NCBI GenBank assembly: GCA_913056365.1
Contig: CAJXLT010000002.1
Location: 620,001-684,000, forward strand
DNA from: an uncultured Paenibacillaceae bacterium
GTDB lineage: Bacteria > Bacillota > Bacilli > Paenibacillales > K13
DNA: 64,000 nt
Reading direction: 5' to 3'
A program made the translations under genes and the position numbers. The number at the start of each line of letters is the position of its first letter. Positions within the stretch are counted from its first letter, which is position 1. Positions 1-64,000 of this stretch are shown one piece after another. Under the pieces are notes generated by a model. That model had not been told where the DNA came from. It searched no databases and saw nothing but the letters and a program-made list of their open reading frames with translations.

Positions 1-369
1 CGGGAGACGTTCCTATGCAGCATGGGGTTTCATGTCATTTCATTCGCCTACGACGATGTCGCGCATCGTCCAGAGCTATGTATAAATCTGCTGCGTATGG
101 TGCTAAGCAGATTCGAGTCTGCTGACAGGGGCAGCTTAGACCGTACTGCACCTATGGAGCGCGAAATACTACGATATGCAGCATTCCTAGCGAAACCCTT
201 CCGCCCGATCGATGTATCACAACGGTTCGACATGAACCATCGAACGACAGTTAGGCATCTCAAACAGCTTTGTCAGAAGGGATGGCTGCACCCTATTACT
301 CGTTCTACAGGTCAACGTATTCTGTATTACGAATTGACGAAGCAAGGATTGGACAACGGTCTTCTGTAA
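1..369 (+). CDS. C-terminal part of an unrecognised winged-helix protein (5' end outside window)
   Basis: The reading frame is open to the left edge, so this is a 3' fragment of about 122 codons; the ATG at 22 is probably internal. The visible part has a segment ending in YDDVAHRPELC and LLRMVLSRF, the kind of C-terminal edge seen after small PD-(D/E)XK nuclease-like domains. A helix-turn-helix/winged-helix module follows, about 60 residues long (ILRYAAFLAKPFRPIDVS, then a recognition-helix-like NHRTTVRHLKQLCQKGWL). A DNA-binding role is inferred from this module; the nuclease-like reading is weak because the expected catalytic residues lie outside the window. It could equally be a plain transcriptional regulator. 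Confidence 0.6.
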   Translation, partial: RETFLCSMGFHVISFAYDDVAHRPELCINLLRMVLSRFESADRGSLDRTAPMEREILRYAAFLAKPFRPIDVSQRFDMNHRTTVRHLKQLCQKGWLHPITRSTGQRILYYELTKQGLDNGLL

Positions 370-387
370 AATGAGGAAACAGGGATG

Positions 388-410
388 CTAAGTGTATTTC
401 ATACATCTAG
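388..410. repeat. Short palindrome with CTAAGTGTAT / ATACATCTAG arms
   Basis: An imperfect inverted repeat (8 of 10 arm positions pair) with a 3-base loop starts about 20 bases after the stop codon of the preceding gene. Its right arm (ATACATCTAG) recurs exactly at 566-575 as the right end of a much larger hairpin. It may serve as terminator or operator. There is no clear T-tract. Confidence 0.45.
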
Positions 411-500
411 TTTTATTCGGAATCAAAGAAATTACGATATTAACTGCAAAAACTGCAGTTAGTTTTCGGCATTTTAACATTTCCAGAGGAATCCAGGAAT

Positions 501-575
501 CTAAATGTACATTGTGCAGGTAGATGAGGAAAATCGCCATATATCTACCAAACTACCTGCACAAAATACATCTAG
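501..575. repeat. Long inverted repeat, 23-base arms around a 29-base loop
   Basis: Arms 501-523 and 553-575 pair at 20 of 23 positions. The inner 12 bases (TTGTGCAGGTAG at 512-523 and its complement at 553-564) match perfectly. A competing inner pair (GTAGAT at 520-525 with ATCTAC at 542-547) would allow an alternative fold. The stretch 370-584 contains no gene that I can support; it holds this structure and the smaller palindrome at 388-410. It lies between a plus-strand gene end and a minus-strand gene end, so a bidirectional terminator is possible, but neither side has a U-tract. Confidence 0.6.
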
Positions 576-584
576 TGGTACGAG

Positions 585-1748
585 TTAAGCAAGACACTGG
601 AATTCATTCCGAACTTGTTGCAGCAACGATGGGTTCTCCAGCAGATCGCAGCCGGTCCAAGCCAAAGCCTTCGCGCCCATCAGCATGGCATCCATGCCCC
701 GTTCACTGCCAGCCGCTTCGCGAAATTCCGGTGTGTGAAGCGCAAAGGGACAGTCTGCAATCTGAATGTAAGGATGGATGGCAGCTGTGCGGTAACTGAC
801 ATTGCCAAGATCAATGGAGCCGCCTGCCTGCCCATTCTGAATGGCTTCAGACTCTACACCAAGCTGAATCAAATTGTCCGTAAAACATTGCGACAATGCC
901 TCATTCGTGCGCATGTCATCATAGCTCAGCTCATAGTTCGATACTTGCCAGCGGCAACCTGTTGCTATTGCTGCAGATTCTGCGCAAGCCTTTACTTTAT
1001 TGACCGTCTCCTGCAATGTGGCTTTACTGCCGGCTCGCACGTAGAACCTGGCTTGCGTACAATCTGGAATAATATTTGGTGCCTCGCCACCCTTACTAAT
1101 GATACCGTGTACCCGAACAGTGCCTGGCAGCTGTTGACGAAGTGCATTCACACTGTTGAACAATTGGATGACCGCATCCAACGCATTGATCCCCTCCTCG
1201 GGATTTGCCGCTGCATGCGCTGCTTTGCCGTAATAATCAAATTGGAGCGCTTCCATAGCCATTGAGCTGCCGCTTCGCTCATAATGGGAGAATGGATGGA
1301 TCATCATCGCAGCATCTATCCCGTCGAACAAGCCTTGTTCAGCCATCGTCACCTTGGCACCGCTTGTTTCCTCAGCAGGTGTGCCGAATACGTAGACTTG
1401 TCCACCGTGCTCGTCTACGGCCTCACGTAACGCAATAGCGGCAGCCACACTCGCAACGCCAATCAAGTTATGACCACATGCATGACCGAGCTCCGGTAAC
1501 GCATCATACTCCGACAAATAGGCTATAGCTGGACCCGACCTTCCCGAATCATACACAGCTGTGAATGCGGTCGCCAGTCCTGCTGTGCCCTTGCTTATCT
1601 TAAAGCCATAACCAGCGAGCAATTCCGTCAATCGGGAAGAAGCCTCATGCTCACGATGACCTAGCTCCGGTTGCTCCCAGATTGCTCGGCTTACAGCTGT
1701 TAACTCAGTTCTATGTGAATCCACGAACTTAGCAATTGCTGCTTTCAT
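585..1748 (-). CDS. M20-family metallopeptidase / amidohydrolase (AbgB/HipO-like)
   Basis: This 387-residue protein is a probable zinc- or manganese-dependent amidohydrolase that cleaves N-acyl or peptide bonds of small substrates in the cytoplasm. Family signatures are EYDALPELGHACGHN at residues 80-94 (Cys91 and His93 are expected metal ligands), PAEETSGAK at 124-132 with the glutamate pair, and HPFSH at 151-155. A dimerisation-type domain follows (FDYYGKAAHAAANPE). Length is normal for the M20D group. The start is an ATG with AGGAGGGG ten bases upstream. It faces the preceding gene tail-to-tail and sits alone beyond the end of the apt operon. The substrate cannot be told from sequence; p-aminobenzoyl-glutamate, N-acyl amino acids and dipeptides are all options. 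Confidence 0.85.
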   Translation of the reverse strand: MKAAIAKFVDSHRTELTAVSRAIWEQPELGHREHEASSRLTELLAGYGFKISKGTAGLATAFTAVYDSGRSGPAIAYLSEYDALPELGHACGHNLIGVASVAAAIALREAVDEHGGQVYVFGTPAEETSGAKVTMAEQGLFDGIDAAMMIHPFSHYERSGSSMAMEALQFDYYGKAAHAAANPEEGINALDAVIQLFNSVNALRQQLPGTVRVHGIISKGGEAPNIIPDCTQARFYVRAGSKATLQETVNKVKACAESAAIATGCRWQVSNYELSYDDMRTNEALSQCFTDNLIQLGVESEAIQNGQAGGSIDLGNVSYRTAAIHPYIQIADCPFALHTPEFREAAGSERGMDAMLMGAKALAWTGCDLLENPSLLQQVRNEFQCLA

Positions 1749-1838
1749 GATGGTTCATCCCCTCCTTGCTTCAATTATTAAGTAAGGAGACGTATCATCC
1801 ATCATGATTCGCCTCCTCATCTGTCGTCCTTGTATGGT

Positions 1839-1891
1839 CCCCGCGAAAGTATTCAGAATCTGCTACAGAGAATAGGCTTCACTTTCGTGGG
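1839..1891. repeat. Hairpin element, copy 1 (CCCCGCGAAAGT ... ACTTTCGTGGG)
   Basis: Arms 1839-1850 and 1881-1891 pair apart from one G-T position. The interior carries AGAATAGGCTTC, resembling AGGAATAAGCC in the second copy. Together with the copy at 1905-1959 this makes a tandem pair 66 bases apart between the amidohydrolase start and the apt end. It looks like a dispersed palindromic (REP-like) element rather than a one-off terminator. Confidence 0.6.
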
Positions 1892-1904
1892 ATCTTGTTT
1901 CGGG

Positions 1905-1959
1905 CCCCGCAAAAGTAATAGGAATAAGCCTCCGTGCTTCACTTCACTTTTGTTGTGGG
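1905..1959. repeat. Hairpin element, copy 2 (CCCCGCAAAAGT ... ACTTTTGTTGTGGG), abutting the apt stop
   Basis: Arms 1905-1916 and 1946-1959 pair with a two-base bulge. The element ends four bases from the apt stop codon at 1964-1966, so on the minus strand it is placed where the apt transcript would terminate. No long U-tract follows. The arm sequence is almost the same as that of copy 1. The rest of 1749-1963 holds only the amidohydrolase ribosome binding site. Confidence 0.6.
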
Positions 1960-1963
1960 TGTC

Positions 1964-2476
1964 TTAGTATTGCATTAATGTGAATATATCAACTCCTGGC
2001 ATCTTGCTTCGCCCGTCCAAATAACTCAGCTCGATCATAAAAGCAGCGCCTACAACCTCGCCGCCTAGCTGGCCGACCAAGTCCAGGCAGGTTGCAATCG
2101 TACCACCTGTCGCCAGCAGATCGTCTGCAATGAGTACGCGTTGCCCCCGCTCCACGGCATCCTTATGCATAGCCAGCTTATCCTTGCCGTATTCCAGTTC
2201 ATAGCTCGCCTCAATAGTATCCCACGGTAACTTGCCGCTTTTGCGGATCGGAACGAATGCCACGCCTAACGCGTAAGCGAGCGGTGCGCCTACTACGAAG
2301 CCTCTTGCCTCAGGTCCAGCGATAACATCAATGTCCAAGTGCTTAACCTGCTCGGCTATTGCGTCGATTGAAGCTCGATATGCCTCGCCATTCTTCAATA
2401 GTGTCGTAATATCCTTAAAGCGAACACCGGGTTGCGGGAAATCTTCAATCACGCGAATATGTTCTTTGAAATTCAT
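1964..2476 (-). CDS. apt: Adenine phosphoribosyltransferase
   Basis: Purine salvage: adenine plus PRPP gives AMP plus pyrophosphate, in the cytoplasm. The protein is 170 residues, the usual length. The PRPP-binding loop VLIADDLLATGGT is at residues 114-126, with the substrate-side segment AGPEARGFVVGAPLAY at 53-68. The ATG overlaps the recJ stop by four bases (ATGA), so the two are translationally coupled. In many Bacillales relA follows apt; here the operon ends at the hairpin elements instead. Confidence 0.97.
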   Translation of the reverse strand: MNFKEHIRVIEDFPQPGVRFKDITTLLKNGEAYRASIDAIAEQVKHLDIDVIAGPEARGFVVGAPLAYALGVAFVPIRKSGKLPWDTIEASYELEYGKDKLAMHKDAVERGQRVLIADDLLATGGTIATCLDLVGQLGGEVVGAAFMIELSYLDGRSKMPGVDIFTLMQY

Positions 2477-4917
2477 ACTGCATCCTCCGTTACTGATGAA
2501 TTAATAGCATCCGATTGATGATCATGCGCCGGGATCGAATCGAGAACCCAATCACGAATTTGATCTGCTGATGAGCTGACGAGCAGCTCTGCAGTGCGGG
2601 CTAACGCCTTCCGTCTTCGGAATGCTGGCGATTCGGATAAATCCTTCTTGGCCGGCTTCGCAACAATATGAAGGCTGGCATCCGCACGTTCTACGAATCC
2701 TAACTCTGCAAAAACTTCAATAGTAAAACTTGCAACCTCTTGAGAAACCCTGCACTTTCTAGCAAGTGCGCTAAGCCAAGCTTCTTCGTTCGTCCATACC
2801 TGCTTCGTACAGAGCAAACCGTAAATTTGCTTGAAAATGGTACGGTCCGGCATGTGCCATGCAGCATGATCCGGTTCGCCGAGCAGTACATAAATACGTT
2901 CCACGCAACTGCACCTTGACAGAAGCAAGGATAAGTCTTCCAAGCGGTGCGGAAGCCCGACAAGCACTAGATCTGTAAAGCTGTATGCTTGCACAGAGAC
3001 ATGAGATTCCATATCATGAGCAGATGGAGCCAGCTGCCCATCAGCAGCAAGCCAAGCTAAGTCTGCATTCACAGCATCAGCTTGTCCGCGCCAATATACC
3101 GCCTCGTCTTGTCCAAGATGGCCAAGCAGAATGATGCCTGATCGTCCGTCTAGCTCCCTCAGCAACCGACTGATCCGTTGAGATTCCTTCCTATCCCCCC
3201 GCCAATCAAACACTTGCACATGAGGCACCTGCATGTCTTGAACCATGAGCTGCGGCTTGCGGCTGCCGTTCCACTCATTGATCGTGATTTCGGCCAATAC
3301 ATCTAGTGAGGCCGAAGGCGAAATTCGCCCTGCAGCCTCACCCGCACCGAAAGCAATTGCCTCTGCTCTAGCAGATGCGGAGCGCAGCTTGAGCCGCAAA
3401 TGACTGCCGTCTTTCCCTAGCTGGCGCAGCTCTTCAATAGCAACCTGTCTCAAGACAAAGCGCGGAAGCGGATTGTTCATGCCGAACGGGGCCAGCTTCT
3501 CTAATTCAGCAACAGTTTCGAGCGTTATATCGTTAAGCTGACATTCCCCATCCGCTATGAACGTAGGTTGTAAGTCTTCCTTGCTAAGCTGCTCGACTGC
3601 TAACTGCTCCAATGCCTCTGCGAATGCCGGAATTCGCTCCGCCTTCAGCGTCATGCCCGCAGCAGCCTGATGCCCACCGTAATGCTCCAACAGATGATTG
3701 CATGCTGTTAGCGCAGCGTACAAGTCGAAGCCGTCAATCGAACGCGCTGATCCCTTCGCCAAACCTGTTGTCTGATCGATGCACAGCACGACTGACGGGC
3801 GATAATAGAAATCTGTCAGCTTCGAAGAAACGATACCGGCAACACCAACATTCCAGCCTTCCTTCGCGACAACAATGCTTCGGTGTTCTGGCGAATTCCC
3901 TTGATCAACTATGATTGCCTTAGCTTCTTGCAGCATATCCTGTACGAGCTGCTGCCGTTCCGTATTGCATGCATCCAAATCTTGCGCAAGCTGATCTGCA
4001 TCATGCGCTGATGCAGTCGTAAGCAGCTCCACTGCTGGCAGCGCACTGTCCAATCGACCTCCCGCATTGATACGGGGACCAAGAGAGTAGCCGATGTGCG
4101 TGGAAGTCAGTCGTTTGCCAGACAAGCCCGCAACCGCAGTTAATGCGCGAATACCAGGGAGCGGATCGGTCTCCATCGCAGCAAGACCTGCTCTGACAAT
4201 CGCCCTGTTCTCGTCTACGAGCGGCATCAGATCTGCTACCGTCCCGATTGCCGCAACCTGCAGCCATTGCGGTCGAAGCTCCCCTGTCAGTGCTTGCGCC
4301 AGCTTCAGCGCAACACCGACACCTGCCAAGCCCTTGAACGGATACGGACAATCCTTACGCTTCGGATTGATCAGTGCCAGCGCATCCGGCAATTGATCCG
4401 GCGGTTCATGATGATCCGTCACAATGACCTCCAAGCCAAGCTCATTCGCATAGGCGATCTGCTCTACCGCGCTGATCCCATTGTCCACCGTAATCAGCAG
4501 ATCAATCTGATGCTCCTTCGCAGTATCGATTGCCTGCTTGTTCAAGCCGTATCCTTCAACTTGACGATGCGGGATATAGATGTCGAATTCAGCATCTAGC
4601 TCCTTCAACAGATACACCATCAATGATGTTGAACTAACCCCATCCGCATCGTAATCACCATAGACCCGAATCCGTTCTCTACGCGTAATTGCTGAACGGA
4701 TACGATCTACTGCTTGCTGCATGTCGCGCATGGTGAAAGGATCCTCGTATGGATCGTCCGTACCCGACAAGAACGCTTTCACTTCTTCAGCCGAAAGTAT
4801 ACCCCGCAGCATCAAGCAATGGGCCAACAAGCGAGAGATTCCAGCTTCCTCGGCCAGCTTGTTCACCGCAGACTGATCTGTTGTCTGTATGTTCCATCTT
4901 GCCTTTGCATGTAGCAA
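2473..4917 (-). CDS. recJ: Single-stranded-DNA-specific 5'-3' exonuclease RecJ
   Basis: The predicted protein has 814 residues. RecJ degrades single-stranded DNA in recombination and mismatch repair. Phosphoesterase motifs are DYDADG (88-93), VDNG (144-147) and DHH (168-170), followed by the DHHA1 part with GGHQAAAGMT and a longer C-terminal region than in E. coli RecJ, typical of Bacillales. I chose a TTG start at 4917 because AAGGAGG (4925-4931 on the plus strand) sits seven bases upstream and the protein then begins LHAKARWNI as in relatives. The longer frame to 4968 lacks such a site. It is followed by apt and preceded by the CDF transporter gene. Confidence 0.96.
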   Translation of the reverse strand: MLHAKARWNIQTTDQSAVNKLAEEAGISRLLAHCLMLRGILSAEEVKAFLSGTDDPYEDPFTMRDMQQAVDRIRSAITRRERIRVYGDYDADGVSSTSLMVYLLKELDAEFDIYIPHRQVEGYGLNKQAIDTAKEHQIDLLITVDNGISAVEQIAYANELGLEVIVTDHHEPPDQLPDALALINPKRKDCPYPFKGLAGVGVALKLAQALTGELRPQWLQVAAIGTVADLMPLVDENRAIVRAGLAAMETDPLPGIRALTAVAGLSGKRLTSTHIGYSLGPRINAGGRLDSALPAVELLTTASAHDADQLAQDLDACNTERQQLVQDMLQEAKAIIVDQGNSPEHRSIVVAKEGWNVGVAGIVSSKLTDFYYRPSVVLCIDQTTGLAKGSARSIDGFDLYAALTACNHLLEHYGGHQAAAGMTLKAERIPAFAEALEQLAVEQLSKEDLQPTFIADGECQLNDITLETVAELEKLAPFGMNNPLPRFVLRQVAIEELRQLGKDGSHLRLKLRSASARAEAIAFGAGEAAGRISPSASLDVLAEITINEWNGSRKPQLMVQDMQVPHVQVFDWRGDRKESQRISRLLRELDGRSGIILLGHLGQDEAVYWRGQADAVNADLAWLAADGQLAPSAHDMESHVSVQAYSFTDLVLVGLPHRLEDLSLLLSRCSCVERIYVLLGEPDHAAWHMPDRTIFKQIYGLLCTKQVWTNEEAWLSALARKCRVSQEVASFTIEVFAELGFVERADASLHIVAKPAKKDLSESPAFRRRKALARTAELLVSSSADQIRDWVLDSIPAHDHQSDAINSSVTEDAV

Positions 4918-5023
4918 CCGATCGCCTCCTTCCCATTCAACCATCCGTATTTCATCGGCTAAGCACAAAGACAGGGCTGTGCCTCAAGCCACAATTCCGG
5001 CTTCAGGCCAACCCCTCGTCAGA

Positions 5024-5983
5024 CTAATGAATAATCGTCGGTTGGTCATTGCGGTCGGTATCTACCGTGCTTTTGTACGGATAACCTGGATCGTACGGAT
5101 TTACATGTACGAATACGTCACTCACATGCGAAAACTTCGAGAGCAAATAATGCTTTACCATCTTGGCAATATCATGACCTTCCATTACCGTAATCTTCGG
5201 ATTCACACTAATCTTCGTGTCAACGATCACATAATGCCCATGTTCACGTGCCCGCAGTTCATTCACCGCGATCACGCCCTTCACCCGTTCAACTGCTTCT
5301 GTCAGTTCCTTGGCCTCGTCCTCATGCAGAACATGATCCATCGTTGTATGAATCGAGTCCATAATTAGTCGATATCCCATACGCAGTACGAGCAGTGACA
5401 CAAGAATGCCCGCGATCGGATCCAGATAATACATCCATGAATAGCCCAAGTATACACCTAGCAGCGCTCCACCTACACCGATAAGTGCTGCAATCGATGA
5501 GAATACGTCTGATCGATGCTCCCAAGCATTCGCAATCAAAGCCTGACTAGACAGCTTCTTGCCCAAGCGAATCTTATATTGAAACATTGCTTCCTTCGCG
5601 ATAATGGAGAATACAATTACCGCAATCGCCCAGCCGTAATAAGCGGATGGCGCCTCCATACCGTTATATATGGCTTGGACAGCAGAAATACCCACCTCAA
5701 TGCCGACCAGCAGTAAGAGCATCGAGACGATGATCGCTGCAATGGATTCCGCTTTGCCGTGACCGTAAGGATGATCAGAATCAGGCGGCTTCTTCGCTGC
5801 TTTCAATCCGATCAACACCGCAGCTGAACCGGCGACATCAGAGGCAGAGTGCGCCGCATCAGCAATCAGCGCTTTACTGTTCGACACATAGCCTACCCCG
5901 CCCTTCAGCGCGGCCAGTGCAAGATTGCCGACAATTCCGATCCAAGCGGCGAACTCCGCCTTAGGAAAGCGTTGATCTGTCAT
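5024..5983 (-). CDS. Cation diffusion facilitator (CDF) family metal transporter
   Basis: This 319-residue membrane protein probably exports divalent metal (Zn, Mn, Fe or Co) in exchange for protons. Six membrane segments are predictable. The metal site of the second segment is visible as ADAAHSASD (residues 41-49), and HPYGHGKAE (71-79) matches the family signature. A C-terminal cytoplasmic domain (about 210-300) ends in FSHVSDVFVHVNP, the usual dimerising ferredoxin-like fold with metal-binding histidines. The gene sits between secF and recJ in a minus-strand run. The metal cannot be assigned from sequence. Confidence 0.92.
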   Translation of the reverse strand: MTDQRFPKAEFAAWIGIVGNLALAALKGGVGYVSNSKALIADAAHSASDVAGSAAVLIGLKAAKKPPDSDHPYGHGKAESIAAIIVSMLLLLVGIEVGISAVQAIYNGMEAPSAYYGWAIAVIVFSIIAKEAMFQYKIRLGKKLSSQALIANAWEHRSDVFSSIAALIGVGGALLGVYLGYSWMYYLDPIAGILVSLLVLRMGYRLIMDSIHTTMDHVLHEDEAKELTEAVERVKGVIAVNELRAREHGHYVIVDTKISVNPKITVMEGHDIAKMVKHYLLSKFSHVSDVFVHVNPYDPGYPYKSTVDTDRNDQPTIIH

Positions 5984-6021
5984 GAGGTCACTCCTTGTTC
6001 AGAAAGTCTGATATTGATTCC

Positions 6022-6930
6022 TTATGCTGATTTTGCGGCAGCGATTTTCTTCAATGATCTGGCCTTCAATTCCAGCCAAATCTGGCTTCCAATGAAGATC
6101 GATGAATACGCGCCGGCCATTAAACCAATAAGCATAGCAAGTGAGAACAGCCGTAATGATTCGCTGCCGAAGATGAACAGGGCTAATGCTGCGAACAGAA
6201 CCGTGACCGTCGTATTGATCGAACGCGTGAGTGTCTGCCATATACTCTGATTGACCAATGCGGCCAAATCATCCACATGCTTGATCTTCGCCTTCTTCAA
6301 GTTTTCTCTGATTCGGTCGAAGACGACAATCGTATCATTAATCGAATACCCGATAATCGTCAATACAGCCGCAACAAACGGCAAATTCACTTCCAAGCGG
6401 AAGATCGAAAATATACTGACAACTATGAATGCATCATGGAACAATGCGACGATCGATGCAAACGCAAAGCGCCATTCGAAGCGAATGCTGACATAAATGA
6501 TAATGCCGATGCTTGCTATGGCTACAGCAATAATAGCCTTCTGCCCTAATTCCTTCGCCATGCCCGCATCAACCGTATTCTCTTCATAAGAAACGGCCTC
6601 ACCGAACGTTGATTTGAAGGAATCAATTAAGCCTGTTCGCTCATCATCTGTCAACACCTTGTCAAACCGAACACTGACACGGTCATTATCCCCGCCAATC
6701 GTCAATTCAGGCGGTACCGCCATCCCTGCATCCTGGAATGTGGCTTCAGCCTCCTCTTTCGTAAGAGAAGTGCCAACGGAAATATCCAATCGTGAGCCTG
6801 AAGTAAAGTCCACTCCGTAGCTCAAACCGGCAACGAGCAATGCTACAATCCCGATAAGTGTAATAACCGAAGAGATAAGGAAGAATCTGCGGCGAACACT
6901 AACAAAGTCATACTTCAAATTATAATTCAC
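6022..6930 (-). CDS. secF: Protein translocase subunit SecF
   Basis: This 302-residue membrane protein works with SecD to drive late steps of Sec-dependent export using the proton gradient. It shows the N-terminal membrane segment, the periplasmic-type motif GVDFTSGSRLDI near residue 40, and five C-terminal segments including the conserved VLTIIGYSINDTIVVFDRIREN. SecD and SecF are fused in Bacillus subtilis; here they are separate and overlap by 11 bases, so coupled translation is likely. The CDF gene follows. Confidence 0.96.
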   Translation of the reverse strand: MNYNLKYDFVSVRRRFFLISSVITLIGIVALLVAGLSYGVDFTSGSRLDISVGTSLTKEEAEATFQDAGMAVPPELTIGGDNDRVSVRFDKVLTDDERTGLIDSFKSTFGEAVSYEENTVDAGMAKELGQKAIIAVAIASIGIIIYVSIRFEWRFAFASIVALFHDAFIVVSIFSIFRLEVNLPFVAAVLTIIGYSINDTIVVFDRIRENLKKAKIKHVDDLAALVNQSIWQTLTRSINTTVTVLFAALALFIFGSESLRLFSLAMLIGLMAGAYSSIFIGSQIWLELKARSLKKIAAAKSA

Positions 6931-8179
6931 TGATTTCCTCCTCCTTAACCCCGAAGTATGCCGGCTTTGTTGTCAATCGACCGCGTATCAAGAGATGCAG
7001 CAGCCATCTGGACAACAACACATTCGTCACCATACTTACTAGAATACTGAAAATCAGCGTCAAGGCAAATCCTTGTACGAGACCCGTTCCAATGTAGTAC
7101 AGCACAATTGCAGCCAATATCGTCGTTATGTTCGCATCGAGTATTGTCCGCAACGAATTGCGCGAACCTGCACGCAAGGAGGAGAACAGCGACTTGCCGC
7201 TGCGAATTTCCTCCTTAATCCGTTCGAATGTTAATATGTTCGCATCCACCGCCATACCTAGCCCAAGTACCAACGCCGCAATCCCCGGAAGCGTTAGTGT
7301 CGCCTTCATCCAGTACATAACTAGCAGCAGCATCCACGTATATGCAACCAAGGTTACACCGGCCACTACCCCTGGAAGACGATAGAAAAATAACATGAAG
7401 AGCAAGATGACAACAGAACCGATCGTTGCCGCTAGAAGTGTCTGTTCCAATGACATCTGGCCAAGCGTAGCTCCAACACTTTGCGTATACAGTTCCGTCA
7501 GCCGAACTGGCAGCGCTCCTAAATTAATAGTCTGGGCAAGCTGACGCGCCTCTTCAATCGTATCACTGCCTGTTATAGTTGCTGTCCCGTCCCGCAGTAT
7601 CCCTTGTACAACTGGTGCGGATTGCAGTTGATCATCCATGTAAATGGCCAAAGTTTGACCAAGCAGCCGTTCTGTAATCTCCGCGAACTTGTCCGGGTCC
7701 TTCACTTCAATGGCGACGATCGGCAGATTCGTATCCGGATGGAATTCAACCTTCGCACCGCCTTCTACAAAATCGTTGCCGTTCATCTCAATCTTGCAGT
7801 AATCAGTTGGAGATTCGCAGCCCTGACTGCTGCGGAAGGTCAACTCGGCCGGCTTCTTCAGAATCCGGCGAACTTCCTCCTGATTCTCCACGCCCGCCAG
7901 CTTCACTCGAATCCGATTCTCCCCTTCTGGTGTCACTTCGGGCTCTGCTACCTTGTTCGCATTAGCCCGTTGTTCAATACTTCGCGCAGCCTCGCGGAGA
8001 ACATCCTTCGTCAAAGTGCCATTCTCATCGACCGGCTCCGCTTCATACAGAATTTCAAACCCGCCCTTTAAGTCAAGACCCAGTTTGATGTTGTCCACGA
8101 TATGCGGACTCGTGACAGCGATCGTGGCGAACACGGCGCCCACAAGAATAAACAATGCGGCGATTCGCTTGAAATCCAT
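6920..8179 (-). CDS. secD: Protein translocase subunit SecD
   Basis: Partner of SecF. From the ATG at 8179 the protein is 419 residues: one N-terminal membrane segment (FKRIAALFILVGAVFATIAV), the LGLDLKGGFEILYE motif, a large extracytoplasmic domain, and five C-terminal segments with GIAALVLGLGMAVDANILTFERIKEE in pieces typical of SecD. The open frame extends to 8245, but the extra residues are not SecD-like and no better start codon lies between. The likely ribosome site is GGGAG about 13 bases upstream, rather far away. It is separated from comN by a terminator, so it probably has its own promoter within 8180-8256. Confidence 0.95.
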   Translation of the reverse strand: MDFKRIAALFILVGAVFATIAVTSPHIVDNIKLGLDLKGGFEILYEAEPVDENGTLTKDVLREAARSIEQRANANKVAEPEVTPEGENRIRVKLAGVENQEEVRRILKKPAELTFRSSQGCESPTDYCKIEMNGNDFVEGGAKVEFHPDTNLPIVAIEVKDPDKFAEITERLLGQTLAIYMDDQLQSAPVVQGILRDGTATITGSDTIEEARQLAQTINLGALPVRLTELYTQSVGATLGQMSLEQTLLAATIGSVVILLFMLFFYRLPGVVAGVTLVAYTWMLLLVMYWMKATLTLPGIAALVLGLGMAVDANILTFERIKEEIRSGKSLFSSLRAGSRNSLRTILDANITTILAAIVLYYIGTGLVQGFALTLIFSILVSMVTNVLLSRWLLHLLIRGRLTTKPAYFGVKEEEISEL

Positions 8180-8256
8180 TACAAATAACGAGCTCCCTTC
8201 CCAACGTCCCTTATTTTTCAATAGCCCTATTATAAACCAGCGCAAAAATACAAGTC

Positions 8257-8286
8257 AAAAAAACCCTGTCCGCCAGCAGGACAGGG
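8257..8286 (-). terminator. Rho-independent terminator after comN
   Basis: On the minus strand a perfect 8-base-pair stem (CCCTGTCC / GGACAGGG, plus 8264-8271 and 8279-8286) with a 7-base loop is followed by seven T residues. It separates comN from secD. Confidence 0.92.
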
Positions 8287-8299
8287 AACTCATCACAGC

Positions 8300-8602
8300 T
8301 TAGAATTCAATTCCTTTGTAAGCGTTCAATGTCATCTGGTTCATAAACTTCGTAACTTTCAGCGTCAGTATATCATTGACGATTCGATGCAGCTTAGGTG
8401 TCCCCGACTTCGCATAAGCTTCACTGACACAATGCCAAACTTCTACACCTGTCACATGTTCATAGCCGAGCAAGCGGAACTCCTCCGCCTTACTCATACA
8501 AAGCTCCTCGATCACTCGATTCATGTACGCTTCGTCCCATTCTTCCTCCAAGAGAGGCTCCTCATGCTGTTCGCTTGCAACAGGAAGCTGTTCATCTGCC
8601 AT
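8300..8602 (-). CDS. comN: ComN-type post-transcriptional regulator
   Basis: A 100-residue acidic protein with the core LCMSKAEEFRLLGYEHVTG and WHCVSEAYAK, matching the small ComN family (98 residues in B. subtilis). There it affects comE mRNA and interacts with DivIVA at the poles. The position between secD and spoVB is the same as in B. subtilis (secDF-comN-spoVB), which supports the call. The ribosome site before the ATG is weak (GGGGG, about 11 bases upstream). Function here is inferred from homology only. Confidence 0.85.
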   Translation of the reverse strand: MADEQLPVASEQHEEPLLEEEWDEAYMNRVIEELCMSKAEEFRLLGYEHVTGVEVWHCVSEAYAKSGTPKLHRIVNDILTLKVTKFMNQMTLNAYKGIEF

Positions 8603-8750
8603 TATACTCTTAACCCCCGTTCCACTGCCTATCTACTGCGTCTATACTCTATTCGCGATTACCACCGTAATTCCTGCCTGTAGTGTAGCAGCGCTTAGTC
8701 TAAATCAAGTATGGACTTGCATATTCATTAGGAGGGAAAGGGGACGGACT

Positions 8751-10355
8751 ATGGTGAGCAAGCATACAGCAACACACAAGCAAACGTTCATACAAGGTAC
8801 GATGATCTTACTAGGCGCTGGTGTCTTGAACCGATTGCTTGGCTTCGTACCGCGCATCCTACTGCCACGCTTCATTGGCAAGGAAGCGCTTGGGTTATAC
8901 CAGATGGCATACCCGCCTTTTATCGTGCTCGTTACACTCATAACAGGCGGCATCCCACTTGCTGTATCCAAGTTCGTCGCAGAAGCAGAAGCGCAAGGGA
9001 ACGAAGCGGCAGTCCGACGCATTCTAATTACCTCTCTATGCTTAACCGTACCGCTAAGCATCGTCTTTGCCCTTCTATGTCTCTGGATTGCTCCGTGGCT
9101 CTCAACGAGTGTATTTACCGACAGCCGGGTACTGTACGCGTTCTCTGTCATGAGTCCGATCATCATTATGGTAAGTGTGTCCTCCGTATTTCGCGGTTAT
9201 TTCCAAGGACGTCACAATATGATCCCTACAGCCTCATCGCAAATTGTTGAAACCATTGCACGAAGCATCGCGACATTGGTCTTGTCCTGTGCGATGCTGC
9301 CATACGGCGTTGAATATGCGGCAGCCGGGGCAATGGCGGGTGTTCTGCTAGGCGAGATGCTAGGGTTGACTGTACTCATGTGGCACTATGCTCGTACGCG
9401 CAAGCAGAAGCTGCCAACCTCCGCCGCATCGATCGGTCATGCCAGCAGCCTCAAGCTCCACTTCCTTGCATTAAGGAAGCTGCTCACTGTCTCCATTCCC
9501 GTTACAGGCAGTAAGCTTGTCGGCTCCTTCTCCTACTTCTTCGAATCAGTCGTCATCGTACGTAGCTTGGCTGCTGCAGGTGTGGCAGCAGCCGTCACCA
9601 CTGCCCAGTACGGCATGCTATCAGGGATGGTTATCCCAGTCCTGCTCCTGCCAGGCGCACTGACCTATTCATTGGCGGTATCACTCGTGCCGTCCTTGTC
9701 CGAAGCGGCATCCAAGAACAATATGCGGCTCATCCATATGAGATTACACCAATCCCTTCGACTGGCGCTTGTCACTGGGGCTCCTTTTGCCGTGCTCATG
9801 TATGTGCTCGCTGAACCGATTTGCAACTTTTTGTACCATGATCTTGAAGCAGGCGATATGCTTCGTCTAATTGCTCCTGCCGCTATTTTCATGTATTTCC
9901 AAGCTCCGCTACAAGCTGCACTGCAAGCGCTCGACAAGCCAGGCGCCGCATTAATGAATACCCTGGCTGGTTCGATTGTGAAGCTGTTGCTGATTTACTT
10001 GCTGGCAGCCAAGACCCCCCTTGGCATCGAGGGAGCCGTAATCGCGATTGGCTTGAACATCATACTAGTGACGCTGCTGCATTGGCAAAGCGTCGTAAGG
10101 GCAACCGGAGTAAAGCTCCCTGCCTCAGACTTCATGAAGGTTGCTGGTGCTGCAGCAGGAATGGGATTCATCTGCTACGTGCTCATGAATGCAACCTTGC
10201 CTTTCATCCCATCCAATGAAACGATACGATTCCTGCTTGCCGGTCTAACCGGAATGGGACTGTATGTGATAGCGCTCTTCCCGTTGGGATTAGTTGACAA
10301 GCACGACTTAGCCCGCATTCCGTGGCTCGGTCGCACAATAGCTCGCTTCCTCTAA
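8751..10355 (+). CDS. spoVB: Stage V sporulation protein B, MATE/MurJ-like lipid flippase
   Basis: The protein has 534 residues and about 14 membrane segments of the polysaccharide-export (MVF/MATE) superfamily. It opens with TFIQGTMILLGAGVLNRLLGF and shows FRGYFQGRHNM near residue 145. SpoVB is needed for spore cortex synthesis, probably by flipping a lipid-linked precursor across the outer forespore membrane. I chose the ATG at 8751 (AAGGGG seven bases upstream); the open frame reaches 8523 but that part overlaps the divergent comN region. A weak sigma-E-like pair (GTCTAAA at 8698-8704, CATATTCA at 8720-8727) lies just upstream. The divergent comN neighbour supports SpoVB over the paralogues YkvU and MurJ. 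The stop overlaps that of the convergent DUF421 gene by four bases. Confidence 0.9.
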   Translation: MVSKHTATHKQTFIQGTMILLGAGVLNRLLGFVPRILLPRFIGKEALGLYQMAYPPFIVLVTLITGGIPLAVSKFVAEAEAQGNEAAVRRILITSLCLTVPLSIVFALLCLWIAPWLSTSVFTDSRVLYAFSVMSPIIIMVSVSSVFRGYFQGRHNMIPTASSQIVETIARSIATLVLSCAMLPYGVEYAAAGAMAGVLLGEMLGLTVLMWHYARTRKQKLPTSAASIGHASSLKLHFLALRKLLTVSIPVTGSKLVGSFSYFFESVVIVRSLAAAGVAAAVTTAQYGMLSGMVIPVLLLPGALTYSLAVSLVPSLSEAASKNNMRLIHMRLHQSLRLALVTGAPFAVLMYVLAEPICNFLYHDLEAGDMLRLIAPAAIFMYFQAPLQAALQALDKPGAALMNTLAGSIVKLLLIYLLAAKTPLGIEGAVIAIGLNIILVTLLHWQSVVRATGVKLPASDFMKVAGAAAGMGFICYVLMNATLPFIPSNETIRFLLAGLTGMGLYVIALFPLGLVDKHDLARIPWLGRTIARFL

Positions 10356-11026
10356 GTATGGTCGATGCGATTGACGAATAGCTTGCCACGGTGGTCAACC
10401 GTGCATAAGAATACGTCCTTGAATTCTCGCACACCGTGCTGTTGCAGCTCATTCTTCAGCCAAAATCGAGTCTTCCCGATCGCTTCCAGATTGTCATCGC
10501 GCACTTTGCCATCCATGATGATCGGGAGAGGCAAGCCTTCGTATCGAATTTTGCCGGCTTCGAAATTGTCCATGCTGAACTTTTTCTCTACAACGTTTAA
10601 CTTGCCCGATGTTTCCAAGATCGCGAACTCCACGTCTGCTACATTGGTCACATTGCGTTCGCGCAGCTGCAGCATAAGATCATCGAGGTTGTAGCGCTGC
10701 TTCCTCATCTCTTCCCGATTCAGCTTACCGTTGCGTATCAGATAGCTGGGCGAACCGTCGAACAGTACACGCAGCTTGCGGCTCTTCAGCGTAATCCATG
10801 AGATCACTATTTGAATCGAGACTAGCGTTGCAATCGGGAGTAAACCCTTTATCATTTCATCGCTTGGGTTCTCCACCACGATAGCCGCCATCTCAGCAAT
10901 CGTAATCGAAATCACTAGATCGAATACCGACAGCTTGCCGATTTCTCTCTTCCCCATCAGCCGCAGTACTAAGAACATGACAAAGTATATGAGCACTGTG
11001 CGAAACAGAATTGATTGCCATTCCAT
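10352..11026 (-). CDS. DUF421 (YetF/YcaP-family) membrane protein
   Basis: This 224-residue protein has three N-terminal membrane segments (residues 5-85) and a cytoplasmic part in two alpha/beta repeats, with SRKLRVLFDGSPSYLIRNGK and GKIRYEGLPLPIIMDGKV. This layout is typical of DUF421, a family whose members have been linked to spore germination or membrane function without a firm mechanism. The start is the ATG at 11026 with AAAGGGG upstream, rather than the frame start at 11071. It converges on spoVB. The specific role is unknown. Confidence 0.88.
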   Translation of the reverse strand: MEWQSILFRTVLIYFVMFLVLRLMGKREIGKLSVFDLVISITIAEMAAIVVENPSDEMIKGLLPIATLVSIQIVISWITLKSRKLRVLFDGSPSYLIRNGKLNREEMRKQRYNLDDLMLQLRERNVTNVADVEFAILETSGKLNVVEKKFSMDNFEAGKIRYEGLPLPIIMDGKVRDDNLEAIGKTRFWLKNELQQHGVREFKDVFLCTVDHRGKLFVNRIDHT

Positions 11027-11163
11027 ATTCGTACCGTCCCCTTTCCTTGCTCCTAGTGTCACCTGAGGCATGGCTCGTTCATGCTTGGAAGTTTTGTACT
11101 AAAAAGCTCGTCTGTTCCATACATATGGGATAAGCACATCGTTCATGAAAGGGGGGAACCGGA

Positions 11164-11553
11164 ATGAATCCACTGAACAGAATGCGGTCGCTACGCGTTA
11201 CGTCGCCGCTACCAGCAGGCTTGCTGCATGCATTCGCCGCTATGATCGTATGCACACTGCTCGTCTCTCTGCTGCTGGTGTTCACTAACATGCGTGAGCA
11301 TAATCTGTCACTTTATGTTTATGGGATACATGGCATTGCTTTGTTCATGGGCGGCATGACTGCTGGAAGGCGGTCTGGCTTCAAGGGGTGGTACTTTGGC
11401 GGGGTTACTGGGATCTTGTACACATTGTTGATCATGATTATTAGTTTTCTTGGCTTTGATGCGGGACTGAGCATCCATACTGGAATATTGGCAGTCATGT
11501 CGTTCGTAATCGGGGCTGTTGGAGGTATGATTGGTGTGAATCTGAGACGATAA
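11164..11553 (+). CDS. TIGR04086 family membrane protein (YrzE-like)
   Basis: A 129-residue protein with four membrane helices. Characteristic glycine-rich stretches are GIALFMGGMTAGRRSGFKGW and FVIGAVGGMIGVNLRR. Proteins of this family sit near spoVB and yajC throughout Bacillales, as here, but have no known function. GGGGGGAA lies immediately upstream of the ATG. No terminator of its own is visible before the yajC terminator, which faces it. Confidence 0.85.
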   Translation: MNPLNRMRSLRVTSPLPAGLLHAFAAMIVCTLLVSLLLVFTNMREHNLSLYVYGIHGIALFMGGMTAGRRSGFKGWYFGGVTGILYTLLIMIISFLGFDAGLSIHTGILAVMSFVIGAVGGMIGVNLRR

Positions 11554-11654
11554 CGGCGATATCGTTACAGGTGATCCGTCACAACGATCATCGAAGAGAA
11601 ATAGCAAACAATATGTCATCTGTAGCGATTATCCGTATCGGTTAAGCAAATATA

Positions 11655-11691
11655 GAAAAAACTCCACATGCCAACAACCGGCACGTGGAGT
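11655..11691 (-). terminator. Rho-independent terminator after yajC
   Basis: A minus-strand 12-base stem ACTCCACGTGCC / GGCATGTGGAGT (plus 11680-11691 and 11661-11672), with one wobble pair, is followed by T6. It ends the ruvCAB-spoIID-queA-tgt-yajC transcript. Confidence 0.92.
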
Positions 11692-11707
11692 AAATTCTTG
11701 TTCGAAA

Positions 11708-12025
11708 CTATGCCTCGCTCTTATCTTCTTGACTCCGCACAGTATTGATCGCGCTGCGATCCACTGTAAGCTTCGTCGCATCATTCACCCGGATAACAGC
11801 TGTATCATCCGTCAGTTCCACAATAGTAGCATGCAGACCGCCAATCGTGACGATCTTATCCCCCTTGGACAAGTTCAACAACATCATGTTGCGTTGCTTC
11901 TGTCGCTTCTGCTGCGGACGAATGAGCAAAAAGTAGAAGATCACAAACATCAGCGCGAGCGGCCACAACAAGTTGAACAACGATGCGCCAGCACTAGCCG
12001 GTTCTGCAGCCAAAAAATTGTACAT
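11708..12025 (-). CDS. yajC: Preprotein translocase subunit YajC
   Basis: A 105-residue accessory subunit of SecDF. It has one membrane helix (about residues 17-36, LLWPLALMFVIFYFLLIRPQ), the signature IRPQQKRQKQ directly after it, then a small soluble domain with GDKIVTIGGLHATI. It is last in the operon downstream of tgt, the widespread queA-tgt-yajC order. Confidence 0.96.
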   Translation of the reverse strand: MYNFLAAEPASAGASLFNLLWPLALMFVIFYFLLIRPQQKRQKQRNMMLLNLSKGDKIVTIGGLHATIVELTDDTAVIRVNDATKLTVDRSAINTVRSQEDKSEA

Positions 12026-12080
12026 ATGTATTCATCCTCCTTATATAGTATCCAACCGTAATACCAACATGTAGCGATTC

Positions 12081-14278
<2,198 letters not shown>

Positions 14279-14288
14279 AGCTGTTCAT

Positions 14289-16382
14289 TCATCCTTTGGC
14301 AATCTTTACATGCTGGTAATAGTATAGCAGTATCTCCTTGTAGTCATACCCGTTCTCGGCCAAGTCCTTGGCTCCCCATTGAGACATACCAAGACCGTGT
14401 CCGTAACCCGATCCGATAAAGACATATTGCGGTTGTGACGTAACTACACGCGTATCCGCATCTGCGTTCAATAGCAAGAAGCTGTCCTGATTCACTGGTA
14501 CTGCTTCTGTGCTATTGCCAGTCAAGACACGTAACGTCCCTCCGTCTTGCTGCATGCTGGTCATTTGGCCGGATGCTCCAAGTATTGTGAGGTCTGCTGT
14601 CTGTTCCACTTCAAATCGTGTACTGCTCAACCCGCCAAGCGCGTATCGGTATTGGTCAGGTGTCGAAACGCCGATGATTTGCCCGTTAGCCTGAACTTCT
14701 ATTGCTCTTCCAGTTGGTCCGCGCTTCGTCACTTCTAGCGTTGTCAACGTTCCTTGAATGGTGGTATCAGTTCTATTCTGAATGATGCTTGACAGATCTT
14801 CTGCAGGTAACGGTCCATGTATCCAGCTATATGCCGTAGATTCCATCACTTGATCAATGCGCACAAGCCTGTCACCTTGATTAACCTGGCCAATCGGCGC
14901 ACTGTTTGTATTGTCTACTCTAGGCGCTGGACGCACATTCACACCGTTTCCCGTTACGGTAACAATGGGATATCCACCGCCTGTGCTACTGCCGCTCTCG
15001 GTTGTAAAGTCAGTTCGAATATAGCCGACTTGACCATCAGACAGGATGACTCGATCCCATAGCAGCTTACCTGCTTGTACATTGTCATCCGGGCTAGGTA
15101 CTTGCTTCACATAAGGAATCTCGCTTTGCCAAACTTCAGACGGATGTGCCGTGTATCCCCCTGCATTCGATGAATAATATGGGACGATTACATTGCCTGC
15201 CTCATCCAGCAACACTTCTCCGGCTGTTGATTGGACAGCTTGTGTCACGACCGACGACTCCCCGTCAACTCCCTTATATGCTTGATCGTACGTAGTATCC
15301 GAAATATGGGCAATGCCGTACTTCATTCCTAATGATAGGGCGAAGCTTCTAGCAGCAACTGCCTGAGCCCTTAGGGCCTCGTACGGAAACCCTGCGCCCA
15401 TCTCAGCACCAACTACAGATGCCAAATACTGCTCGAACGGCACGTCATTAATGACCGCAAGCTGATTCTCGTATTGCGAGATCTCAATAGCCCCCCGATA
15501 GGAACGTTCATAACGTTCATCGACCTGAATTGTCCCATTGTTAGCAGCCGTAATTCGCAACCGTTGATCGTCTGATTGGATCGCATAGGAAGGAACAGCA
15601 CTCCCGCTTCCGGCGGTTACATCCATCCTGCGCAGTAAGTATGCTGCTTGCATATCCGCTTGCTGCAGCTGCAGACTAGGCATCAGCGCGGAGGCCTTCT
15701 CACGAACGGCTGTTAATGCTGTAGTGCTTGGCGCATTACCTACGAACACCGTATACAGTACGCTGCCCGCTTGGCGCATATAAGCTACTTCTGCATCAAT
15801 ACCGGCGCTTGCAAGATTCGCCGCATGCTGCTCTGCCTCACTTAGCGAAGCGTACGAACCAGACTGCCAATGCAGCGGGCCAGACAATACAGGCAACGCA
15901 CCGTTCAAGCTCCGCACTTCGGCCATTGCTTGCCTTGCATCATCAGCTGTAGTGCTGAAACCTGCGACAACACGATACAAGGTTTTATCCGCGCGCTGAT
16001 GCCGCCAGATCACAGCATCGGCGCGCGTGGATAAGACACGCTCGTGCATGCTGGATGCCGCTGCGTAATCTGTAGTCTCCAGTACTTGAACATAATATTC
16101 GTCCAGCATAACCCGCGCGGGTCCGTTCACCGTCATCCAGACATTCTGGGACTGACCGTTGCCATGGATGAACGTCATCGGTTGTGCAGATCTGACTGTC
16201 ACAGCAGACACGGAGCCGCGCGCAGCAATAAACAGGGAAACCTTGATGCGGTCCAACCCCGGAACATCCGCATGCACGGGAGCCGTCCCACCTGGATGAA
16301 ACAGCATAGTGGTCATCAATATTAGGACTACTGCTATACGGACATGAACGGCGACAGAACAGCGTTGCTTGGACTGAATCAT
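14289..16382 (-). CDS. SpoIID/LytB-type peptidoglycan lytic protein with SPOR and SH3-like parts
   Basis: A 697-residue exported protein. It has a signal peptide (about residues 1-38, ending APVHA), then a region with two SPOR-like repeats (SYASLSEAEQHAANLASAGI and neighbours). The SpoIID core follows (ASVVGAEMGAGFPYEALRAQ, whose glutamate is the expected catalytic residue, then YYSSNAGGYTA) and ends in GYGHGLGMSQWGAKDLAENG. Between the SpoIID halves lies an SH3b-like stretch (GNGVNVRPAPRVDN). SpoIID enzymes degrade septal peptidoglycan during engulfment; this one, in the ruv-queA operon, may be that or a LytB-type wall enzyme. I chose ATG 16382 (AAAGGA ten bases upstream); a TTG at 16412 overlapping the ruvB stop is an alternative. 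Confidence 0.85.
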   Translation of the reverse strand: MIQSKQRCSVAVHVRIAVVLILMTTMLFHPGGTAPVHADVPGLDRIKVSLFIAARGSVSAVTVRSAQPMTFIHGNGQSQNVWMTVNGPARVMLDEYYVQVLETTDYAAASSMHERVLSTRADAVIWRHQRADKTLYRVVAGFSTTADDARQAMAEVRSLNGALPVLSGPLHWQSGSYASLSEAEQHAANLASAGIDAEVAYMRQAGSVLYTVFVGNAPSTTALTAVREKASALMPSLQLQQADMQAAYLLRRMDVTAGSGSAVPSYAIQSDDQRLRITAANNGTIQVDERYERSYRGAIEISQYENQLAVINDVPFEQYLASVVGAEMGAGFPYEALRAQAVAARSFALSLGMKYGIAHISDTTYDQAYKGVDGESSVVTQAVQSTAGEVLLDEAGNVIVPYYSSNAGGYTAHPSEVWQSEIPYVKQVPSPDDNVQAGKLLWDRVILSDGQVGYIRTDFTTESGSSTGGGYPIVTVTGNGVNVRPAPRVDNTNSAPIGQVNQGDRLVRIDQVMESTAYSWIHGPLPAEDLSSIIQNRTDTTIQGTLTTLEVTKRGPTGRAIEVQANGQIIGVSTPDQYRYALGGLSSTRFEVEQTADLTILGASGQMTSMQQDGGTLRVLTGNSTEAVPVNQDSFLLLNADADTRVVTSQPQYVFIGSGYGHGLGMSQWGAKDLAENGYDYKEILLYYYQHVKIAKG

Positions 16383-16408
16383 GGAATCGTCATCCTTTCT
16401 GTAATCAA

Positions 16409-17419
16409 TCAAGAGGAAGCTTCGGACGGCGGCGTCATACCTAAATGACGGTATGCAACCTCTGTTGCCATCCTGCCGCGAGGTGTTCGCTGCAAGAACC
16501 CGATCTGTAATAAATACGGTTCATAGACATCTTCGATTGTCTGGCTTTCTTCGCCGATCATCGCAGCAATGGTATCAAGACCGACTGGACCTCCTCGGAA
16601 GCTCTTAATAATGGCTTCTATCAGTTTGTGGTCAATCTGATCCAAGCCTAGCGGATCGACTTGAATCAGACGCATTGCTTCCATTGCCAAGCTTTCTGTA
16701 ATGATACCGTCCCCTCTAACTTGAGCAAAATCCCTGACACGTCTTAACAGCCGATTGGCAATCCTTGGTGTTCCTCGGGAACGAGAACCAATCTCAGCTG
16801 CTGCCTCCCCCATCATCTGTACCTGCAATATATCTGCCGCACGGCTGACGATGAAGCTCAGTTCATCAATCGTATAGTATTCTAATCGGCTGACGACGCC
16901 GAATCGGTCGCGTAACGGCGAAGACAGCAAGCCGGCTCTAGTTGTAGCACCAATGAGCGTGAACGGTGGCAGGTCAAGACGAACACTTCTCGCGCTCGGT
17001 CCCTTGCCGATAATAATATCCAATGCGAAATCCTCCATCGCTGGGTACAGTACCTCTTCGACGCTCCGATTCAACCGGTGAATTTCGTCTATAAACAACA
17101 CATCATGTTCTTGCAAATTCGTAAGAATCGCTGCCAGATCGCCAGGACGCTCAATGGCAGGACCACTTGTCGTTCGAATATTGACACCGAGCTCATTGGC
17201 TATAATGTTCGACAGTGTCGTCTTCCCCAATCCAGGCGGTCCATACAGCAACACATGATCCAGCGCCTCATTGCGCAGCTTGGCTGCTTCTATGTATACT
17301 TTCAAATTCTCCTTCGCTTGAGATTGGCCGATATACTCTGCTAGGTAGCGCGGACGCAGACTGAGCTCGACTGTGTCATCTTCCATCATCAAATTGGCTG
17401 AAACGAGACGTTCCTCCAT
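16409..17419 (-). CDS. ruvB: Holliday junction branch migration helicase RuvB
   Basis: A 336-residue AAA+ ATPase that drives branch migration with RuvA. Walker A is [10 protein letters not shown], Walker B is DEIHR, sensor 1 is GATTRAGLL, and a C-terminal winged helix ends [20 protein letters not shown]. It follows ruvA by 16 bases. Confidence 0.98.
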
Positions 17420-17435
17420 CGTCCTCCTCCTTCTT

Positions 17436-18065
17436 CTATCCGCGGAATAACAGCTGAAGCGCTGTCCGCATCAACTTATCGGCAGGCGCATCATCTGCTT
17501 CTTTCTCCTTCACATCCGGCCACACCTGGTCAATCTCAGCTTCCGAGTAGCCCAAGGCCTTCAACGCTTCCGCTGCTTCGTGCCAAGCGTGCGTTGTGAC
17601 CGCACCTGTGCGGGCAGCTGCAATGTTCCCGGCGGCTGCAGCCTCATCAACACCGAACTGGCTGTCCCACTGCTTAAGCTTGTCCTTCAGATCGAGCACA
17701 AGCCGTTGCGCGGTCTTCCGTCCAATACCCGGCAGCTTGGTTAAGAAGGTTACATCCTCACGTTGGATAGCGGCCACTACAGCTTCCGGCCTTGCGCCAG
17801 CGAGCATGCCAAGCGCCACACGCGGACCGATGCCGCTTACATCCAACAGCTTGCGGAAGAGAGATTGCTCCTCACGCGATCCAAATCCATAGAGCAATAT
17901 CGCATCCTCACGAACGTGATGATGAATATATATCGTAACGTCTCCATCTTGCTCCAACCACTCATAGGGATTCGGACAGAACACCCGATACCCCACGCCA
18001 TGGACATCGATGACCGTATAGTCACTCTCCGTATGAGCAATCTGTCCTCGCAAATAATCAATCAT
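17436..18065 (-). CDS. ruvA: Holliday junction DNA-binding subunit RuvA
   Basis: A 209-residue protein with the N-terminal OB fold ([22 protein letters not shown]), two helix-hairpin-helix motifs ([13 protein letters not shown] and [20 protein letters not shown]) and a C-terminal domain ([16 protein letters not shown]) that contacts RuvB. It lies between ruvC and ruvB. Confidence 0.98.
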
Positions 18066-18082
18066 AGTATTGTACGCTCCTT

Positions 18083-18574
18083 CTAGCGCGAAAGTTTTTC
18101 ATTCAAAGTAAAGGAATGCGCATGACAGATCGCAACGGCCAGCGCATCCGCCACGTCGTCTGGTTTCGGTATAGCTTGCAATCGTAAGTACATGCGAACC
18201 ATTTCCTGTACTTGTCTCTTCTCCGCTTGTCCATATCCTACAATCGCCTGCTTGACCTGAAGCGGCGTATACTCCCCAATCGCCAGCCCTCGCTGCACAG
18301 CAGCCAGCATAATAACGCCACGCGCTTGTCCAACCGTAATTGCAGTCGTCACATTGCGGTTGAAAAACAGCTTCTCAATGCCGACTGCTTCAGGTTTGTA
18401 GCGGTCGATCAGCTCCAACAATGTCTCATATATACTCTTCAGCCGCTCTGCCGTATCCGTTCCAGCTTCGGTCTGTATGCAACCGTACTGAACCGGAACT
18501 AGCTGATGGCCCTTCTTGTCTACGATACCGAATCCGACAATAGCAATGCCGGGATCAATGCCCATGATGCGCAC
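18083..18574 (-). CDS. ruvC: Crossover junction endodeoxyribonuclease RuvC
   Basis: The 163-residue resolvase cleaves Holliday junctions. The first catalytic aspartate is in RIMGIDPGIAIVGFG; later acidic residues lie in AVGIEKLFFNRN and DDVADALAVAICH. I chose the GTG at 18574 because GGGGAG is seven bases upstream and the protein then begins directly with the conserved strand; the frame start at 18598 would add eight residues unlike the family. Many Bacillales lack ruvC and use RecU, so its presence fits a Paenibacillus-type genome. It is first in the operon. Confidence 0.95.
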   Translation of the reverse strand: MRIMGIDPGIAIVGFGIVDKKGHQLVPVQYGCIQTEAGTDTAERLKSIYETLLELIDRYKPEAVGIEKLFFNRNVTTAITVGQARGVIMLAAVQRGLAIGEYTPLQVKQAIVGYGQAEKRQVQEMVRMYLRLQAIPKPDDVADALAVAICHAHSFTLNEKLSR

Positions 18575-18620
18575 GAATACTCTCCCCATTCCCGTCAACT
18601 ACGAACATATGTTGGTTTCC

Positions 18621-18629
18621 ATTATAACA
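18621..18629 (-). promoter_or_regulatory. Extended -10 promoter for ruvC operon
   Basis: On the minus strand TGTTATAAT (a TGn-TATAAT extended -10) lies about 45 bases before the ruvC start. The -35 region (ATTCAA) is poor, as is common for extended -10 promoters. It overlaps the end of the upstream mrp hairpin region. Confidence 0.5.
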
Positions 18630-18631
18630 GA

Positions 18632-18683
18632 ATACACCCACTTTGAATATGTGCCTTAGGCATCTATTCATAAGCGGGTGTAT
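18632..18683 (-). terminator. Long hairpin after mrpG
   Basis: ATACACCCACTT (18632-18643) pairs with AAGCGGGTGTAT (18672-18683), and the inner TGAATA pairs with TATTCA, giving an 18-pair interrupted stem. On the minus strand it is followed only by ATTCTGTTAT, so as a terminator it is imperfect; read-through into ruvC is possible. Confidence 0.55.
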
Positions 18684-18705
18684 AGTGTCAATTCCAGCTA
18701 TTCGC

Positions 18706-19080
18706 TTACTCTGGTTTCGCGCCGGATTTAGCATGCAATCTCTTCTTCAGCTCATCCTGTGAGCTTCCTTCCCATAACGGAACGCCTGACCGGTAGGCTG
18801 CACGTATAATTAAGTGACCGCCAACTGGAGCCGTGACGAAGACGAACACGATGCCTAATACGAGCTTTGCGCTAATATGCCCTTCTACAGCCCAAAAGTA
18901 CAGAAAAGCGCCGCTCAGTACACAAATAACGCCGAGTGTCGCGGTTTTGGTCGCTGCATGCGAGCGTGTGTACACATCAGGCAGGCGAATCAAACCGAAC
19001 GTACCGAGCAACGAGAACAAAGCGCCAGCAATGACTAACAAGCCGATTACCCATTCACCCGCAGTTTCGATTCCGGTCAA
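18706..19080 (-). CDS. mrpG: Na+/H+ antiporter subunit MrpG
   Basis: The 124-residue last subunit of the Mrp complex, with three membrane helices and the family stretch GTFGLIRLPDVYTRSHAATK. I chose TTG at 19080 since AAAGGGG lies eight bases upstream; the frame's GTG at 19089 touches that site. It overlaps mrpF by 26 bases. The C-terminal tail is longer and more basic (SSQDELKKRLHAKSGAKPE) than the membrane core needs. Confidence 0.93.
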   Translation of the reverse strand: MTGIETAGEWVIGLLVIAGALFSLLGTFGLIRLPDVYTRSHAATKTATLGVICVLSGAFLYFWAVEGHISAKLVLGIVFVFVTAPVGGHLIIRAAYRSGVPLWEGSSQDELKKRLHAKSGAKPE

Positions 19081-19342
19081 TGACGACACCCCTTTCGATA
19101 AATTTGGAATAAGCGATCGTCCCGATAAAAGCCAATATACCGAGCAACAATATAATATCCATGAACGATTGGCTGCGCAGCAGCACCGACAGCATCGCCG
19201 TAATCGAAATTAGGCTGATGCCAATGGAATCCAATGCTACGACACGATCTGATACAGAAGGGCCTTTGATTACTCGATACATACAGCCCAAAGCAGCCAG
19301 TGCTTGGATAAACAGCGCAATCCATAGTAATGTATCTAGCAT
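19055..19342 (-). CDS. mrpF: Na+/H+ antiporter subunit MrpF
   Basis: A 95-residue subunit with three membrane segments and the signature VIKGPSVSDRVVALDSIGI. The start lies one base after the mrpE stop. Small size and order match other seven-gene mrp operons. Confidence 0.94.
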   Translation of the reverse strand: MLDTLLWIALFIQALAALGCMYRVIKGPSVSDRVVALDSIGISLISITAMLSVLLRSQSFMDIILLLGILAFIGTIAYSKFIERGVVIDRNRNCG

Positions 19343-19343
19343 C

Positions 19344-19820
19344 CTATCGGCTCACCTCCATAATCGCCTCTTCGAACGTATCCTTCATCTGTTTGACCAC
19401 TTCCTCCGTATCCGGGATGTCCATCGAATGAATATACAACACATCCCCTTCCGGAGAAACCTCGAGCGCAAGCGTGCCGGGGGTCAATGTAATTAAGCAA
19501 GCGAAGGTTGTAATCTCCCAGTCGTTCCTCAACCGTGTCGGCACCGCGATAATCCCAGGACGAATGTTGAGCTTCGGTCGCAATACTTCCTTGGCAACAA
19601 ACCAGCTGGACAAGATGAGCTCCTTGAGAAACAGCAGCAGCAGCTTCATAATGGCGTACGCTCGGCGGAAGTAAAGCTCCCCCGGCAAAAAACGCCGCAA
19701 AACAAACAACAATCCGAGCCCTACTAGATATCCGAGAACGAACGTTCCGAAATTCCATGCGCTATGGAAAAACATCCATATAAATGCGATCAACAGATTC
19801 AACAACAGCTGTATGGCCAT
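19344..19820 (-). CDS. mrpE: Na+/H+ antiporter subunit MrpE
   Basis: A 158-residue subunit with two N-terminal membrane segments (LLLNLLIAFIWMFFHSAW) and a soluble C-terminal part containing TLTPGTLALEVSPEGDVLYI, the family hallmark. It starts three bases after the mrpD stop. Confidence 0.95.
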   Translation of the reverse strand: MAIQLLLNLLIAFIWMFFHSAWNFGTFVLGYLVGLGLLFVLRRFLPGELYFRRAYAIMKLLLLFLKELILSSWFVAKEVLRPKLNIRPGIIAVPTRLRNDWEITTFACLITLTPGTLALEVSPEGDVLYIHSMDIPDTEEVVKQMKDTFEEAIMEVSR

Positions 19821-19823
19821 CGA

Positions 19824-21305
19824 CTATTCCCCCAATACCGCGGATATGTAGACGGAAGGTTCCGCCATCGTGTGCGCCGCCTGATCCACAAATCCAGCCA
19901 AGCCTTCTGCGCCGAGCCCAAGTGCCGCGGAGATTGCTAGCAACAGCACACATGGCATAAGCAAGCTGCGGACTACACGAGTCTCTCCGCCTGCTGGAGC
20001 ACCTTCAGGACGTGGCTTCCAGAAGCCTTCCATGAACCAGCGAATAATCGAATACAGGAGCAGCAAGCTAGAGAGCAGCGCAATACCGACAAGCACATAT
20101 TCCCCAGCTCGCAAGCCCCCTTCTAGAATGAGAAGCTTGCCAAGAAAGCCACTCAGCGGCGGCACCCCTGCAACAGCAAATGCCGTAGCGAACAGCAGCC
20201 AGCCGAGCAGTGGATACGTTCTAATCCATTCTCCCGTGCTTCTAAGCCGGCCTGTTCCTGCTGCAATCAGGAACGCACCGCCTAACAGAAACAGCAGCGC
20301 CTTGATTACGATATCATGCAGCAAGTAATACACAACGCCTTGCAGCGCACCTTCGGTAAAAGCCGCCAAGCCGAAAATAATGAAACCAACAGAAGCGACT
20401 ACATTATATACGAGTATGCCCTTCACGTTCTTCGCACCAACTGCACCGATCGTTCCGAGCACGATTGTCGCTCCTGCCATCCAACCGAGCAGTTCATGGG
20501 TGAAGTCGGGATCTTGATAAAAAATTAAAGTAAACGTGCGAATGAGCGCATAAATGCCTACCTTCGTAAGCAAGGCCGCGAAGATAGCAGATACGGCGGC
20601 AGGCGGAGCGCTGTATGAGCCGGGCAGCCAGAAGAATAAGAACAATCCCGCCTTCAGGCCGAATACGAAGAGAAACATCAGCGCGATAATGTTCAACAAT
20701 CCACCCTGCCCCATCTCTGCAATGCGCAGCGATAAGTCTGCCATATTCAAAGTCCCGACCGCGCCATATAAGAAGCCAACCGATACGACGAAGAACACAG
20801 AGGAAAGCATGTTGACGAGCATATATTTGATCGATTCCCGTAGCTGCTGCTTCGTCGCGCCGAGTACGATAAGCGCATAAGAGGAAATGAGCATCACTTC
20901 GAAGAAGACGAACAGGTTGAAGATGTCCCCCGTCAAGAACGATCCGCAAACCCCAGCGATCAGAAATTGATAGAAGGAGTGAAAATAAAACCGTTCGCGC
21001 TTCTCCCCGATCGTCCTGCTGGCGAACAGCAGGCAAATGACAGCCGTCACATTCGCAGTGACGACGAGCAAGGCAGCGAACATATCCGCGACGAGCACAA
21101 TCCCGAATGGGGCAGACCAGCCGCCGAGCTCCAGCACCTGAATACCTGTGGCGTCGATTTGACTAATTAAGTATGCGGTGACCCCTATATTGATCAGCAG
21201 ACTCGCAACCCCAATGATACGCAGCCAAGTGAGCGATCGCACCAGTATAAGCACGATTCCAGTCAACACGGGAATCAGGATCGGCAATACGACTACATTA
21301 TTCAT
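19824..21305 (-). CDS. mrpD: Na+/H+ antiporter subunit MrpD (NADH dehydrogenase ND4/NuoM-like)
   Basis: A 493-residue membrane protein with about 14 helices, homologous to antiporter-like subunits of respiratory complex I. Key parts are FFEVMLISSYALIVLG with the conserved membrane glutamate, GLKAGLFLFFWLPGSYSAPP with the lysine of the broken helix, and GVPPLSGFLGK. It overlaps mrpC by eight bases. Confidence 0.96.
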   Translation of the reverse strand: MNNVVVLPILIPVLTGIVLILVRSLTWLRIIGVASLLINIGVTAYLISQIDATGIQVLELGGWSAPFGIVLVADMFAALLVVTANVTAVICLLFASRTIGEKRERFYFHSFYQFLIAGVCGSFLTGDIFNLFVFFEVMLISSYALIVLGATKQQLRESIKYMLVNMLSSVFFVVSVGFLYGAVGTLNMADLSLRIAEMGQGGLLNIIALMFLFVFGLKAGLFLFFWLPGSYSAPPAAVSAIFAALLTKVGIYALIRTFTLIFYQDPDFTHELLGWMAGATIVLGTIGAVGAKNVKGILVYNVVASVGFIIFGLAAFTEGALQGVVYYLLHDIVIKALLFLLGGAFLIAAGTGRLRSTGEWIRTYPLLGWLLFATAFAVAGVPPLSGFLGKLLILEGGLRAGEYVLVGIALLSSLLLLYSIIRWFMEGFWKPRPEGAPAGGETRVVRSLLMPCVLLLAISAALGLGAEGLAGFVDQAAHTMAEPSVYISAVLGE

Positions 21306-21636
21306 CTTCCTGTCTCCTTAGTTGTTCCATATCGTCAGTCCCTAATTGCTTGTAAGTCCGGTAGGCTAGTACCAGAATGAACGAAGTGACCCCAAAGCTG
21401 ATAACGATAGAGGTCAGAATGAGCGCCTGCGGCAACGGATCGGTATAGGCCGCCGCTTCTTCTCCGAGCAGCGGCGGCGCACCGCGCTTCAATCCTGCTG
21501 TCGTCATTAGCAGCAGATGAGCGCCGTGGCTCAACAGTACCGTACCAAGAATGATGCGCAGCAACCGGCGGGTCAGAATCAAATAAGTGCCGATCATAAA
21601 TAAAACACCAATTAGTATCGCAACCAACAACTCCAT
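21298..21636 (-). CDS. mrpC: Na+/H+ antiporter subunit MrpC (NuoK-like)
   Basis: A 112-residue, three-helix subunit with GTVLLSHGAHLLLMTTAGLK and ILTSIVISFGVTSFILVLAYR. Its ATG shares one base with the mrpB stop (TAATG), so the two are translationally coupled. Confidence 0.95.
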   Translation of the reverse strand: MELLVAILIGVLFMIGTYLILTRRLLRIILGTVLLSHGAHLLLMTTAGLKRGAPPLLGEEAAAYTDPLPQALILTSIVISFGVTSFILVLAYRTYKQLGTDDMEQLRRQEDE

Positions 21637-22064
21637 TAGGTCTGATCCTCCCCGATTGCCAGAATGATCGTCATGGTGATGCCCACTACTGTCAAATATA
21701 CACCAAGATCGAATAATACCGCAGTCGCAAGCTCCGTCTTCTCACCGAATAGAGGAAGGTCATAGTAACCAAATGCATGGGACAAAAACGGTGCGCCAAA
21801 CAAGAACGAACCCATGCCGGTTGCAACTGCGATCAGCAGGCCAATCGCCGTCATCGCAATATAATTGACTGGAAGAACCTTCTTCATGCTCTCCAGATCG
21901 AAGGACAAGTATAGAAGGACAAGTGCGGACGCTGTAATTAATCCGCCGATGAAGCCCCCTCCCGGATTGTTGTGACCGGCAAAAAACATATACAAGGAGA
22001 ACGTCAAAATGATGAACGTGATAACCTTCGTCGCCGTTCGCAATATCACATCATTCATGTTCAC
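21636..22064 (-). CDS. mrpB: Na+/H+ antiporter subunit MrpB
   Basis: A 142-residue, four-helix subunit. FFAGHNNPGGGFIGGL is the diagnostic MrpB/MnhB motif. A GTG start with GGAGGGG six bases upstream overlaps the end of mrpA by 14 bases. Confidence 0.95.
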   Translation of the reverse strand: MNMNDVILRTATKVITFIILTFSLYMFFAGHNNPGGGFIGGLITASALVLLYLSFDLESMKKVLPVNYIAMTAIGLLIAVATGMGSFLFGAPFLSHAFGYYDLPLFGEKTELATAVLFDLGVYLTVVGITMTIILAIGEDQT

Positions 22065-24462
22065 GGGATTCCCCTCCTGTCATCCGAAGCTTGATTAAGG
22101 CATAAATACCAATCGAAGCGATACCGAGCACCAAAATTTCCAGCATCGTATCAAATCCCCTGAAATCGACGAGGATGACATTGACAACATTGTCGCCGCC
22201 AGCTTCTTTGTAACTGTTGTCGAGGAAATAATCCGATATACTGGCGAACGGCCTTACTCCTTGCACTGCCAATGTGAGGAACGTAATGATCGCCCCTACT
22301 CCGATCGCAATGACAAAGTTAGCAGATTGGAAGCGAACGCGATTCATGTCCCGCCGCAGCTTAGGCAAGTGATAGAAGCAGAGCAGAAACAGCGCGACAG
22401 ATACGGTCTCTACAACAAGCTGCGTCAACGCCAAATCTGGAGCTCGTAATATAACAAAGTACAACGACACCATATAGCCGACCGCACCGGTTGCCAGAAT
22501 CGCTGACATCCGTGAAGAAACCAAGACGATCGCAACCGCTGAGCCAGCAAGAATCAACGCAAGCAGCAACTCATAAGCCGCGACTGGCGCATTGCCTGAC
22601 ATGTCCAATGTCGGCCGATGACCGACGATGCTTCCGCCAATAACCAAGATGAAGAACATCAGAATATAGACGAGATAAGTACGTAGAGAACCCGTCATGT
22701 ATAAATCTGTTCCCTTGGAGGAACCTTTCTGCAACCCTACAAGCATACCGTCATACAACCGATTCAAGGTAAGCCGCTGAGGCAGTTGATCATAGAGAGA
22801 GATCCATCTCCGTAATGTTAGAACAAGCAGCAGGCCAACAGCAATTACCCCAATTGTCATATACAGTTCCGTATTCCAGCCGTGCCAGAAGCTGATGTGC
22901 GCTTCGAAATGGTCCCCCGGTGCGAGCAAGCTTGGCAATATCGCCGATACAGCAGGCTCGAGCAAGGAATAAGCGACCAGATTCGGGTAGAAGCCGACCA
23001 GCAACACAAGCGAGGCCAATACAATCGGCGAAATAAGCATGCCAATCGGTGCTTCATGCGGTTTCTTCTCCAACTTCTCCGGCTGCAGCTTACCGAGAAA
23101 TGTGCGCATGATGAGCATCAGACTATACACAAACGTGAAGATACTAGCGATTACAGCGATAACCGGGAACAAAATTCCCCATGTCTCCAGTGCGAATATG
23201 TCTGCAGCCAGCACTTTCAGCATGCCTGTGAAGAACATTTCCTTACTCAAAAATCCGTTGAATGGAGGTAAGCCTGCCATAGACAGACCGCCAACTACCG
23301 CGACAGTGAAGGTTACCGGCATCAAGGACATCAATCCGCCAAGCTTCCGTATATCACGTGTACCGGTTTCGTGATCGACGATGCCTGCCACCATGAAGAG
23401 TGCGCCTTTGAACGTTGCATGGTTAAACAGATGAAATACAGCAGCCAGAACTGCCGCATAAAACAGCCGTTCGTCAGCAGCATCGTACAATACCGCAAGC
23501 GATCCGACACCGAGCAAGCTCATAATCAGACCGAGCTGGCTAATCGTCGAGAACGCCAATATGGATTTCAAGTCAGTCTGCTTGACAGCAGAGAATGATC
23601 CCCACAGCAAGGTGAGCAGACCGAAGCCGGCAACTAGCCAGAACCATTCCGCTTGTCCGGCAAATATCGGGGTCATTCGAGCTACCAAATACAAGCCTGC
23701 TTTGACCATAGTCGCCGAATGCAGATAGGCGCTAACCGGTGTAGGAGCTTCCATCGCATCCGGAAGCCAAATATGGAACGGAAACTGTGCCGACTTCGTA
23801 AAAGCACCGAGCAGCACAAGCAGCATTGCTGGAACAAACAGCGGGTCAGCTGCTAATTGTGAAGCTTGTTCGACTAGTCCGCGAATGCTGAATGTACCGC
23901 CCATCACATACAGCAGAATAAAGCCCGCCAGCATTGCCATGCCGCCAAAGACGGTAATAAGCATCGATTTCTGCGCGCCGTAACGCGATTTCTCACGATG
24001 CGTCCAATACGCAATGAGCAGGAAGGACGCTAAGCTGGTCGCTTCCCAGAACAAGTACAGCAGCATAAGATTGTCAGAGAGCACCACGCCGAGCATAGCG
24101 CCCATGAAGAGAAGTAAATAGACGTAAAACGCCTGCAACCGTTCCTTATGCTTATCTAGATAATAAATGGAATACAGCACGACCAGCGTGCCGATTCCCG
24201 TAATAAGCAGCGCAAACAGCATGCTTAATCCGTCCAAATACACATCGAAGGATAAACCATAAGACGGAATCCACGGCATGGTCTCCTCCACGACCTGATG
24301 CTTAGACACCGCTCCGATTTGTGAGAGTAGGCTAATCAACAGCACCACAGGCAGCAGAAGCACTGCCCAGCCTATATGCAGTTTTGGAGAAACCTTATGT
24401 ATGACCGGTATGAGAACCGTCGCCAAGAATGGCGCAAGCACGATCAGATGCAACCACGACAC
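22051..24462 (-). CDS. mrpA: Na+/H+ antiporter subunit MrpA (NuoL-like with MnhB-like C-terminal part)
   Basis: The 803-residue largest Mrp subunit has about 20 helices. The N-terminal 500 residues resemble NuoL (FWEATSLASFLLIAYW, LPDAMEAPTPVSAYLHSATM with the conserved lysine after it, LSMAGLPPFNGFLSKEMFF). The C-terminal part carries a TQLVVETVSVALFLLCFYHL segment and VNVILVDFRGFDTMLEI, as in MrpA proteins. GTG start with GGAGGG eight bases upstream. First gene of mrpABCDEFG, which expels Na+ in exchange for H+ and supports alkali and salt tolerance. A TATAAT lies about 50 bases upstream with a poor -35. Confidence 0.96.
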   Translation of the reverse strand: MSWLHLIVLAPFLATVLIPVIHKVSPKLHIGWAVLLLPVVLLISLLSQIGAVSKHQVVEETMPWIPSYGLSFDVYLDGLSMLFALLITGIGTLVVLYSIYYLDKHKERLQAFYVYLLLFMGAMLGVVLSDNLMLLYLFWEATSLASFLLIAYWTHREKSRYGAQKSMLITVFGGMAMLAGFILLYVMGGTFSIRGLVEQASQLAADPLFVPAMLLVLLGAFTKSAQFPFHIWLPDAMEAPTPVSAYLHSATMVKAGLYLVARMTPIFAGQAEWFWLVAGFGLLTLLWGSFSAVKQTDLKSILAFSTISQLGLIMSLLGVGSLAVLYDAADERLFYAAVLAAVFHLFNHATFKGALFMVAGIVDHETGTRDIRKLGGLMSLMPVTFTVAVVGGLSMAGLPPFNGFLSKEMFFTGMLKVLAADIFALETWGILFPVIAVIASIFTFVYSLMLIMRTFLGKLQPEKLEKKPHEAPIGMLISPIVLASLVLLVGFYPNLVAYSLLEPAVSAILPSLLAPGDHFEAHISFWHGWNTELYMTIGVIAVGLLLVLTLRRWISLYDQLPQRLTLNRLYDGMLVGLQKGSSKGTDLYMTGSLRTYLVYILMFFILVIGGSIVGHRPTLDMSGNAPVAAYELLLALILAGSAVAIVLVSSRMSAILATGAVGYMVSLYFVILRAPDLALTQLVVETVSVALFLLCFYHLPKLRRDMNRVRFQSANFVIAIGVGAIITFLTLAVQGVRPFASISDYFLDNSYKEAGGDNVVNVILVDFRGFDTMLEILVLGIASIGIYALIKLRMTGGESREHE

Positions 24463-24554
24463 AGTCGAAACCCTCCAGTTATAGTTTGGCTGTTCCTCAT
24501 TATATATGATATCAAGATCAGATGCACATCACGTATTCACCTGCTTCCGAACCG

Positions 24555-24584
24555 TTACGAAGTAACCAAAGCTGCATGTATAAT
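24555..24584 (+). promoter_or_regulatory. Sigma-A-like promoter for the small gene at 24670
   Basis: TTACGA (24555-24560), an 18-base spacer and a perfect TATAAT (24579-24584) point toward the plus-strand gene, leaving a leader of about 80 bases. The 24463-24669 gap otherwise holds only the divergent mrpA upstream region. Confidence 0.5.
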
Positions 24585-24669
24585 CTCCCCCTCCCTTGCA
24601 CATGCTTAGAAGCAAACTCGAATCCTCGAAGCTTATACCGACTACGCAAGCAAAGGAGTTGCCTTCATC

Positions 24670-24915
24670 ATGCTGAAGCGGTCCAAAGTCTTAACCGGGC
24701 TCGGCATCTTCTTGATGATGTGGATCATCGTCTGGTATTATCACGGCAAGCTCACAGATCATCGCAACCCGCTGCCTCATTCCGAGCAATCACGTACTCT
24801 GCAGGTAGATGCCGACAATGCAGCATTCGGACCGCGTGAATATATCCGCATCCACAGAGCCGAGTGGAAGCAAGACGGCGACGGTGAACGCGAGACATTC
24901 CCACCGCAACCTTAG
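24670..24915 (+). CDS. Small membrane-anchored protein of unknown function (81 aa)
   Basis: AAAGGAG sits about 11 bases before the ATG, a promoter-like element precedes it, and a terminator follows, so it is a real gene. One N-terminal membrane helix (VLTGLGIFLMMWIIVWYYHG) is followed by a hydrophilic 50-residue tail with no cysteine and no motif I recognise. It is divergent from mrpA and convergent on bofC. A function cannot be assigned. Confidence 0.7.
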   Translation: MLKRSKVLTGLGIFLMMWIIVWYYHGKLTDHRNPLPHSEQSRTLQVDADNAAFGPREYIRIHRAEWKQDGDGERETFPPQP

Positions 24916-24937
24916 ACAACCAAGCTTCGCTGTACAG

Positions 24938-24974
24938 AAAAAGAGATAGCCTCCTACTGGCTATCTCTTTTCTC
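24938..24974. terminator. Bidirectional terminator between the 81-aa gene and bofC
   Basis: A perfect 10-base stem AGAGATAGCC / GGCTATCTCT (24942-24951 and 24959-24968) is flanked by T-rich sequence on both strands, so it can stop both convergent transcripts. Confidence 0.9.
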
Positions 24975-24984
24975 TACGCAATTG

Positions 24985-25593
24985 TTATGAATCTGGTTTC
25001 AACACTTTCTCGGCAACTTCCACCGCATAATCGCTAAATGTCGAAAGTACACTGCTATATTCAGCGAAATCATTCACCTTTATGCCTGTATACAGCTGTT
25101 CAACAGTTGCATGAGGGAGACTGCTTTCCAAATATTCAACATTCAGTTGAAAGAAAGTCTGCAGCACCTTCTCCTCATCAGGTTTGCCATCGAACAAGGA
25201 CAAGTGACCGCTGCCGTCCACCCCGAAATACGCATTCGATTTGCAATAGGGGGACAAATCTTCTATTTGCTGGACGAAGCGAACCTCATTACTTGTCCGG
25301 TTGAGCTGCCACTCTGGATGCTCACTAGAGATTCGATCCACTTCAGCAGCATCTAGCTGACCAAGCAATTGCTCATCTTCACCGCATACGTATTGTTTCT
25401 TCAACCATACCTCAATAACTGTATCCTCACGTATATCAGTGGGTTCCCATACGTGAACGACGTCCTCACCTTGTCGCGCCATACTCATTACCCCTATAGC
25501 TGCTACTGTAATGAAGACAGCGGCTAGCGTGAGCCAGCTTCTTTTTCTTCGGAATTTTTTCTTAATTTGCCGCCATAGCCGGGAAACATTCAC
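24985..25593 (-). CDS. bofC: BofC, intercompartmental sporulation checkpoint protein
   Basis: A 202-residue forespore protein with one N-terminal membrane segment (about 19-39) and an exported domain. In B. subtilis BofC is made under sigma-G and restrains the SpoIVB protease that triggers pro-sigma-K processing. Diagnostic stretches are YVCGEDEQLLGQL, IEDLSPYCKSNAYFGVD and FQLNVEYLESSLP, ending EYSSVLSTFSDYAV. It shares the window with its pathway partners spoIVFA and spoIVFB. A sigma-G-like promoter precedes it. Confidence 0.95.
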   Translation of the reverse strand: MNVSRLWRQIKKKFRRKRSWLTLAAVFITVAAIGVMSMARQGEDVVHVWEPTDIREDTVIEVWLKKQYVCGEDEQLLGQLDAAEVDRISSEHPEWQLNRTSNEVRFVQQIEDLSPYCKSNAYFGVDGSGHLSLFDGKPDEEKVLQTFFQLNVEYLESSLPHATVEQLYTGIKVNDFAEYSSVLSTFSDYAVEVAEKVLKPDS

Positions 25594-25624
25594 TGCAATC
25601 CCCTTCTTATCCTGCTTTTTGTTA

Positions 25625-25654
25625 CAGTATGAGCAAGGGAATGATAAAATATGC
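25625..25654 (-). promoter_or_regulatory. Sigma-G-like promoter for bofC
   Basis: The minus strand reads GCATA, an 18-base gap, then CATACTG, ending 31 bases before the ATG. The sigma-G consensus has -35 GHATR and -10 CATNHTA, so only the last -10 base differs. Known sigma-G control of bofC in B. subtilis supports the call. Confidence 0.6.
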
Positions 25655-25659
25655 GTGTT

Positions 25660-25704
25660 CGAGACAATTTCATCATTGCCGTTTCACATTATGAAATTGT
25701 CTCG
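25660..25704. repeat. Perfect 14-base inverted repeat between safA and bofC
   Basis: CGAGACAATTTCAT (25660-25673) pairs with ATGAAATTGTCTCG (25691-25704) around a 17-base loop. It lies six bases after the safA stop and six bases before the bofC -35 element. It lacks a U-tract, so it may be a terminator of safA, an operator or an mRNA-stabilising end. Confidence 0.6.
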
Positions 25705-25709
25705 TTCGT

Positions 25710-26684
25710 CTAAAAATTAATCCAAGGGGAATTGTGCGATTTGACTTCTGCCTTCACTGCCCGTGAATACTTACGTGACTTCCGCTTCGCTTTCCTTACA
25801 CGCAGCTGCTTCGGAGGCGCATCATTAGACACGGCTTCGTGACGATTTTGTTCTGAATGCTGTTCATTCGTCGACTGTTCCTGATTCAATTCCTGTTCTT
25901 GATTTGCTCTGCTGTTATGCCTTTCATCATTACCACGAAGATAAGCTGCATAAGGGGAATAAGCTGCAGGCAATGACTCATAATAGGCCGCATCATGAAC
26001 ATAAGGCTGCATCTGGGACAAGTACGGGGAATAACCGATAGGCTGCATCCAATTTACGGAGGCTTGATAAGAATAAGGTGACGCCGCAATCGGATACGGC
26101 ACAGCCATTGTCTCCGCATAACCAACAGTCGGCGTACCCATACAAGATTGACACTGTCTCGGCTCCTGTTCGTATGTCTGTTCTTGCCCTAAGCCCGGAT
26201 AAGACGGTGCCATCCCCGGCCACTCGTACGGAATGCCCCAAGGACGTTCCTTCATGCCTGGAATTTCAGGAAGTTCATGAAAGGAACCAGCTTCATAGGT
26301 TGGAACATTCTCTTGTTGATACGGATGCGCTGCATCGTTCCCGTTCGGCCCCGATTGGTCCTTATCATCCTGCACTGCTGTTGGAGACTTATTGTCCTCA
26401 GACTCCTCCTCTTCTTCTTCAGCAAGGTCAACCAGTTCTTGCGCATCGAGCACTTCGTACTCATAATCCAGTTCTGACTTAGCATCTCTTCTGGATCCCG
26501 CTTCTTTCAACTGAGCCACAGCAGCCTGCTGCGAAGCAGACGGCACCTTCAGCTTAGAGCCGGGCAACAGTTGAATGGGATCAACGAGCTGGGGATTAGC
26601 CGAACGAATAGCATTTCCTTCAATGCCATACTTGGCTGCCAGCCCGATTAAGGTATCTCCTTTTTTCACGATATGGATTTTCAC
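25710..26684 (-). CDS. safA: SafA-like spore coat morphogenetic protein with LysM domain
   Basis: A 324-residue protein. The N-terminal LysM domain (residues 1-48, KIHIVKKGDTLIGLAAKYGI ... LLPGSKLKVP) should bind cortex peptidoglycan. An acidic linker follows (a run of glutamates near 105-110), then a Tyr/Pro/Met/Gln-rich region with PWGIPYEWPGMAPSYPG, and a strongly basic tail (RVRKAKRKSRKYSRAVKAE). SafA organises the inner coat and pairs with SpoVID, also in this window. The GTG start at 26684 has GGGAGG seven bases upstream; the longer frame to 26735 has no support. Low-complexity composition makes the family call depend on the LysM plus context beside bofC. Confidence 0.8.
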   Translation of the reverse strand: MKIHIVKKGDTLIGLAAKYGIEGNAIRSANPQLVDPIQLLPGSKLKVPSASQQAAVAQLKEAGSRRDAKSELDYEYEVLDAQELVDLAEEEEEESEDNKSPTAVQDDKDQSGPNGNDAAHPYQQENVPTYEAGSFHELPEIPGMKERPWGIPYEWPGMAPSYPGLGQEQTYEQEPRQCQSCMGTPTVGYAETMAVPYPIAASPYSYQASVNWMQPIGYSPYLSQMQPYVHDAAYYESLPAAYSPYAAYLRGNDERHNSRANQEQELNQEQSTNEQHSEQNRHEAVSNDAPPKQLRVRKAKRKSRKYSRAVKAEVKSHNSPWINF

Positions 26685-26800
26685 ATTGGAACCTCCCTCG
26701 AAAAATCTATTACAGTCTATGCGCCAAATAGGCATTTGACATCATATTTTTTCAAGTCGCGTGATTCATATACCGTGAAGCACCTGTCCTACTCATGCAA

Positions 26801-26842
26801 ACAGCCTGTTCCATCACGCTGCCGCGCGACGAAACAGGCTGT
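26801..26842 (-). terminator. Hairpin after ilvE
   Basis: ACAGCCTGTT (26801-26810) pairs with AACAGGCTGT (26833-26842), 25 bases past the ilvE stop on the minus strand. Only three T residues follow, so it is a modest terminator. Confidence 0.55.
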
Positions 26843-26866
26843 ACGCCAACAATACTCCATTATAGA

Positions 26867-27745
26867 CTATTCATACACTTTGACACCATCTTGATCAACA
26901 ATTCCACGGAACTCTTGCAGCAGATGAGTCGTTATCGGACCGGCCTTGCCTCCGCCGATAATACGGCCGTCTACTTCGCGTACTGCAATCACTTCAGCGG
27001 CAGTACCTGTCATGAATACTTCATCCGCTATATAAACATCGTGCAGGGCGAACGGCTCTTCCTTCACTTTGTAGCCAACCTTAGCACAAATGTCGATAAT
27101 CGCTGCGCGGGTAATTCCTTCTAATGCCCCTACGTAGCTTGGAGGTGTAGTAAGCACGCCATTCTTGACAATGAAGATATTGTCACCGGAGCCTTCTGCC
27201 ACATATCCTTGGGCATTCAACATCAACGCTTCGCCAACACCGGCCAAATTCGCCTGAATCTTAACCAGAATATTGTTCAAGTAGTTGAGTGACTTGATCT
27301 TCGGGTTCAATGCATCCGGCACATTCCGTCTCGTCGATACAGATACAATCTTCAACCCGTTCACATAAGCTTCTTCCGGATAAATAGCGAGCTGCTCAAC
27401 AATGATGATGACATTAGCATTGGGCGATCGCCGCGGGTCCAACCCAAGATCACCAGGACCCCGTGATACGACAAGCCGAATATATCCATCGCGCAGTTCA
27501 TTGCGACGTACAGATTCGACAAGCGCCTGCTGCATGTCCGCATAGGACAATGGGATGTTCAAATCGATCGACTTCGCTGAATCGTATAACCGATCCAAGT
27601 GTTCTTTGCACTTGAATATATTCCCATTATAAATACGAATCCCTTCGAATATCCCATCCCCATACAAAAAACCGTGATCGTATACTGAAACTTTGGCATC
27701 TTCCTTCGTGACGAATTCCCCATTGAGGTAAATCCATTGCGCCAT
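26867..27745 (-). CDS. ilvE: Branched-chain amino acid aminotransferase
   Basis: A 292-residue fold-type IV PLP enzyme that transaminates the keto acids of leucine, isoleucine and valine. It begins WIYLNGEFVTKEDAKVSVYDHGFLYGDG in pieces typical of the family; the PLP lysine is in PKIKSLNYLNNIL, and EGSGDNIFIVKNG and FMTGTAAEV follow. The start lies six bases after the pheA stop, last in the operon. The D-amino acid aminotransferase family is similar, but length and context favour IlvE. Confidence 0.93.
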   Translation of the reverse strand: MAQWIYLNGEFVTKEDAKVSVYDHGFLYGDGIFEGIRIYNGNIFKCKEHLDRLYDSAKSIDLNIPLSYADMQQALVESVRRNELRDGYIRLVVSRGPGDLGLDPRRSPNANVIIIVEQLAIYPEEAYVNGLKIVSVSTRRNVPDALNPKIKSLNYLNNILVKIQANLAGVGEALMLNAQGYVAEGSGDNIFIVKNGVLTTPPSYVGALEGITRAAIIDICAKVGYKVKEEPFALHDVYIADEVFMTGTAAEVIAVREVDGRIIGGGKAGPITTHLLQEFRGIVDQDGVKVYE

Positions 27746-27751
27746 CTACCC

Positions 27752-28621
27752 TTACACCTCCGAATTTACACTTTCATAAGAATAACTTTGATAAGAACCG
27801 AGAATTCTCACCTGGCAGCCTATCGCTTCCACTTCCTGCAAAGCAGCAGGCAACAAGACCGAATCCATACTCTCTTCAATATCTATATAGAAATAATAAC
27901 TGCCTAACTTCTTCTTCGTCGGCCTTGACTCAATCTTGGACAAGTTGATCCGCCTCCAGGCGAACGCTGACAGCACTTGGTGCAGTGCACCTGGATAATC
28001 TTCCGGAAGAGTTACCAGAATGGTGGATTTGGCTTGTCCGGCAGACGGATGGCTGAATGCTTGACCGCCTACAAGGATGAATCGGGTGAAATTGTTATGA
28101 TGATCTGTAATATTATGCGCCAATACATGCAGTCCGTATCGATCTGCTGCAAGCTGTGTACCGATAGCAGCCAAATCTGCTGTCTGCATCCGCTGTACGG
28201 TCCGCACACCTTCAGCCGTACTTGCTACATGCTCATATTGCGCATGTGGCAACTCCCGCTTCAGAAAGTCACGGCATTGCGCAATGGCAACCGGTATAGA
28301 CACGATCCGGCGCACATGTTCGATCCCGTCTCCATCCGGATTGGGATGACCGATCAAGTGCTGTACAGAAGGATAAACCCATTCCGCTTGAATGGGCAGG
28401 TCATTCTCATGCACGAGGAAATCAAGATGCGGATTAACAGAGCCGTCAATCGTATTCTCGATCGGGATAACACTCAAATCCGTATCCCCCTGCACGGTCG
28501 CATGGAATACATCTGCAATGGACGGATACGGGATGAATGATGTGCTCTGACCAGCAAAGAAACATTCGGTCGCTTCATGGGAGACTGTGCCTTCCGGACC
28601 AAGATACGCGATCCGCATCAT
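27752..28621 (-). CDS. pheA: Prephenate dehydratase
   Basis: The 289-residue enzyme converts prephenate to phenylpyruvate in phenylalanine synthesis. The N-terminal catalytic part opens AYLGPEGTVSHEA and includes PIENTIDGSVNPHLD. The C-terminal ACT domain (about 200-275) carries ESRPTKKKLGSYYFYIDIEE and should mediate phenylalanine feedback. It overlaps thrB by four bases (ATGA). Confidence 0.96.
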   Translation of the reverse strand: MMRIAYLGPEGTVSHEATECFFAGQSTSFIPYPSIADVFHATVQGDTDLSVIPIENTIDGSVNPHLDFLVHENDLPIQAEWVYPSVQHLIGHPNPDGDGIEHVRRIVSIPVAIAQCRDFLKRELPHAQYEHVASTAEGVRTVQRMQTADLAAIGTQLAADRYGLHVLAHNITDHHNNFTRFILVGGQAFSHPSAGQAKSTILVTLPEDYPGALHQVLSAFAWRRINLSKIESRPTKKKLGSYYFYIDIEESMDSVLLPAALQEVEAIGCQVRILGSYQSYSYESVNSEV

Positions 28622-29589
28622 GAATGAATTTCTCCTTTAATGTTTTCGATTAATGTACACTTTCCGTCAAATTGTGTCAACACTTTGGCTCCATCTGTGC
28701 ACGGATCGAGCCAGATCGCCTCTGCTTCAACGCCATGCAATTGGAATGTCTCCAACATATAGCGCTCCAGCTCATCATGTGCTAGCGCAGACTGATCGAC
28801 TAGCGCAAGCAAGGTCGGACCGGCACCGCTAAGCGCCGCGCCAAGCGCGCCATGCTCTGTAGCGTGCGCTAGAATATCCGGCATACCGGGAATAAGCTGC
28901 ATGCGGTAAGGCTGGTGCAGCTTATCCTTCATCGCATAACTCAAGATGTCCAATCGGCCCGAACTAAGGGCGGCGACTAGCAGTGAACTACTGCTAACAT
29001 TAGACACCGCTTCGCTCAAGGTAACAGTGTCTGGAAGCACGCTGCGTGCTTTCGCTGTAGGCAGGTGGAAGCGCGGTATGACAGCAAGACACTTCAGCCT
29101 GCGATCGGGCTCAATCCGAATCGCCTCTGCTCTCGCTCTGTCCCAGCTCGCCACGACAATACCGCCATACAAGGCAGCACCTACATTATCTGGATGGTTC
29201 TCTAGGCGTGTCGCCTTCTGTAGCAGTTCATCATCGGTAAACGGGCACCCTGCCAACTGATTCGCTGCTACAAGCGCGCCTACGATCGCTGCTGCGCTGC
29301 TGCCTAGCCCTCTTGCTAATGGGATGTCACTGTACATGGCGATACGCAACGGGCGCACTTGTACGCCCGCTTCCTTCAGCAGCTGGCTTGCCACTTCATA
29401 CATTAGATTGCTTTCATCCGTAGGTACACCTTCCAGATGGTCGCCGTAAAGCGTTATATCCGGCTTATTCGACCAAGACATCTCCACCCAAGCATACAAC
29501 TGCAAAGCCATGCCCAGTGTGTCGAAGCCCGGACCTAAGTTTGCGGTGCTCGCTGGAACCCGCACGTATACTCGTTGATCACTGCTCAT
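28618..29589 (-). CDS. thrB: Homoserine kinase
   Basis: A 323-residue GHMP kinase that phosphorylates homoserine with ATP on the way to threonine. It opens VRVPASTANLGPGFDTLGMA, the ATP loop is PLARGLGSSAAAIVGAL, and GAALSGAGPTLLALVD is the third GHMP motif. It sits between hom and pheA; threonine synthase (thrC) is not in the window. Confidence 0.97.
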   Translation of the reverse strand: MSSDQRVYVRVPASTANLGPGFDTLGMALQLYAWVEMSWSNKPDITLYGDHLEGVPTDESNLMYEVASQLLKEAGVQVRPLRIAMYSDIPLARGLGSSAAAIVGALVAANQLAGCPFTDDELLQKATRLENHPDNVGAALYGGIVVASWDRARAEAIRIEPDRRLKCLAVIPRFHLPTAKARSVLPDTVTLSEAVSNVSSSSLLVAALSSGRLDILSYAMKDKLHQPYRMQLIPGMPDILAHATEHGALGAALSGAGPTLLALVDQSALAHDELERYMLETFQLHGVEAEAIWLDPCTDGAKVLTQFDGKCTLIENIKGEIHS

Positions 29590-29645
29590 TGCTGTCCTCC
29601 ACGATTCATAGTTCCTGTTATTGCATGACCGATATCTCGGTTCGA

Positions 29646-30932
29646 TTAACCTTCCACCCGATACACACTCTTGATCAATTGTACCGCATCGAGCTGTTCC
29701 AACTCATCTAATACCCGAGTCATCCCTTCCTTGCTGGCATCATGTGTAATAATAATAATTTCCGCCAACGGATTAAACTCATTCGGCTGCTGCAATACCG
29801 ACTCAAGACTGACATTATGCTTGGCGAACATTTGCGTAATTTGCGACAGGACGCCGGCTCGGTCTGCTACATGAAGCAGCAGGAAGTTCTTGCTGACCAC
29901 TTGATCATCGCTCATTAGCTTCTTCTCATTATATGGGGCTAGGCCAGTTCTCCCGCTGACGCCTAATTGAATGTTCTGCGCGATGGCAACTAGATCGGCA
30001 ACTACAGAAGTCGCAGTAGGCATCTCTCCTGCACCGGGACCGTAGAACATCGTTTCGCCAACAGCTTCCCCATACACATAGACGGCATTAAATACGCCAT
30101 GCACAGAGGCAAGAGGATGCGATTGTTTGACCATCGTCGGCTGCACACTCAGACTGATTGCATCCTCCTTGCGCTCTGCAATACCGAGCAGCTTAATCTC
30201 ATAACCGAGTCTCTGGCCATATAAGATATCCTCTTTGCTCACTTGGCTAATTCCTTGCACAGAAACATCCTGCATAGATACAGGCGCATGAAATCCAAGT
30301 GTCCCTAATATTGCCATTTTATACGCGGCATCGAGCCCTTCCACATCTGAAGTAGGATCAGCTTCAGCATAGCCCAGCAGCTGCGCTTCCTTAAGAACAT
30401 CCTCATATGAGGCGCCTTCCTGACTCATCTTCGATAAAATATAATTCGTCGTTCCGTTGACAATACCCATAATCTTCGTTATACGATCTGACGAGAAGCC
30501 GTTGACAAGTGTGCGCAATATCGGAATTCCTCCCGCGACGCTCGCTTCGTATAACACGTCACATTGCTTATCTGCTGCATGTGCTACAATTTCAGCACCA
30601 TGCTGCGCCATCAAGTCTTTATTCGCCGTTACGACATGCTTGCCGCGGTCGATCGCCTTCAGCATGAGCTCCTTCGCCTGTTCAATGCCGCCCATCACCT
30701 CAACTATGATGTCGATAGCGGGATTGTCTATAATATCGGCAGGGTCCTCTGTCAATTTGGCTTGCGGCAACGGAATCGATCTTGTCTTGCGCTTATCCTT
30801 GACCAGAATGAGCTCAATCTCAATCGGACAGCCAACCTGGCGCTCCAGATCCTCCTGATGCCCTTCCACGATCCGAACGACACCAGTTCCAACAGTGCCT
30901 AAACCGAGAAGCCCAACTTTGATTGCTTTCAT
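29646..30932 (-). CDS. hom: Homoserine dehydrogenase
   Basis: The 428-residue enzyme reduces aspartate semialdehyde to homoserine with NAD(P)H. The Rossmann loop is GLLGLGTVGTGVV at 9-21. Catalytic-domain parts include VAGGIPILRTL and GIVNGTTNYILSKM. A C-terminal ACT domain (DRAGVLSQITQMFAKHNVSL) allows threonine feedback. It follows pheB by 117 bases with no terminator between them, so co-transcription from the pheB promoter is likely. Confidence 0.97.
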   Translation of the reverse strand: MKAIKVGLLGLGTVGTGVVRIVEGHQEDLERQVGCPIEIELILVKDKRKTRSIPLPQAKLTEDPADIIDNPAIDIIVEVMGGIEQAKELMLKAIDRGKHVVTANKDLMAQHGAEIVAHAADKQCDVLYEASVAGGIPILRTLVNGFSSDRITKIMGIVNGTTNYILSKMSQEGASYEDVLKEAQLLGYAEADPTSDVEGLDAAYKMAILGTLGFHAPVSMQDVSVQGISQVSKEDILYGQRLGYEIKLLGIAERKEDAISLSVQPTMVKQSHPLASVHGVFNAVYVYGEAVGETMFYGPGAGEMPTATSVVADLVAIAQNIQLGVSGRTGLAPYNEKKLMSDDQVVSKNFLLLHVADRAGVLSQITQMFAKHNVSLESVLQQPNEFNPLAEIIIITHDASKEGMTRVLDELEQLDAVQLIKSVYRVEG

Positions 30933-31049
30933 CGCTTCTCCTCCTATCTCTTCTACGTTCCGGATTAGCCATAGACCTATTAATTGTACCTTCGAGACGT
31001 AGCTAACGCAATGTGTATGGTTGCTTGGCGCATAGCCTCGATAACTTAA

Positions 31050-31514
31050 CTACCCGTGTCCGATCCAATCCGCTTGCTTGACACCATCTAACTGCCTCAA
31101 TTCCTCTAGCAGACGGCCAAGCGATGCTTCCATCCCCGATGTATCGATCGTTACCACTACATTAGCCATCCCCTGTAGCGGAATCGTCTGATGGATGGTC
31201 AACACATTGCCTTGCCAAGCTGCGATCATCAGCAGTACATTAGACAACACACCAGACCGATGCTGGAGCACCATGGACACCGTTGCTAGACTGCTCTGTG
31301 CATGGCGGTTCAGTTCATGAACACCATCCTTATACTTATAGAAGGCGCTGCGGCTCAGTCCCGCTCCCTCGACAGCCTCATGGACCGTCTTAGCCTCGCC
31401 GGAAGCAAGCAGCTGCTTGGCACGAATCGTCTTCAGTACACCTTCGGGAAGCATGTCCTCACGAACTAAGTAATAATTTCCGCCGCTTGGTGTTTCCTGC
31501 ATAGACAATGGCAA
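31050..31514 (-). CDS. pheB: PheB, HTH plus ACT domain protein (UPF0735 family)
   Basis: A 154-residue protein with an N-terminal helix-turn-helix-like region (about 24-62: IRAKQLLASGEAKTVHEA, then GLSRSAFYKYKDGV) and a C-terminal ACT domain (about 78-150: HRSGVLSNVLLMIAAWQGNV). pheB precedes pheA in B. subtilis; its function there is unsettled. The layout is that of an amino-acid-sensing transcription factor, which is my inference. The frame begins at TTG 31514; another TTG and an ATG at 31502 are possible starts, with AGAGGA as ribosome site. A good sigma-A promoter with leader repeats lies upstream. Confidence 0.85.
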   Translation of the reverse strand: MPLSMQETPSGGNYYLVREDMLPEGVLKTIRAKQLLASGEAKTVHEAVEGAGLSRSAFYKYKDGVHELNRHAQSSLATVSMVLQHRSGVLSNVLLMIAAWQGNVLTIHQTIPLQGMANVVVTIDTSGMEASLGRLLEELRQLDGVKQADWIGHG

Positions 31515-31528
31515 TCAGTCCTCTCATG

Positions 31529-31559
31529 GTGGACATTTGTTTGCGTATAGTGGACATTA
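31529..31559. repeat. Direct repeat GTGGACATT x2, 21 bases apart, in the pheB leader
   Basis: GTGGACATTT at 31529-31538 and GTGGACATTA at 31550-31559 are spaced exactly two helical turns apart, lying between the -10 element and the pheB start codon. This is the geometry of an operator for a dimeric or tandem-binding regulator. Confidence 0.55.
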
Positions 31560-31584
31560 TAATCGAATTCAGAACCAGTAGCAA
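31556..31584 (-). promoter_or_regulatory. Sigma-A promoter of pheB-hom-thrB-pheA-ilvE
   Basis: The minus strand reads TTGCTA, a 17-base spacer, and a perfect TATAAT (plus 31556-31561). Transcription would begin about 35 bases before the start codon, inside or just before the repeated GTGGACATT motif. Confidence 0.75.
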
Positions 31585-31650
31585 TAGGCTGAACTAGCTT
31601 CTTCGCAATATGTGCTTTTCGTGCATGCGCATCTGTCCGAACGATATACA

Positions 31651-31686
31651 AGCACGGCAGTTCTTCATCATGAAGAACTGCCATGC
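31651..31686 (-). terminator. Hairpin downstream of the nitrate reductase gene
   Basis: GGCAGTTCTTCA and TGAAGAACTGCC form a perfect 12-base stem with a 3-base loop, extended by AGCA/TGCT beyond one mismatch. It lies about 60 bases after the stop codon on the minus strand. No U-tract follows, so it may work as an mRNA 3' barrier. The rest of 31515-31741 holds only the pheB promoter region. Confidence 0.6.
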
Positions 31687-31741
31687 TTCGCGTTCTGTAT
31701 CAAATTATCTTACACGCTGCAAACTTCATAATATTGCTCAA

Positions 31742-33871
31742 TCACGATTGGCGCTCTGCCGCTATCTCGGCATACGCACCTGCCTCCTTCACAGAATCTG
31801 CCCGCTCCATCTGAACGGCACACAGCTTAAACTCAGGCATGCGGCTCACGGGGTCTAGCGCTGGAACAGTGAGCTGATTCACCGACAATTCATCTCCCCA
31901 ATGAAAAGGAAGGAAGACGGTACTTGGATGAATCCCTTCATTAACCTTAACTTCAACTATCATCGTTCCCCTTCGACTAGTAAGACGCAATCGGCTGTTC
32001 AACTTCAGCTTCAGACGATCTGCAACAGAAGGATGAATCTCTGCTATCGGTTGCGGCGCTTTCTTGTTCAATGGTTCTGTTCGTCTAGTTTGAGCCCCGC
32101 TCAAGTAATGATTAGCTAACCGCCCTGTCGTCAATACGTATGGATACTGCTGATCTACCGGTTCAGCAGGCAGCTTCGGAACGATGCTATGAATTCTTGC
32201 CTTCCCATCAGGGTGCGCGAAGGATTCGCTGAACATCATTGGCGTTCCACTATGCGATGGATCTGGACACGGCCAGAACACACCGTTGTTCGCCTTCAGC
32301 TTCTCATACGTAATGCCATAGTAGTCTGCCTTCCCGCCAGCCGACGCGCGCCTCAATTCGTTAAATATATCTTCCGCTTTCTCGTACTGGAAGTATGCGC
32401 CCCTGCCCAATAAGCGCGCCAACGTACACAAAATCTGATAATCTTCAGGATTTCCCCTTGGCGGTTGCATAGCTCTCTCCCGGTAGAACACACGGCCTTC
32501 TAAGTTCGTCAGCGTCCCTTCTGCTTCCATGAAGGAGGAACCCGGAAGCAGCCAGTCGGCCATGCGCGCCGTCTCTGTCTCGAACAGGTCAATTACGACG
32601 AGCAATTCCAGCTTTCGCAACGCTTGCTTCACCAATGAACTGTTCGGACTCGACACAACCGGATTAGAGCCGAGAACGAGCAGTCCCTTAATCTCCCCCG
32701 CATCTATCTTCTCAAACAGTTCATAGGCCGAAACACCTGGTCCTGGCAGCGTCTCTGCATCTACGCCCCATACCGCACTGACATGCTCGCGTGCGCTCTG
32801 TTCCGCAATGCTGCGATAGCCCGGTAATTGGTCGGCTTTCTGTCCGTGTTCTCTGCCTCCCTGTCCATTCGCCTGACCAGTAACAGCACCGAATCCACAG
32901 CCCTTTCTCCCGATCTTACCCGTAATGAGGCACAGGTTCATATAATTCAACGTATTTTCTACACCGTTCACCTGCTGCTCGACCCCTCTAGCCGTTAACA
33001 CGATGCCTGAATGTGATGAGGCAAATTTCCGCGCTATCGTTCGCACCACTGCTGCAACGACACCCGTCAACTCCTCCACCCGATCCGGTGTAAAGGACCT
33101 CACCGCTTCCTTCAATTCATCAAAGCCTGCAGTTCGTGCATCGATAAAAGATGCATCTATTAATTCCTCCTCTATCATCACATGCAATAATCCATTAACG
33201 AATATCGAATCAAAACCAGGTTGCAAGCGAACGTGTACATCCGCTAGCTTGGAAGTCGGCGTATTACGCGGATCAATCGTGACGATAAAAGCGCCTCGTT
33301 TTTTCGCTGCCATCACATAGGGAATCATCGTCGGTTGACATTCCGCAATATTCGTACCAGCCAAGATCAAGCAATCTGCATTCGAAATTTCCTCAAGCGG
33401 CATCGTCATGCCTCGATCGATACCGAATGCTTTGTTGCCCGCAGCCGCAGCAGATGACATGCAATATCTCCCGTTATAGTCGATATAAGGTGTCTGCAGT
33501 GCGATTCGAGCAAACTTGCCTAATAAATAGGAAACCTCATTCGTCAGCGAACCCCCGCCAAACACAGCTATGCTTTCCTTACCGTGCTTCGTTTGCAGTC
33601 CGCGAATGTCCTGTGCGATCTGTTCGAGCGCACTGCTCCAAGCTACTTCATGCCATTCCCCTGATTGCTCACCTTCAGTCACTAGCTGCTTTCTCGGTGA
33701 CAGCACTCTTGATTCATGAAAGACATGTACGGGTGCTTGAAATCCTTTCTGACACAATCTCCCCGTCGAAACCGGGAAGTCCTTCCGTGGTTTTGCCGTC
33801 CATTCTCCATCTCCAACTTCAATTTCCAACCCACATTGCATGCTGCAAAAGCAGCAGTGACTCTTAGCCAT
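31742..33871 (-). CDS. Molybdopterin oxidoreductase, assimilatory nitrate reductase catalytic subunit (NasC-like)
   Basis: A 709-residue cytoplasmic enzyme predicted to reduce nitrate to nitrite. The [4Fe-4S] cysteines are Cys6, Cys9, Cys13 and Cys40. The expected molybdenum-ligand cysteine is Cys137 in YNGRYCMSSAAAAG. Cofactor-binding stretches include ILAGTNIAECQPTM, GQANGQGGREHGQKADQLPG (typical of nitrate reductases) and the C-terminal TGRLANHYLSGAQTRR. There is no signal peptide, which separates it from periplasmic or exported formate dehydrogenases. No electron-transfer partner (NasB) or transporter is adjacent, so reductant may come from ferredoxin or flavodoxin or from genes elsewhere. 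It follows the TrpD2-like gene by 39 bases and shares its GlnR/TnrA boxes. Confidence 0.88.
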   Translation of the reverse strand: MAKSHCCFCSMQCGLEIEVGDGEWTAKPRKDFPVSTGRLCQKGFQAPVHVFHESRVLSPRKQLVTEGEQSGEWHEVAWSSALEQIAQDIRGLQTKHGKESIAVFGGGSLTNEVSYLLGKFARIALQTPYIDYNGRYCMSSAAAAGNKAFGIDRGMTMPLEEISNADCLILAGTNIAECQPTMIPYVMAAKKRGAFIVTIDPRNTPTSKLADVHVRLQPGFDSIFVNGLLHVMIEEELIDASFIDARTAGFDELKEAVRSFTPDRVEELTGVVAAVVRTIARKFASSHSGIVLTARGVEQQVNGVENTLNYMNLCLITGKIGRKGCGFGAVTGQANGQGGREHGQKADQLPGYRSIAEQSAREHVSAVWGVDAETLPGPGVSAYELFEKIDAGEIKGLLVLGSNPVVSSPNSSLVKQALRKLELLVVIDLFETETARMADWLLPGSSFMEAEGTLTNLEGRVFYRERAMQPPRGNPEDYQILCTLARLLGRGAYFQYEKAEDIFNELRRASAGGKADYYGITYEKLKANNGVFWPCPDPSHSGTPMMFSESFAHPDGKARIHSIVPKLPAEPVDQQYPYVLTTGRLANHYLSGAQTRRTEPLNKKAPQPIAEIHPSVADRLKLKLNSRLRLTSRRGTMIVEVKVNEGIHPSTVFLPFHWGDELSVNQLTVPALDPVSRMPEFKLCAVQMERADSVKEAGAYAEIAAERQS

Positions 33872-33910
33872 CCTCTTCCCCTCCCCGCTTAATCCTGCCA
33901 GTTCGAAGCA

Positions 33911-35008
33911 TCATTGTCCTCGTTCTTTCTCTAGCACCGGCTGCTCCATTACGGTGTGACTTTGTTCTATCCATCTGCGAAGCAGTTTAAGCGGCTCTTT
34001 CCTGCGCAATAGCGATCTGGCCAGTTGGAAGCCGTCCTCGTACGAGCTTACACGGTCATACCAGAAAAAACGCAAGCCTGCATTAAATACAACATGATCC
34101 TCAATAAACTGTATATCTTCCGCAGAATCCCCTTCCAAAAACGATTGTAATAAGCGAATCTGAGCTTCAGTTGAATACTTGCCGACGGGCGATCCTTGAA
34201 AGCCAAACATGCGCGGATCAATATAGGAGGCTTCGTCACCGTGCGCAGTTACCTTCCGTATAGCGCTTCTCCTGTGAAGCGGCAAATCTTCAGATCCTTC
34301 TATACCTTGCACGATATAAGCCTTAGTAAAGCCCGCTCTTGCCAGCACATGCATCATGTGCTCCATCGCTGTATCATGGTTAACACCTATCAACATAAAT
34401 TTAGAATGAACTGGATTCATTACCTTCTCTACCGTATTCATTACCGTTCGCAAGCCAATCTCCTCGCGGAGTGCTCGCACTCGTGCTATTGGAGGGCAAA
34501 TACGCTCCGTCTGAATAAATCCGATATGCAAACTGCTGAATTCCTGTTCCCATGATTTCTTATCCATATGCAGGTTGACGCCCAAGCCTCTAAGCACCTC
34601 CATAATGGCCGCACCCTTCTTAGGAGGAAGTGACTTACCGCCATGGAGCACGTGCGGAATGCCTACAGAAGCCATCAATAAGCTGACTGGTATCGTGAAC
34701 GGAATCGTATATCTGCCGTCATACGGTCCTGCACAATTAATAGAGTTCGGATATTTCCTATAGGGAATGGTCTGTTCGCGGAACACATCGATGAGCGCCG
34801 TAATCTCATCATCCGACTCCCCTTTCATGCGGAGTGCCATCAAGAACGATGCGATCTGCACATCACTTGCCCGATTGTCAGCAATTAATCGAGCAGCTTC
34901 TGCTGCCTCCTCATAATCCAGATTTCTTGAACCTCTCTTCCCCGTTCCTACCGCTTTAATCCACGGATGCATGAAAGGAAGATGCTGCTCATAAGAATCA
35001 TGAATCAT
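33911..35008 (-). CDS. TrpD2/YbiB-like anthranilate phosphoribosyltransferase homologue
   Basis: A 365-residue protein with the TrpD fold: an N-terminal helical domain (MHPWIKAVGTGKRGSRNLDY, then SFLMALRMKGESDDEITAL) and a C-terminal alpha/beta domain. The PRPP loop GTGGD of true TrpD is replaced by CAGPYDGR, and the next site reads VLHGGKSLPPKKGAA instead of KHGNR-type sequence, so tryptophan synthesis is unlikely. E. coli YbiB of the TrpD2 group, which binds nucleic acid, has comparable changes. No trp genes are nearby. The ATG at 35008 has GGAGGG six bases upstream. It leads a two-gene unit with the nitrate reductase behind two GlnR/TnrA boxes, which suggests a role in nitrogen metabolism that is not described as far as I know. 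Confidence 0.8.
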   Translation of the reverse strand: MIHDSYEQHLPFMHPWIKAVGTGKRGSRNLDYEEAAEAARLIADNRASDVQIASFLMALRMKGESDDEITALIDVFREQTIPYRKYPNSINCAGPYDGRYTIPFTIPVSLLMASVGIPHVLHGGKSLPPKKGAAIMEVLRGLGVNLHMDKKSWEQEFSSLHIGFIQTERICPPIARVRALREEIGLRTVMNTVEKVMNPVHSKFMLIGVNHDTAMEHMMHVLARAGFTKAYIVQGIEGSEDLPLHRRSAIRKVTAHGDEASYIDPRMFGFQGSPVGKYSTEAQIRLLQSFLEGDSAEDIQFIEDHVVFNAGLRFFWYDRVSSYEDGFQLARSLLRRKEPLKLLRRWIEQSHTVMEQPVLEKERGQ

Positions 35009-35037
35009 CACCAACCCTCCGTCTCTGTTTTTATTAA

Positions 35038-35054
35038 TGTCATATTATATAACA
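35038..35054. promoter_or_regulatory. GlnR/TnrA box 1 (promoter-proximal)
   Basis: TGTCATATTATATAACA fits the consensus TGTNA-N7-TNACA at every fixed position. A TATAAT on the minus strand (plus 35044-35049) lies inside it, 36 bases before the TrpD2-like start, so binding here should block that promoter. Confidence 0.75.
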
Positions 35055-35110
35055 TATAAAATCAATAAACCATCATCTGACCAAAAAACAAACTTGAATT
35101 CAAATAATAA

Positions 35111-35127
35111 TGTTATGTTTCCTAACA
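35111..35127. promoter_or_regulatory. GlnR/TnrA box 2 (upstream)
   Basis: TGTTATGTTTCCTAACA is a second perfect match to TGTNA-N7-TNACA, starting 73 bases (about seven helical turns) from box 1 on the upstream side. The 35009-35342 interval is AT-rich and otherwise holds the promoter and the obg terminator; the open frames in it lack ribosome sites. Confidence 0.75.
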
Positions 35128-35225
35128 TATATAATAACTGTCCTTTTACGATTAATCAAGGCAATCAACTTAAAAATGTACTACTTTCTTCATCAATAAA
35201 TGAAATTGACATGCGATCATGGATA

Positions 35226-35286
35226 AAAAACAAAAATAAACCCGAACATTCAACCTATTCAATAGATTGATCATTCGGGTTTATTT
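35226..35286 (-). terminator. Rho-independent terminator after obg
   Basis: A perfect 13-base stem AAATAAACCCGAA / TTCGGGTTTATTT (35234-35246 and 35274-35286) is followed on the minus strand by a T-rich tract (TTGTTTTTTA). It separates obg from the GlnR-boxed unit. Confidence 0.88.
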
Positions 35287-35342
35287 AAGTCTGATATATC
35301 TTCACTCAGTGAGCTATATTCACATGAATTGGCTTTGTTTCC

Positions 35343-37452
<2,110 letters not shown>

Positions 37453-37511
37453 CTCGAAGCCTTACACCCCTTCCCAACACAACAGATCAGAGCATATTGA
37501 TTGCCAATATG

Positions 37512-37548
37512 TAAAAAAAATCCTGGCGAGAATCAACCACCAGGATTT
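37512..37548 (-). terminator. Rho-independent terminator after rpmA
   Basis: On the minus strand AAATCCTGG / CCAGGATTT (plus 37540-37548 and 37518-37526) forms a 9-base stem followed by eight T residues. It separates the ribosomal genes from spo0B-obg. Confidence 0.9.
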
Positions 37549-37569
37549 TTACCGTCCCATTCGCGCAGC

Positions 37570-37866
37570 TTACGCTTCTACTGCTGCTTCGACAGGATAA
37601 ACGCTCACTTTTTTGCGATCGCGTCCCCAACGTTCGTACTTCACTGTGCCTTCTACCTTGGCAAACAGTGTATCGTCCGAACCGATGCCCACGTTCGTGC
37701 CCGGATGAATCTTCGTACCGCGCTGACGAACGAGAATGTTGCCAGCTCTCACTACCTGACCGTCTGCACGCTTGGCGCCAAGACGCTTCGAAATACTGTC
37801 ACGTCCGTTCTTAGTAGAACCGACACCTTTCTTCGATGCGAATAACTGCAAATCAAGTTTAAGCAT
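37570..37866 (-). CDS. rpmA: 50S ribosomal protein bL27
   Basis: A 98-residue protein reaching the peptidyl transferase centre. Its N-terminus [18 protein letters not shown] contains the Firmicute cleavage motif; Prp, encoded next door, should cut between Phe9 and Ala10 to expose the functional end. The remainder ([20 protein letters not shown]) is standard L27. Good ribosome site AGGAGG upstream. Confidence 0.98.
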
Positions 37867-37889
37867 GAGGATTTCCTCCTTTATTCAGT

Positions 37890-38225
37890 TTATTCTATTA
37901 CTGCATTCACTATTTGAACAAATTCGCCGTAGCTGTCAGCGATCGACAGCAGCATCTGCTCCATCGTCTCCAGAATGGTCTGGGTCTTCTCAGCTGTACC
38001 CGCCGCTGCAATGCTCGGCAATTGTACATGCAATAATCCAGGCTCCATAACTGTCTCCGACACAACACCTGCAAGCGACTCAACAGCGTTCACCGCACCT
38101 ACAGTCACTGCAGAAACAGCTGCACATACGATATCCTTACCCGGATCATCATAATGCGCATGACCGCTCACCCGGAAGCCTATGATACGCTCATCAGTTT
38201 GACGGTATATATTCACTTCAATCAC
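37890..38225 (-). CDS. prp: Ribosomal-processing cysteine protease Prp
   Basis: A 111-residue protease that removes the L27 N-terminal extension. The catalytic pair is visible as His22 (SGHAHYDDPG) and Cys34 (KDIVCAAVSAV), the same positions as in the characterised Staphylococcus enzyme. Gene order rplU-prp-rpmA is conserved in Firmicutes. Confidence 0.95.
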   Translation of the reverse strand: MIEVNIYRQTDERIIGFRVSGHAHYDDPGKDIVCAAVSAVTVGAVNAVESLAGVVSETVMEPGLLHVQLPSIAAAGTAEKTQTILETMEQMLLSIADSYGEFVQIVNAVIE

Positions 38226-38237
38226 AATACGGTGTCC

Positions 38238-38549
38238 TTAAGCCTGAATCTTCTCAATGACGACTTTCGTATACGGCTGACGATGGCCTTGCTTACGACG
38301 GTAATTCTTCTTGGCTTTGTACTTATATACAATAATCTTCTTGTTCTTGCCTTGCTTCTCAACCTTCGCGGAAACAGTCGCGCCTGCTACCAGCGGCGTT
38401 CCTGCTACTAAGCCCTCGCCCTTGGACACGGCGAGCACACGGTCGAAGTTCACCGCTTCTCCTTCAGCAGCATCGAGCTTCTCGATAAACAGCACATCGC
38501 CTTCTTGCACTTTGTATTGCTTGCCGCCAGTTTCAATAATTGCGTACAT
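38238..38549 (-). CDS. rplU: 50S ribosomal protein bL21
   Basis: A 103-residue protein opening [20 protein letters not shown] and ending [20 protein letters not shown]. The ATG at 38549 has AGGAGGT seven bases upstream; the in-frame GTG at 38558 overlaps that site and is rejected. It is first of rplU-prp-rpmA. Confidence 0.98.
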
Positions 38550-38690
38550 GGTCTGCACCTCCTCATGTCTCAGACTCGCCCGACAAATCAGGTGAAACGC
38601 TTGCTACTGCACAACGTCTGCTTGTCATACCTGATCGGTGCGGTTACAGCATGTGCGTGGCACACACTCAATAAATAACAATACCACATG
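38550..38690 (-). ncRNA. Structured 5' leader of rplU (possible L21 leader)
   Basis: Between rng and rplU the minus strand has a long leader whose ATCAGGT and ACCTGAT segments (plus 38639-38645 and 38587-38593) pair perfectly across 45 bases. A TGTC/GACA pair follows just before the ribosome site. Firmicute rplU genes often carry an L21 autoregulatory leader; I call it on position and folding, not on a consensus match. The upstream promoter (TTGTGT, 17 bases, TATTGA) is weak. Confidence 0.45.
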
Positions 38691-38726
38691 ACACAAGATT
38701 AGGCAACCTCTACCTTGAATACATCA

Positions 38727-39947
38727 TTAAATCCATCCTGTTCCCGAGCACTGCGGACACTTTCGTTCGAACGGCTCGGCATGCTCACGCACTTTTTTGC
38801 GTGTCAGCTCCAGCAACCCTAACTTCGTCCAGCCAATTACGGTTACTTTCGTACGATCCTTCTTCAAATATTGCTCCAATGCTATGCGGACAGCTTCCTT
38901 GTGGGTTTCACTTTGCATATCGATAAAATCCACGATCACGATGCCGCCTATGTCACGTAAGCGTAGCACTCGCGCTATAGTTTCCGCCGCCTCCATATTC
39001 GTCGCATAGACGGTTTCCTCCAGATCCGTTGTCCCTGTGAACTTTCCAGTATTCACATCAACGACTGTCAGCGCCTCCGTATGATCTATCATCAAGTACC
39101 CGCCGTTGTCCAACCAAATCTTCGGCTTGAAGATACGGTCCATCTCCTTCTTCGCCCCGAACCGTTCGAACAGACTAACTCCCCGCTCCAATCGAACCCG
39201 GTCTATCCATTCCTTGTCAATGTCCGCTACTTGCAGGCGCAGCTCCTCATACAGCACTTCGTTCCCCGCCACAATCTCCTCGACATCGACAGTCAGCAAA
39301 TCCCGCATCCATTTCTTCAGTACATTACGCTCGCTGTACAGCTCTTGGGGAGCTTTGGCTCGCAACGCATGAGCAGCAATCTCATTCCATGTCCCCCGCA
39401 ATCGCTGCAAGTCCTGCAAGAGCGCTGACTCATTCTCCCCTTCTGCCACCGTTCGGATTATAAGCCCTTCCTCCTGATCCAGCAGCTGCTCAGCCAATTC
39501 CTTCAACCGCTCCCGTTCCGCATCATCTTCAATCTTACGGGATACACCCACATAGTCTGCTTCCGGCATATACACCAGCCATCGACCCGGCAGTGCAACA
39601 TGCGTCGTAATCCGTGGGCCTTTCGTACCAATCGCTTCCTTGGAAACTTGAACGACGAGTTCTTGGCCTTCATTTACGAGCTCTTGTATGGATGGCTTTA
39701 CTTTCGGTTGCTTTTCCAAGTGAGCTGGAAGCAGGTCATCCCGATACAGAAAGGCATTGCGCGAATGACCAATGTCAACGAATGCTGCTTGCATACCTGG
39801 CAATACGTTGACCACTCTACCCTTATAGACGCTTCCTACACCATATTCCTTCGCACCGCTCTCGACAAAAACCTCTGCCAACCGATTTTGCTCCAGCAAT
39901 GCTAATCGCACGACGCTGTCTCCGCCTTCGACCAAGATCTGTTTCAT
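38727..39947 (-). CDS. rng: Ribonuclease E/G family protein
   Basis: A 406-residue endoribonuclease for rRNA and mRNA processing. The S1 domain is at about 35-110 (VGSVYKGRVVNVLPGMQAAFVDIG), followed by the catalytic region with LTVVDVNTGKFTG and IGGIVIVDFIDM carrying the magnesium-binding aspartates. The C-terminal CPQCSG zinc-link type motif closes the protein. It lacks the long scaffold tail of RNase E. B. subtilis has RNase Y instead; many Paenibacillaceae have this gene beside rplU. Confidence 0.94.
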   Translation of the reverse strand: MKQILVEGGDSVVRLALLEQNRLAEVFVESGAKEYGVGSVYKGRVVNVLPGMQAAFVDIGHSRNAFLYRDDLLPAHLEKQPKVKPSIQELVNEGQELVVQVSKEAIGTKGPRITTHVALPGRWLVYMPEADYVGVSRKIEDDAERERLKELAEQLLDQEEGLIIRTVAEGENESALLQDLQRLRGTWNEIAAHALRAKAPQELYSERNVLKKWMRDLLTVDVEEIVAGNEVLYEELRLQVADIDKEWIDRVRLERGVSLFERFGAKKEMDRIFKPKIWLDNGGYLMIDHTEALTVVDVNTGKFTGTTDLEETVYATNMEAAETIARVLRLRDIGGIVIVDFIDMQSETHKEAVRIALEQYLKKDRTKVTVIGWTKLGLLELTRKKVREHAEPFERKCPQCSGTGWI

Positions 39948-39983
39948 TGTCTACACCTCTTGTCCGCAGCCTTTTTTTATATT

Positions 39984-40874
39984 TTACATGAAAAGACTGG
40001 AGACTGCACTTCTTCCGTTATTTCTATGGAAATAATGGCGGATCAAGGCCTGTTCGCGAATAATACGTCGAACCCCTCCTTGCTCGTCTGCAATATAGAT
40101 CAGATGCTGTCGTTCTCGCATGAACATGCGTACGACCTGTCCGACTGTTTGTTGATGATGCACAACAATAGGCAGTGCCATGCCGCTTCTGAGCGCATAC
40201 TGCTCACGCTTCATGAGGAACCGAACGAAATGATAAGGCAAGCCTCGCTTATGCTCCCAATTCGCATAGCAGAGGAACATGCCAATCACGATCGCATTCA
40301 GATGAATATTGTTCACGATGGAATAGCCGACCCCAGCTGCGAGAAACAAGACACTGCCGACCAAACTCGCCCATGCTGCGACCTGCAGAGCTCGATAGTA
40401 GCTGAGGCGCAAGCTAATAATAGCTTGCAGCATTCTCCCCCCATCGAGCGGCAAAATTGGCAGCAGATTAAACATACCAATCATTAGATTGGCATGAATG
40501 AAATAATGACTCCACTCTGCCGACCACCATCCCGCCTCTTGCATGAACCACGCGAAGCCAATCATCCAAATATGCTGCAATGGACCTGCCGCAGCAACTG
40601 CCAGCTCCTCTACAACCGGCACCGTACCCTTGTCTTCCACAATCGCAACACCGCCGAATGGCAGTAACTGTACTTCCTGCACCTGCCAACCAAGTGATTT
40701 CGCCATGCCTACATGTCCCATCTCGTGAGCGGCTACAATGGCGAACAACGTAATGACTTCTACGAAGGCGCCTGTCATAACAGAGAATGCCAGCACAAAA
40801 TGAAACAATGGATGAAGACGAAGTCGAAAGCCCAATAGCTTGTGAACGACTCCTTTACTCAAACGCAACCACAT
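39984..40874 (-). CDS. spoIVFB: SpoIVFB, pro-sigma-K processing intramembrane metalloprotease
   Basis: A 296-residue M50 (site-2) protease. The zinc motif HEMGH is at 50-54 and the second ligand motif LPLDGG at 142-147. LLPFGGVAIVE and AGPLQHIWMI match SpoIVFB specifically. A C-terminal CBS-like cytoplasmic domain (about 215-290) should bind ATP and the substrate. In the mother cell it releases sigma-K after SpoIVFA and BofC inhibition ends. The frame starts inside spoIVFA (20-base overlap); AAAGGAG lies downstream of that ATG, so the exact start is uncertain. Confidence 0.93.
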   Translation of the reverse strand: MWLRLSKGVVHKLLGFRLRLHPLFHFVLAFSVMTGAFVEVITLFAIVAAHEMGHVGMAKSLGWQVQEVQLLPFGGVAIVEDKGTVPVVEELAVAAAGPLQHIWMIGFAWFMQEAGWWSAEWSHYFIHANLMIGMFNLLPILPLDGGRMLQAIISLRLSYYRALQVAAWASLVGSVLFLAAGVGYSIVNNIHLNAIVIGMFLCYANWEHKRGLPYHFVRFLMKREQYALRSGMALPIVVHHQQTVGQVVRMFMRERQHLIYIADEQGGVRRIIREQALIRHYFHRNNGRSAVSSLFM

Positions 40875-41679
40875 CCGTTGGATCTAACGGCTTGTTGTCT
40901 CGCTTCAAGGCGAAGAGAATAGAGCTCTTCTCCTTCATTATTCCGGGAGTTCCAATCTTCTCCCCTCCTCGCACCCAATCATGAACGGCAAGTGATGTGT
41001 CAGCTAACCCGGCATATAATGTGCGATATCCATCTATATGCTGAATCACGATCTGGTACCCATTGCTTCCTTCTTCAACAGCAAGCACACGTCCTTCTGC
41101 GAAAGCTGCAACCGCAGTGTCACGATTGCTGCCAATAATGCGCCAAATCCCTTGCTTCGCATCCGCTAACACCGTCTCCCCACGCATAGGCACGAACACC
41201 GCCATTGACACCGAGGCATTCGCCTTCTCTACCTGTTCATTATCTGTATCACGGAAGGATGGGATGAAGGAAGGGGCGCCGTCAAACCAAGTCTCATACC
41301 ACACCGCCACAGTTGAGAAGTCACTTTGCTCGGTTAAGGTTTGCCGAACGAGCTCTTGTCCCGGCAACGCCCACTCCCGTTCCAGCTGAAACAGCCCCCA
41401 GACCAACGCGAATAAGACGGCGCTAACGATCAGCTTGCCGCCTAGTTCTCCCGTCAATGGATTATACCCGCCGCCTGGGCGCCAGGAGTCTCCATTAGGG
41501 TTAATACGATGAAGTTCCCATGGATTATCGCGATATTTCCAAGCTAGCTCCGGATCGTCGAATGGAACAGGTTCAGCCTGATGTGACCTCGACCGTTCAC
41601 TCCCTGCTCCTCTTCCGGAGTAACGGATCGATCGAATTCGTTCTTGTCTTCGCTGGCGCACTTTATCTAAAGTTCTCAT
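40855..41679 (-). CDS. spoIVFA: SpoIVFA, inhibitor of SpoIVFB with LytM-like domain
   Basis: A 274-residue protein with a basic cytoplasmic N-terminus, one membrane helix (about 81-99) and an extracytoplasmic LytM/M23-fold domain (about 165-270, GYQIVIQHIDGYRTLYAGLA and VRGGEKIGTPGI). It holds SpoIVFB inactive until SpoIVB cleaves it. GGAGGG lies nine bases before the ATG and a sigma-E-like promoter precedes it. Confidence 0.92.
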   Translation of the reverse strand: MRTLDKVRQRRQERIRSIRYSGRGAGSERSRSHQAEPVPFDDPELAWKYRDNPWELHRINPNGDSWRPGGGYNPLTGELGGKLIVSAVLFALVWGLFQLEREWALPGQELVRQTLTEQSDFSTVAVWYETWFDGAPSFIPSFRDTDNEQVEKANASVSMAVFVPMRGETVLADAKQGIWRIIGSNRDTAVAAFAEGRVLAVEEGSNGYQIVIQHIDGYRTLYAGLADTSLAVHDWVRGGEKIGTPGIMKEKSSILFALKRDNKPLDPTDVVAFE

Positions 41680-41718
41680 AACCAGATTCCCTCCGCTATA
41701 GTAATCGTGCCTACTATA

Positions 41719-41748
41719 ACGGTATGAGCGAACCTGTCCAACTATGAC
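41719..41748 (-). promoter_or_regulatory. Sigma-E-like promoter of spoIVFA-spoIVFB
   Basis: The minus strand reads GTCATAG, 15 bases, CATACCGT, located between the rodA stop and spoIVFA. It fits the sigma-E pattern (ATA-type -35, -10 CATACANT) at six of eight -10 positions, and the spoIVF operon is sigma-E dependent in B. subtilis. Confidence 0.6.
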
Positions 41749-41751
41749 TTG

Positions 41752-42936
41752 TCACACGGATGAACCGCCAGATTTGAACATCGATGCCTTCTCCCGGTTC
41801 ACTCGAATGCTCTGCACCAAACCGACGGACAGCATATTGATCAACAGAGACGTACCACCGTAACTGATAAATGGAAGCGTAATTCCCGTAAGCGGCATTA
41901 AGCCTAAGAACATACCAATGTTCTCGAATATTTGGAAGACAAACATGGAGACGATTCCAATAATCATATACGAGCCGCCTCGATGATCAGCTTGTATCGC
42001 AATGAGTATCATCCGGTACAACAGCAGGAAGTAGAGCAACAGAAGTGCAGACGCGCCAACAAAGCCGAATTCCTCACCTACGACGATAAAGATCGAGTCC
42101 GAGTACGTAAAAGGCACGAAGCCTTGTTTCGACCAGTCTCCATCCAAATAGCCTGTGCCATACAAACCGCCGGAGCCAATTGCAATTTGCGAATTTTCTA
42201 CTTGATAGCGTTCATCGTCTGAAGCAGCTTCCGGATCGAGAAATGTATCGATCCGCGACATCCAATGCACGCTATTATGCTCCTTCAGGAACGTTTCAAT
42301 CTCAGTATGATAAGCATTATAGAAATACAGGAATCCAGCTAGCATTACGGCTAGTATTACGAATCCAATAAGCACAATACTGTACCTGACATTCCCAATC
42401 CAAAGCATGCCAATCATAATAATTAAGTAAATAATGGCATTACCCAAATCAGGCTGTATCAGCACAAGCACGAACGCTGCTGCAACACACAATCCGATGG
42501 GCAGCAAATCGCCCACCAGCTCAAGCGCTTCCCCGCGTCTCCGATTAATCATGTAGGCAAGCATCACAATCAAAATCAACTTCATTAATTCCGCGGGCTG
42601 AAAGAGTAAACCTTGGATGGGCAGTTCGAACCATCCCTTGGCGCCATTGCGCTCTACACCGAAGAAATAAACAGCAAGCAGCAAGCCAATACCGATGGCA
42701 TACCAAATAGGCGCGGCCTTCAGCAGCAATCGATAATCGATGAACGCAGTGCAGAACAAGCCAATAAGACCTACCGCATAAAAGATCATATTCTTGGTTT
42801 CGTATCCTGCGTATGCTGGACCCGAGCTAATAATCGCGCTGTGAATCAAAGCTGTGCTTATTACGGAGAACAATAGCAATATGACAATAATGACCCAGTC
42901 GAACCGTTTTATCTTATCAATCACTAGCCCGATCAT
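41752..42936 (-). CDS. rodA: RodA/FtsW-family SEDS peptidoglycan glycosyltransferase
   Basis: A 394-residue protein with ten membrane helices. It includes RNGAKGWFELPIQGLLFQPAELMK, split here into GAKGWFELPI and FQPAELMKLIL, and the C-terminal GLMPLTGITLPFISYGGTSL typical of SEDS enzymes. It polymerises glycan strands with a class B PBP under MreB control. It overlaps minD by four bases, forming mreBCD-minCD-rodA. A sporulation SEDS role (SpoVE) is less likely from position. Confidence 0.9.
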   Translation of the reverse strand: MIGLVIDKIKRFDWVIIVILLLFSVISTALIHSAIISSGPAYAGYETKNMIFYAVGLIGLFCTAFIDYRLLLKAAPIWYAIGIGLLLAVYFFGVERNGAKGWFELPIQGLLFQPAELMKLILIVMLAYMINRRRGEALELVGDLLPIGLCVAAAFVLVLIQPDLGNAIIYLIIMIGMLWIGNVRYSIVLIGFVILAVMLAGFLYFYNAYHTEIETFLKEHNSVHWMSRIDTFLDPEAASDDERYQVENSQIAIGSGGLYGTGYLDGDWSKQGFVPFTYSDSIFIVVGEEFGFVGASALLLLYFLLLYRMILIAIQADHRGGSYMIIGIVSMFVFQIFENIGMFLGLMPLTGITLPFISYGGTSLLINMLSVGLVQSIRVNREKASMFKSGGSSV

Positions 42937-43727
42937 CCTAACCCGAATAGCTTCTTCACTTTGGCCATTACACCTTCCTTGCCCTCCAAAGGCATAAGCG
43001 GTACGCTGTCTCCCAGTATGCGGCGAGCGATATTGCGATAAGCAATCGAAGCTTTGGAGTTCGGGTTCACCACAGTCGGTTCGCCCTTGTTAGCAGCCTT
43101 AATGACATATTCATCATCAGGCACAATACCGATCAAGTCAATGGCTAAAACTTGGCAGATTTCATCAATATCCAGCATATCTCCTGACTTCAGCATATTC
43201 GCGCGGATACGGTTAATGACTAGCTTCGGCGATTTGATATTCTCCCCTTCAAGCAACCCAATAATGCGATCCGCATCGCGTACAGCAGCATTCTCCGGAG
43301 TTGTAACGACAATCGCGCGGTCTGCGCCAGACACCGCATTCTTGAATCCTTGTTCAATACCTGCCGGACAGTCGATGATCACATAATCACTCTCACGTTT
43401 TAACTGCGTTACAATTTCTTTCACTTGATCGGGCGTTACGGAATGCTTGTCCTTGGTCTGTGCTGCCGGAAGCATGTACAATTCGTCAAATCGCTTGTCC
43501 TTCACTAATGCTTGCGGTAATCGGCATCTGCCTTCTGCTACATCCACCAGATCATAAATAATGCGGTTTTCCAAACCCATGACGACATCCAGATTGCGCA
43601 AGCCAATATCTGTATCGACCATGATGACTTTCTTGCCTAACAGCGCAAGCGCAGTTCCAATATTGGCAGAGGTCGTCGTCTTCCCAACGCCTCCCTTGCC
43701 GGAGGTTATAACAATCGCTTCTCCCAC
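42933..43727 (-). CDS. minD: Septum site-determining ATPase MinD
   Basis: A 264-residue ParA-type ATPase. The deviant Walker A motif GKGGVGKTTT lies at 10-19; VMVDTD-type (VIMVDTDIGLRNLDVVMGLE, in parts) and VIIDCPAGIEQG follow, with a C-terminal amphipathic helix (VMAKVKKLFGLG) for membrane binding. I chose the GTG at 43727 (AAAGGAG ten bases upstream) to give the MGEAIVITSGKGG start seen in relatives; a GTG at 43736 touches the ribosome site. Confidence 0.97.
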   Translation of the reverse strand: MGEAIVITSGKGGVGKTTTSANIGTALALLGKKVIMVDTDIGLRNLDVVMGLENRIIYDLVDVAEGRCRLPQALVKDKRFDELYMLPAAQTKDKHSVTPDQVKEIVTQLKRESDYVIIDCPAGIEQGFKNAVSGADRAIVVTTPENAAVRDADRIIGLLEGENIKSPKLVINRIRANMLKSGDMLDIDEICQVLAIDLIGIVPDDEYVIKAANKGEPTVVNPNSKASIAYRNIARRILGDSVPLMPLEGKEGVMAKVKKLFGLG

Positions 43728-43732
43728 ATTGT

Positions 43733-44392
43733 TCACACTCCTTTGTACTCTCGGATATCCGGTCGGATCTTGTGAAGCTGATTCAGCTTGTTAATTTCCA
43801 TCTTGCCTTCATTCAGATAGGCGAAATCCATATGGGTTTCGTCGAATCCCCACTCATCAGGCGGGCGGCTAATAATTCCAGCGATGCGAAGCTGCGTTGG
43901 GCGCATATGGGATGCGGCAATAACCGCCGATTCTTCGCCATCTGAACCGGCATGAGCCAATCCTCGAAGTGATCCCATGATAAATATATCTCCACGGGCA
44001 ACGATGGAGCCGCCAGGATTAATGTCTCCGACATACAATACGCTTCCAGCACATTCGAAGGTTTGCCCGGAACGTACAATTCCCTTGTGAATGAACAAAT
44101 GATCGTGCGCCTGATCTGCATCATCATCGTCCGACTCGATTCGCTGTACGATTAAATTCCCTTTGCTCTTGATCGCAGCGATCAGCGATTGCTTCTCAGA
44201 TTCCGAGACGCTGCGATTGCCAAGCTTCACGAATACATGAACAATCGGTCCAGTCAATATTTTTTGATGAGTTTTTTCCAATTTATAGCGAAGCTCCTGA
44301 AGCAGTGTCTCGAACGTACAGGAGTCATCCAACAGGAAGATCAAGCCTTCCTTATTCCCTTTTATCGTCACATGATGTTTCGCGGCCATCAT
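43733..44392 (-). CDS. minC: Septum formation inhibitor MinC
   Basis: A 219-residue FtsZ antagonist. The N-terminal domain (about 1-100) has VTIKGNKEGLIFLLDDSCTF. The C-terminal beta-helix domain shows HKGIVRSGQTFECAGSVLYV, GDINPGGSIVARGDIFIMG and LRGLAHAGSDG. It works with MinD to keep FtsZ rings from the poles. Two adjacent ATG codons are possible starts. Confidence 0.95.
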   Translation of the reverse strand: MMAAKHHVTIKGNKEGLIFLLDDSCTFETLLQELRYKLEKTHQKILTGPIVHVFVKLGNRSVSESEKQSLIAAIKSKGNLIVQRIESDDDDADQAHDHLFIHKGIVRSGQTFECAGSVLYVGDINPGGSIVARGDIFIMGSLRGLAHAGSDGEESAVIAASHMRPTQLRIAGIISRPPDEWGFDETHMDFAYLNEGKMEINKLNQLHKIRPDIREYKGV

Positions 44393-44464
44393 TCTCCCTA
44401 TTCCCTCCCCAGACTAACCAATTCGCTTCTCACCTGTGAAATCCTGCCTGAGAACCGTGTTCCT

Positions 44465-44989
44465 CTACCCGTTATCTTCCTGTTTGGATGTGGACCCGAC
44501 TCGTTCCAACAAAGTTCGAATCGGGACGTATAACAACAAAGCCATCAGCAAGTTGAAGGCGAGGCTGGGGAGAAAGCGGTGTAGCAACAACCATGTCCAA
44601 CTCTCTTCATTGATGACAAAAAACGTATACAGCAAGTACACTACTGCGTCAAAAAAAATCAAGCCACCTGCCGTTGCTGCAAGGACATGCATAACATTCC
44701 AGTGATGCCGATTCGGAAACAACCCTGCACCATATCCAGTCAATCCTGCAGCGAAAGCATAAATTCCGAGCATATAGCCATAATAAAGGATGTCATGCAT
44801 AAATCCGAATAGGAGACCTGCCGCCATCGCATAATGTCTCCCTACGAAAAATCCGCAAAAAATGACGGCAATCAAAACAAGATGCGGAGCAATTTGAGAC
44901 TGTAGACCGCCTGGTATTACCCAAGGAAGCAAACTGCCTTCAAGCAAGAATAGCATCAGCATAATCCACCAAATCATTGAACGCTTCAT
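44465..44989 (-). CDS. mreD: Rod shape-determining protein MreD
   Basis: A 174-residue protein with five or six membrane helices (SMIWWIMLMLFLLEGSLLPW at the start, VLIAVIFCGFFVGRHYAMAAG). Sequence is poorly conserved across the family, but size, topology and position directly after mreC with an ATGA overlap are clear. It connects MreC with the wall-synthesis machinery. Confidence 0.9.
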   Translation of the reverse strand: MKRSMIWWIMLMLFLLEGSLLPWVIPGGLQSQIAPHLVLIAVIFCGFFVGRHYAMAAGLLFGFMHDILYYGYMLGIYAFAAGLTGYGAGLFPNRHHWNVMHVLAATAGGLIFFDAVVYLLYTFFVINEESWTWLLLHRFLPSLAFNLLMALLLYVPIRTLLERVGSTSKQEDNG

Positions 44990-45864
44990 TCTTCACCCTC
45001 ATCCAACCACGGTACTTCCACGACGAAGACTTCGCGCAGATGATCTAGACTTGCAGCAGGCTTCACCCGCGCAATATGAGTCAATCCCTCGCCAACTTCT
45101 CTATGCTCGACTACGCCGATCACCAAACCAGCGGGAAAAACATGGCCAAATTCGGATGTTACGACGGTGTCCCCAGCCTTCAACGCGTCTTGACTGCTGA
45201 TCTTGGCCATAATGAGTTCTCCGGTAGAACGATCGTAGTTCTCAATTACGCCGAACGTGTCTTGATTCTCTCTAACCGTTACCGCAATACCCTTCGTATT
45301 CTGTGCTTTGTCATCGATGCTCGTATAAGGTTGAACGAACGAGAAGAACGGCGATACCCTCGTAATTCTGCCTACAAACCCTTCTGGCGTCACTACAGCC
45401 CAATCTTCTTCAATTCCGTCTCTTGAGCCCAAATCAATCTTGATCGTCTGCGATTCGGCATCTGGACTTACGGCTACAACATTAGCAATCCGATATACAT
45501 AATCGTCGGCCTGCTTCTGTCTTTCCGTGAATGCGAGCATTTCCTGCAGCCGTGCGTTCTCTTCCTCGAGCGCATTCAAGCGCGCCACATCTCCCGCATA
45601 TCGTGCAAGCGTATGCTTCAATGCTTCATTCTCAGCATGAATACGCCTCAGCTCGCCAATATCTCGAAAGAAGCCCGCTACCATGCCAGCGGGCTTGTAC
45701 ATAACACCTTGCGTCCACGTTATCGTATCGTTCATAAATTTCTCCGGCCATGTGACAGGCTCTCGCACACCGCGCGTCAAACCCATAATTGCGATAAAAA
45801 AGATTAACGCAAACAGCAATATGAAGAGCCTCTTGTTCCCCATAAATTTCATCAAACCGAACAC
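44986..45864 (-). CDS. mreC: Rod shape-determining protein MreC
   Basis: A 292-residue protein with one N-terminal membrane helix (LFILLFALIFFIAIMGLTRG), a coiled coil (about 65-115, LRRIHAENEALKHTLARYAG and ALEEENARLQEML), then two beta-barrel domains with ANVVAVSPDAESQTIKIDLG, GLVGRITRV-like EGFVGRITRVSPFFS and VVTSEFGHVFPAGLVIG. It scaffolds elongation-specific wall synthesis outside the membrane. Confidence 0.96.
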   Translation of the reverse strand: MFGLMKFMGNKRLFILLFALIFFIAIMGLTRGVREPVTWPEKFMNDTITWTQGVMYKPAGMVAGFFRDIGELRRIHAENEALKHTLARYAGDVARLNALEEENARLQEMLAFTERQKQADDYVYRIANVVAVSPDAESQTIKIDLGSRDGIEEDWAVVTPEGFVGRITRVSPFFSFVQPYTSIDDKAQNTKGIAVTVRENQDTFGVIENYDRSTGELIMAKISSQDALKAGDTVVTSEFGHVFPAGLVIGVVEHREVGEGLTHIARVKPAASLDHLREVFVVEVPWLDEGEE

Positions 45865-45895
45865 CTGCTAACATAGTTGTTTGATTCATGTATTC

Positions 45896-46963
<1,068 letters not shown>

Positions 46964-46997
46964 CTATATATGAATTACGGTCTGTGTATCCATTATA

Positions 46998-47684
46998 TTA
47001 TAACAAGCCTTGCTCCTTCAAACTGATAAATTCTTGATCGCCCACAATGACGTGATCCAGCAGTTCAATTCCTACAATTTGTCCCGCTTCAGCAAGGCGC
47101 CGTGTAATCTGAATATCTTCAGGACTTGGCGTCGGATCACCGCTTGGATGATTGTGAACACAGATGATCGCAGCACACGCCCGCTTCATTGCTGCTCGGA
47201 ACACCTCTCTCGGATGAACGATCGAGGCATTCAAGCTGCCGACAGACAACGTCTCCTGACCGATGATACCGTTCTTCGTATTCAGGTACAAGCAAATAAA
47301 GTGCTCATTGTGCAAATAACGGACATCCTCCTTGATGTAGTCTGACACATCCTGAGGAGAATGGATACGGAAGGCTTTGGCTTTTGCAGTGCGCGCAAGG
47401 CGCTTGCCAAGTTCAATGCCCGCTTTGATTTGCAGCGCTTTAGCTGTTCCGATACCTTTGATAGCTGTTAGTTGCTCAACGCTCATATCCACAAGATTGT
47501 GCAAGCCTTCAGCTTCTCTCAGAAGCCGTTGAGCCAGTACGACCGCTGATTCGGACCGTGTCCCTGTGCGGATCAATATAGCTAACAGCTCAGCATTAGC
47601 CAGCGCCTGTTCGCCGACCTTCAACATCCTCTCCCGCGGCCGCTCATCTGCAGGCAATTCTCTCAACATCATTGCAATCGTCAT
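46998..47684 (-). CDS. radC: RadC/YsxA family JAB metalloprotein
   Basis: A 228-residue protein with a helix-hairpin-helix region (LTAIKGIGTAKALQIKAGIE) and a C-terminal JAB/MPN-like metal site HNHPSGDPTPSPED with an upstream glutamate. Its role in DNA repair is doubtful in other species. Located upstream of mreB as in B. subtilis. The ATG at 47684 with GAGAGGG six bases upstream is preferred over the TTG at 47687. Confidence 0.94.
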   Translation of the reverse strand: MTIAMMLRELPADERPRERMLKVGEQALANAELLAILIRTGTRSESAVVLAQRLLREAEGLHNLVDMSVEQLTAIKGIGTAKALQIKAGIELGKRLARTAKAKAFRIHSPQDVSDYIKEDVRYLHNEHFICLYLNTKNGIIGQETLSVGSLNASIVHPREVFRAAMKRACAAIICVHNHPSGDPTPSPEDIQITRRLAEAGQIVGIELLDHVIVGDQEFISLKEQGLL

Positions 47685-47748
47685 CAATATCCCTCTCCTC
47701 GTTACATATTGTTCTCACTGCATCGATTTCATCATGGATGACCCCATG

Positions 47749-48342
47749 CTAAGAAGTAAGTTCTTCCAGCATATCCGCCAGCAATGAAAGCGGCAGCCCT
47801 ACAACATTGAAATAGCAGCCTTCAATCCTGTCTACGAACAATGCACCTCTTCCTTGAATGGCATAGGCTCCCGCCTTGTCCATTGGCTCCCCCGTATCGA
47901 CATACTTACGAATGTGTTCGTCGCTCAGCGGTTTCATGAATACGCGTGTATTGCGATGGCGTACGATGCTCGAACCGCTGTGCACATCTAGACAAGCAAC
48001 GCCTGAATACACCTCATGCCCTCTGCCCTGCAGCTGCTGCAGCATGGATTCGGCTTCCTGTTCATTCGCCGGCTTACCAAGTATCATGCCGTCTATTACC
48101 ACCACCGTATCTGAACCAATAACAACACCTCGTTCGCCCGCCTGCTTGCTTCGTGCAAATACCGCAGCCGCTTTGCGTAATGAAAGCTGTTCTACTAATT
48201 GATCCGGCGGAGTGCCCGAAGGCATCGATTCATCCACATCGGCAGGCTCGATGCGAAACGGATGATGCAGCATCCGAATCAATTCTTGTCTGCGCGGTGA
48301 GGAAGACGCCAATATGAGCGGACTGTGTTCTGTCAAGTTCAT
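47749..48342 (-). CDS. maf: Maf nucleotide pyrophosphatase
   Basis: A 197-residue house-cleaning enzyme that hydrolyses modified or non-canonical nucleoside triphosphates and can block septation when over-produced in B. subtilis. LILASSSPRRQELIRML opens the protein, with GSDTVVVIDGMILGKP and GEPMDKAGAYAIQGRGA downstream. The order DUF4321-maf-radC-mreB fits other Paenibacillaceae. Confidence 0.95.
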   Translation of the reverse strand: MNLTEHSPLILASSSPRRQELIRMLHHPFRIEPADVDESMPSGTPPDQLVEQLSLRKAAAVFARSKQAGERGVVIGSDTVVVIDGMILGKPANEQEAESMLQQLQGRGHEVYSGVACLDVHSGSSIVRHRNTRVFMKPLSDEHIRKYVDTGEPMDKAGAYAIQGRGALFVDRIEGCYFNVVGLPLSLLADMLEELTS

Positions 48343-48360
48343 CTAAATTCTCCTTTTCCC

Positions 48361-48603
48361 CTACAATTTTCGATAAAACCAGAATGCAGCAATTAAACCA
48401 AAAATACTGATTAGATTCAGTTTAACCATAATGTAAAAATCGTATCGGATGACTTGGAAATCCGCTTTCGGATGCCACATAATCTCCGCGGATTTCGTCA
48501 AGAAGGCCAACGCGCGAACAGGTGCTAGAAGTTCGGAAAGTATGGTCCCAATCAAGAGGCCGATTACTAAGAACAGGAGAAGCGTAAATGTGTTTTTCTT
48601 CAA
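48361..48603 (-). CDS. DUF4321 membrane protein
   Basis: An 80-residue protein with two membrane helices (about 6-27 and 60-78) and a short loop containing WHPKADFQVIRYDFY. It is a small conserved Firmicute family without known function. It precedes maf by 18 bases and probably starts the maf-radC-mre transcript. Confidence 0.85.
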   Translation of the reverse strand: MKKNTFTLLLFLVIGLLIGTILSELLAPVRALAFLTKSAEIMWHPKADFQVIRYDFYIMVKLNLISIFGLIAAFWFYRKL

Positions 48604-48743
48604 TGACTGTACGTCCTTTCTGTTAAGGGATGCTTATACCTGAATGCGAATATATGTTCTTTTTCTATTTTACAATAGCCACTATTTCCCTGCAACTTTT
48701 TCTCTCTCTGCCTAGTACAATGTTATGGGAGGATGATAGATTC

Positions 48744-50159
48744 ATGATGGGAAAATGGATGAGGGCTGTTGCTGCAGTCGGTATTTCAGCCGTACTGTTC
48801 AGCACACAGGTCGATGCAGCTACAGTGGTCGTCGATGCAGGTCACGGAGGTAAGGACCCCGGGGCAATAGGCGTCAATGAACTCTACGAGAAGAATGTAA
48901 ATCTGGACATCGCAAGGAAACTGAAGCAAGCGCTTATCGACAGAGGCTATCAAGTGGCGATGACTCGAGACAATGATGTGTATTTGACGTTGCAGGAGCG
49001 AGTGGAACGAACGAACCGTGAACAAGCGGACCTCTTCGTATCCGTTCACGCGAATGCCCACCCCTCTTCATCAATAAGCGGCTCTATGGTGCTCTATTAC
49101 GATCGGAACTATCCGCAAGCCAAGTATCCTGCAAGCCCGGAAATGAGCGCGCTGACCCCTCAGAGCAAAGCGCTCGCATCCTATGTGCTTGACGAAATGG
49201 TCCATAAGGTTAATACCCAAAACCGCGGTCTCGTCCCAAGTGCTGCCTATGTCGTTCGTTCCGGCACTGTGCCTAGTATTCTAGTGGAAACCGCCTTTCT
49301 GAGCAACTCGCAGGACGCGGCCTTGTTGGCATCGGAATGGGCGAAGAACAGCTTCGCTGATGCAATAGCTGAAGGGATATATCGGTTTATGCCAATCGGA
49401 TTCCCGGATATAACCGGTCACTGGGCAAGAGGCGCCATCATACATCTCAAGGAAGAAGGGTTGGTATCTGGGAACAACGGAAAATTCGAACCAAACCGTG
49501 GAATTACACGAGCTGAATTTCTTGCTATGACAGACCGGGTTTTCCAATTGAATAGTCTTCATCCAGCAGATCAGGAAATCATTACGGATTCACTCGATGA
49601 AAGTCCGTCTATCACAGTCATTCAAAACAAGCGAACATTGGCAGCTGCCAAAGAGGATTCAGCACAAAATAGTGTTGTAGAGGCTACATATGGTCATGAG
49701 GCTGAGAATGAGCAAGAGGATCAATCTATGACTAACCCAGACGTTGACACACAAGCTGAGTCAAGTGATTCTTATTCTGACCTAACCGAATCCCATTGGG
49801 CATACGACCTGCTCGAAAGCGCTGTATCGACAGGTATTCTGGAAGGATATCCAGACGGAACGCTACGACCGGATCAAGCCGTTACCCGCGCAGAGATGAG
49901 CGTGTTATTCGATCGGATATGGCAAGCCAAGGAAGCACAATTGACGGAAGATGGGAATCCCAGTGTTCCTACTGCGCCAGCCGCCTTCTCTGATGTGCCC
50001 GCCCAAAGCTGGTTTACAGAATCGGTCTACCGGATGGCAAGCGCAGCATTAATCAACGGTATTGAGCCTGATTTATTCGGTCCGAAGCAAATGATGACAC
50101 GCGCACAGATGGCCGTTGTCATTGAACGTTATTTGCGTCAGGAACCTTATAATCTCTAA
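48744..50159 (+). CDS. N-acetylmuramoyl-L-alanine amidase with three SLH domains
   Basis: A 471-residue secreted wall hydrolase. Signal peptide about 1-25 (ending VDA). Amidase_3 domain about 26-205 with zinc ligands His34 (DAGHGGKDPG), Glu49 (LYEKN) and a histidine in SVHANAHP, plus catalytic glutamate in ILVETAFLSN. Three S-layer homology domains follow: FPDITGHWARGAIIHLKEEG, LTESHWAYDLLESAVSTGIL and FSDVPAQSWFTESVYRMASA. An acidic linker of about 80 residues separates SLH 1 and 2. SLH domains bind pyruvylated wall polymer, anchoring it. The ATG at 48744 is chosen (GGGAGG 11 bases upstream); upstream codons lack a site. Divergent from DUF4321. Confidence 0.92.
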   Translation: MMGKWMRAVAAVGISAVLFSTQVDAATVVVDAGHGGKDPGAIGVNELYEKNVNLDIARKLKQALIDRGYQVAMTRDNDVYLTLQERVERTNREQADLFVSVHANAHPSSSISGSMVLYYDRNYPQAKYPASPEMSALTPQSKALASYVLDEMVHKVNTQNRGLVPSAAYVVRSGTVPSILVETAFLSNSQDAALLASEWAKNSFADAIAEGIYRFMPIGFPDITGHWARGAIIHLKEEGLVSGNNGKFEPNRGITRAEFLAMTDRVFQLNSLHPADQEIITDSLDESPSITVIQNKRTLAAAKEDSAQNSVVEATYGHEAENEQEDQSMTNPDVDTQAESSDSYSDLTESHWAYDLLESAVSTGILEGYPDGTLRPDQAVTRAEMSVLFDRIWQAKEAQLTEDGNPSVPTAPAAFSDVPAQSWFTESVYRMASAALINGIEPDLFGPKQMMTRAQMAVVIERYLRQEPYNL

Positions 50160-50168
50160 ACATTTCCA

Positions 50169-50209
50169 AGGCTGCATTCGGCACTGAGCCGGTATGCAGC
50201 CTTTTTTTC
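50169..50209 (+). terminator. Rho-independent terminator after the SLH amidase
   Basis: AGGCTGCAT / ATGCAGCCT (50169-50177 and 50194-50202) with an inner CGGC/GCCG pair is followed by a run of seven T residues. Confidence 0.92.
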
Positions 50210-50224
50210 TTAACTTCATTCCGC

Positions 50225-51583
50225 TTATATAGATGCCTGCACCAACTGATGTTGCTCCAGCAAAAACCGCATAACAGCCGACTGTGCTTGCCATAGGAAT
50301 GAACGGGAAGGACTGCGATCGTACGCATTCATAGAATCAACCGCTGTATTCAAGGCATTATTCATCGACTGGAATCTAGTTGCTTCTGCTCCATCGAATC
50401 CATTGGCAATCTGCGAGGACAAAATCATCATCTGCTGATGTGTTCCCTTAATTGATTCAACTGATGAGGTTTCCAACGGAGTCGGTTGCGCTTCCTGCAA
50501 GTGCAACAATGTAATAGCGCTAACTGTCGATACTAGCGTCTGCGCCTGATTGAAGTAGGATGTCACCTTGCTCGAATCCTCACCTTGCCATAGTAATTTG
50601 TTCGTTGCCGGTATGTCCAGCTGCTTGACATAGACCTCAAACTCCCTTTGCTTGAGTTGCTGTGCCAGCCCGAGAATGTCATCCTTGTCCTCAGAAACGC
50701 CTGCATAGACATACCAGTTATCCCCCATGCTTCCTGCAGCACCAGCCAGGCCTAATTCGGCAAGCTGCTGAACCGCCGTCTGAGCGCCCTCCGCAGTACT
50801 GAACATACCGTATTGGATCATATGATAAGATCGACCTGAGAGAGAGACTTCATTCCCCCGTGCATTGTTCTCAGAAGAATTCGACTCCGAAACGGAATTA
50901 ACCTCCGAATTACCGCTTCCATCTGACATTGCGCCTAAGTCCTCATTGCTTGCCGGAACCTGCGATGCTGCTGTGTCGTTCATCTTTGCGGACTCTACAT
51001 CCGCATCAACAGGTTCTGTATCGCCTCCATTCGTGAAAACAGTCAATACTAGCAACCCAAGAACAATACCAGTTATGACAGCAGCAGATACCGAAGCAAC
51101 AAGCTTGTACCACGGCGTTCCGTTCCGCGTATGCCGATAAGGCAAGTAAGCATCGTCTGTAATAATAGGCCCTTCCATCTGGGAGTCTCGCATATTACTT
51201 GTCTCGCTGCTCCACCCTGTATCCCAAGGTTCCTCCTTGACTGTCCTGACTTCTGAATGGGGTGCTTCTGTGCGAGAGTTCCGATCATCGCCACGAATAA
51301 TACGCTCCAGCCGTTCGACCTCTGTATCGAATGGGCTTGTCCAGCTTCCGAAATCTTGTGTAAACGCAGTGATAGCGGTTCGTTCTTGAGCATAATCTTC
51401 GCCTATGATGTTCTCATCTGCTCCTAGCTTGTCCGCTTCATCCATACGGCTAGGAGAATGCCGATCCGCATGATTCGATTGCACTGCCTCCGATAGTTCA
51501 TCATGAACGGGAACGATGATCGCATCTTCTTGATCGCGATTTCCATACTTGTCGAAGCGATACGTGATTCTAGCTTTGCTCAT
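50225..51583 (-). CDS. spoIIB: SpoIIB-like SPOR-domain protein
   Basis: A 452-residue protein: acidic cytoplasmic N-terminus (about 1-155), one membrane helix (about 160-184), a Ser/Asn/Glu-rich linker, a SPOR domain (about 250-325, SYHMIQYGMFSTAEGAQTAV and DNWYVYAGVSEDKDD), and a helical C-terminal extension of about 120 residues. SpoIIB binds septal peptidoglycan and aids engulfment. The location between the folC-murC region and maf matches spoIIB in B. subtilis, whose protein is shorter. A weak sigma-E-like pair (ACATAAT, 14 bases, CATAGTCT) lies upstream. Identity rests on topology and synteny more than on sequence. Confidence 0.72.
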   Translation of the reverse strand: MSKARITYRFDKYGNRDQEDAIIVPVHDELSEAVQSNHADRHSPSRMDEADKLGADENIIGEDYAQERTAITAFTQDFGSWTSPFDTEVERLERIIRGDDRNSRTEAPHSEVRTVKEEPWDTGWSSETSNMRDSQMEGPIITDDAYLPYRHTRNGTPWYKLVASVSAAVITGIVLGLLVLTVFTNGGDTEPVDADVESAKMNDTAASQVPASNEDLGAMSDGSGNSEVNSVSESNSSENNARGNEVSLSGRSYHMIQYGMFSTAEGAQTAVQQLAELGLAGAAGSMGDNWYVYAGVSEDKDDILGLAQQLKQREFEVYVKQLDIPATNKLLWQGEDSSKVTSYFNQAQTLVSTVSAITLLHLQEAQPTPLETSSVESIKGTHQQMMILSSQIANGFDGAEATRFQSMNNALNTAVDSMNAYDRSPSRSFLWQAQSAVMRFLLEQHQLVQASI

Positions 51584-51691
51584 CGGATTCTCTCCTTATC
51601 CTTGTTCTTGTTACTAGACTATGAGAGAATCCCGCTCATTATGTCACTGAATTAGAGAACTTATTGCCTGCTCCATGTATGCCAGAGTATA

Positions 51692-51722
51692 TAAAAAAAA
51701 GGAAAGCGGCAATTCGCTCTCC
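51692..51722 (-). terminator. Rho-independent terminator after murC
   Basis: On the minus strand GGAGAGCG / CGCTTTCC (one G-T wobble; plus 51715-51722 and 51701-51708) is followed by eight T residues. Confidence 0.9.
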
Positions 51723-51737
51723 TACCTTCACAGTCAT

Positions 51738-53120
51738 TTAACGGGCCGTTGTTTCCTCCAGCCTTCTGGCTAATTCATGTGACACCTTCCATATGTCCCC
51801 GGCACCCATCGTTATGACCAAATCTCCGCTTCTCACATGCTCCAACAGATAAGACAATACGTCTTCCTTCGTTGCGATAAACTGCGCATTCGGATTGCTA
51901 TTGGCATGAATTAAAGCGGTTAACCTAGAGGAGCTGATCCCCTCGATCTGCTGCTCACCTGCCGGTGAGTAAATATCCGTTATAATGACCTCGTCCGCTT
52001 CACCGAAGGAACGGCTGAACGAGTCCAACAAGAAGAAGGTACGTGTATATCTTTGCGGCTGGAATACGGCGACAATTCGCTTACCTGTAGCTTTGGCAGC
52101 CGTAATCGTAGCTTGTATTTCGGTCGGATGGTGCGCATAATCGTCGATGACTAATACATCATCGGATTCACTCAGCACTTGGAAGCGGCGCTTCGCCCCT
52201 CGGAATTCTTGTATCGCATGTGCAATATCTGCGAACGCGATGCCAGCTTGCAGACAGACGATTGTCGTTGCCAGTGCGTTGTATACATTATGCAAACCAG
52301 GAACGGACAGCTTCATCTCACCCAGCTTCGTATCGTAATGATAAACGGCGAAAGTTACTTTGCGATCACCTAGCTCAATATGCTGCGCGGTATAATCAGC
52401 CCCCTGCTCAATACCATAAGTGACTGTGTCACTGGTGATGTTCGGCAGCATTGCTTGCACGTATGGATCGTCTGCACAAACGACCGCCTTCCCGTCTGCA
52501 CGTATCTGACTCAAGAACTTCACATAAGCTTGCTTCAGATTATCAAAGCTTCCGTCATAATTCTCTAAGTGGTCCGCTTCCACATTGGTTACAACTGCTA
52601 GATGGGGATGATACTGCAGGAACGAACCGTCACTTTCGTCTGCTTCCGCGACTACATAGTCTCCACTGCCAGCCTTGGCATTGCTTCCGATATTCATGAT
52701 TTCGCCGCCAATAATATAGGTGGGGTCCTGTCCACACTCCTCCATGACAAGAGCGATCATAGAAGAAGTGGTCGTCTTGCCGTGGGCGCCTGCTACCGCT
52801 ACCCCTTTCTTAGCGTTCATTAGGCGAGCCAGCATCTGTGAACGATGAATGACTGGAATTTGCAGCCTCTCCGCTTCTGCAATCTCTACGTTGTCTTTGG
52901 ACAGAGCTGTCGAATACACGACGATATCTGCGCCCTGCACGTTATCCTTCTCATGACCAATGTATACTTGCGCTCCCTTGGATGCCAGTTTATCTGTCAG
53001 CTCCTGACGAGCAACGTCTGAGCCTGAAACTTGATACCCCATTTCCAGCATCACTCTGGCGATTGCACTCATACCGTAGCCGCCAATTCCGATAAAATGT
53101 ACGTGTTCCGATGCTTTCAA
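51738..53120 (-). CDS. murC: UDP-N-acetylmuramate--L-alanine ligase
   Basis: The 460-residue enzyme adds the first amino acid of the peptidoglycan stem peptide. HFIGIGGYGMSAIARVM binds UDP near the N-terminus, GAHGKTTTSSMIALVMEE is the ATP loop, and DDYAHHPTEI the Mur ligase signature. The frame is open to 53177 but that part overlaps folC; a TTG at 53120, seven bases after the folC stop and about ten after AAAAGG, is the likely start. It ends the valS-folC-murC unit. Confidence 0.95.
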   Translation of the reverse strand: MKASEHVHFIGIGGYGMSAIARVMLEMGYQVSGSDVARQELTDKLASKGAQVYIGHEKDNVQGADIVVYSTALSKDNVEIAEAERLQIPVIHRSQMLARLMNAKKGVAVAGAHGKTTTSSMIALVMEECGQDPTYIIGGEIMNIGSNAKAGSGDYVVAEADESDGSFLQYHPHLAVVTNVEADHLENYDGSFDNLKQAYVKFLSQIRADGKAVVCADDPYVQAMLPNITSDTVTYGIEQGADYTAQHIELGDRKVTFAVYHYDTKLGEMKLSVPGLHNVYNALATTIVCLQAGIAFADIAHAIQEFRGAKRRFQVLSESDDVLVIDDYAHHPTEIQATITAAKATGKRIVAVFQPQRYTRTFFLLDSFSRSFGEADEVIITDIYSPAGEQQIEGISSSRLTALIHANSNPNAQFIATKEDVLSYLLEHVRSGDLVITMGAGDIWKVSHELARRLEETTAR

Positions 53121-53127
53121 CTCGCTA

Positions 53128-54522
53128 TCACCAGCCTTTTTCAGATTCGCCTCTACCGAGCACCCATGTGCGCACATCGGAGATCAAATATAAACTGCCT
53201 GTCACAACAGCCAGATCATCCTTGTTCGTGACAGATTGCAGACGTTCCAGCGCGACTTTCCAATCGTTCTCTCGGATAATTTCCAACTCGCTGCCTGTCT
53301 GCTGTTGCCAGCTTTGCACCGATTGCATCAATGAGTCTGCATTCCTTGCCTTGCGGAACGCCGGCTCTGTGATCACGATCGTATCCACTATTGGTAGTAT
53401 ATGTGCCAAATACTCAGAATGATTCTTGGTTTCAAGCAAACCGAGCATAAGCCTAAGCTTGCGGTACGTATATACTTGCTTCAGCGTGTCCGCAAGCTTG
53501 GCCGCTCCTTCTGGATTGTGCGCGCCGTCAACGAGCAGTCTCGGTTGCTGCTGAAGCAGCTCCATTCTGCCCGGCCAACTCGTTTCGGCAAAGCCTTCCA
53601 GCAGTATGTCATCATCCACAACTAACGCATAGAACTGACGCAGCACCTCCAGCGTCATCATAGCAACAGCCGCATTATCTATCTGATGCAGACCGTTCAA
53701 GCTGATGCGAGCATCCGATATTTTACGATACGGTCCTGTAAAGCTAAAACGCTGCTCATTCTCTTGGACCACCGTGTCCGATATCGTATACTCCCTGTCC
53801 TTCAAGTACAGCTTCGCCTTGTTCGACTTGCTCTCTTCCTCGATAATCGTTACGACTTCCGGCTGATCAACAGCGCTAATAACCGGCACTCCTGGCTTAA
53901 TGATGCCCGCCTTCTCGCCGGCAATGGCCTTGAGATCCTCTCCGAGCACATCAACGTGATCATGGCCAACATTCGTAATGACTGACACGATCGGCATAAC
54001 CACATTCGTGCAATCAAGCCTTCCGCCCATTCCGGTTTCCCATACGACATAATCAGGGTACGCCTCTGTTGCGTAATAGAGGATAGCAAGCATGGTGCAA
54101 ACCTCGAACATCGTCGGCGCGCCAAGCTCGCCTGCAGCTAGCTCCTCATAAATCGGCTTCAACTCATTCGTAATGCGCAACACAACCGCATCTGGAATAT
54201 CTTGCCCATTGTATTGAATACGACTCGTAAACCGCTCCATATAGGGAGAGGTGAACATCCCTACATCATAGCCTGCCTTCAGCAGCACCTTCGTCAAAAA
54301 GGCGCAAGTGGAGCCTTTGCCGTTCGTACCAGCAACGTGGATAAATTTCAACCGTCTCTCTGGATGTCCGAGCCGCGCAAGCATATGCTCCATTCGTTCG
54401 AGTCCAGGCCGAATACCGAAGCTAACGAGACCAGTAATCCAGGCAACGGCTTGATCATAGCTTTCGAAGGAAGTATTCGTTCCATTGCTGATGTTCTTAT
54501 CCTGCTCTGATTGCTGCTTCAT
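53128..54522 (-). CDS. folC: Folylpolyglutamate synthase / dihydrofolate synthase
   Basis: A 464-residue Mur-ligase-related enzyme that adds glutamates to folates. ATP loop HVAGTNGKGSTCAFL, then TSPYMERFTSRIQ, TNVGHDHVDVLG, and DGAHNPEGAAKL near residue 320. An N-terminal polar extension of about 17 residues precedes the conserved SYDQAVAWI. It begins seven bases after the valS stop. Confidence 0.96.
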   Translation of the reverse strand: MKQQSEQDKNISNGTNTSFESYDQAVAWITGLVSFGIRPGLERMEHMLARLGHPERRLKFIHVAGTNGKGSTCAFLTKVLLKAGYDVGMFTSPYMERFTSRIQYNGQDIPDAVVLRITNELKPIYEELAAGELGAPTMFEVCTMLAILYYATEAYPDYVVWETGMGGRLDCTNVVMPIVSVITNVGHDHVDVLGEDLKAIAGEKAGIIKPGVPVISAVDQPEVVTIIEEESKSNKAKLYLKDREYTISDTVVQENEQRFSFTGPYRKISDARISLNGLHQIDNAAVAMMTLEVLRQFYALVVDDDILLEGFAETSWPGRMELLQQQPRLLVDGAHNPEGAAKLADTLKQVYTYRKLRLMLGLLETKNHSEYLAHILPIVDTIVITEPAFRKARNADSLMQSVQSWQQQTGSELEIIRENDWKVALERLQSVTNKDDLAVVTGSLYLISDVRTWVLGRGESEKGW

Positions 54523-54529
54523 CTTTCAC

Positions 54530-57208
54530 TCAACCCTTCAATTCTGCTATGCGTGCTAGAACTTTGTCTCTCTTCTCTGCATACATTGCTCTCTTGTCCT
54601 TCTCTTCGGCAATGACTGCTTCCGGCGCTTTGGCCATAAAGCCTTCATTCGCGAGCTTCTTGTCCACCCGCTCCACTTCTGCGGTCAACGTCTTGCATTC
54701 CTTCTCCAGACGGCCAATCTCCTGTTCAATGTCAATGAGACCAGCGAGCGGGAAGAACAGCTCCGCACCAGTTACAACTGCTGTCATACACTTATCTGGC
54801 GGCGTCAGCTGTACACTTACTTCAAGATTGGACGTGCCGCAGAAGCGCTCGACAAACGTGCGGTTCTTCTCGATCAAAGCCAATACCTCCGCTTGACCCG
54901 GCTTAATCAACAGCTCAATCTTCTTGCTCATCGGTACGTTGACTTCAGCACGGATGTTGCGGACAGCGCGGATCAAATCCATCAGCAGCTCCATTTCCTT
55001 CACAGCTTCCGGCGCTTCCCAGCTTGCGTCCGCTTGCGGCCACGCTGCCAATGATACCGTCACACCGCTGTGTGGCAGGTGCTGCCATATCTCTTCGGTA
55101 ATAAAAGGCATGAACGGATGCATTAGCCTCATCGTATGATCCAATACATATGCCAGCACAGACTGTGTCTTCTGCTTCGCTTGCGGCTGATCACCGTACA
55201 GGTTCAGCTTGGCAAATTCGATATACCAATCACACAGATCATCCCATATGAAATCATAAAGCGCTCTGCCGGATTCCCCGTACTCGTATTGTTCCATTAA
55301 TCGAGTAACCGTTGCCGCTGTTTCATTCAAGCGGTGCAGGATCCAACGATCCGCTGTCGACAATTCCCCGCTCAGATCAATATCTTCATGTCGGAAGCCC
55401 TCGAGATTCATCAGTGCAAATCGGGATGCGTTCCAAATTTTATTCGCGAAGTTTCTAGCCTGCTCTACCCGCTCCCAGCGGAATCGCAAATCCTGCCCCG
55501 GCGTACTGCCTGTAGAGAGCATGTAGCGCATCGCATCGGCTCCGTATTTGTCAATCACCTCAAGCGGATCTACACCGTTGCCGAGTGACTTAGACATCTT
55601 CCGTCCTTCTGAATCACGCACGAGGCCGTGAATCAGAACATCACGGAACGGAGCCTGCTTGATAAATTCCAAGCCGGAGAAGATCATACGGGACACCCAG
55701 AAGTAAATGATGTCATAGCCCGTTACGAGTACATTCGTCGGATAGTAGCGCTGCATATCCGCTGTATCCGCTGGCCAGCCCAGCGTAGAGAACGGCCATA
55801 ACGCAGAGCTGAACCACGTGTCCAACACATCCTCATCCTGCGCGAGCTTAGTGCTGCCACAGCTAGAGCATTGTGTCGGATCTTCTGCCGCAACGATCGT
55901 TGTGCTGCAATTCTCGCAATACCAAGCAGGGATGCGGTGTCCCCACCACAGCTGACGCGAGATACACCAATCTCTCACATTCTCAATCCATTGCAAATAC
56001 ACTTTCTCGAAGCGATCAGGAACGAAGTGAACCCCTTCCCCTGCCTTCTGTACTTGAATAGCCTTCTCCGCAAGCGGCTTCATCTTAACGAACCATTGTG
56101 TGGACAAATACGGTTCCACTACAGCGCCGCTTCTTTCACTGTGACCGACTTGATGCACGTGGTCTTCGATGTGCACTAACACGCCTTGCTTCTGCAAGTC
56201 TGTGACTAACTGCTTGCGGCAGTCAAAGCGATCCATGCCGTGATAAGGACCAGCATTCTCATTCATCTTACCGCCCTCATCCATGACAAGCACCTGCGGC
56301 AAATCATGCCGCTTGCCAACCTCGAAATCATTCGGATCATGAGCCGGCGTAATCTTCACCGCGCCGCTTCCGAATTCCTTCTCTACATATTCGTCGCCAA
56401 TGATCGGAATTTCTCTACCGACTATCGGAAGCAAGAGCATCTTGCCAATCAGATGCCGATAACGATCGTCATCCGGATGTACGGCGACGGCTGTGTCACC
56501 GAGCATCGTTTCCGGTCGCGTCGTCGCCACTGTAATCGAACCATTGCCGTCCTTCAACGGATACTTCAGATGGTAGAGCTTACCTTGTACTTCCTTATAT
56601 TCAACCTCAATATCCGACAGCGCTGTACGAGCAGCCGGGTCCCAGTTAATAATATAATTCCCGCGGTAAATAAGTCCCTGCTCATAATAGCGGACGAACA
56701 CTTCACGCACCGCGCGGCTCAAGCCATCATCGAGAGTAAAGCGTTCGCGTGAATAATCGAGCGACAAGCCCATCTTGTTCCACTGCTCGCGTATCGTGCT
56801 GGCGTATAGCTCCTTCCACTCCCAAACCTTCTCTAGAAATGCTTCTCTTCCTAAATCATAGCGGGTTTGCCCTTCTTCACGCAGCTTCTGCTCTACCTTC
56901 GTCTGTGTGGCTATGCCTGCGTGGTCAGACCCCGGCAGCCACAATGTATCGTAGCCCTGCATCCGCTTCATACGGATCAGGATATCTTGCAAGGTGAAGT
57001 CAAGCGCATGGCCGATATGCAGCATGCCGGTTACATTAGGAGGCGGAATGACAATCGTATATGTCTCGGCATCAGGTCGGTTGCCCGCTTCAAAAAAAGC
57101 ATTATCCTCCCAAAACGCCGACCACTTCTGCTCGGCATCCTTCGGGTCATACGTTGTAGGCATGGAAGTTTCCTGCTGAATTTGCTGGTCAGACTTTGTT
57201 TCACTCAT
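54530..57208 (-). CDS. valS: Valyl-tRNA synthetase
   Basis: An 892-residue class I synthetase charging tRNA-Val. HIGH motif in [14 protein letters not shown] (about 50), editing domain with [22 protein letters not shown] in [14 protein letters not shown] (about 535), anticodon domain and a C-terminal coiled coil (about 825-892, [20 protein letters not shown]). The ATG at 57208 has AAGGAGG ten bases upstream; the frame to 57319 runs into the T-box terminator. Regulated by the upstream T-box. Confidence 0.98.
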
Positions 57209-57261
57209 CGATCTTGCTCCTCCTTTTATTTCAATCCACCACATGAACTTGCATGTGGATT

Positions 57262-57525
57262 CCCATAAAAAAAGCCCTTCCGCCGCAAAGGACGAAAGAG
57301 CATGCTTCCGTGGTACCACCTTTATTCCGCATCAGTCATCATATACTGGACACGGCACTCATCACGGATAACGGCCGTTAGCCGGCTTGCGAGAACACAA
57401 GCAACTCCAGGACGACTTCCGCAGTTCGCATCCTATGGAGCCTCCCAGCCATAATGGACTCCACTCTCTGAAGGGCAATGCTGCGTACTACTCCCTTTCG
57501 CAGTCGTTAAGATTTATCATACCTA
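57262..57525 (-). ncRNA. Valine T-box riboswitch of valS
   Basis: The minus strand carries the T-box AAAGGTGGTACCACGG (plus 57308-57323). The Stem I region (plus about 57410-57510) has an AGTA motif facing GAAGTC: CGCAG pairs with CTGCG, then GAA is followed by GTC (plus 57414-57416) as specifier, a valine codon. A terminator hairpin (GCCCTT / AAGGAC type, plus 57274-57292) with a seven-T tract follows. Uncharged tRNA-Val should pair with the T-box and allow read-through. The antiterminator and terminator overlap as expected. Confidence 0.93.
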
Positions 57526-57651
57526 TGATGCTGCGACACGTCAATACGATAACAAGAAAATATGCTACTACTAGCATAACCGAAACCGTCTCGTTCATAA
57601 ACATGGAAGAGGCTCTAATATCGTGAAACTATCGTCTAAGGAGAGGATGCC

Positions 57652-57816
57652 ATGTGGCGCTGGTGGCTCAAAATTCGATATACAGCCAAAGCGGTCCTGT
57701 TCCCGCTCATTTGTATACAGTTTTTCCGCACCCTCATCTTGCCGACACCGATTGATGTATTCATCTGCTTTGCTCTTGTTCTGCTGTACATTGGGATATT
57801 GCTGGATGTCATATGA
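57652..57816 (+). CDS. Small membrane protein of unknown function (54 aa)
   Basis: An ATG with AAGGAGAGG about six bases upstream opens a 54-codon frame: basic N-terminus (MWRWWLKIRYTAKAV), then two hydrophobic stretches (LFPLICIQFFRTLILP and VFICFALVLLYIGILLDVI). A strong hairpin follows ten bases after the stop. The clear ribosome site, membrane composition and terminator make it a real gene. I do not recognise a characterised family. It is divergent from the valS T-box. Confidence 0.72.
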   Translation: MWRWWLKIRYTAKAVLFPLICIQFFRTLILPTPIDVFICFALVLLYIGILLDVI

Positions 57817-57825
57817 ATGCTCATT

Positions 57826-57866
57826 GAGAAGAAGCTGCTGGTTAAGCAGCTTCTTCTCCTATTTCT
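57826..57866 (+). terminator. Hairpin terminator after the 54-aa gene
   Basis: A perfect 14-base stem GAGAAGAAGCTGCT / AGCAGCTTCTTCTC with a 5-base loop is followed by CTATTTCTTT, T-rich but broken. Confidence 0.8.
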
Positions 57867-57921
57867 TTAACATTGATGAACAACATGTAAAGTGTACTGC
57901 ATGATGAAATTGACTCAATGA

Positions 57922-58242
57922 TTATATTTTCATCGTGTAAGGGTTTTCAACTTCTTCCATAAGCTTTTGGGCGAACAAGGCATCCTGTTCGTGCACCTCA
58001 ACAATCACTTTTTCGTCTGCATTCGGAGTTTGTGATCTCTTCAGTGGAATTCCGCCGTCCTTCTCATTGCGCAATCGATAGCGCACTCCTCTTTCTTTCA
58101 AGTGTCCGATTTTTTTGGAAGTTTCTGTTGAATAGCCTTCATCCTCGAACAACAGCTGCCACGATTGATTCCGTTTACGATTATACATCAACATGACCAG
58201 ACCGATAATCCCAAGAGCAGCCAGCAAATAAAAAATAATCAT
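57922..58242 (-). CDS. Membrane-anchored hypothetical protein (106 aa)
   Basis: One N-terminal membrane helix (MIIFYLLAALGIIGLVMLMY) precedes a soluble region with GVRYRLRNEKDGGIPL, then EKVIVEVHEQDALFAQKLME. The latter layout (a beta strand pair, then a helix ending the chain) faintly resembles DUF2007-type domains, but I would not assign it. The ATG at 58242 has AGGAGG ten bases upstream; the longer frame to 58302 runs through a palindrome and has no site. Confidence 0.65.
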   Translation of the reverse strand: MIIFYLLAALGIIGLVMLMYNRKRNQSWQLLFEDEGYSTETSKKIGHLKERGVRYRLRNEKDGGIPLKRSQTPNADEKVIVEVHEQDALFAQKLMEEVENPYTMKI

Positions 58243-58262
58243 TGCTTGAACGCCTCCTTGTA

Positions 58263-58285
58263 GTATAAGATATCGTCTCTTATAC
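58263..58285. repeat. Perfect 8-base palindrome upstream of the 106-aa gene
   Basis: GTATAAGA (58263-58270) and TCTTATAC (58278-58285) flank a 7-base loop, just upstream of the ribosome site at about 58253-58258. An operator or a leader hairpin is possible. Confidence 0.4.
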
Positions 58286-58302
58286 TTAAAATTACCCTCC
58301 AA

Positions 58303-58450
58303 TTAAGAAATCGAAACTCTGCGCAATACTGCTTTGACCCGCGCTACAAGCTCCTGCGAACTATATAGTTTCATCACATAGTCTTGGACCCCATTATCAC
58401 ATACCGTGTACAGTGTTCAGATTCAGTCATGATTAGCATAACGACAGAGA
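58303..58450 (-). pseudogene. Decayed response-regulator receiver fragment
   Basis: The minus strand between two live genes translates as DNGVQDYVMKLYSSQELVA followed by RVKAVLRRVSIS and a stop at 58303-58305. This closely follows the end of an OmpR-type receiver domain (GADDYxxKPF, then ELxARVKAxLRR). A plus-one frame change upstream restores the preceding strand SVVMLIMTESEHCTRY. There is no start codon with a ribosome site, the KPF motif is damaged to KLY, and the receiver core and DNA-binding half are missing. It is a relic about 48 codons long. Confidence 0.7.
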
Positions 58451-58477
58451 AAAAAGCCTGCTGCAATGCAGAGGCTT
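58449..58477 (-). terminator. Rho-independent terminator after spoVID
   Basis: AAGCCT(G)CTGC pairs with GCAGAGGCTT (58454-58464 and 58468-58477, one bulged base), followed on the minus strand by a T-tract. It lies at the edge of the response-regulator relic. Confidence 0.82.
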
Positions 58478-58507
58478 CTTGGATATATTCCCCCATGTAC
58501 GATATCA

Positions 58508-59569
58508 TCACTTCGGAATATAAATAATTTGCCCTTCATAGACGCTTTGGCTTTCGGCGAGTCGATTGCACAGCAGAATTTCCCGTGGGTTCATCTCATA
58601 GCGGGAGGCAATGTCCTCCAATGTCTCTTCCTTCTGCACGATGCACATTCGCATCCTTGAGAATGGTTGCTCCTCCTGATCTCGCGATAGGAACAGCTTC
58701 TTCCATTCGAGTTGATCAGTAGCCGGGATCGTCTCTTGTGTCTGATTTTGCTCCTGAGTCTGCTGCTGTGTTTGCTGCTGCATCTCCTGTGTATGATCTA
58801 TCTGAACGTTACTTTCATATACATTCGGAGCAAGCTGAGCTGGCATAGATTGATCAAAGTGTTGCGACTCCTCGGCCGGTTTGCTTGAGAATGCGATTTT
58901 CGGTTCACGCGGCTCCGTTTTTTGCAGTGCTGCCGTCTCCTCCTGCTCATTCTCCTCCTCCATGTCTTCTGGCATTATGTTCTCTGACAGATCCCCGAAT
59001 TCGTTCTCTGCCTGCTGCGCATTCGCTTCATTAGAGGCGACCGGCGGATTTTCTAATTCGTCTTCTGCTTCTTTTTGCTGCTCTTCCTCGTCCAACACTT
59101 CATCCTGTCGATTGCTGATATGTCCCTGCTTGTCTTGGCCCTGTTGCTCAGAGCTATACACGAACAGTTCCTCCTGATCCGCCCATTGCTGCTCGGCGCT
59201 GCTCCTCGCAACTTCCACACCTTTCAACAAAAGCACGCCTGTCACATTCAAGCTGCGGGGGGAAGCTAAATCTACATCGAAGTGCTCAATCTCTACCCCT
59301 ACCTGGTCAAGATTAGCAATACGTCCCATTGGCAGTGTAATTTCGACAGGAATGTCATGTTCGAATGTCGAACCGCTCCTCGCATCCATAGGCGCCAGCA
59401 GTGCCTCCAGCTTTAAGCTCCCGTTCAAGACAGCTTGTTCTCCTTCTGAACGCACATCAATATTCGGAATCAATTCAAGCTGTTCGAGATCTTCCAGACC
59501 GTTCAATTCCTGGTTGAGGGGTACCCGTTCATAAATATCAAATCTCAAGCCGGATGCTTGTTCTACCAC
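58508..59569 (-). CDS. spoVID: SpoVID-like spore coat attachment protein with C-terminal LysM
   Basis: A 353-residue protein: an N-terminal beta-rich domain (about 1-125, LRFDIYERVPLNQELNGLED and GVEIEHFDVDLASPRSLNVT), a long acidic Gln/Glu-rich linker (about 130-290, including a QTQQQTQEQNQTQE-like run), and a C-terminal LysM domain (about 306-353, CIVQKEETLEDIASRYEMNP). SpoVID encases the forespore with coat proteins and binds SafA, also in this window. The location beside valS matches B. subtilis. GTG start with GGGAGG seven bases upstream. A weak sigma-E-like CATATATA lies upstream. Confidence 0.9.
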   Translation of the reverse strand: MVEQASGLRFDIYERVPLNQELNGLEDLEQLELIPNIDVRSEGEQAVLNGSLKLEALLAPMDARSGSTFEHDIPVEITLPMGRIANLDQVGVEIEHFDVDLASPRSLNVTGVLLLKGVEVARSSAEQQWADQEELFVYSSEQQGQDKQGHISNRQDEVLDEEEQQKEAEDELENPPVASNEANAQQAENEFGDLSENIMPEDMEEENEQEETAALQKTEPREPKIAFSSKPAEESQHFDQSMPAQLAPNVYESNVQIDHTQEMQQQTQQQTQEQNQTQETIPATDQLEWKKLFLSRDQEEQPFSRMRMCIVQKEETLEDIASRYEMNPREILLCNRLAESQSVYEGQIIYIPK

Positions 59570-59598
59570 GGAAAATCCTCCCTTCAGTAGTTGTTACT

Positions 59599-59618
59599 CG
59601 ATATATATATATGTATCG
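59599..59618. repeat. AT-rich near-palindrome between spoVID and the esterase
   Basis: CGATATATATATATGTATCG reads nearly the same on both strands (18 of 20 positions). It sits between two divergent genes, where it could be an operator or part of the spoVID promoter. Confidence 0.35.
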
Positions 59619-59727
59619 GACCAACGTCCATGCCATTTTTTTATGCTTCTAGCAATGGAAACTGTCCTACCCAGCATCCAAATGATATACTGAAAGGAAT
59701 CTACTATGTGAAAGGTGAGATCAATCC

Positions 59728-60687
59728 ATGCCAATTGTAGACATGCCGCTTGAGCAGCTATACGCCTATCAGGGAACTAACCCGCGGCCTGCTGATCATG
59801 ATGCTTACTGGGAACGAGCCCTTGACGAGATGAGAGCCGTTGACCCTCAGATCGAGATTGTCCCTAGCGGCTTCGATAATCCAGTCGCTGATTGCTTCGA
59901 CTTGTACTTCACTGGTGTTCGCGGAGCGCGCATTCATGCCAAGTATGCTCGTCCGAAGAACCAGCAAGGTCCGCATCCAGCTGTACTGCAATTCCACGGC
60001 TATTCCATGCATGCAGGAGACTGGCCGGAGAAGCTGACTTACGCAGCGCTCGGATATTCTGTCTTCGCTATGGATTGTCGCGGTCAAGGGGGATATTCGG
60101 AGGATGCTGGCGGTGTGAAGGGTAATACATTGCGCGGTCACATCATTCGAGGCCTGGACGATCACCCGGATAACTTGCTATTCCGGCATATCTTCCTCGA
60201 TACTGCGCAGCTGGCTCGGATCGCAATGTCCATGCCCGAGGTTGATCCAGAGCGAGTCGGTACGATGGGGGGCTCACAAGGCGGTGCGCTGTCATTGGTG
60301 TGCGCAGCATTAGAGCCGAAGATCAAGCGGCTGGTGTCCGTCTATCCATTCTTATGCGACTATCGGAGAGTATGGGAGATGGATTTGGACATTAATGCAT
60401 ATGAGGAGCTGCGGACATTTTTCCGGCATTTCGATCCGCAGCATGAACGAGAGGACGAAATTTTCACCAAGCTTGGCTACATAGACGTGCAGTTCTTGGC
60501 ACCGCGTATACAAGGCGAGGTGATGATGGCAGTCGGCCTCATGGATGCAATCTGTCCGCCGTCTGCGCAATTCGCAGCATTCAACAAGATCAGCTCTCCG
60601 AAGCGCCTTGAAGTATACCCGGACTTCGGTCATGAGCATTTGCGTGGATTTGGCAACAAAGAAATGCAGTTCCTAATGAAACTTTGA
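59728..60687 (+). CDS. Acetyl xylan esterase / cephalosporin-C deacetylase (CE7 family)
   Basis: A 319-residue alpha/beta hydrolase that removes acetyl groups from xylo-oligosaccharides and similar compounds. RGQGGYSEDA is the CE7 hallmark, the nucleophile serine is in GGSQGGALSLV, the acid in GLMDAICPPS and the histidine in DFGHEHLRGFG. There is no signal peptide, so it acts in the cytoplasm on imported oligosaccharides. AAAGGTGAG precedes the ATG. A TATACT lies about 45 bases upstream. It stands alone, convergent with the pseudouridine synthase gene. Confidence 0.93.
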   Translation: MPIVDMPLEQLYAYQGTNPRPADHDAYWERALDEMRAVDPQIEIVPSGFDNPVADCFDLYFTGVRGARIHAKYARPKNQQGPHPAVLQFHGYSMHAGDWPEKLTYAALGYSVFAMDCRGQGGYSEDAGGVKGNTLRGHIIRGLDDHPDNLLFRHIFLDTAQLARIAMSMPEVDPERVGTMGGSQGGALSLVCAALEPKIKRLVSVYPFLCDYRRVWEMDLDINAYEELRTFFRHFDPQHEREDEIFTKLGYIDVQFLAPRIQGEVMMAVGLMDAICPPSAQFAAFNKISSPKRLEVYPDFGHEHLRGFGNKEMQFLMKL

Positions 60688-60696
60688 AGTCATTCG

Positions 60697-61557
60697 TTAC
60701 AATGACAGTGCTGCCCATGCTAGCTGCATATCTGACGCGAGAGGAGCAGTTACTTCTATTGGCTCATTCGTCCAAGGATGGGGGAATAGCAGCTTCTCCC
60801 CGTGCAGCGCTTGCCTCGCCATTCCAGCCTGCGGCTTGCCGCCATATAACAGGTCGCCAAGGATGGGCCAGCCATGTGCGCTGAGATGAACACGGATTTG
60901 GTGCGTGCGTCCGGTTTCTAGCTGAAGACGGAGCAAGGTAGCAGAACGGCTTCTCTCTACTACAGTGAAATGAGTAACAGCACGCTGTCCTGACGGAGAA
61001 ACTCGGCGTCGCTTCGAATGGTGCCGATCCCGACCGATAGCCGCATCGATCGATCCGCTGTCCTCCCTTACGCGACCATGAACTAGAGCAAGGTATATAC
61101 GAGTAATCTGCTTCTGTCGCATGGCCTCATCCAGACGATAGTGAGCAAGCGGCGTTTTCGCATAGAGCACCGGCCCAGTCGTGTCAGCATCCAGCCTGTG
61201 GATGTGACGAACACACACTGCTTGGCCGGTGCTTTCATAATAAGCAGCCACTGCTCCTGCCAGCGTAACCGCTGCTTCTCCTGGTTCCGTTGGGTGAACA
61301 GCCATACGCGCAGGCTTATTCGCCACCAGACAGAAATCATCCTCGTACAATATCTCGATGTTCGACCATATTGGATCGAAGCGGTATTCCTCAGCAGGGA
61401 ATAAGCGAATGTGCGCCTTGCCTGCGCGCTCCACCCAATCACCTGCCGACTTGAGCTCGCGCTGCAGCTTCTGCGGGAATAAGACATCCGTCAGACGTGA
61501 TGTCGAGAGGACGGCCCATTCGCCTCTGCGTTCATAGGGAACGTCTTTCTTGCTCAT
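60697..61557 (-). CDS. RluA-family pseudouridine synthase
   Basis: A 286-residue enzyme that isomerises uridine to pseudouridine in rRNA or tRNA. The catalytic aspartate lies in HRLDADTTG; LALVHGRV and LETGRTHQIRVHLSAHGWPI are further family motifs. No S4 domain is present, but residues 1-70 form a short N-terminal part. The ATG at 61557 overlaps the hemY stop (ATGA), so it is coupled to the haem genes. The target RNA position cannot be assigned. Confidence 0.93.
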   Translation of the reverse strand: MSKKDVPYERRGEWAVLSTSRLTDVLFPQKLQRELKSAGDWVERAGKAHIRLFPAEEYRFDPIWSNIEILYEDDFCLVANKPARMAVHPTEPGEAAVTLAGAVAAYYESTGQAVCVRHIHRLDADTTGPVLYAKTPLAHYRLDEAMRQKQITRIYLALVHGRVREDSGSIDAAIGRDRHHSKRRRVSPSGQRAVTHFTVVERSRSATLLRLQLETGRTHQIRVHLSAHGWPILGDLLYGGKPQAGMARQALHGEKLLFPHPWTNEPIEVTAPLASDMQLAWAALSL

Positions 61558-63002
61558 ATTCCACTCCAAGATGCCGTTATTTGCTCAGCGGCTGCCTTGC
61601 CGCTCTGAATGCAATCCGGAATGCCTACGCCGTAATAGCCTGAACCTGCCAGCACTACGCCCGGCAACTGTTTCGCAAGCGATTGCTCGACCTTCGTCAT
61701 CTGTTCCAAGTGACCGACCGGATACTGCGGCATTGCCTTCATCCAACGGTTCACATCGACGAATAGCGGCTCTAGCTCGAAGTTAAGCAGCTCCTTCAAC
61801 TCTCGGCGCACACCATCTGCAATCTCCTGATCGCTCATCCGCTGCCATGCTTCATCCCCCGCACGACCTACATAACAGCGCAGCAGCAGCTTACCTTCAG
61901 GGGCAGCGTGTAGCCATTTCGACGAGGTCCACGTACATGCGGTAATGAACCGCCCTTCCTTGCGTGGAACGAGAAAGCCCGATCCATCCATTGGCAGTTG
62001 ACCGGCTGGACGATCATACGCCAGAATCACATTCGCCACCGATACATAGCGAATATTGCGCAAGTTCTGGACTTCGGGAAGATGCTTAAGAATGCTGGCT
62101 GCTTCATAGGCTGGCAGCGCCATGACTACTGCATCCGCAGTCAAGCTCTCCCCATTGTCCAAGCTTACTAAGTAACGCGGTGTTGCATCTGCATCTTGCA
62201 CACGCTCCAGACATTCAATCGAAGTCTGATACCGGAACGTTGCCTTGCCCTGAAGGTTGGCCTCCAACGCTTCGACCAGTGTCCCTAAGCCGTTGCGATA
62301 ATTCAAGAACATGCTCCCTTGGGCGATTGGCGGGAGCTGTGTAGAGGCCTGTGTCTGCTTCCGGCTCTGTACCATTCCTAGAATTAAGCTGCGGTATTTG
62401 CGCTCGATCGCATGGAACTGCGGGAACGTCGCCTGTACACTCAATGTGCGTGTATTCCCGGCATAGATGCCCGCCAATAGCGGCTCAACAATGTGATCAT
62501 GCACTTGCCGGCCTAGACGTCTTTCCAAAAAATCACCGAGCGACTCATCCCCCGATCCGTGCCTCCTTGGCAGCAGCAAATCCATAGCTGCCCGCAGCTT
62601 ACCTGCCTGCGATACGAGACCTGTCTTCATGAATGGAGACAGCTTCGTAGGGATACCCAGCACGAGACCAGGCGGCATGCTATGCAGCCGCTTGTTGTGG
62701 AGAATATATGTTTTTTTCGCATTGGGGTTCATGGGAACGAGTTCGTCCTCTATACCGAGCTCCTTCGTTAGTTCTATGATTGGCAGCTTGCGTGAAAGGA
62801 AAGAATCTGGTCCGCGTTCGATTACGAAATCGTCGCGGCGAAGCGTGCGGATTTTCCCACCGGGCTGCTCTGCTTTGTCCAGCACGATGATCTCCGCGTG
62901 CTCCCCCCGCTTCTCCAGCGCTTGCAACGTGTAATAGGCTGCGCTCAGCCCAGTAATCCCAGCCCCGGCTATGACAATTCTCTTCGCTGATGTACGCTCC
63001 AT
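61554..63002 (-). CDS. hemY: Coproporphyrinogen/protoporphyrinogen III oxidase
   Basis: A 482-residue FAD enzyme. The dinucleotide motif RIVIAGAGITGLSAAYYT is at the N-terminus, with EQPGGKIRTLRRDDFVIERG and the C-terminal VVLAGSGYYGVGIPDCIQSG. In Gram-positives it oxidises coproporphyrinogen III to coproporphyrin III for the CpfC ferrochelatase, encoded upstream. ATG 63002 has AAAGGA nine bases upstream; an ATG at 63011 overlapping the hemH stop abuts that site, so it is less likely. Confidence 0.95.
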   Translation of the reverse strand: MERTSAKRIVIAGAGITGLSAAYYTLQALEKRGEHAEIIVLDKAEQPGGKIRTLRRDDFVIERGPDSFLSRKLPIIELTKELGIEDELVPMNPNAKKTYILHNKRLHSMPPGLVLGIPTKLSPFMKTGLVSQAGKLRAAMDLLLPRRHGSGDESLGDFLERRLGRQVHDHIVEPLLAGIYAGNTRTLSVQATFPQFHAIERKYRSLILGMVQSRKQTQASTQLPPIAQGSMFLNYRNGLGTLVEALEANLQGKATFRYQTSIECLERVQDADATPRYLVSLDNGESLTADAVVMALPAYEAASILKHLPEVQNLRNIRYVSVANVILAYDRPAGQLPMDGSGFLVPRKEGRFITACTWTSSKWLHAAPEGKLLLRCYVGRAGDEAWQRMSDQEIADGVRRELKELLNFELEPLFVDVNRWMKAMPQYPVGHLEQMTKVEQSLAKQLPGVVLAGSGYYGVGIPDCIQSGKAAAEQITASWSGI

Positions 63003-63007
63003 TGTGC

Positions 63008-63946
63008 TCATTCCTTTGCCAATTGCTCGATGACAGCATCAGCCAGCACCTTCATATATAAGGGATCCGTATTAAGCGATGCTGTTCGCTCCAGTTGCAT
63101 ATCAAGCTGCTTCGCTGCTTGCTTCGCCTCGATATCCAAGTCGTATAAAACCTCAAGATGATCGGAGACGAAACCGACTGGGCATACGAGCACTGCTCGT
63201 ACCTGTTCTTCCTTCAGCTGCTGAAGCACATCCAGAATATCCGGTCCCAACCACGGGACAGACGTTCGCCCAGCACTTTGCCAAGCGAATTGCCAATTGT
63301 TCACACCTGACTGTTCCGCAACGGCACGCGAGGTGTCCAGCAGCTGCTCTGGATACGGATCGGCCATTTCTAGTATACGCTCAGGCAAGCTATGTGCTGT
63401 GAATAACACCTTCACATCTTCTCTCCGCTCAGCAGGGAAGAGGTCTAGCGCCTTCTCCACACGTCTAGACAGCGCCTCAATCAGCAGTGGATGCATATGG
63501 TAGCTCTGGACACACGTTAACTGTATACCCGCTTGTTCGGCTTCCTCTTGAGCACGTTTGATATACCCTCCTACACTCATGACCGAATAATGCGGTGCAA
63601 GCACGATACCTACCGCACGTTGTATACCGTCCTCGGCCATTTGCCGCACACCGTCTTCTATGAACGGATAAGCATGCTTCAAGCCTTGATAGCACACGAA
63701 TCGTCTGGAGTCTGCTGAGACCGTATTCAAGGCTTCTTCGAGAGACTGAACCTGCCGGTTCGTATTTTCGCGCAGCGGAAACACACCTCCCACAATCGCT
63801 TCATATCGATCCGTCAGCTCTTGCAGCTGCTCCGGCGTTGGCGGATTGCCCCTGCGTATATGCGTGTAGTAAGGCTCAATGCCATCCATGCTATCAGGTG
63901 TACCATAGGACATGACAAGGACGCCGATCTTCTCTGCTGCTGCCAT
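63008..63946 (-). CDS. hemH: Coproporphyrin/protoporphyrin ferrochelatase
   Basis: The 312-residue enzyme inserts ferrous iron into (copro)porphyrin. LVMSYGTPDSMDGIEPYYTHIRRG opens it in pieces typical of the family; TAHSLPERI carries the conserved active-site histidine and CPVGFVSDHLEVLYDLDIE the second acidic region. It forms hemE-hemH-hemY with its neighbours. An alternative symbol is cpfC. Confidence 0.96.
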   Translation of the reverse strand: MAAAEKIGVLVMSYGTPDSMDGIEPYYTHIRRGNPPTPEQLQELTDRYEAIVGGVFPLRENTNRQVQSLEEALNTVSADSRRFVCYQGLKHAYPFIEDGVRQMAEDGIQRAVGIVLAPHYSVMSVGGYIKRAQEEAEQAGIQLTCVQSYHMHPLLIEALSRRVEKALDLFPAERREDVKVLFTAHSLPERILEMADPYPEQLLDTSRAVAEQSGVNNWQFAWQSAGRTSVPWLGPDILDVLQQLKEEQVRAVLVCPVGFVSDHLEVLYDLDIEAKQAAKQLDMQLERTASLNTDPLYMKVLADAVIEQLAKE

Positions 63947-63951
63947 AGTTA

Positions 63952-64000
63952 CTAACTCCCTTCGCTTGCTGTAGCACGGGCTAGCGCTTCTTCGGAATAG
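63952..64000 (-). CDS. C-terminal end of a gene, probably hemE (partial, runs off window)
   Basis: The minus-strand frame entering from the right edge reads YSEEALARATASEGS and stops at 63952-63954, five bases before the hemH start. The hemE-hemH-hemY order in Bacillales makes uroporphyrinogen decarboxylase the likely product, but these 15 residues are not diagnostic. Confidence 0.5.
   Translation of the reverse strand, partial: YSEEALARATASEGS

Follow-up and report, generated by a model that had tools for sequence, protein, structure and literature searches.

GlnR operators, and pairs of GlnR sites, are already known, the closest described systems being the nif promoters of Paenibacillus. 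In P. polymyxa nif, site I is located 58 bp upstream of the −35 element and site II comes 24 bp after the transcription start (PMC6191146). The two sites, which share one consensus and flank the promoter 118 and 119 bp apart in P. polymyxa WLY78 and P. sabinae T27, are read by GlnR together with the glutamine-inhibited form of glutamine synthetase (FBI-GS). It has been reported that FBI-GS binds the tail motif XG(E/D)XSRF and that GlnR is activated by FBI-GS via its C-terminal tail (PMC9249791). For P. riograndensis nif, it was proposed that GlnR and FBI-GS form a loop (Fernandes et al. 2017, as cited in PMC6191146 and PMC10789242), with two GlnR dimers on two operators and glutamine synthetase (GS) as the bridge, whereas, in the view of the authors who studied them, the P. 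polymyxa nif mutants lend no support to looping (PMC6191146). The debate on GlnR-GS looping has thus so far concerned one promoter, nif, with opposite conclusions. Two GlnR sites are also present in B. subtilis glnRA, where they adjoin around the −35 element and one of them overlaps it (PMC6191146).

In this work we analyse a locus in a window of 64,000 nucleotides (the whole stretch of DNA studied), where two boxes precede a trpD2-like gene that is followed by a nasC-like nitrate reductase gene (Table 1). As in nif, two sites of the same consensus are present that are expected to be read by GlnR and FBI-GS. As in the loop model for P. riograndensis, our proposal has two GlnR dimers, two operators and a GS bridge. 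By contrast with nif, where the sites flank the promoter, the boxes here are placed at and after the expected transcription start and 73 bp apart, and by contrast with B. subtilis glnRA they are separated by several helical turns. Moreover, while the loop model was made for nif, it is extended here by a spacing rule found at many promoters of the order. In the papers listed by our searches of the open literature, we came across no description of trpD2 as a target of GlnR, nor of a helical phasing of its sites. The gene is absent from the 24 predicted P. polymyxa GlnR targets in the accessible main text of PMC9948412, the supplement of which holds 488 putative sites. The word "spacing" does not occur in PMC9249791, and neither this word nor "distance between", "helix" or "periodic" occurs in the comparative GlnR study PMC3412718.

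Table 1. Features of the trpD2-like locus, with positions counted in the window.
Feature	Position	Strand	Basis and remarks
ACT-domain protein gene	31050..31514	minus	NCBIfam PRK04435, above cut-off; downstream of the nitrate genes
nasC-like molybdopterin nitrate reductase gene	31742..33871	minus	Pfam Molybdopterin domains; 39 bp past trpD2
trpD2-like gene	33911..35008	minus	Pfam Glycos_transf_3 and Glycos_transf_3N
GlnR box 2 (predicted)	35038..35054	minus	perfect TGTNA-N7-TNACA; 73 bp downstream of box 1
GlnR box 1 (predicted, upstream box)	35111..35127	minus	perfect TGTNA-N7-TNACA; over the expected P1 start
Promoter P1 (predicted)	35131..35159	minus	TTGATT (35159-35154), 17 bp, TATTAT (35136-35131); 9/12
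Hairpin ACCCGAA...TTCGGGT, then T-rich run	35240..35281	minus	likely obgE terminator; read directly from the sequence
obgE (GTPase Obg)	35343..36647	minus	NCBIfam ObgE, 628 bits, above cut-off; upstream neighbour, co-directional with trpD2

The two boxes and their conservation

The gap between obgE and the trpD2-like gene, where the boxes are found, is 328 bp long and has 28% GC. The reading frame of the trpD2-like gene opens at TTG 35014, and the ATG at 35008 stands 6 nt past a GGAGGG. The NasC-like protein scores 971 bits with NCBIfam AssmNtatRedNasC, the top one among the families listed, which is below the cut-off of 1100. No claim is made that the ACT-domain gene belongs to the trpD2-nasC unit. 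The hairpin behind obgE is retained in the alignment with the sister genome G001 (same genus, protein 81% identical); it was not among the output of the terminator scan.

According to the original prediction, two exact copies of TGTNA-N7-TNACA stand 73 bases apart before the trpD2-like gene, and both are indeed there, separated by 73 bp from start to start. The window as a whole holds 3 perfect matches versus 0.81 expected, with at least three occurring in 6 of 100 shuffles, and 19 one-mismatch sites versus 21.8 expected, a count that was not used alone. The third perfect match, at 46913-46929, is inside a reading frame (45896-46951, mreB-like by eye) and is probably due to chance. Genome-wide, 67 perfect matches are found versus 85 for a reversed control pattern, for which reason the enrichment of single motifs was dropped as evidence. 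When a 328-bp gap was simulated with a first-order Markov model, at least one site appeared in 1,748 of 100,000 runs, and because only 14 of the 100,000 contained two or more, the pair is not ascribed to chance.

In the sister genome both boxes persist, 62 bp apart instead of 73, and they are at the same places as in the window though much of the gap has diverged. In a survey of 392 genomes of the order, TrpD2 relatives with E <=1e-60 turned up in 127, a number that takes in remote paralogues that are about 37% identical. A search of family f5 (104 genomes) gave no further trpD2 genomes, and a scan of the collection for TrpD2 relatives with one query sequence hit nothing but remote loci of archaea and betaproteobacteria, which were not used further. 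Among the loci fetched, obgE lies upstream of trpD2 on the same strand in 46, a count that leaves out loci whose obgE fell outside the fetched piece and that includes one locus (L105) only 38% identical. The gap to the aligned trpD2 start is 159-1761 bp in these loci and exceeds 600 bp in seven. At least one strict box is present between the two genes in 45 of the 46 loci, and a strict pair 38-130 bp apart is present in 34, the other 12 being without it. At the nasA-first loci read at length (n = 8), one strict box occurs in seven and none in L135. With 11 permuted palindromic decoys of the same letters, no pair was obtained in 136 promoter regions, while the true motif gives pairs in 69 of them.

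Among the genome matches listed, the sole other pair no more than 100 bp apart in the host genome stands just before a nirB-like gene (G000, contig C5, 134009-134109; L021:3510-3610). This pair is strict, with a spacing of 84 bp (8 turns); the gene product matches PF03460, and a nirD-like frame comes next (by eye). The host genome also has a glnRA operon, the GlnR of which, with 153 residues, ends in NQGDLSRFFQ and thus contains the XG(E/D)XSRF motif. TnrA was tried as a second regulator and dropped, because no close second GlnR homologue was found in the host genome, the next MerR relative being 33% identical over 95 residues.

Based on the order-wide conservation, on the glnRA operon with the GS-binding tail motif and on the second pair before the nirB-like gene, there is good support for reading the boxes as predicted GlnR operators that control nasC and the trpD2-like gene, and this part of the original prediction is upheld. 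It would be highly improbable that the boxes are instead chance matches or the sites of another regulator. Such an explanation would suit the absence of enrichment of single perfect matches in the genome, but it is at odds with the frequency of the pairs, their conservation, the decoys and the nitrate-gene context. It is equally at odds with a gene-blind search of 198 genomes for a first box starting with TGTTA and a second one 40-70 or 71-101 bp on, where paired sites were found in 100 and 130 genomes, respectively, while the reversed pattern occurs in 6 and 9 of them (8 and 10 matches).

Promoter position and direction of control

The −10 element of P1 finishes 3 bp upstream of box 1. At the same place the sister genome has TTGCTT-N17-TATTAT (8/12), and other relatives have TTGAAC or close variants, N17, and TATA(G/T)T or TATTAT, ending 3-8 bp before the box. 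By motif alone the scan does no better than shuffles (2 promoter-like sites vs 2.5 expected). A promoter of at least 9/12 ending 2-10 nt before box 1 is present in 21 of 24 rows, or 19 of 21 distinct loci, the rows having been grouped after the sequences were seen and three of them being second copies (L131, L137, L138). The same rule applied at nine other positions gives 0 of 24. The rule fails in the sister genome, which scores 8, and in locus G171; L128 is absent from the rows, having no obgE on its piece. In genus g27 (28 loci) no locus has a promoter in this position; by eye, box 1 there contains the −35 element (CTTGACA), followed after 17 bp by TACGAT or TACCAT, with box 2 downstream.

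With 3 bp separating the conserved promoter from box 1, P1 transcription is expected to start at about 35124, where box 1 would cover the start, and box 2 would then extend from about +71 to +87. In both locus groups one box would thus be over the start or the −35 element and the other downstream, which are positions typical of repression. Judged from the position of the boxes, repression is the likelier direction of control.

By contrast, it was originally predicted that one box is over the −10 element of the trpD2-like gene and that the pair combines an upstream activating site with a promoter-overlapping repressing site, as in nif. The −10 element in question, a TATAAT inside box 2 (35049-35044, minus strand), has at best a 2/6 match at its −35 position and is missing from box 2 of the sister genome, so that this assignment is not borne out. 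The nif-type layout is not found either, because the conserved −10 element precedes box 1, both boxes being at or after the expected start; box 1 would be upstream of a −35 element only if the non-conserved TATAAT promoter were used. A start under this TATAAT was considered as the main model and was dropped because it is not conserved.

It is unlikely, in our judgement, that box 1 activates from upstream while box 2 represses over a −10 element, giving biphasic control as in nif. For such control speaks that the TATAAT within box 2 is perfect, and its −35 element is poor as in many activator-dependent promoters, which often have a poor one. Paenibacillus nif operates in this way (PMC6191146, PMC9894248). 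Furthermore, in P. polymyxa ChIP located GlnR on the promoters of nasA, nasD1 and nasD2EF when nitrogen was limiting and not when it was in excess, and on nitrate and on nitrite the wild type outgrows the glnR mutant (PMC9948412). However, the TATAAT is missing in the sister genome, a position-conserved promoter is present upstream of box 1, and in P. polymyxa the nasA and nasDC transcripts are lower in the wild type than in the glnR mutant in both nitrogen conditions, from which it was concluded by the authors that GlnR exerts direct negative control of nas (PMC9948412). In B. subtilis, the nas genes are activated by TnrA (stated in PMC9948412). The published nas data are thus mixed as to the direction of control. 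As regards the biphasic nitrogen control that had been predicted, the layout does not predict it, while the second, non-conserved promoter could be real and the mixed nas data leave it some room.

Helical spacing of the paired boxes and the proposed switch

The 73 bp of the window pair correspond to 6.95 turns of 10.5 bp. The spacings of the trpD2 pairs are 52, 61-63, 73, 83-85 and 94 bp, with exceptions at 76 and 80, where those at 52, 80 and 85 include a one-mismatch box. Because these spacings resembled whole turns, nirB, with its 84-bp pair in the host genome, was tested as a second promoter. The nirB sample consisted of 90 promoter regions, 30 of them given as loci and 60 picked for genus spread (L188 having only 133 bp), and only the best mismatch class per region, at 38-130 bp, was kept. 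The strict pairs of trpD2 and nirB together form 28 within-genus clusters with R of 0.63 at 10.5 bp, a value reached by none of 20,000 uniform draws. The trpD2 pairs alone are phased more weakly (6 clusters, 328 of 20,000 draws reaching the value). The trpD2 spacings used in the cluster test are 35 strict and 4 one-mismatch ones, where the 35, versus the 34 loci given above, is explained by L093, which has no obgE on its piece. With each distinct spacing counted once, 7 of 50,000 draws reach the observed value.

The phasing was then examined with the pairs of the gene-blind search, namely the 243 distinct places among the matches listed, all of which were used. The spacings have peaks at 41, 51, 62, 72-73, 84 and 94 bp, with the valleys empty or nearly so. 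With an in-phase window that was fixed after the data were seen, the in-phase third contains 204 of the 243 listed pairs and the opposite third 9. Orthologous promoters of one genus account for many of these pairs; with one pair taken per genus (22 genera among those listed), the median R is 0.70 versus a 99.9% null limit of 0.55. The period that fits best varies with the subset, from 10.3 to 10.9 bp. Among single genomes, which were chosen for their many listed pairs, phasing is seen in G073 (12 pairs, 7/50,000) and in G191 (7 pairs, 2/50,000), and is not significant for the four pairs of G060 (9,769/50,000). Within one genome, promoters differ in the number of turns and share the phase (G073, G113, G173, G191).

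It is also observed that some nirB promoters have three in-phase boxes, as in L155, where they are spaced by 72 and 72 bp and the middle box has one mismatch, and in L186, where three strict boxes are spaced by 84 and 71 bp. Conserved GlnR pairs spaced by 41 bp and by 94 bp are found repeatedly across genus g27.

Of the explanations considered, the likeliest is a pair of phased GlnR sites that works as a repressor switch, and bridging by GS is a reasonable inference. Based on this proposal, transcription of trpD2-nasC would be initiated at P1, with the start point beneath box 1. FBI-GS would activate GlnR dimers, which would then occupy box 1 and box 2. With a whole number of helical turns between the boxes, the two dimers would be on the same face of the helix, where a bridge, for which the GS dodecamer is the most likely candidate, could join them in a small loop that would block RNA polymerase. 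In the simplest form of the switch, nitrogen excess would lead to repression and limitation to release. A bridged or wrapped complex would require a same-face spacing of this kind, which is kept across 4 to 9 turns.

Several observations stand against parts of this proposal, among them the interpretation of the P. polymyxa nif mutants and the activation of nas by B. subtilis TnrA given above, and the trpD2 loci that have no strict pair. For a free DNA loop, a 41-bp spacing is very short, and the occupancy by P. polymyxa GlnR in limitation, together with the growth defect of the mutant (PMC9948412), disagrees with simple repression in excess. Because of these ChIP and growth data on the nas genes, we give the complete two-operator switch for trpD2-nasC, with the P1 start under box 1, bridging of the dimers, likely by GS, and repression, only about an even chance.

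A rather unlikely alternative is that the two sites are GlnR repressor sites with no GS bridge, the phasing arising from contact between the dimers or from fixation to one face of RNA polymerase. Cooperative binding of GlnR to two sites has been reported for B. subtilis glnRA (PMC6191146), and phasing by itself demonstrates placement on the same face, not a bridge. Yet the pair spacings rise turn by turn from 40 to 96 bp, which is far for direct contact without bending, and the arrangement of promoter and boxes varies between groups while the phase is constant. The helical spacing thus favours bridging in general, and it does not single out GS as the bridge.

Returning to the GS-bridged switch, a wider form of it would be that GS serves as a DNA-looping or wrapping hub across the order, where FBI-GS would hold at least two GlnR dimers and, at many nitrogen promoters, evolution would keep the operators a whole number of turns apart (4 to 9). 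This generalisation is put forward tentatively, at somewhat less than even probability.

TrpD2-like proteins in nitrate assimilation

The trpD2-like protein is below the NCBIfam cut-offs for TrpD, PRK07394 and YbiB. In place of GTGGD and KHGN, which we take to be the motifs of TrpD (anthranilate phosphoribosyltransferase) and which are retained in the other TrpD-like protein of the genome, it carries CAGPYDG and LHGG. With these motifs lost and the score below the trpD cut-off, the protein was not classed as TrpD. The sequence matches PDB entries 7y3p, 8bfr and 4muo, of the same fold family. An 'anthranilate phosphoribosyltransferase' flanking nrtABCD is on record, which its authors termed unrelated.

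The neighbours of trpD2 vary within one pathway, the arrangements being trpD2-nasC (window and sister genome), nasA-nasC-trpD2, nasA-trpD2-nasC and nirA-trpD2-cbiX. In the interval from obgE to the ACT-domain gene (L118, L125-L144) the nitrate genes change in order and content, and trpD2 alone also occurs; both flanking genes are present in 17 of the 21 loci read at length. The gene names of the relatives rest on Pfam for five proteins (two of them for ANTAR), the other nasA, nirB and ANTAR names having been given by eye from N-terminal similarity. In G016 (L104 and L142), the TrpD2 gene is flanked by genes for a nitrite/sulphite reductase and for CbiX, outside the NasC context. The TrpD2 paralogues of about 37% identity (L106-L124) come after an ANTAR-domain protein and point away from nasA- or nirB-like genes, with GlnR boxes in the divergent gap in most of those printed. 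It is possible that the ANTAR protein is an antiterminator linked to TrpD2; a search of the host genome for an ANTAR regulator gave no match, and the control genomes likewise gave none. As a separate observation, G135, G145, G179 and a few others have one stop codon in the trpD2-aligned stretch, which may reflect a sequencing error, decay or an overrun of the alignment.

The E. coli TrpD2 protein YbiB, of the same fold family as the protein here, binds ObgE (PMC10123104), and here the trpD2-like gene adjoins obgE. In the alignment, Arg92 of YbiB is one column from an Arg, and Arg123 is aligned with a Lys. By contrast with E. coli ybiB, which is LexA-regulated with dinG (PMC10123104), the gene here is in a nitrate unit with GlnR boxes. 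A TrpD2-Obg link under nitrogen control is at this stage a lead only, and obgE and trpD2 may be neighbours simply through where an insertion happened to fall, because nasA can intervene between the two genes.

The spacing rule, which is seen at many promoters and in 22 genera among the listed pairs, makes the looping question testable. It would also be a sharper finder of true GlnR targets than the loose motif, which is a poor one because alone it is no better than the reversed control in the host genome. If the reading of GS as a hub is true, the GlnR regulon would be readable from the spacing rule besides the motif. For the TrpD2 family, which is poorly understood, the finding places the gene in nitrate assimilation, beside obgE.
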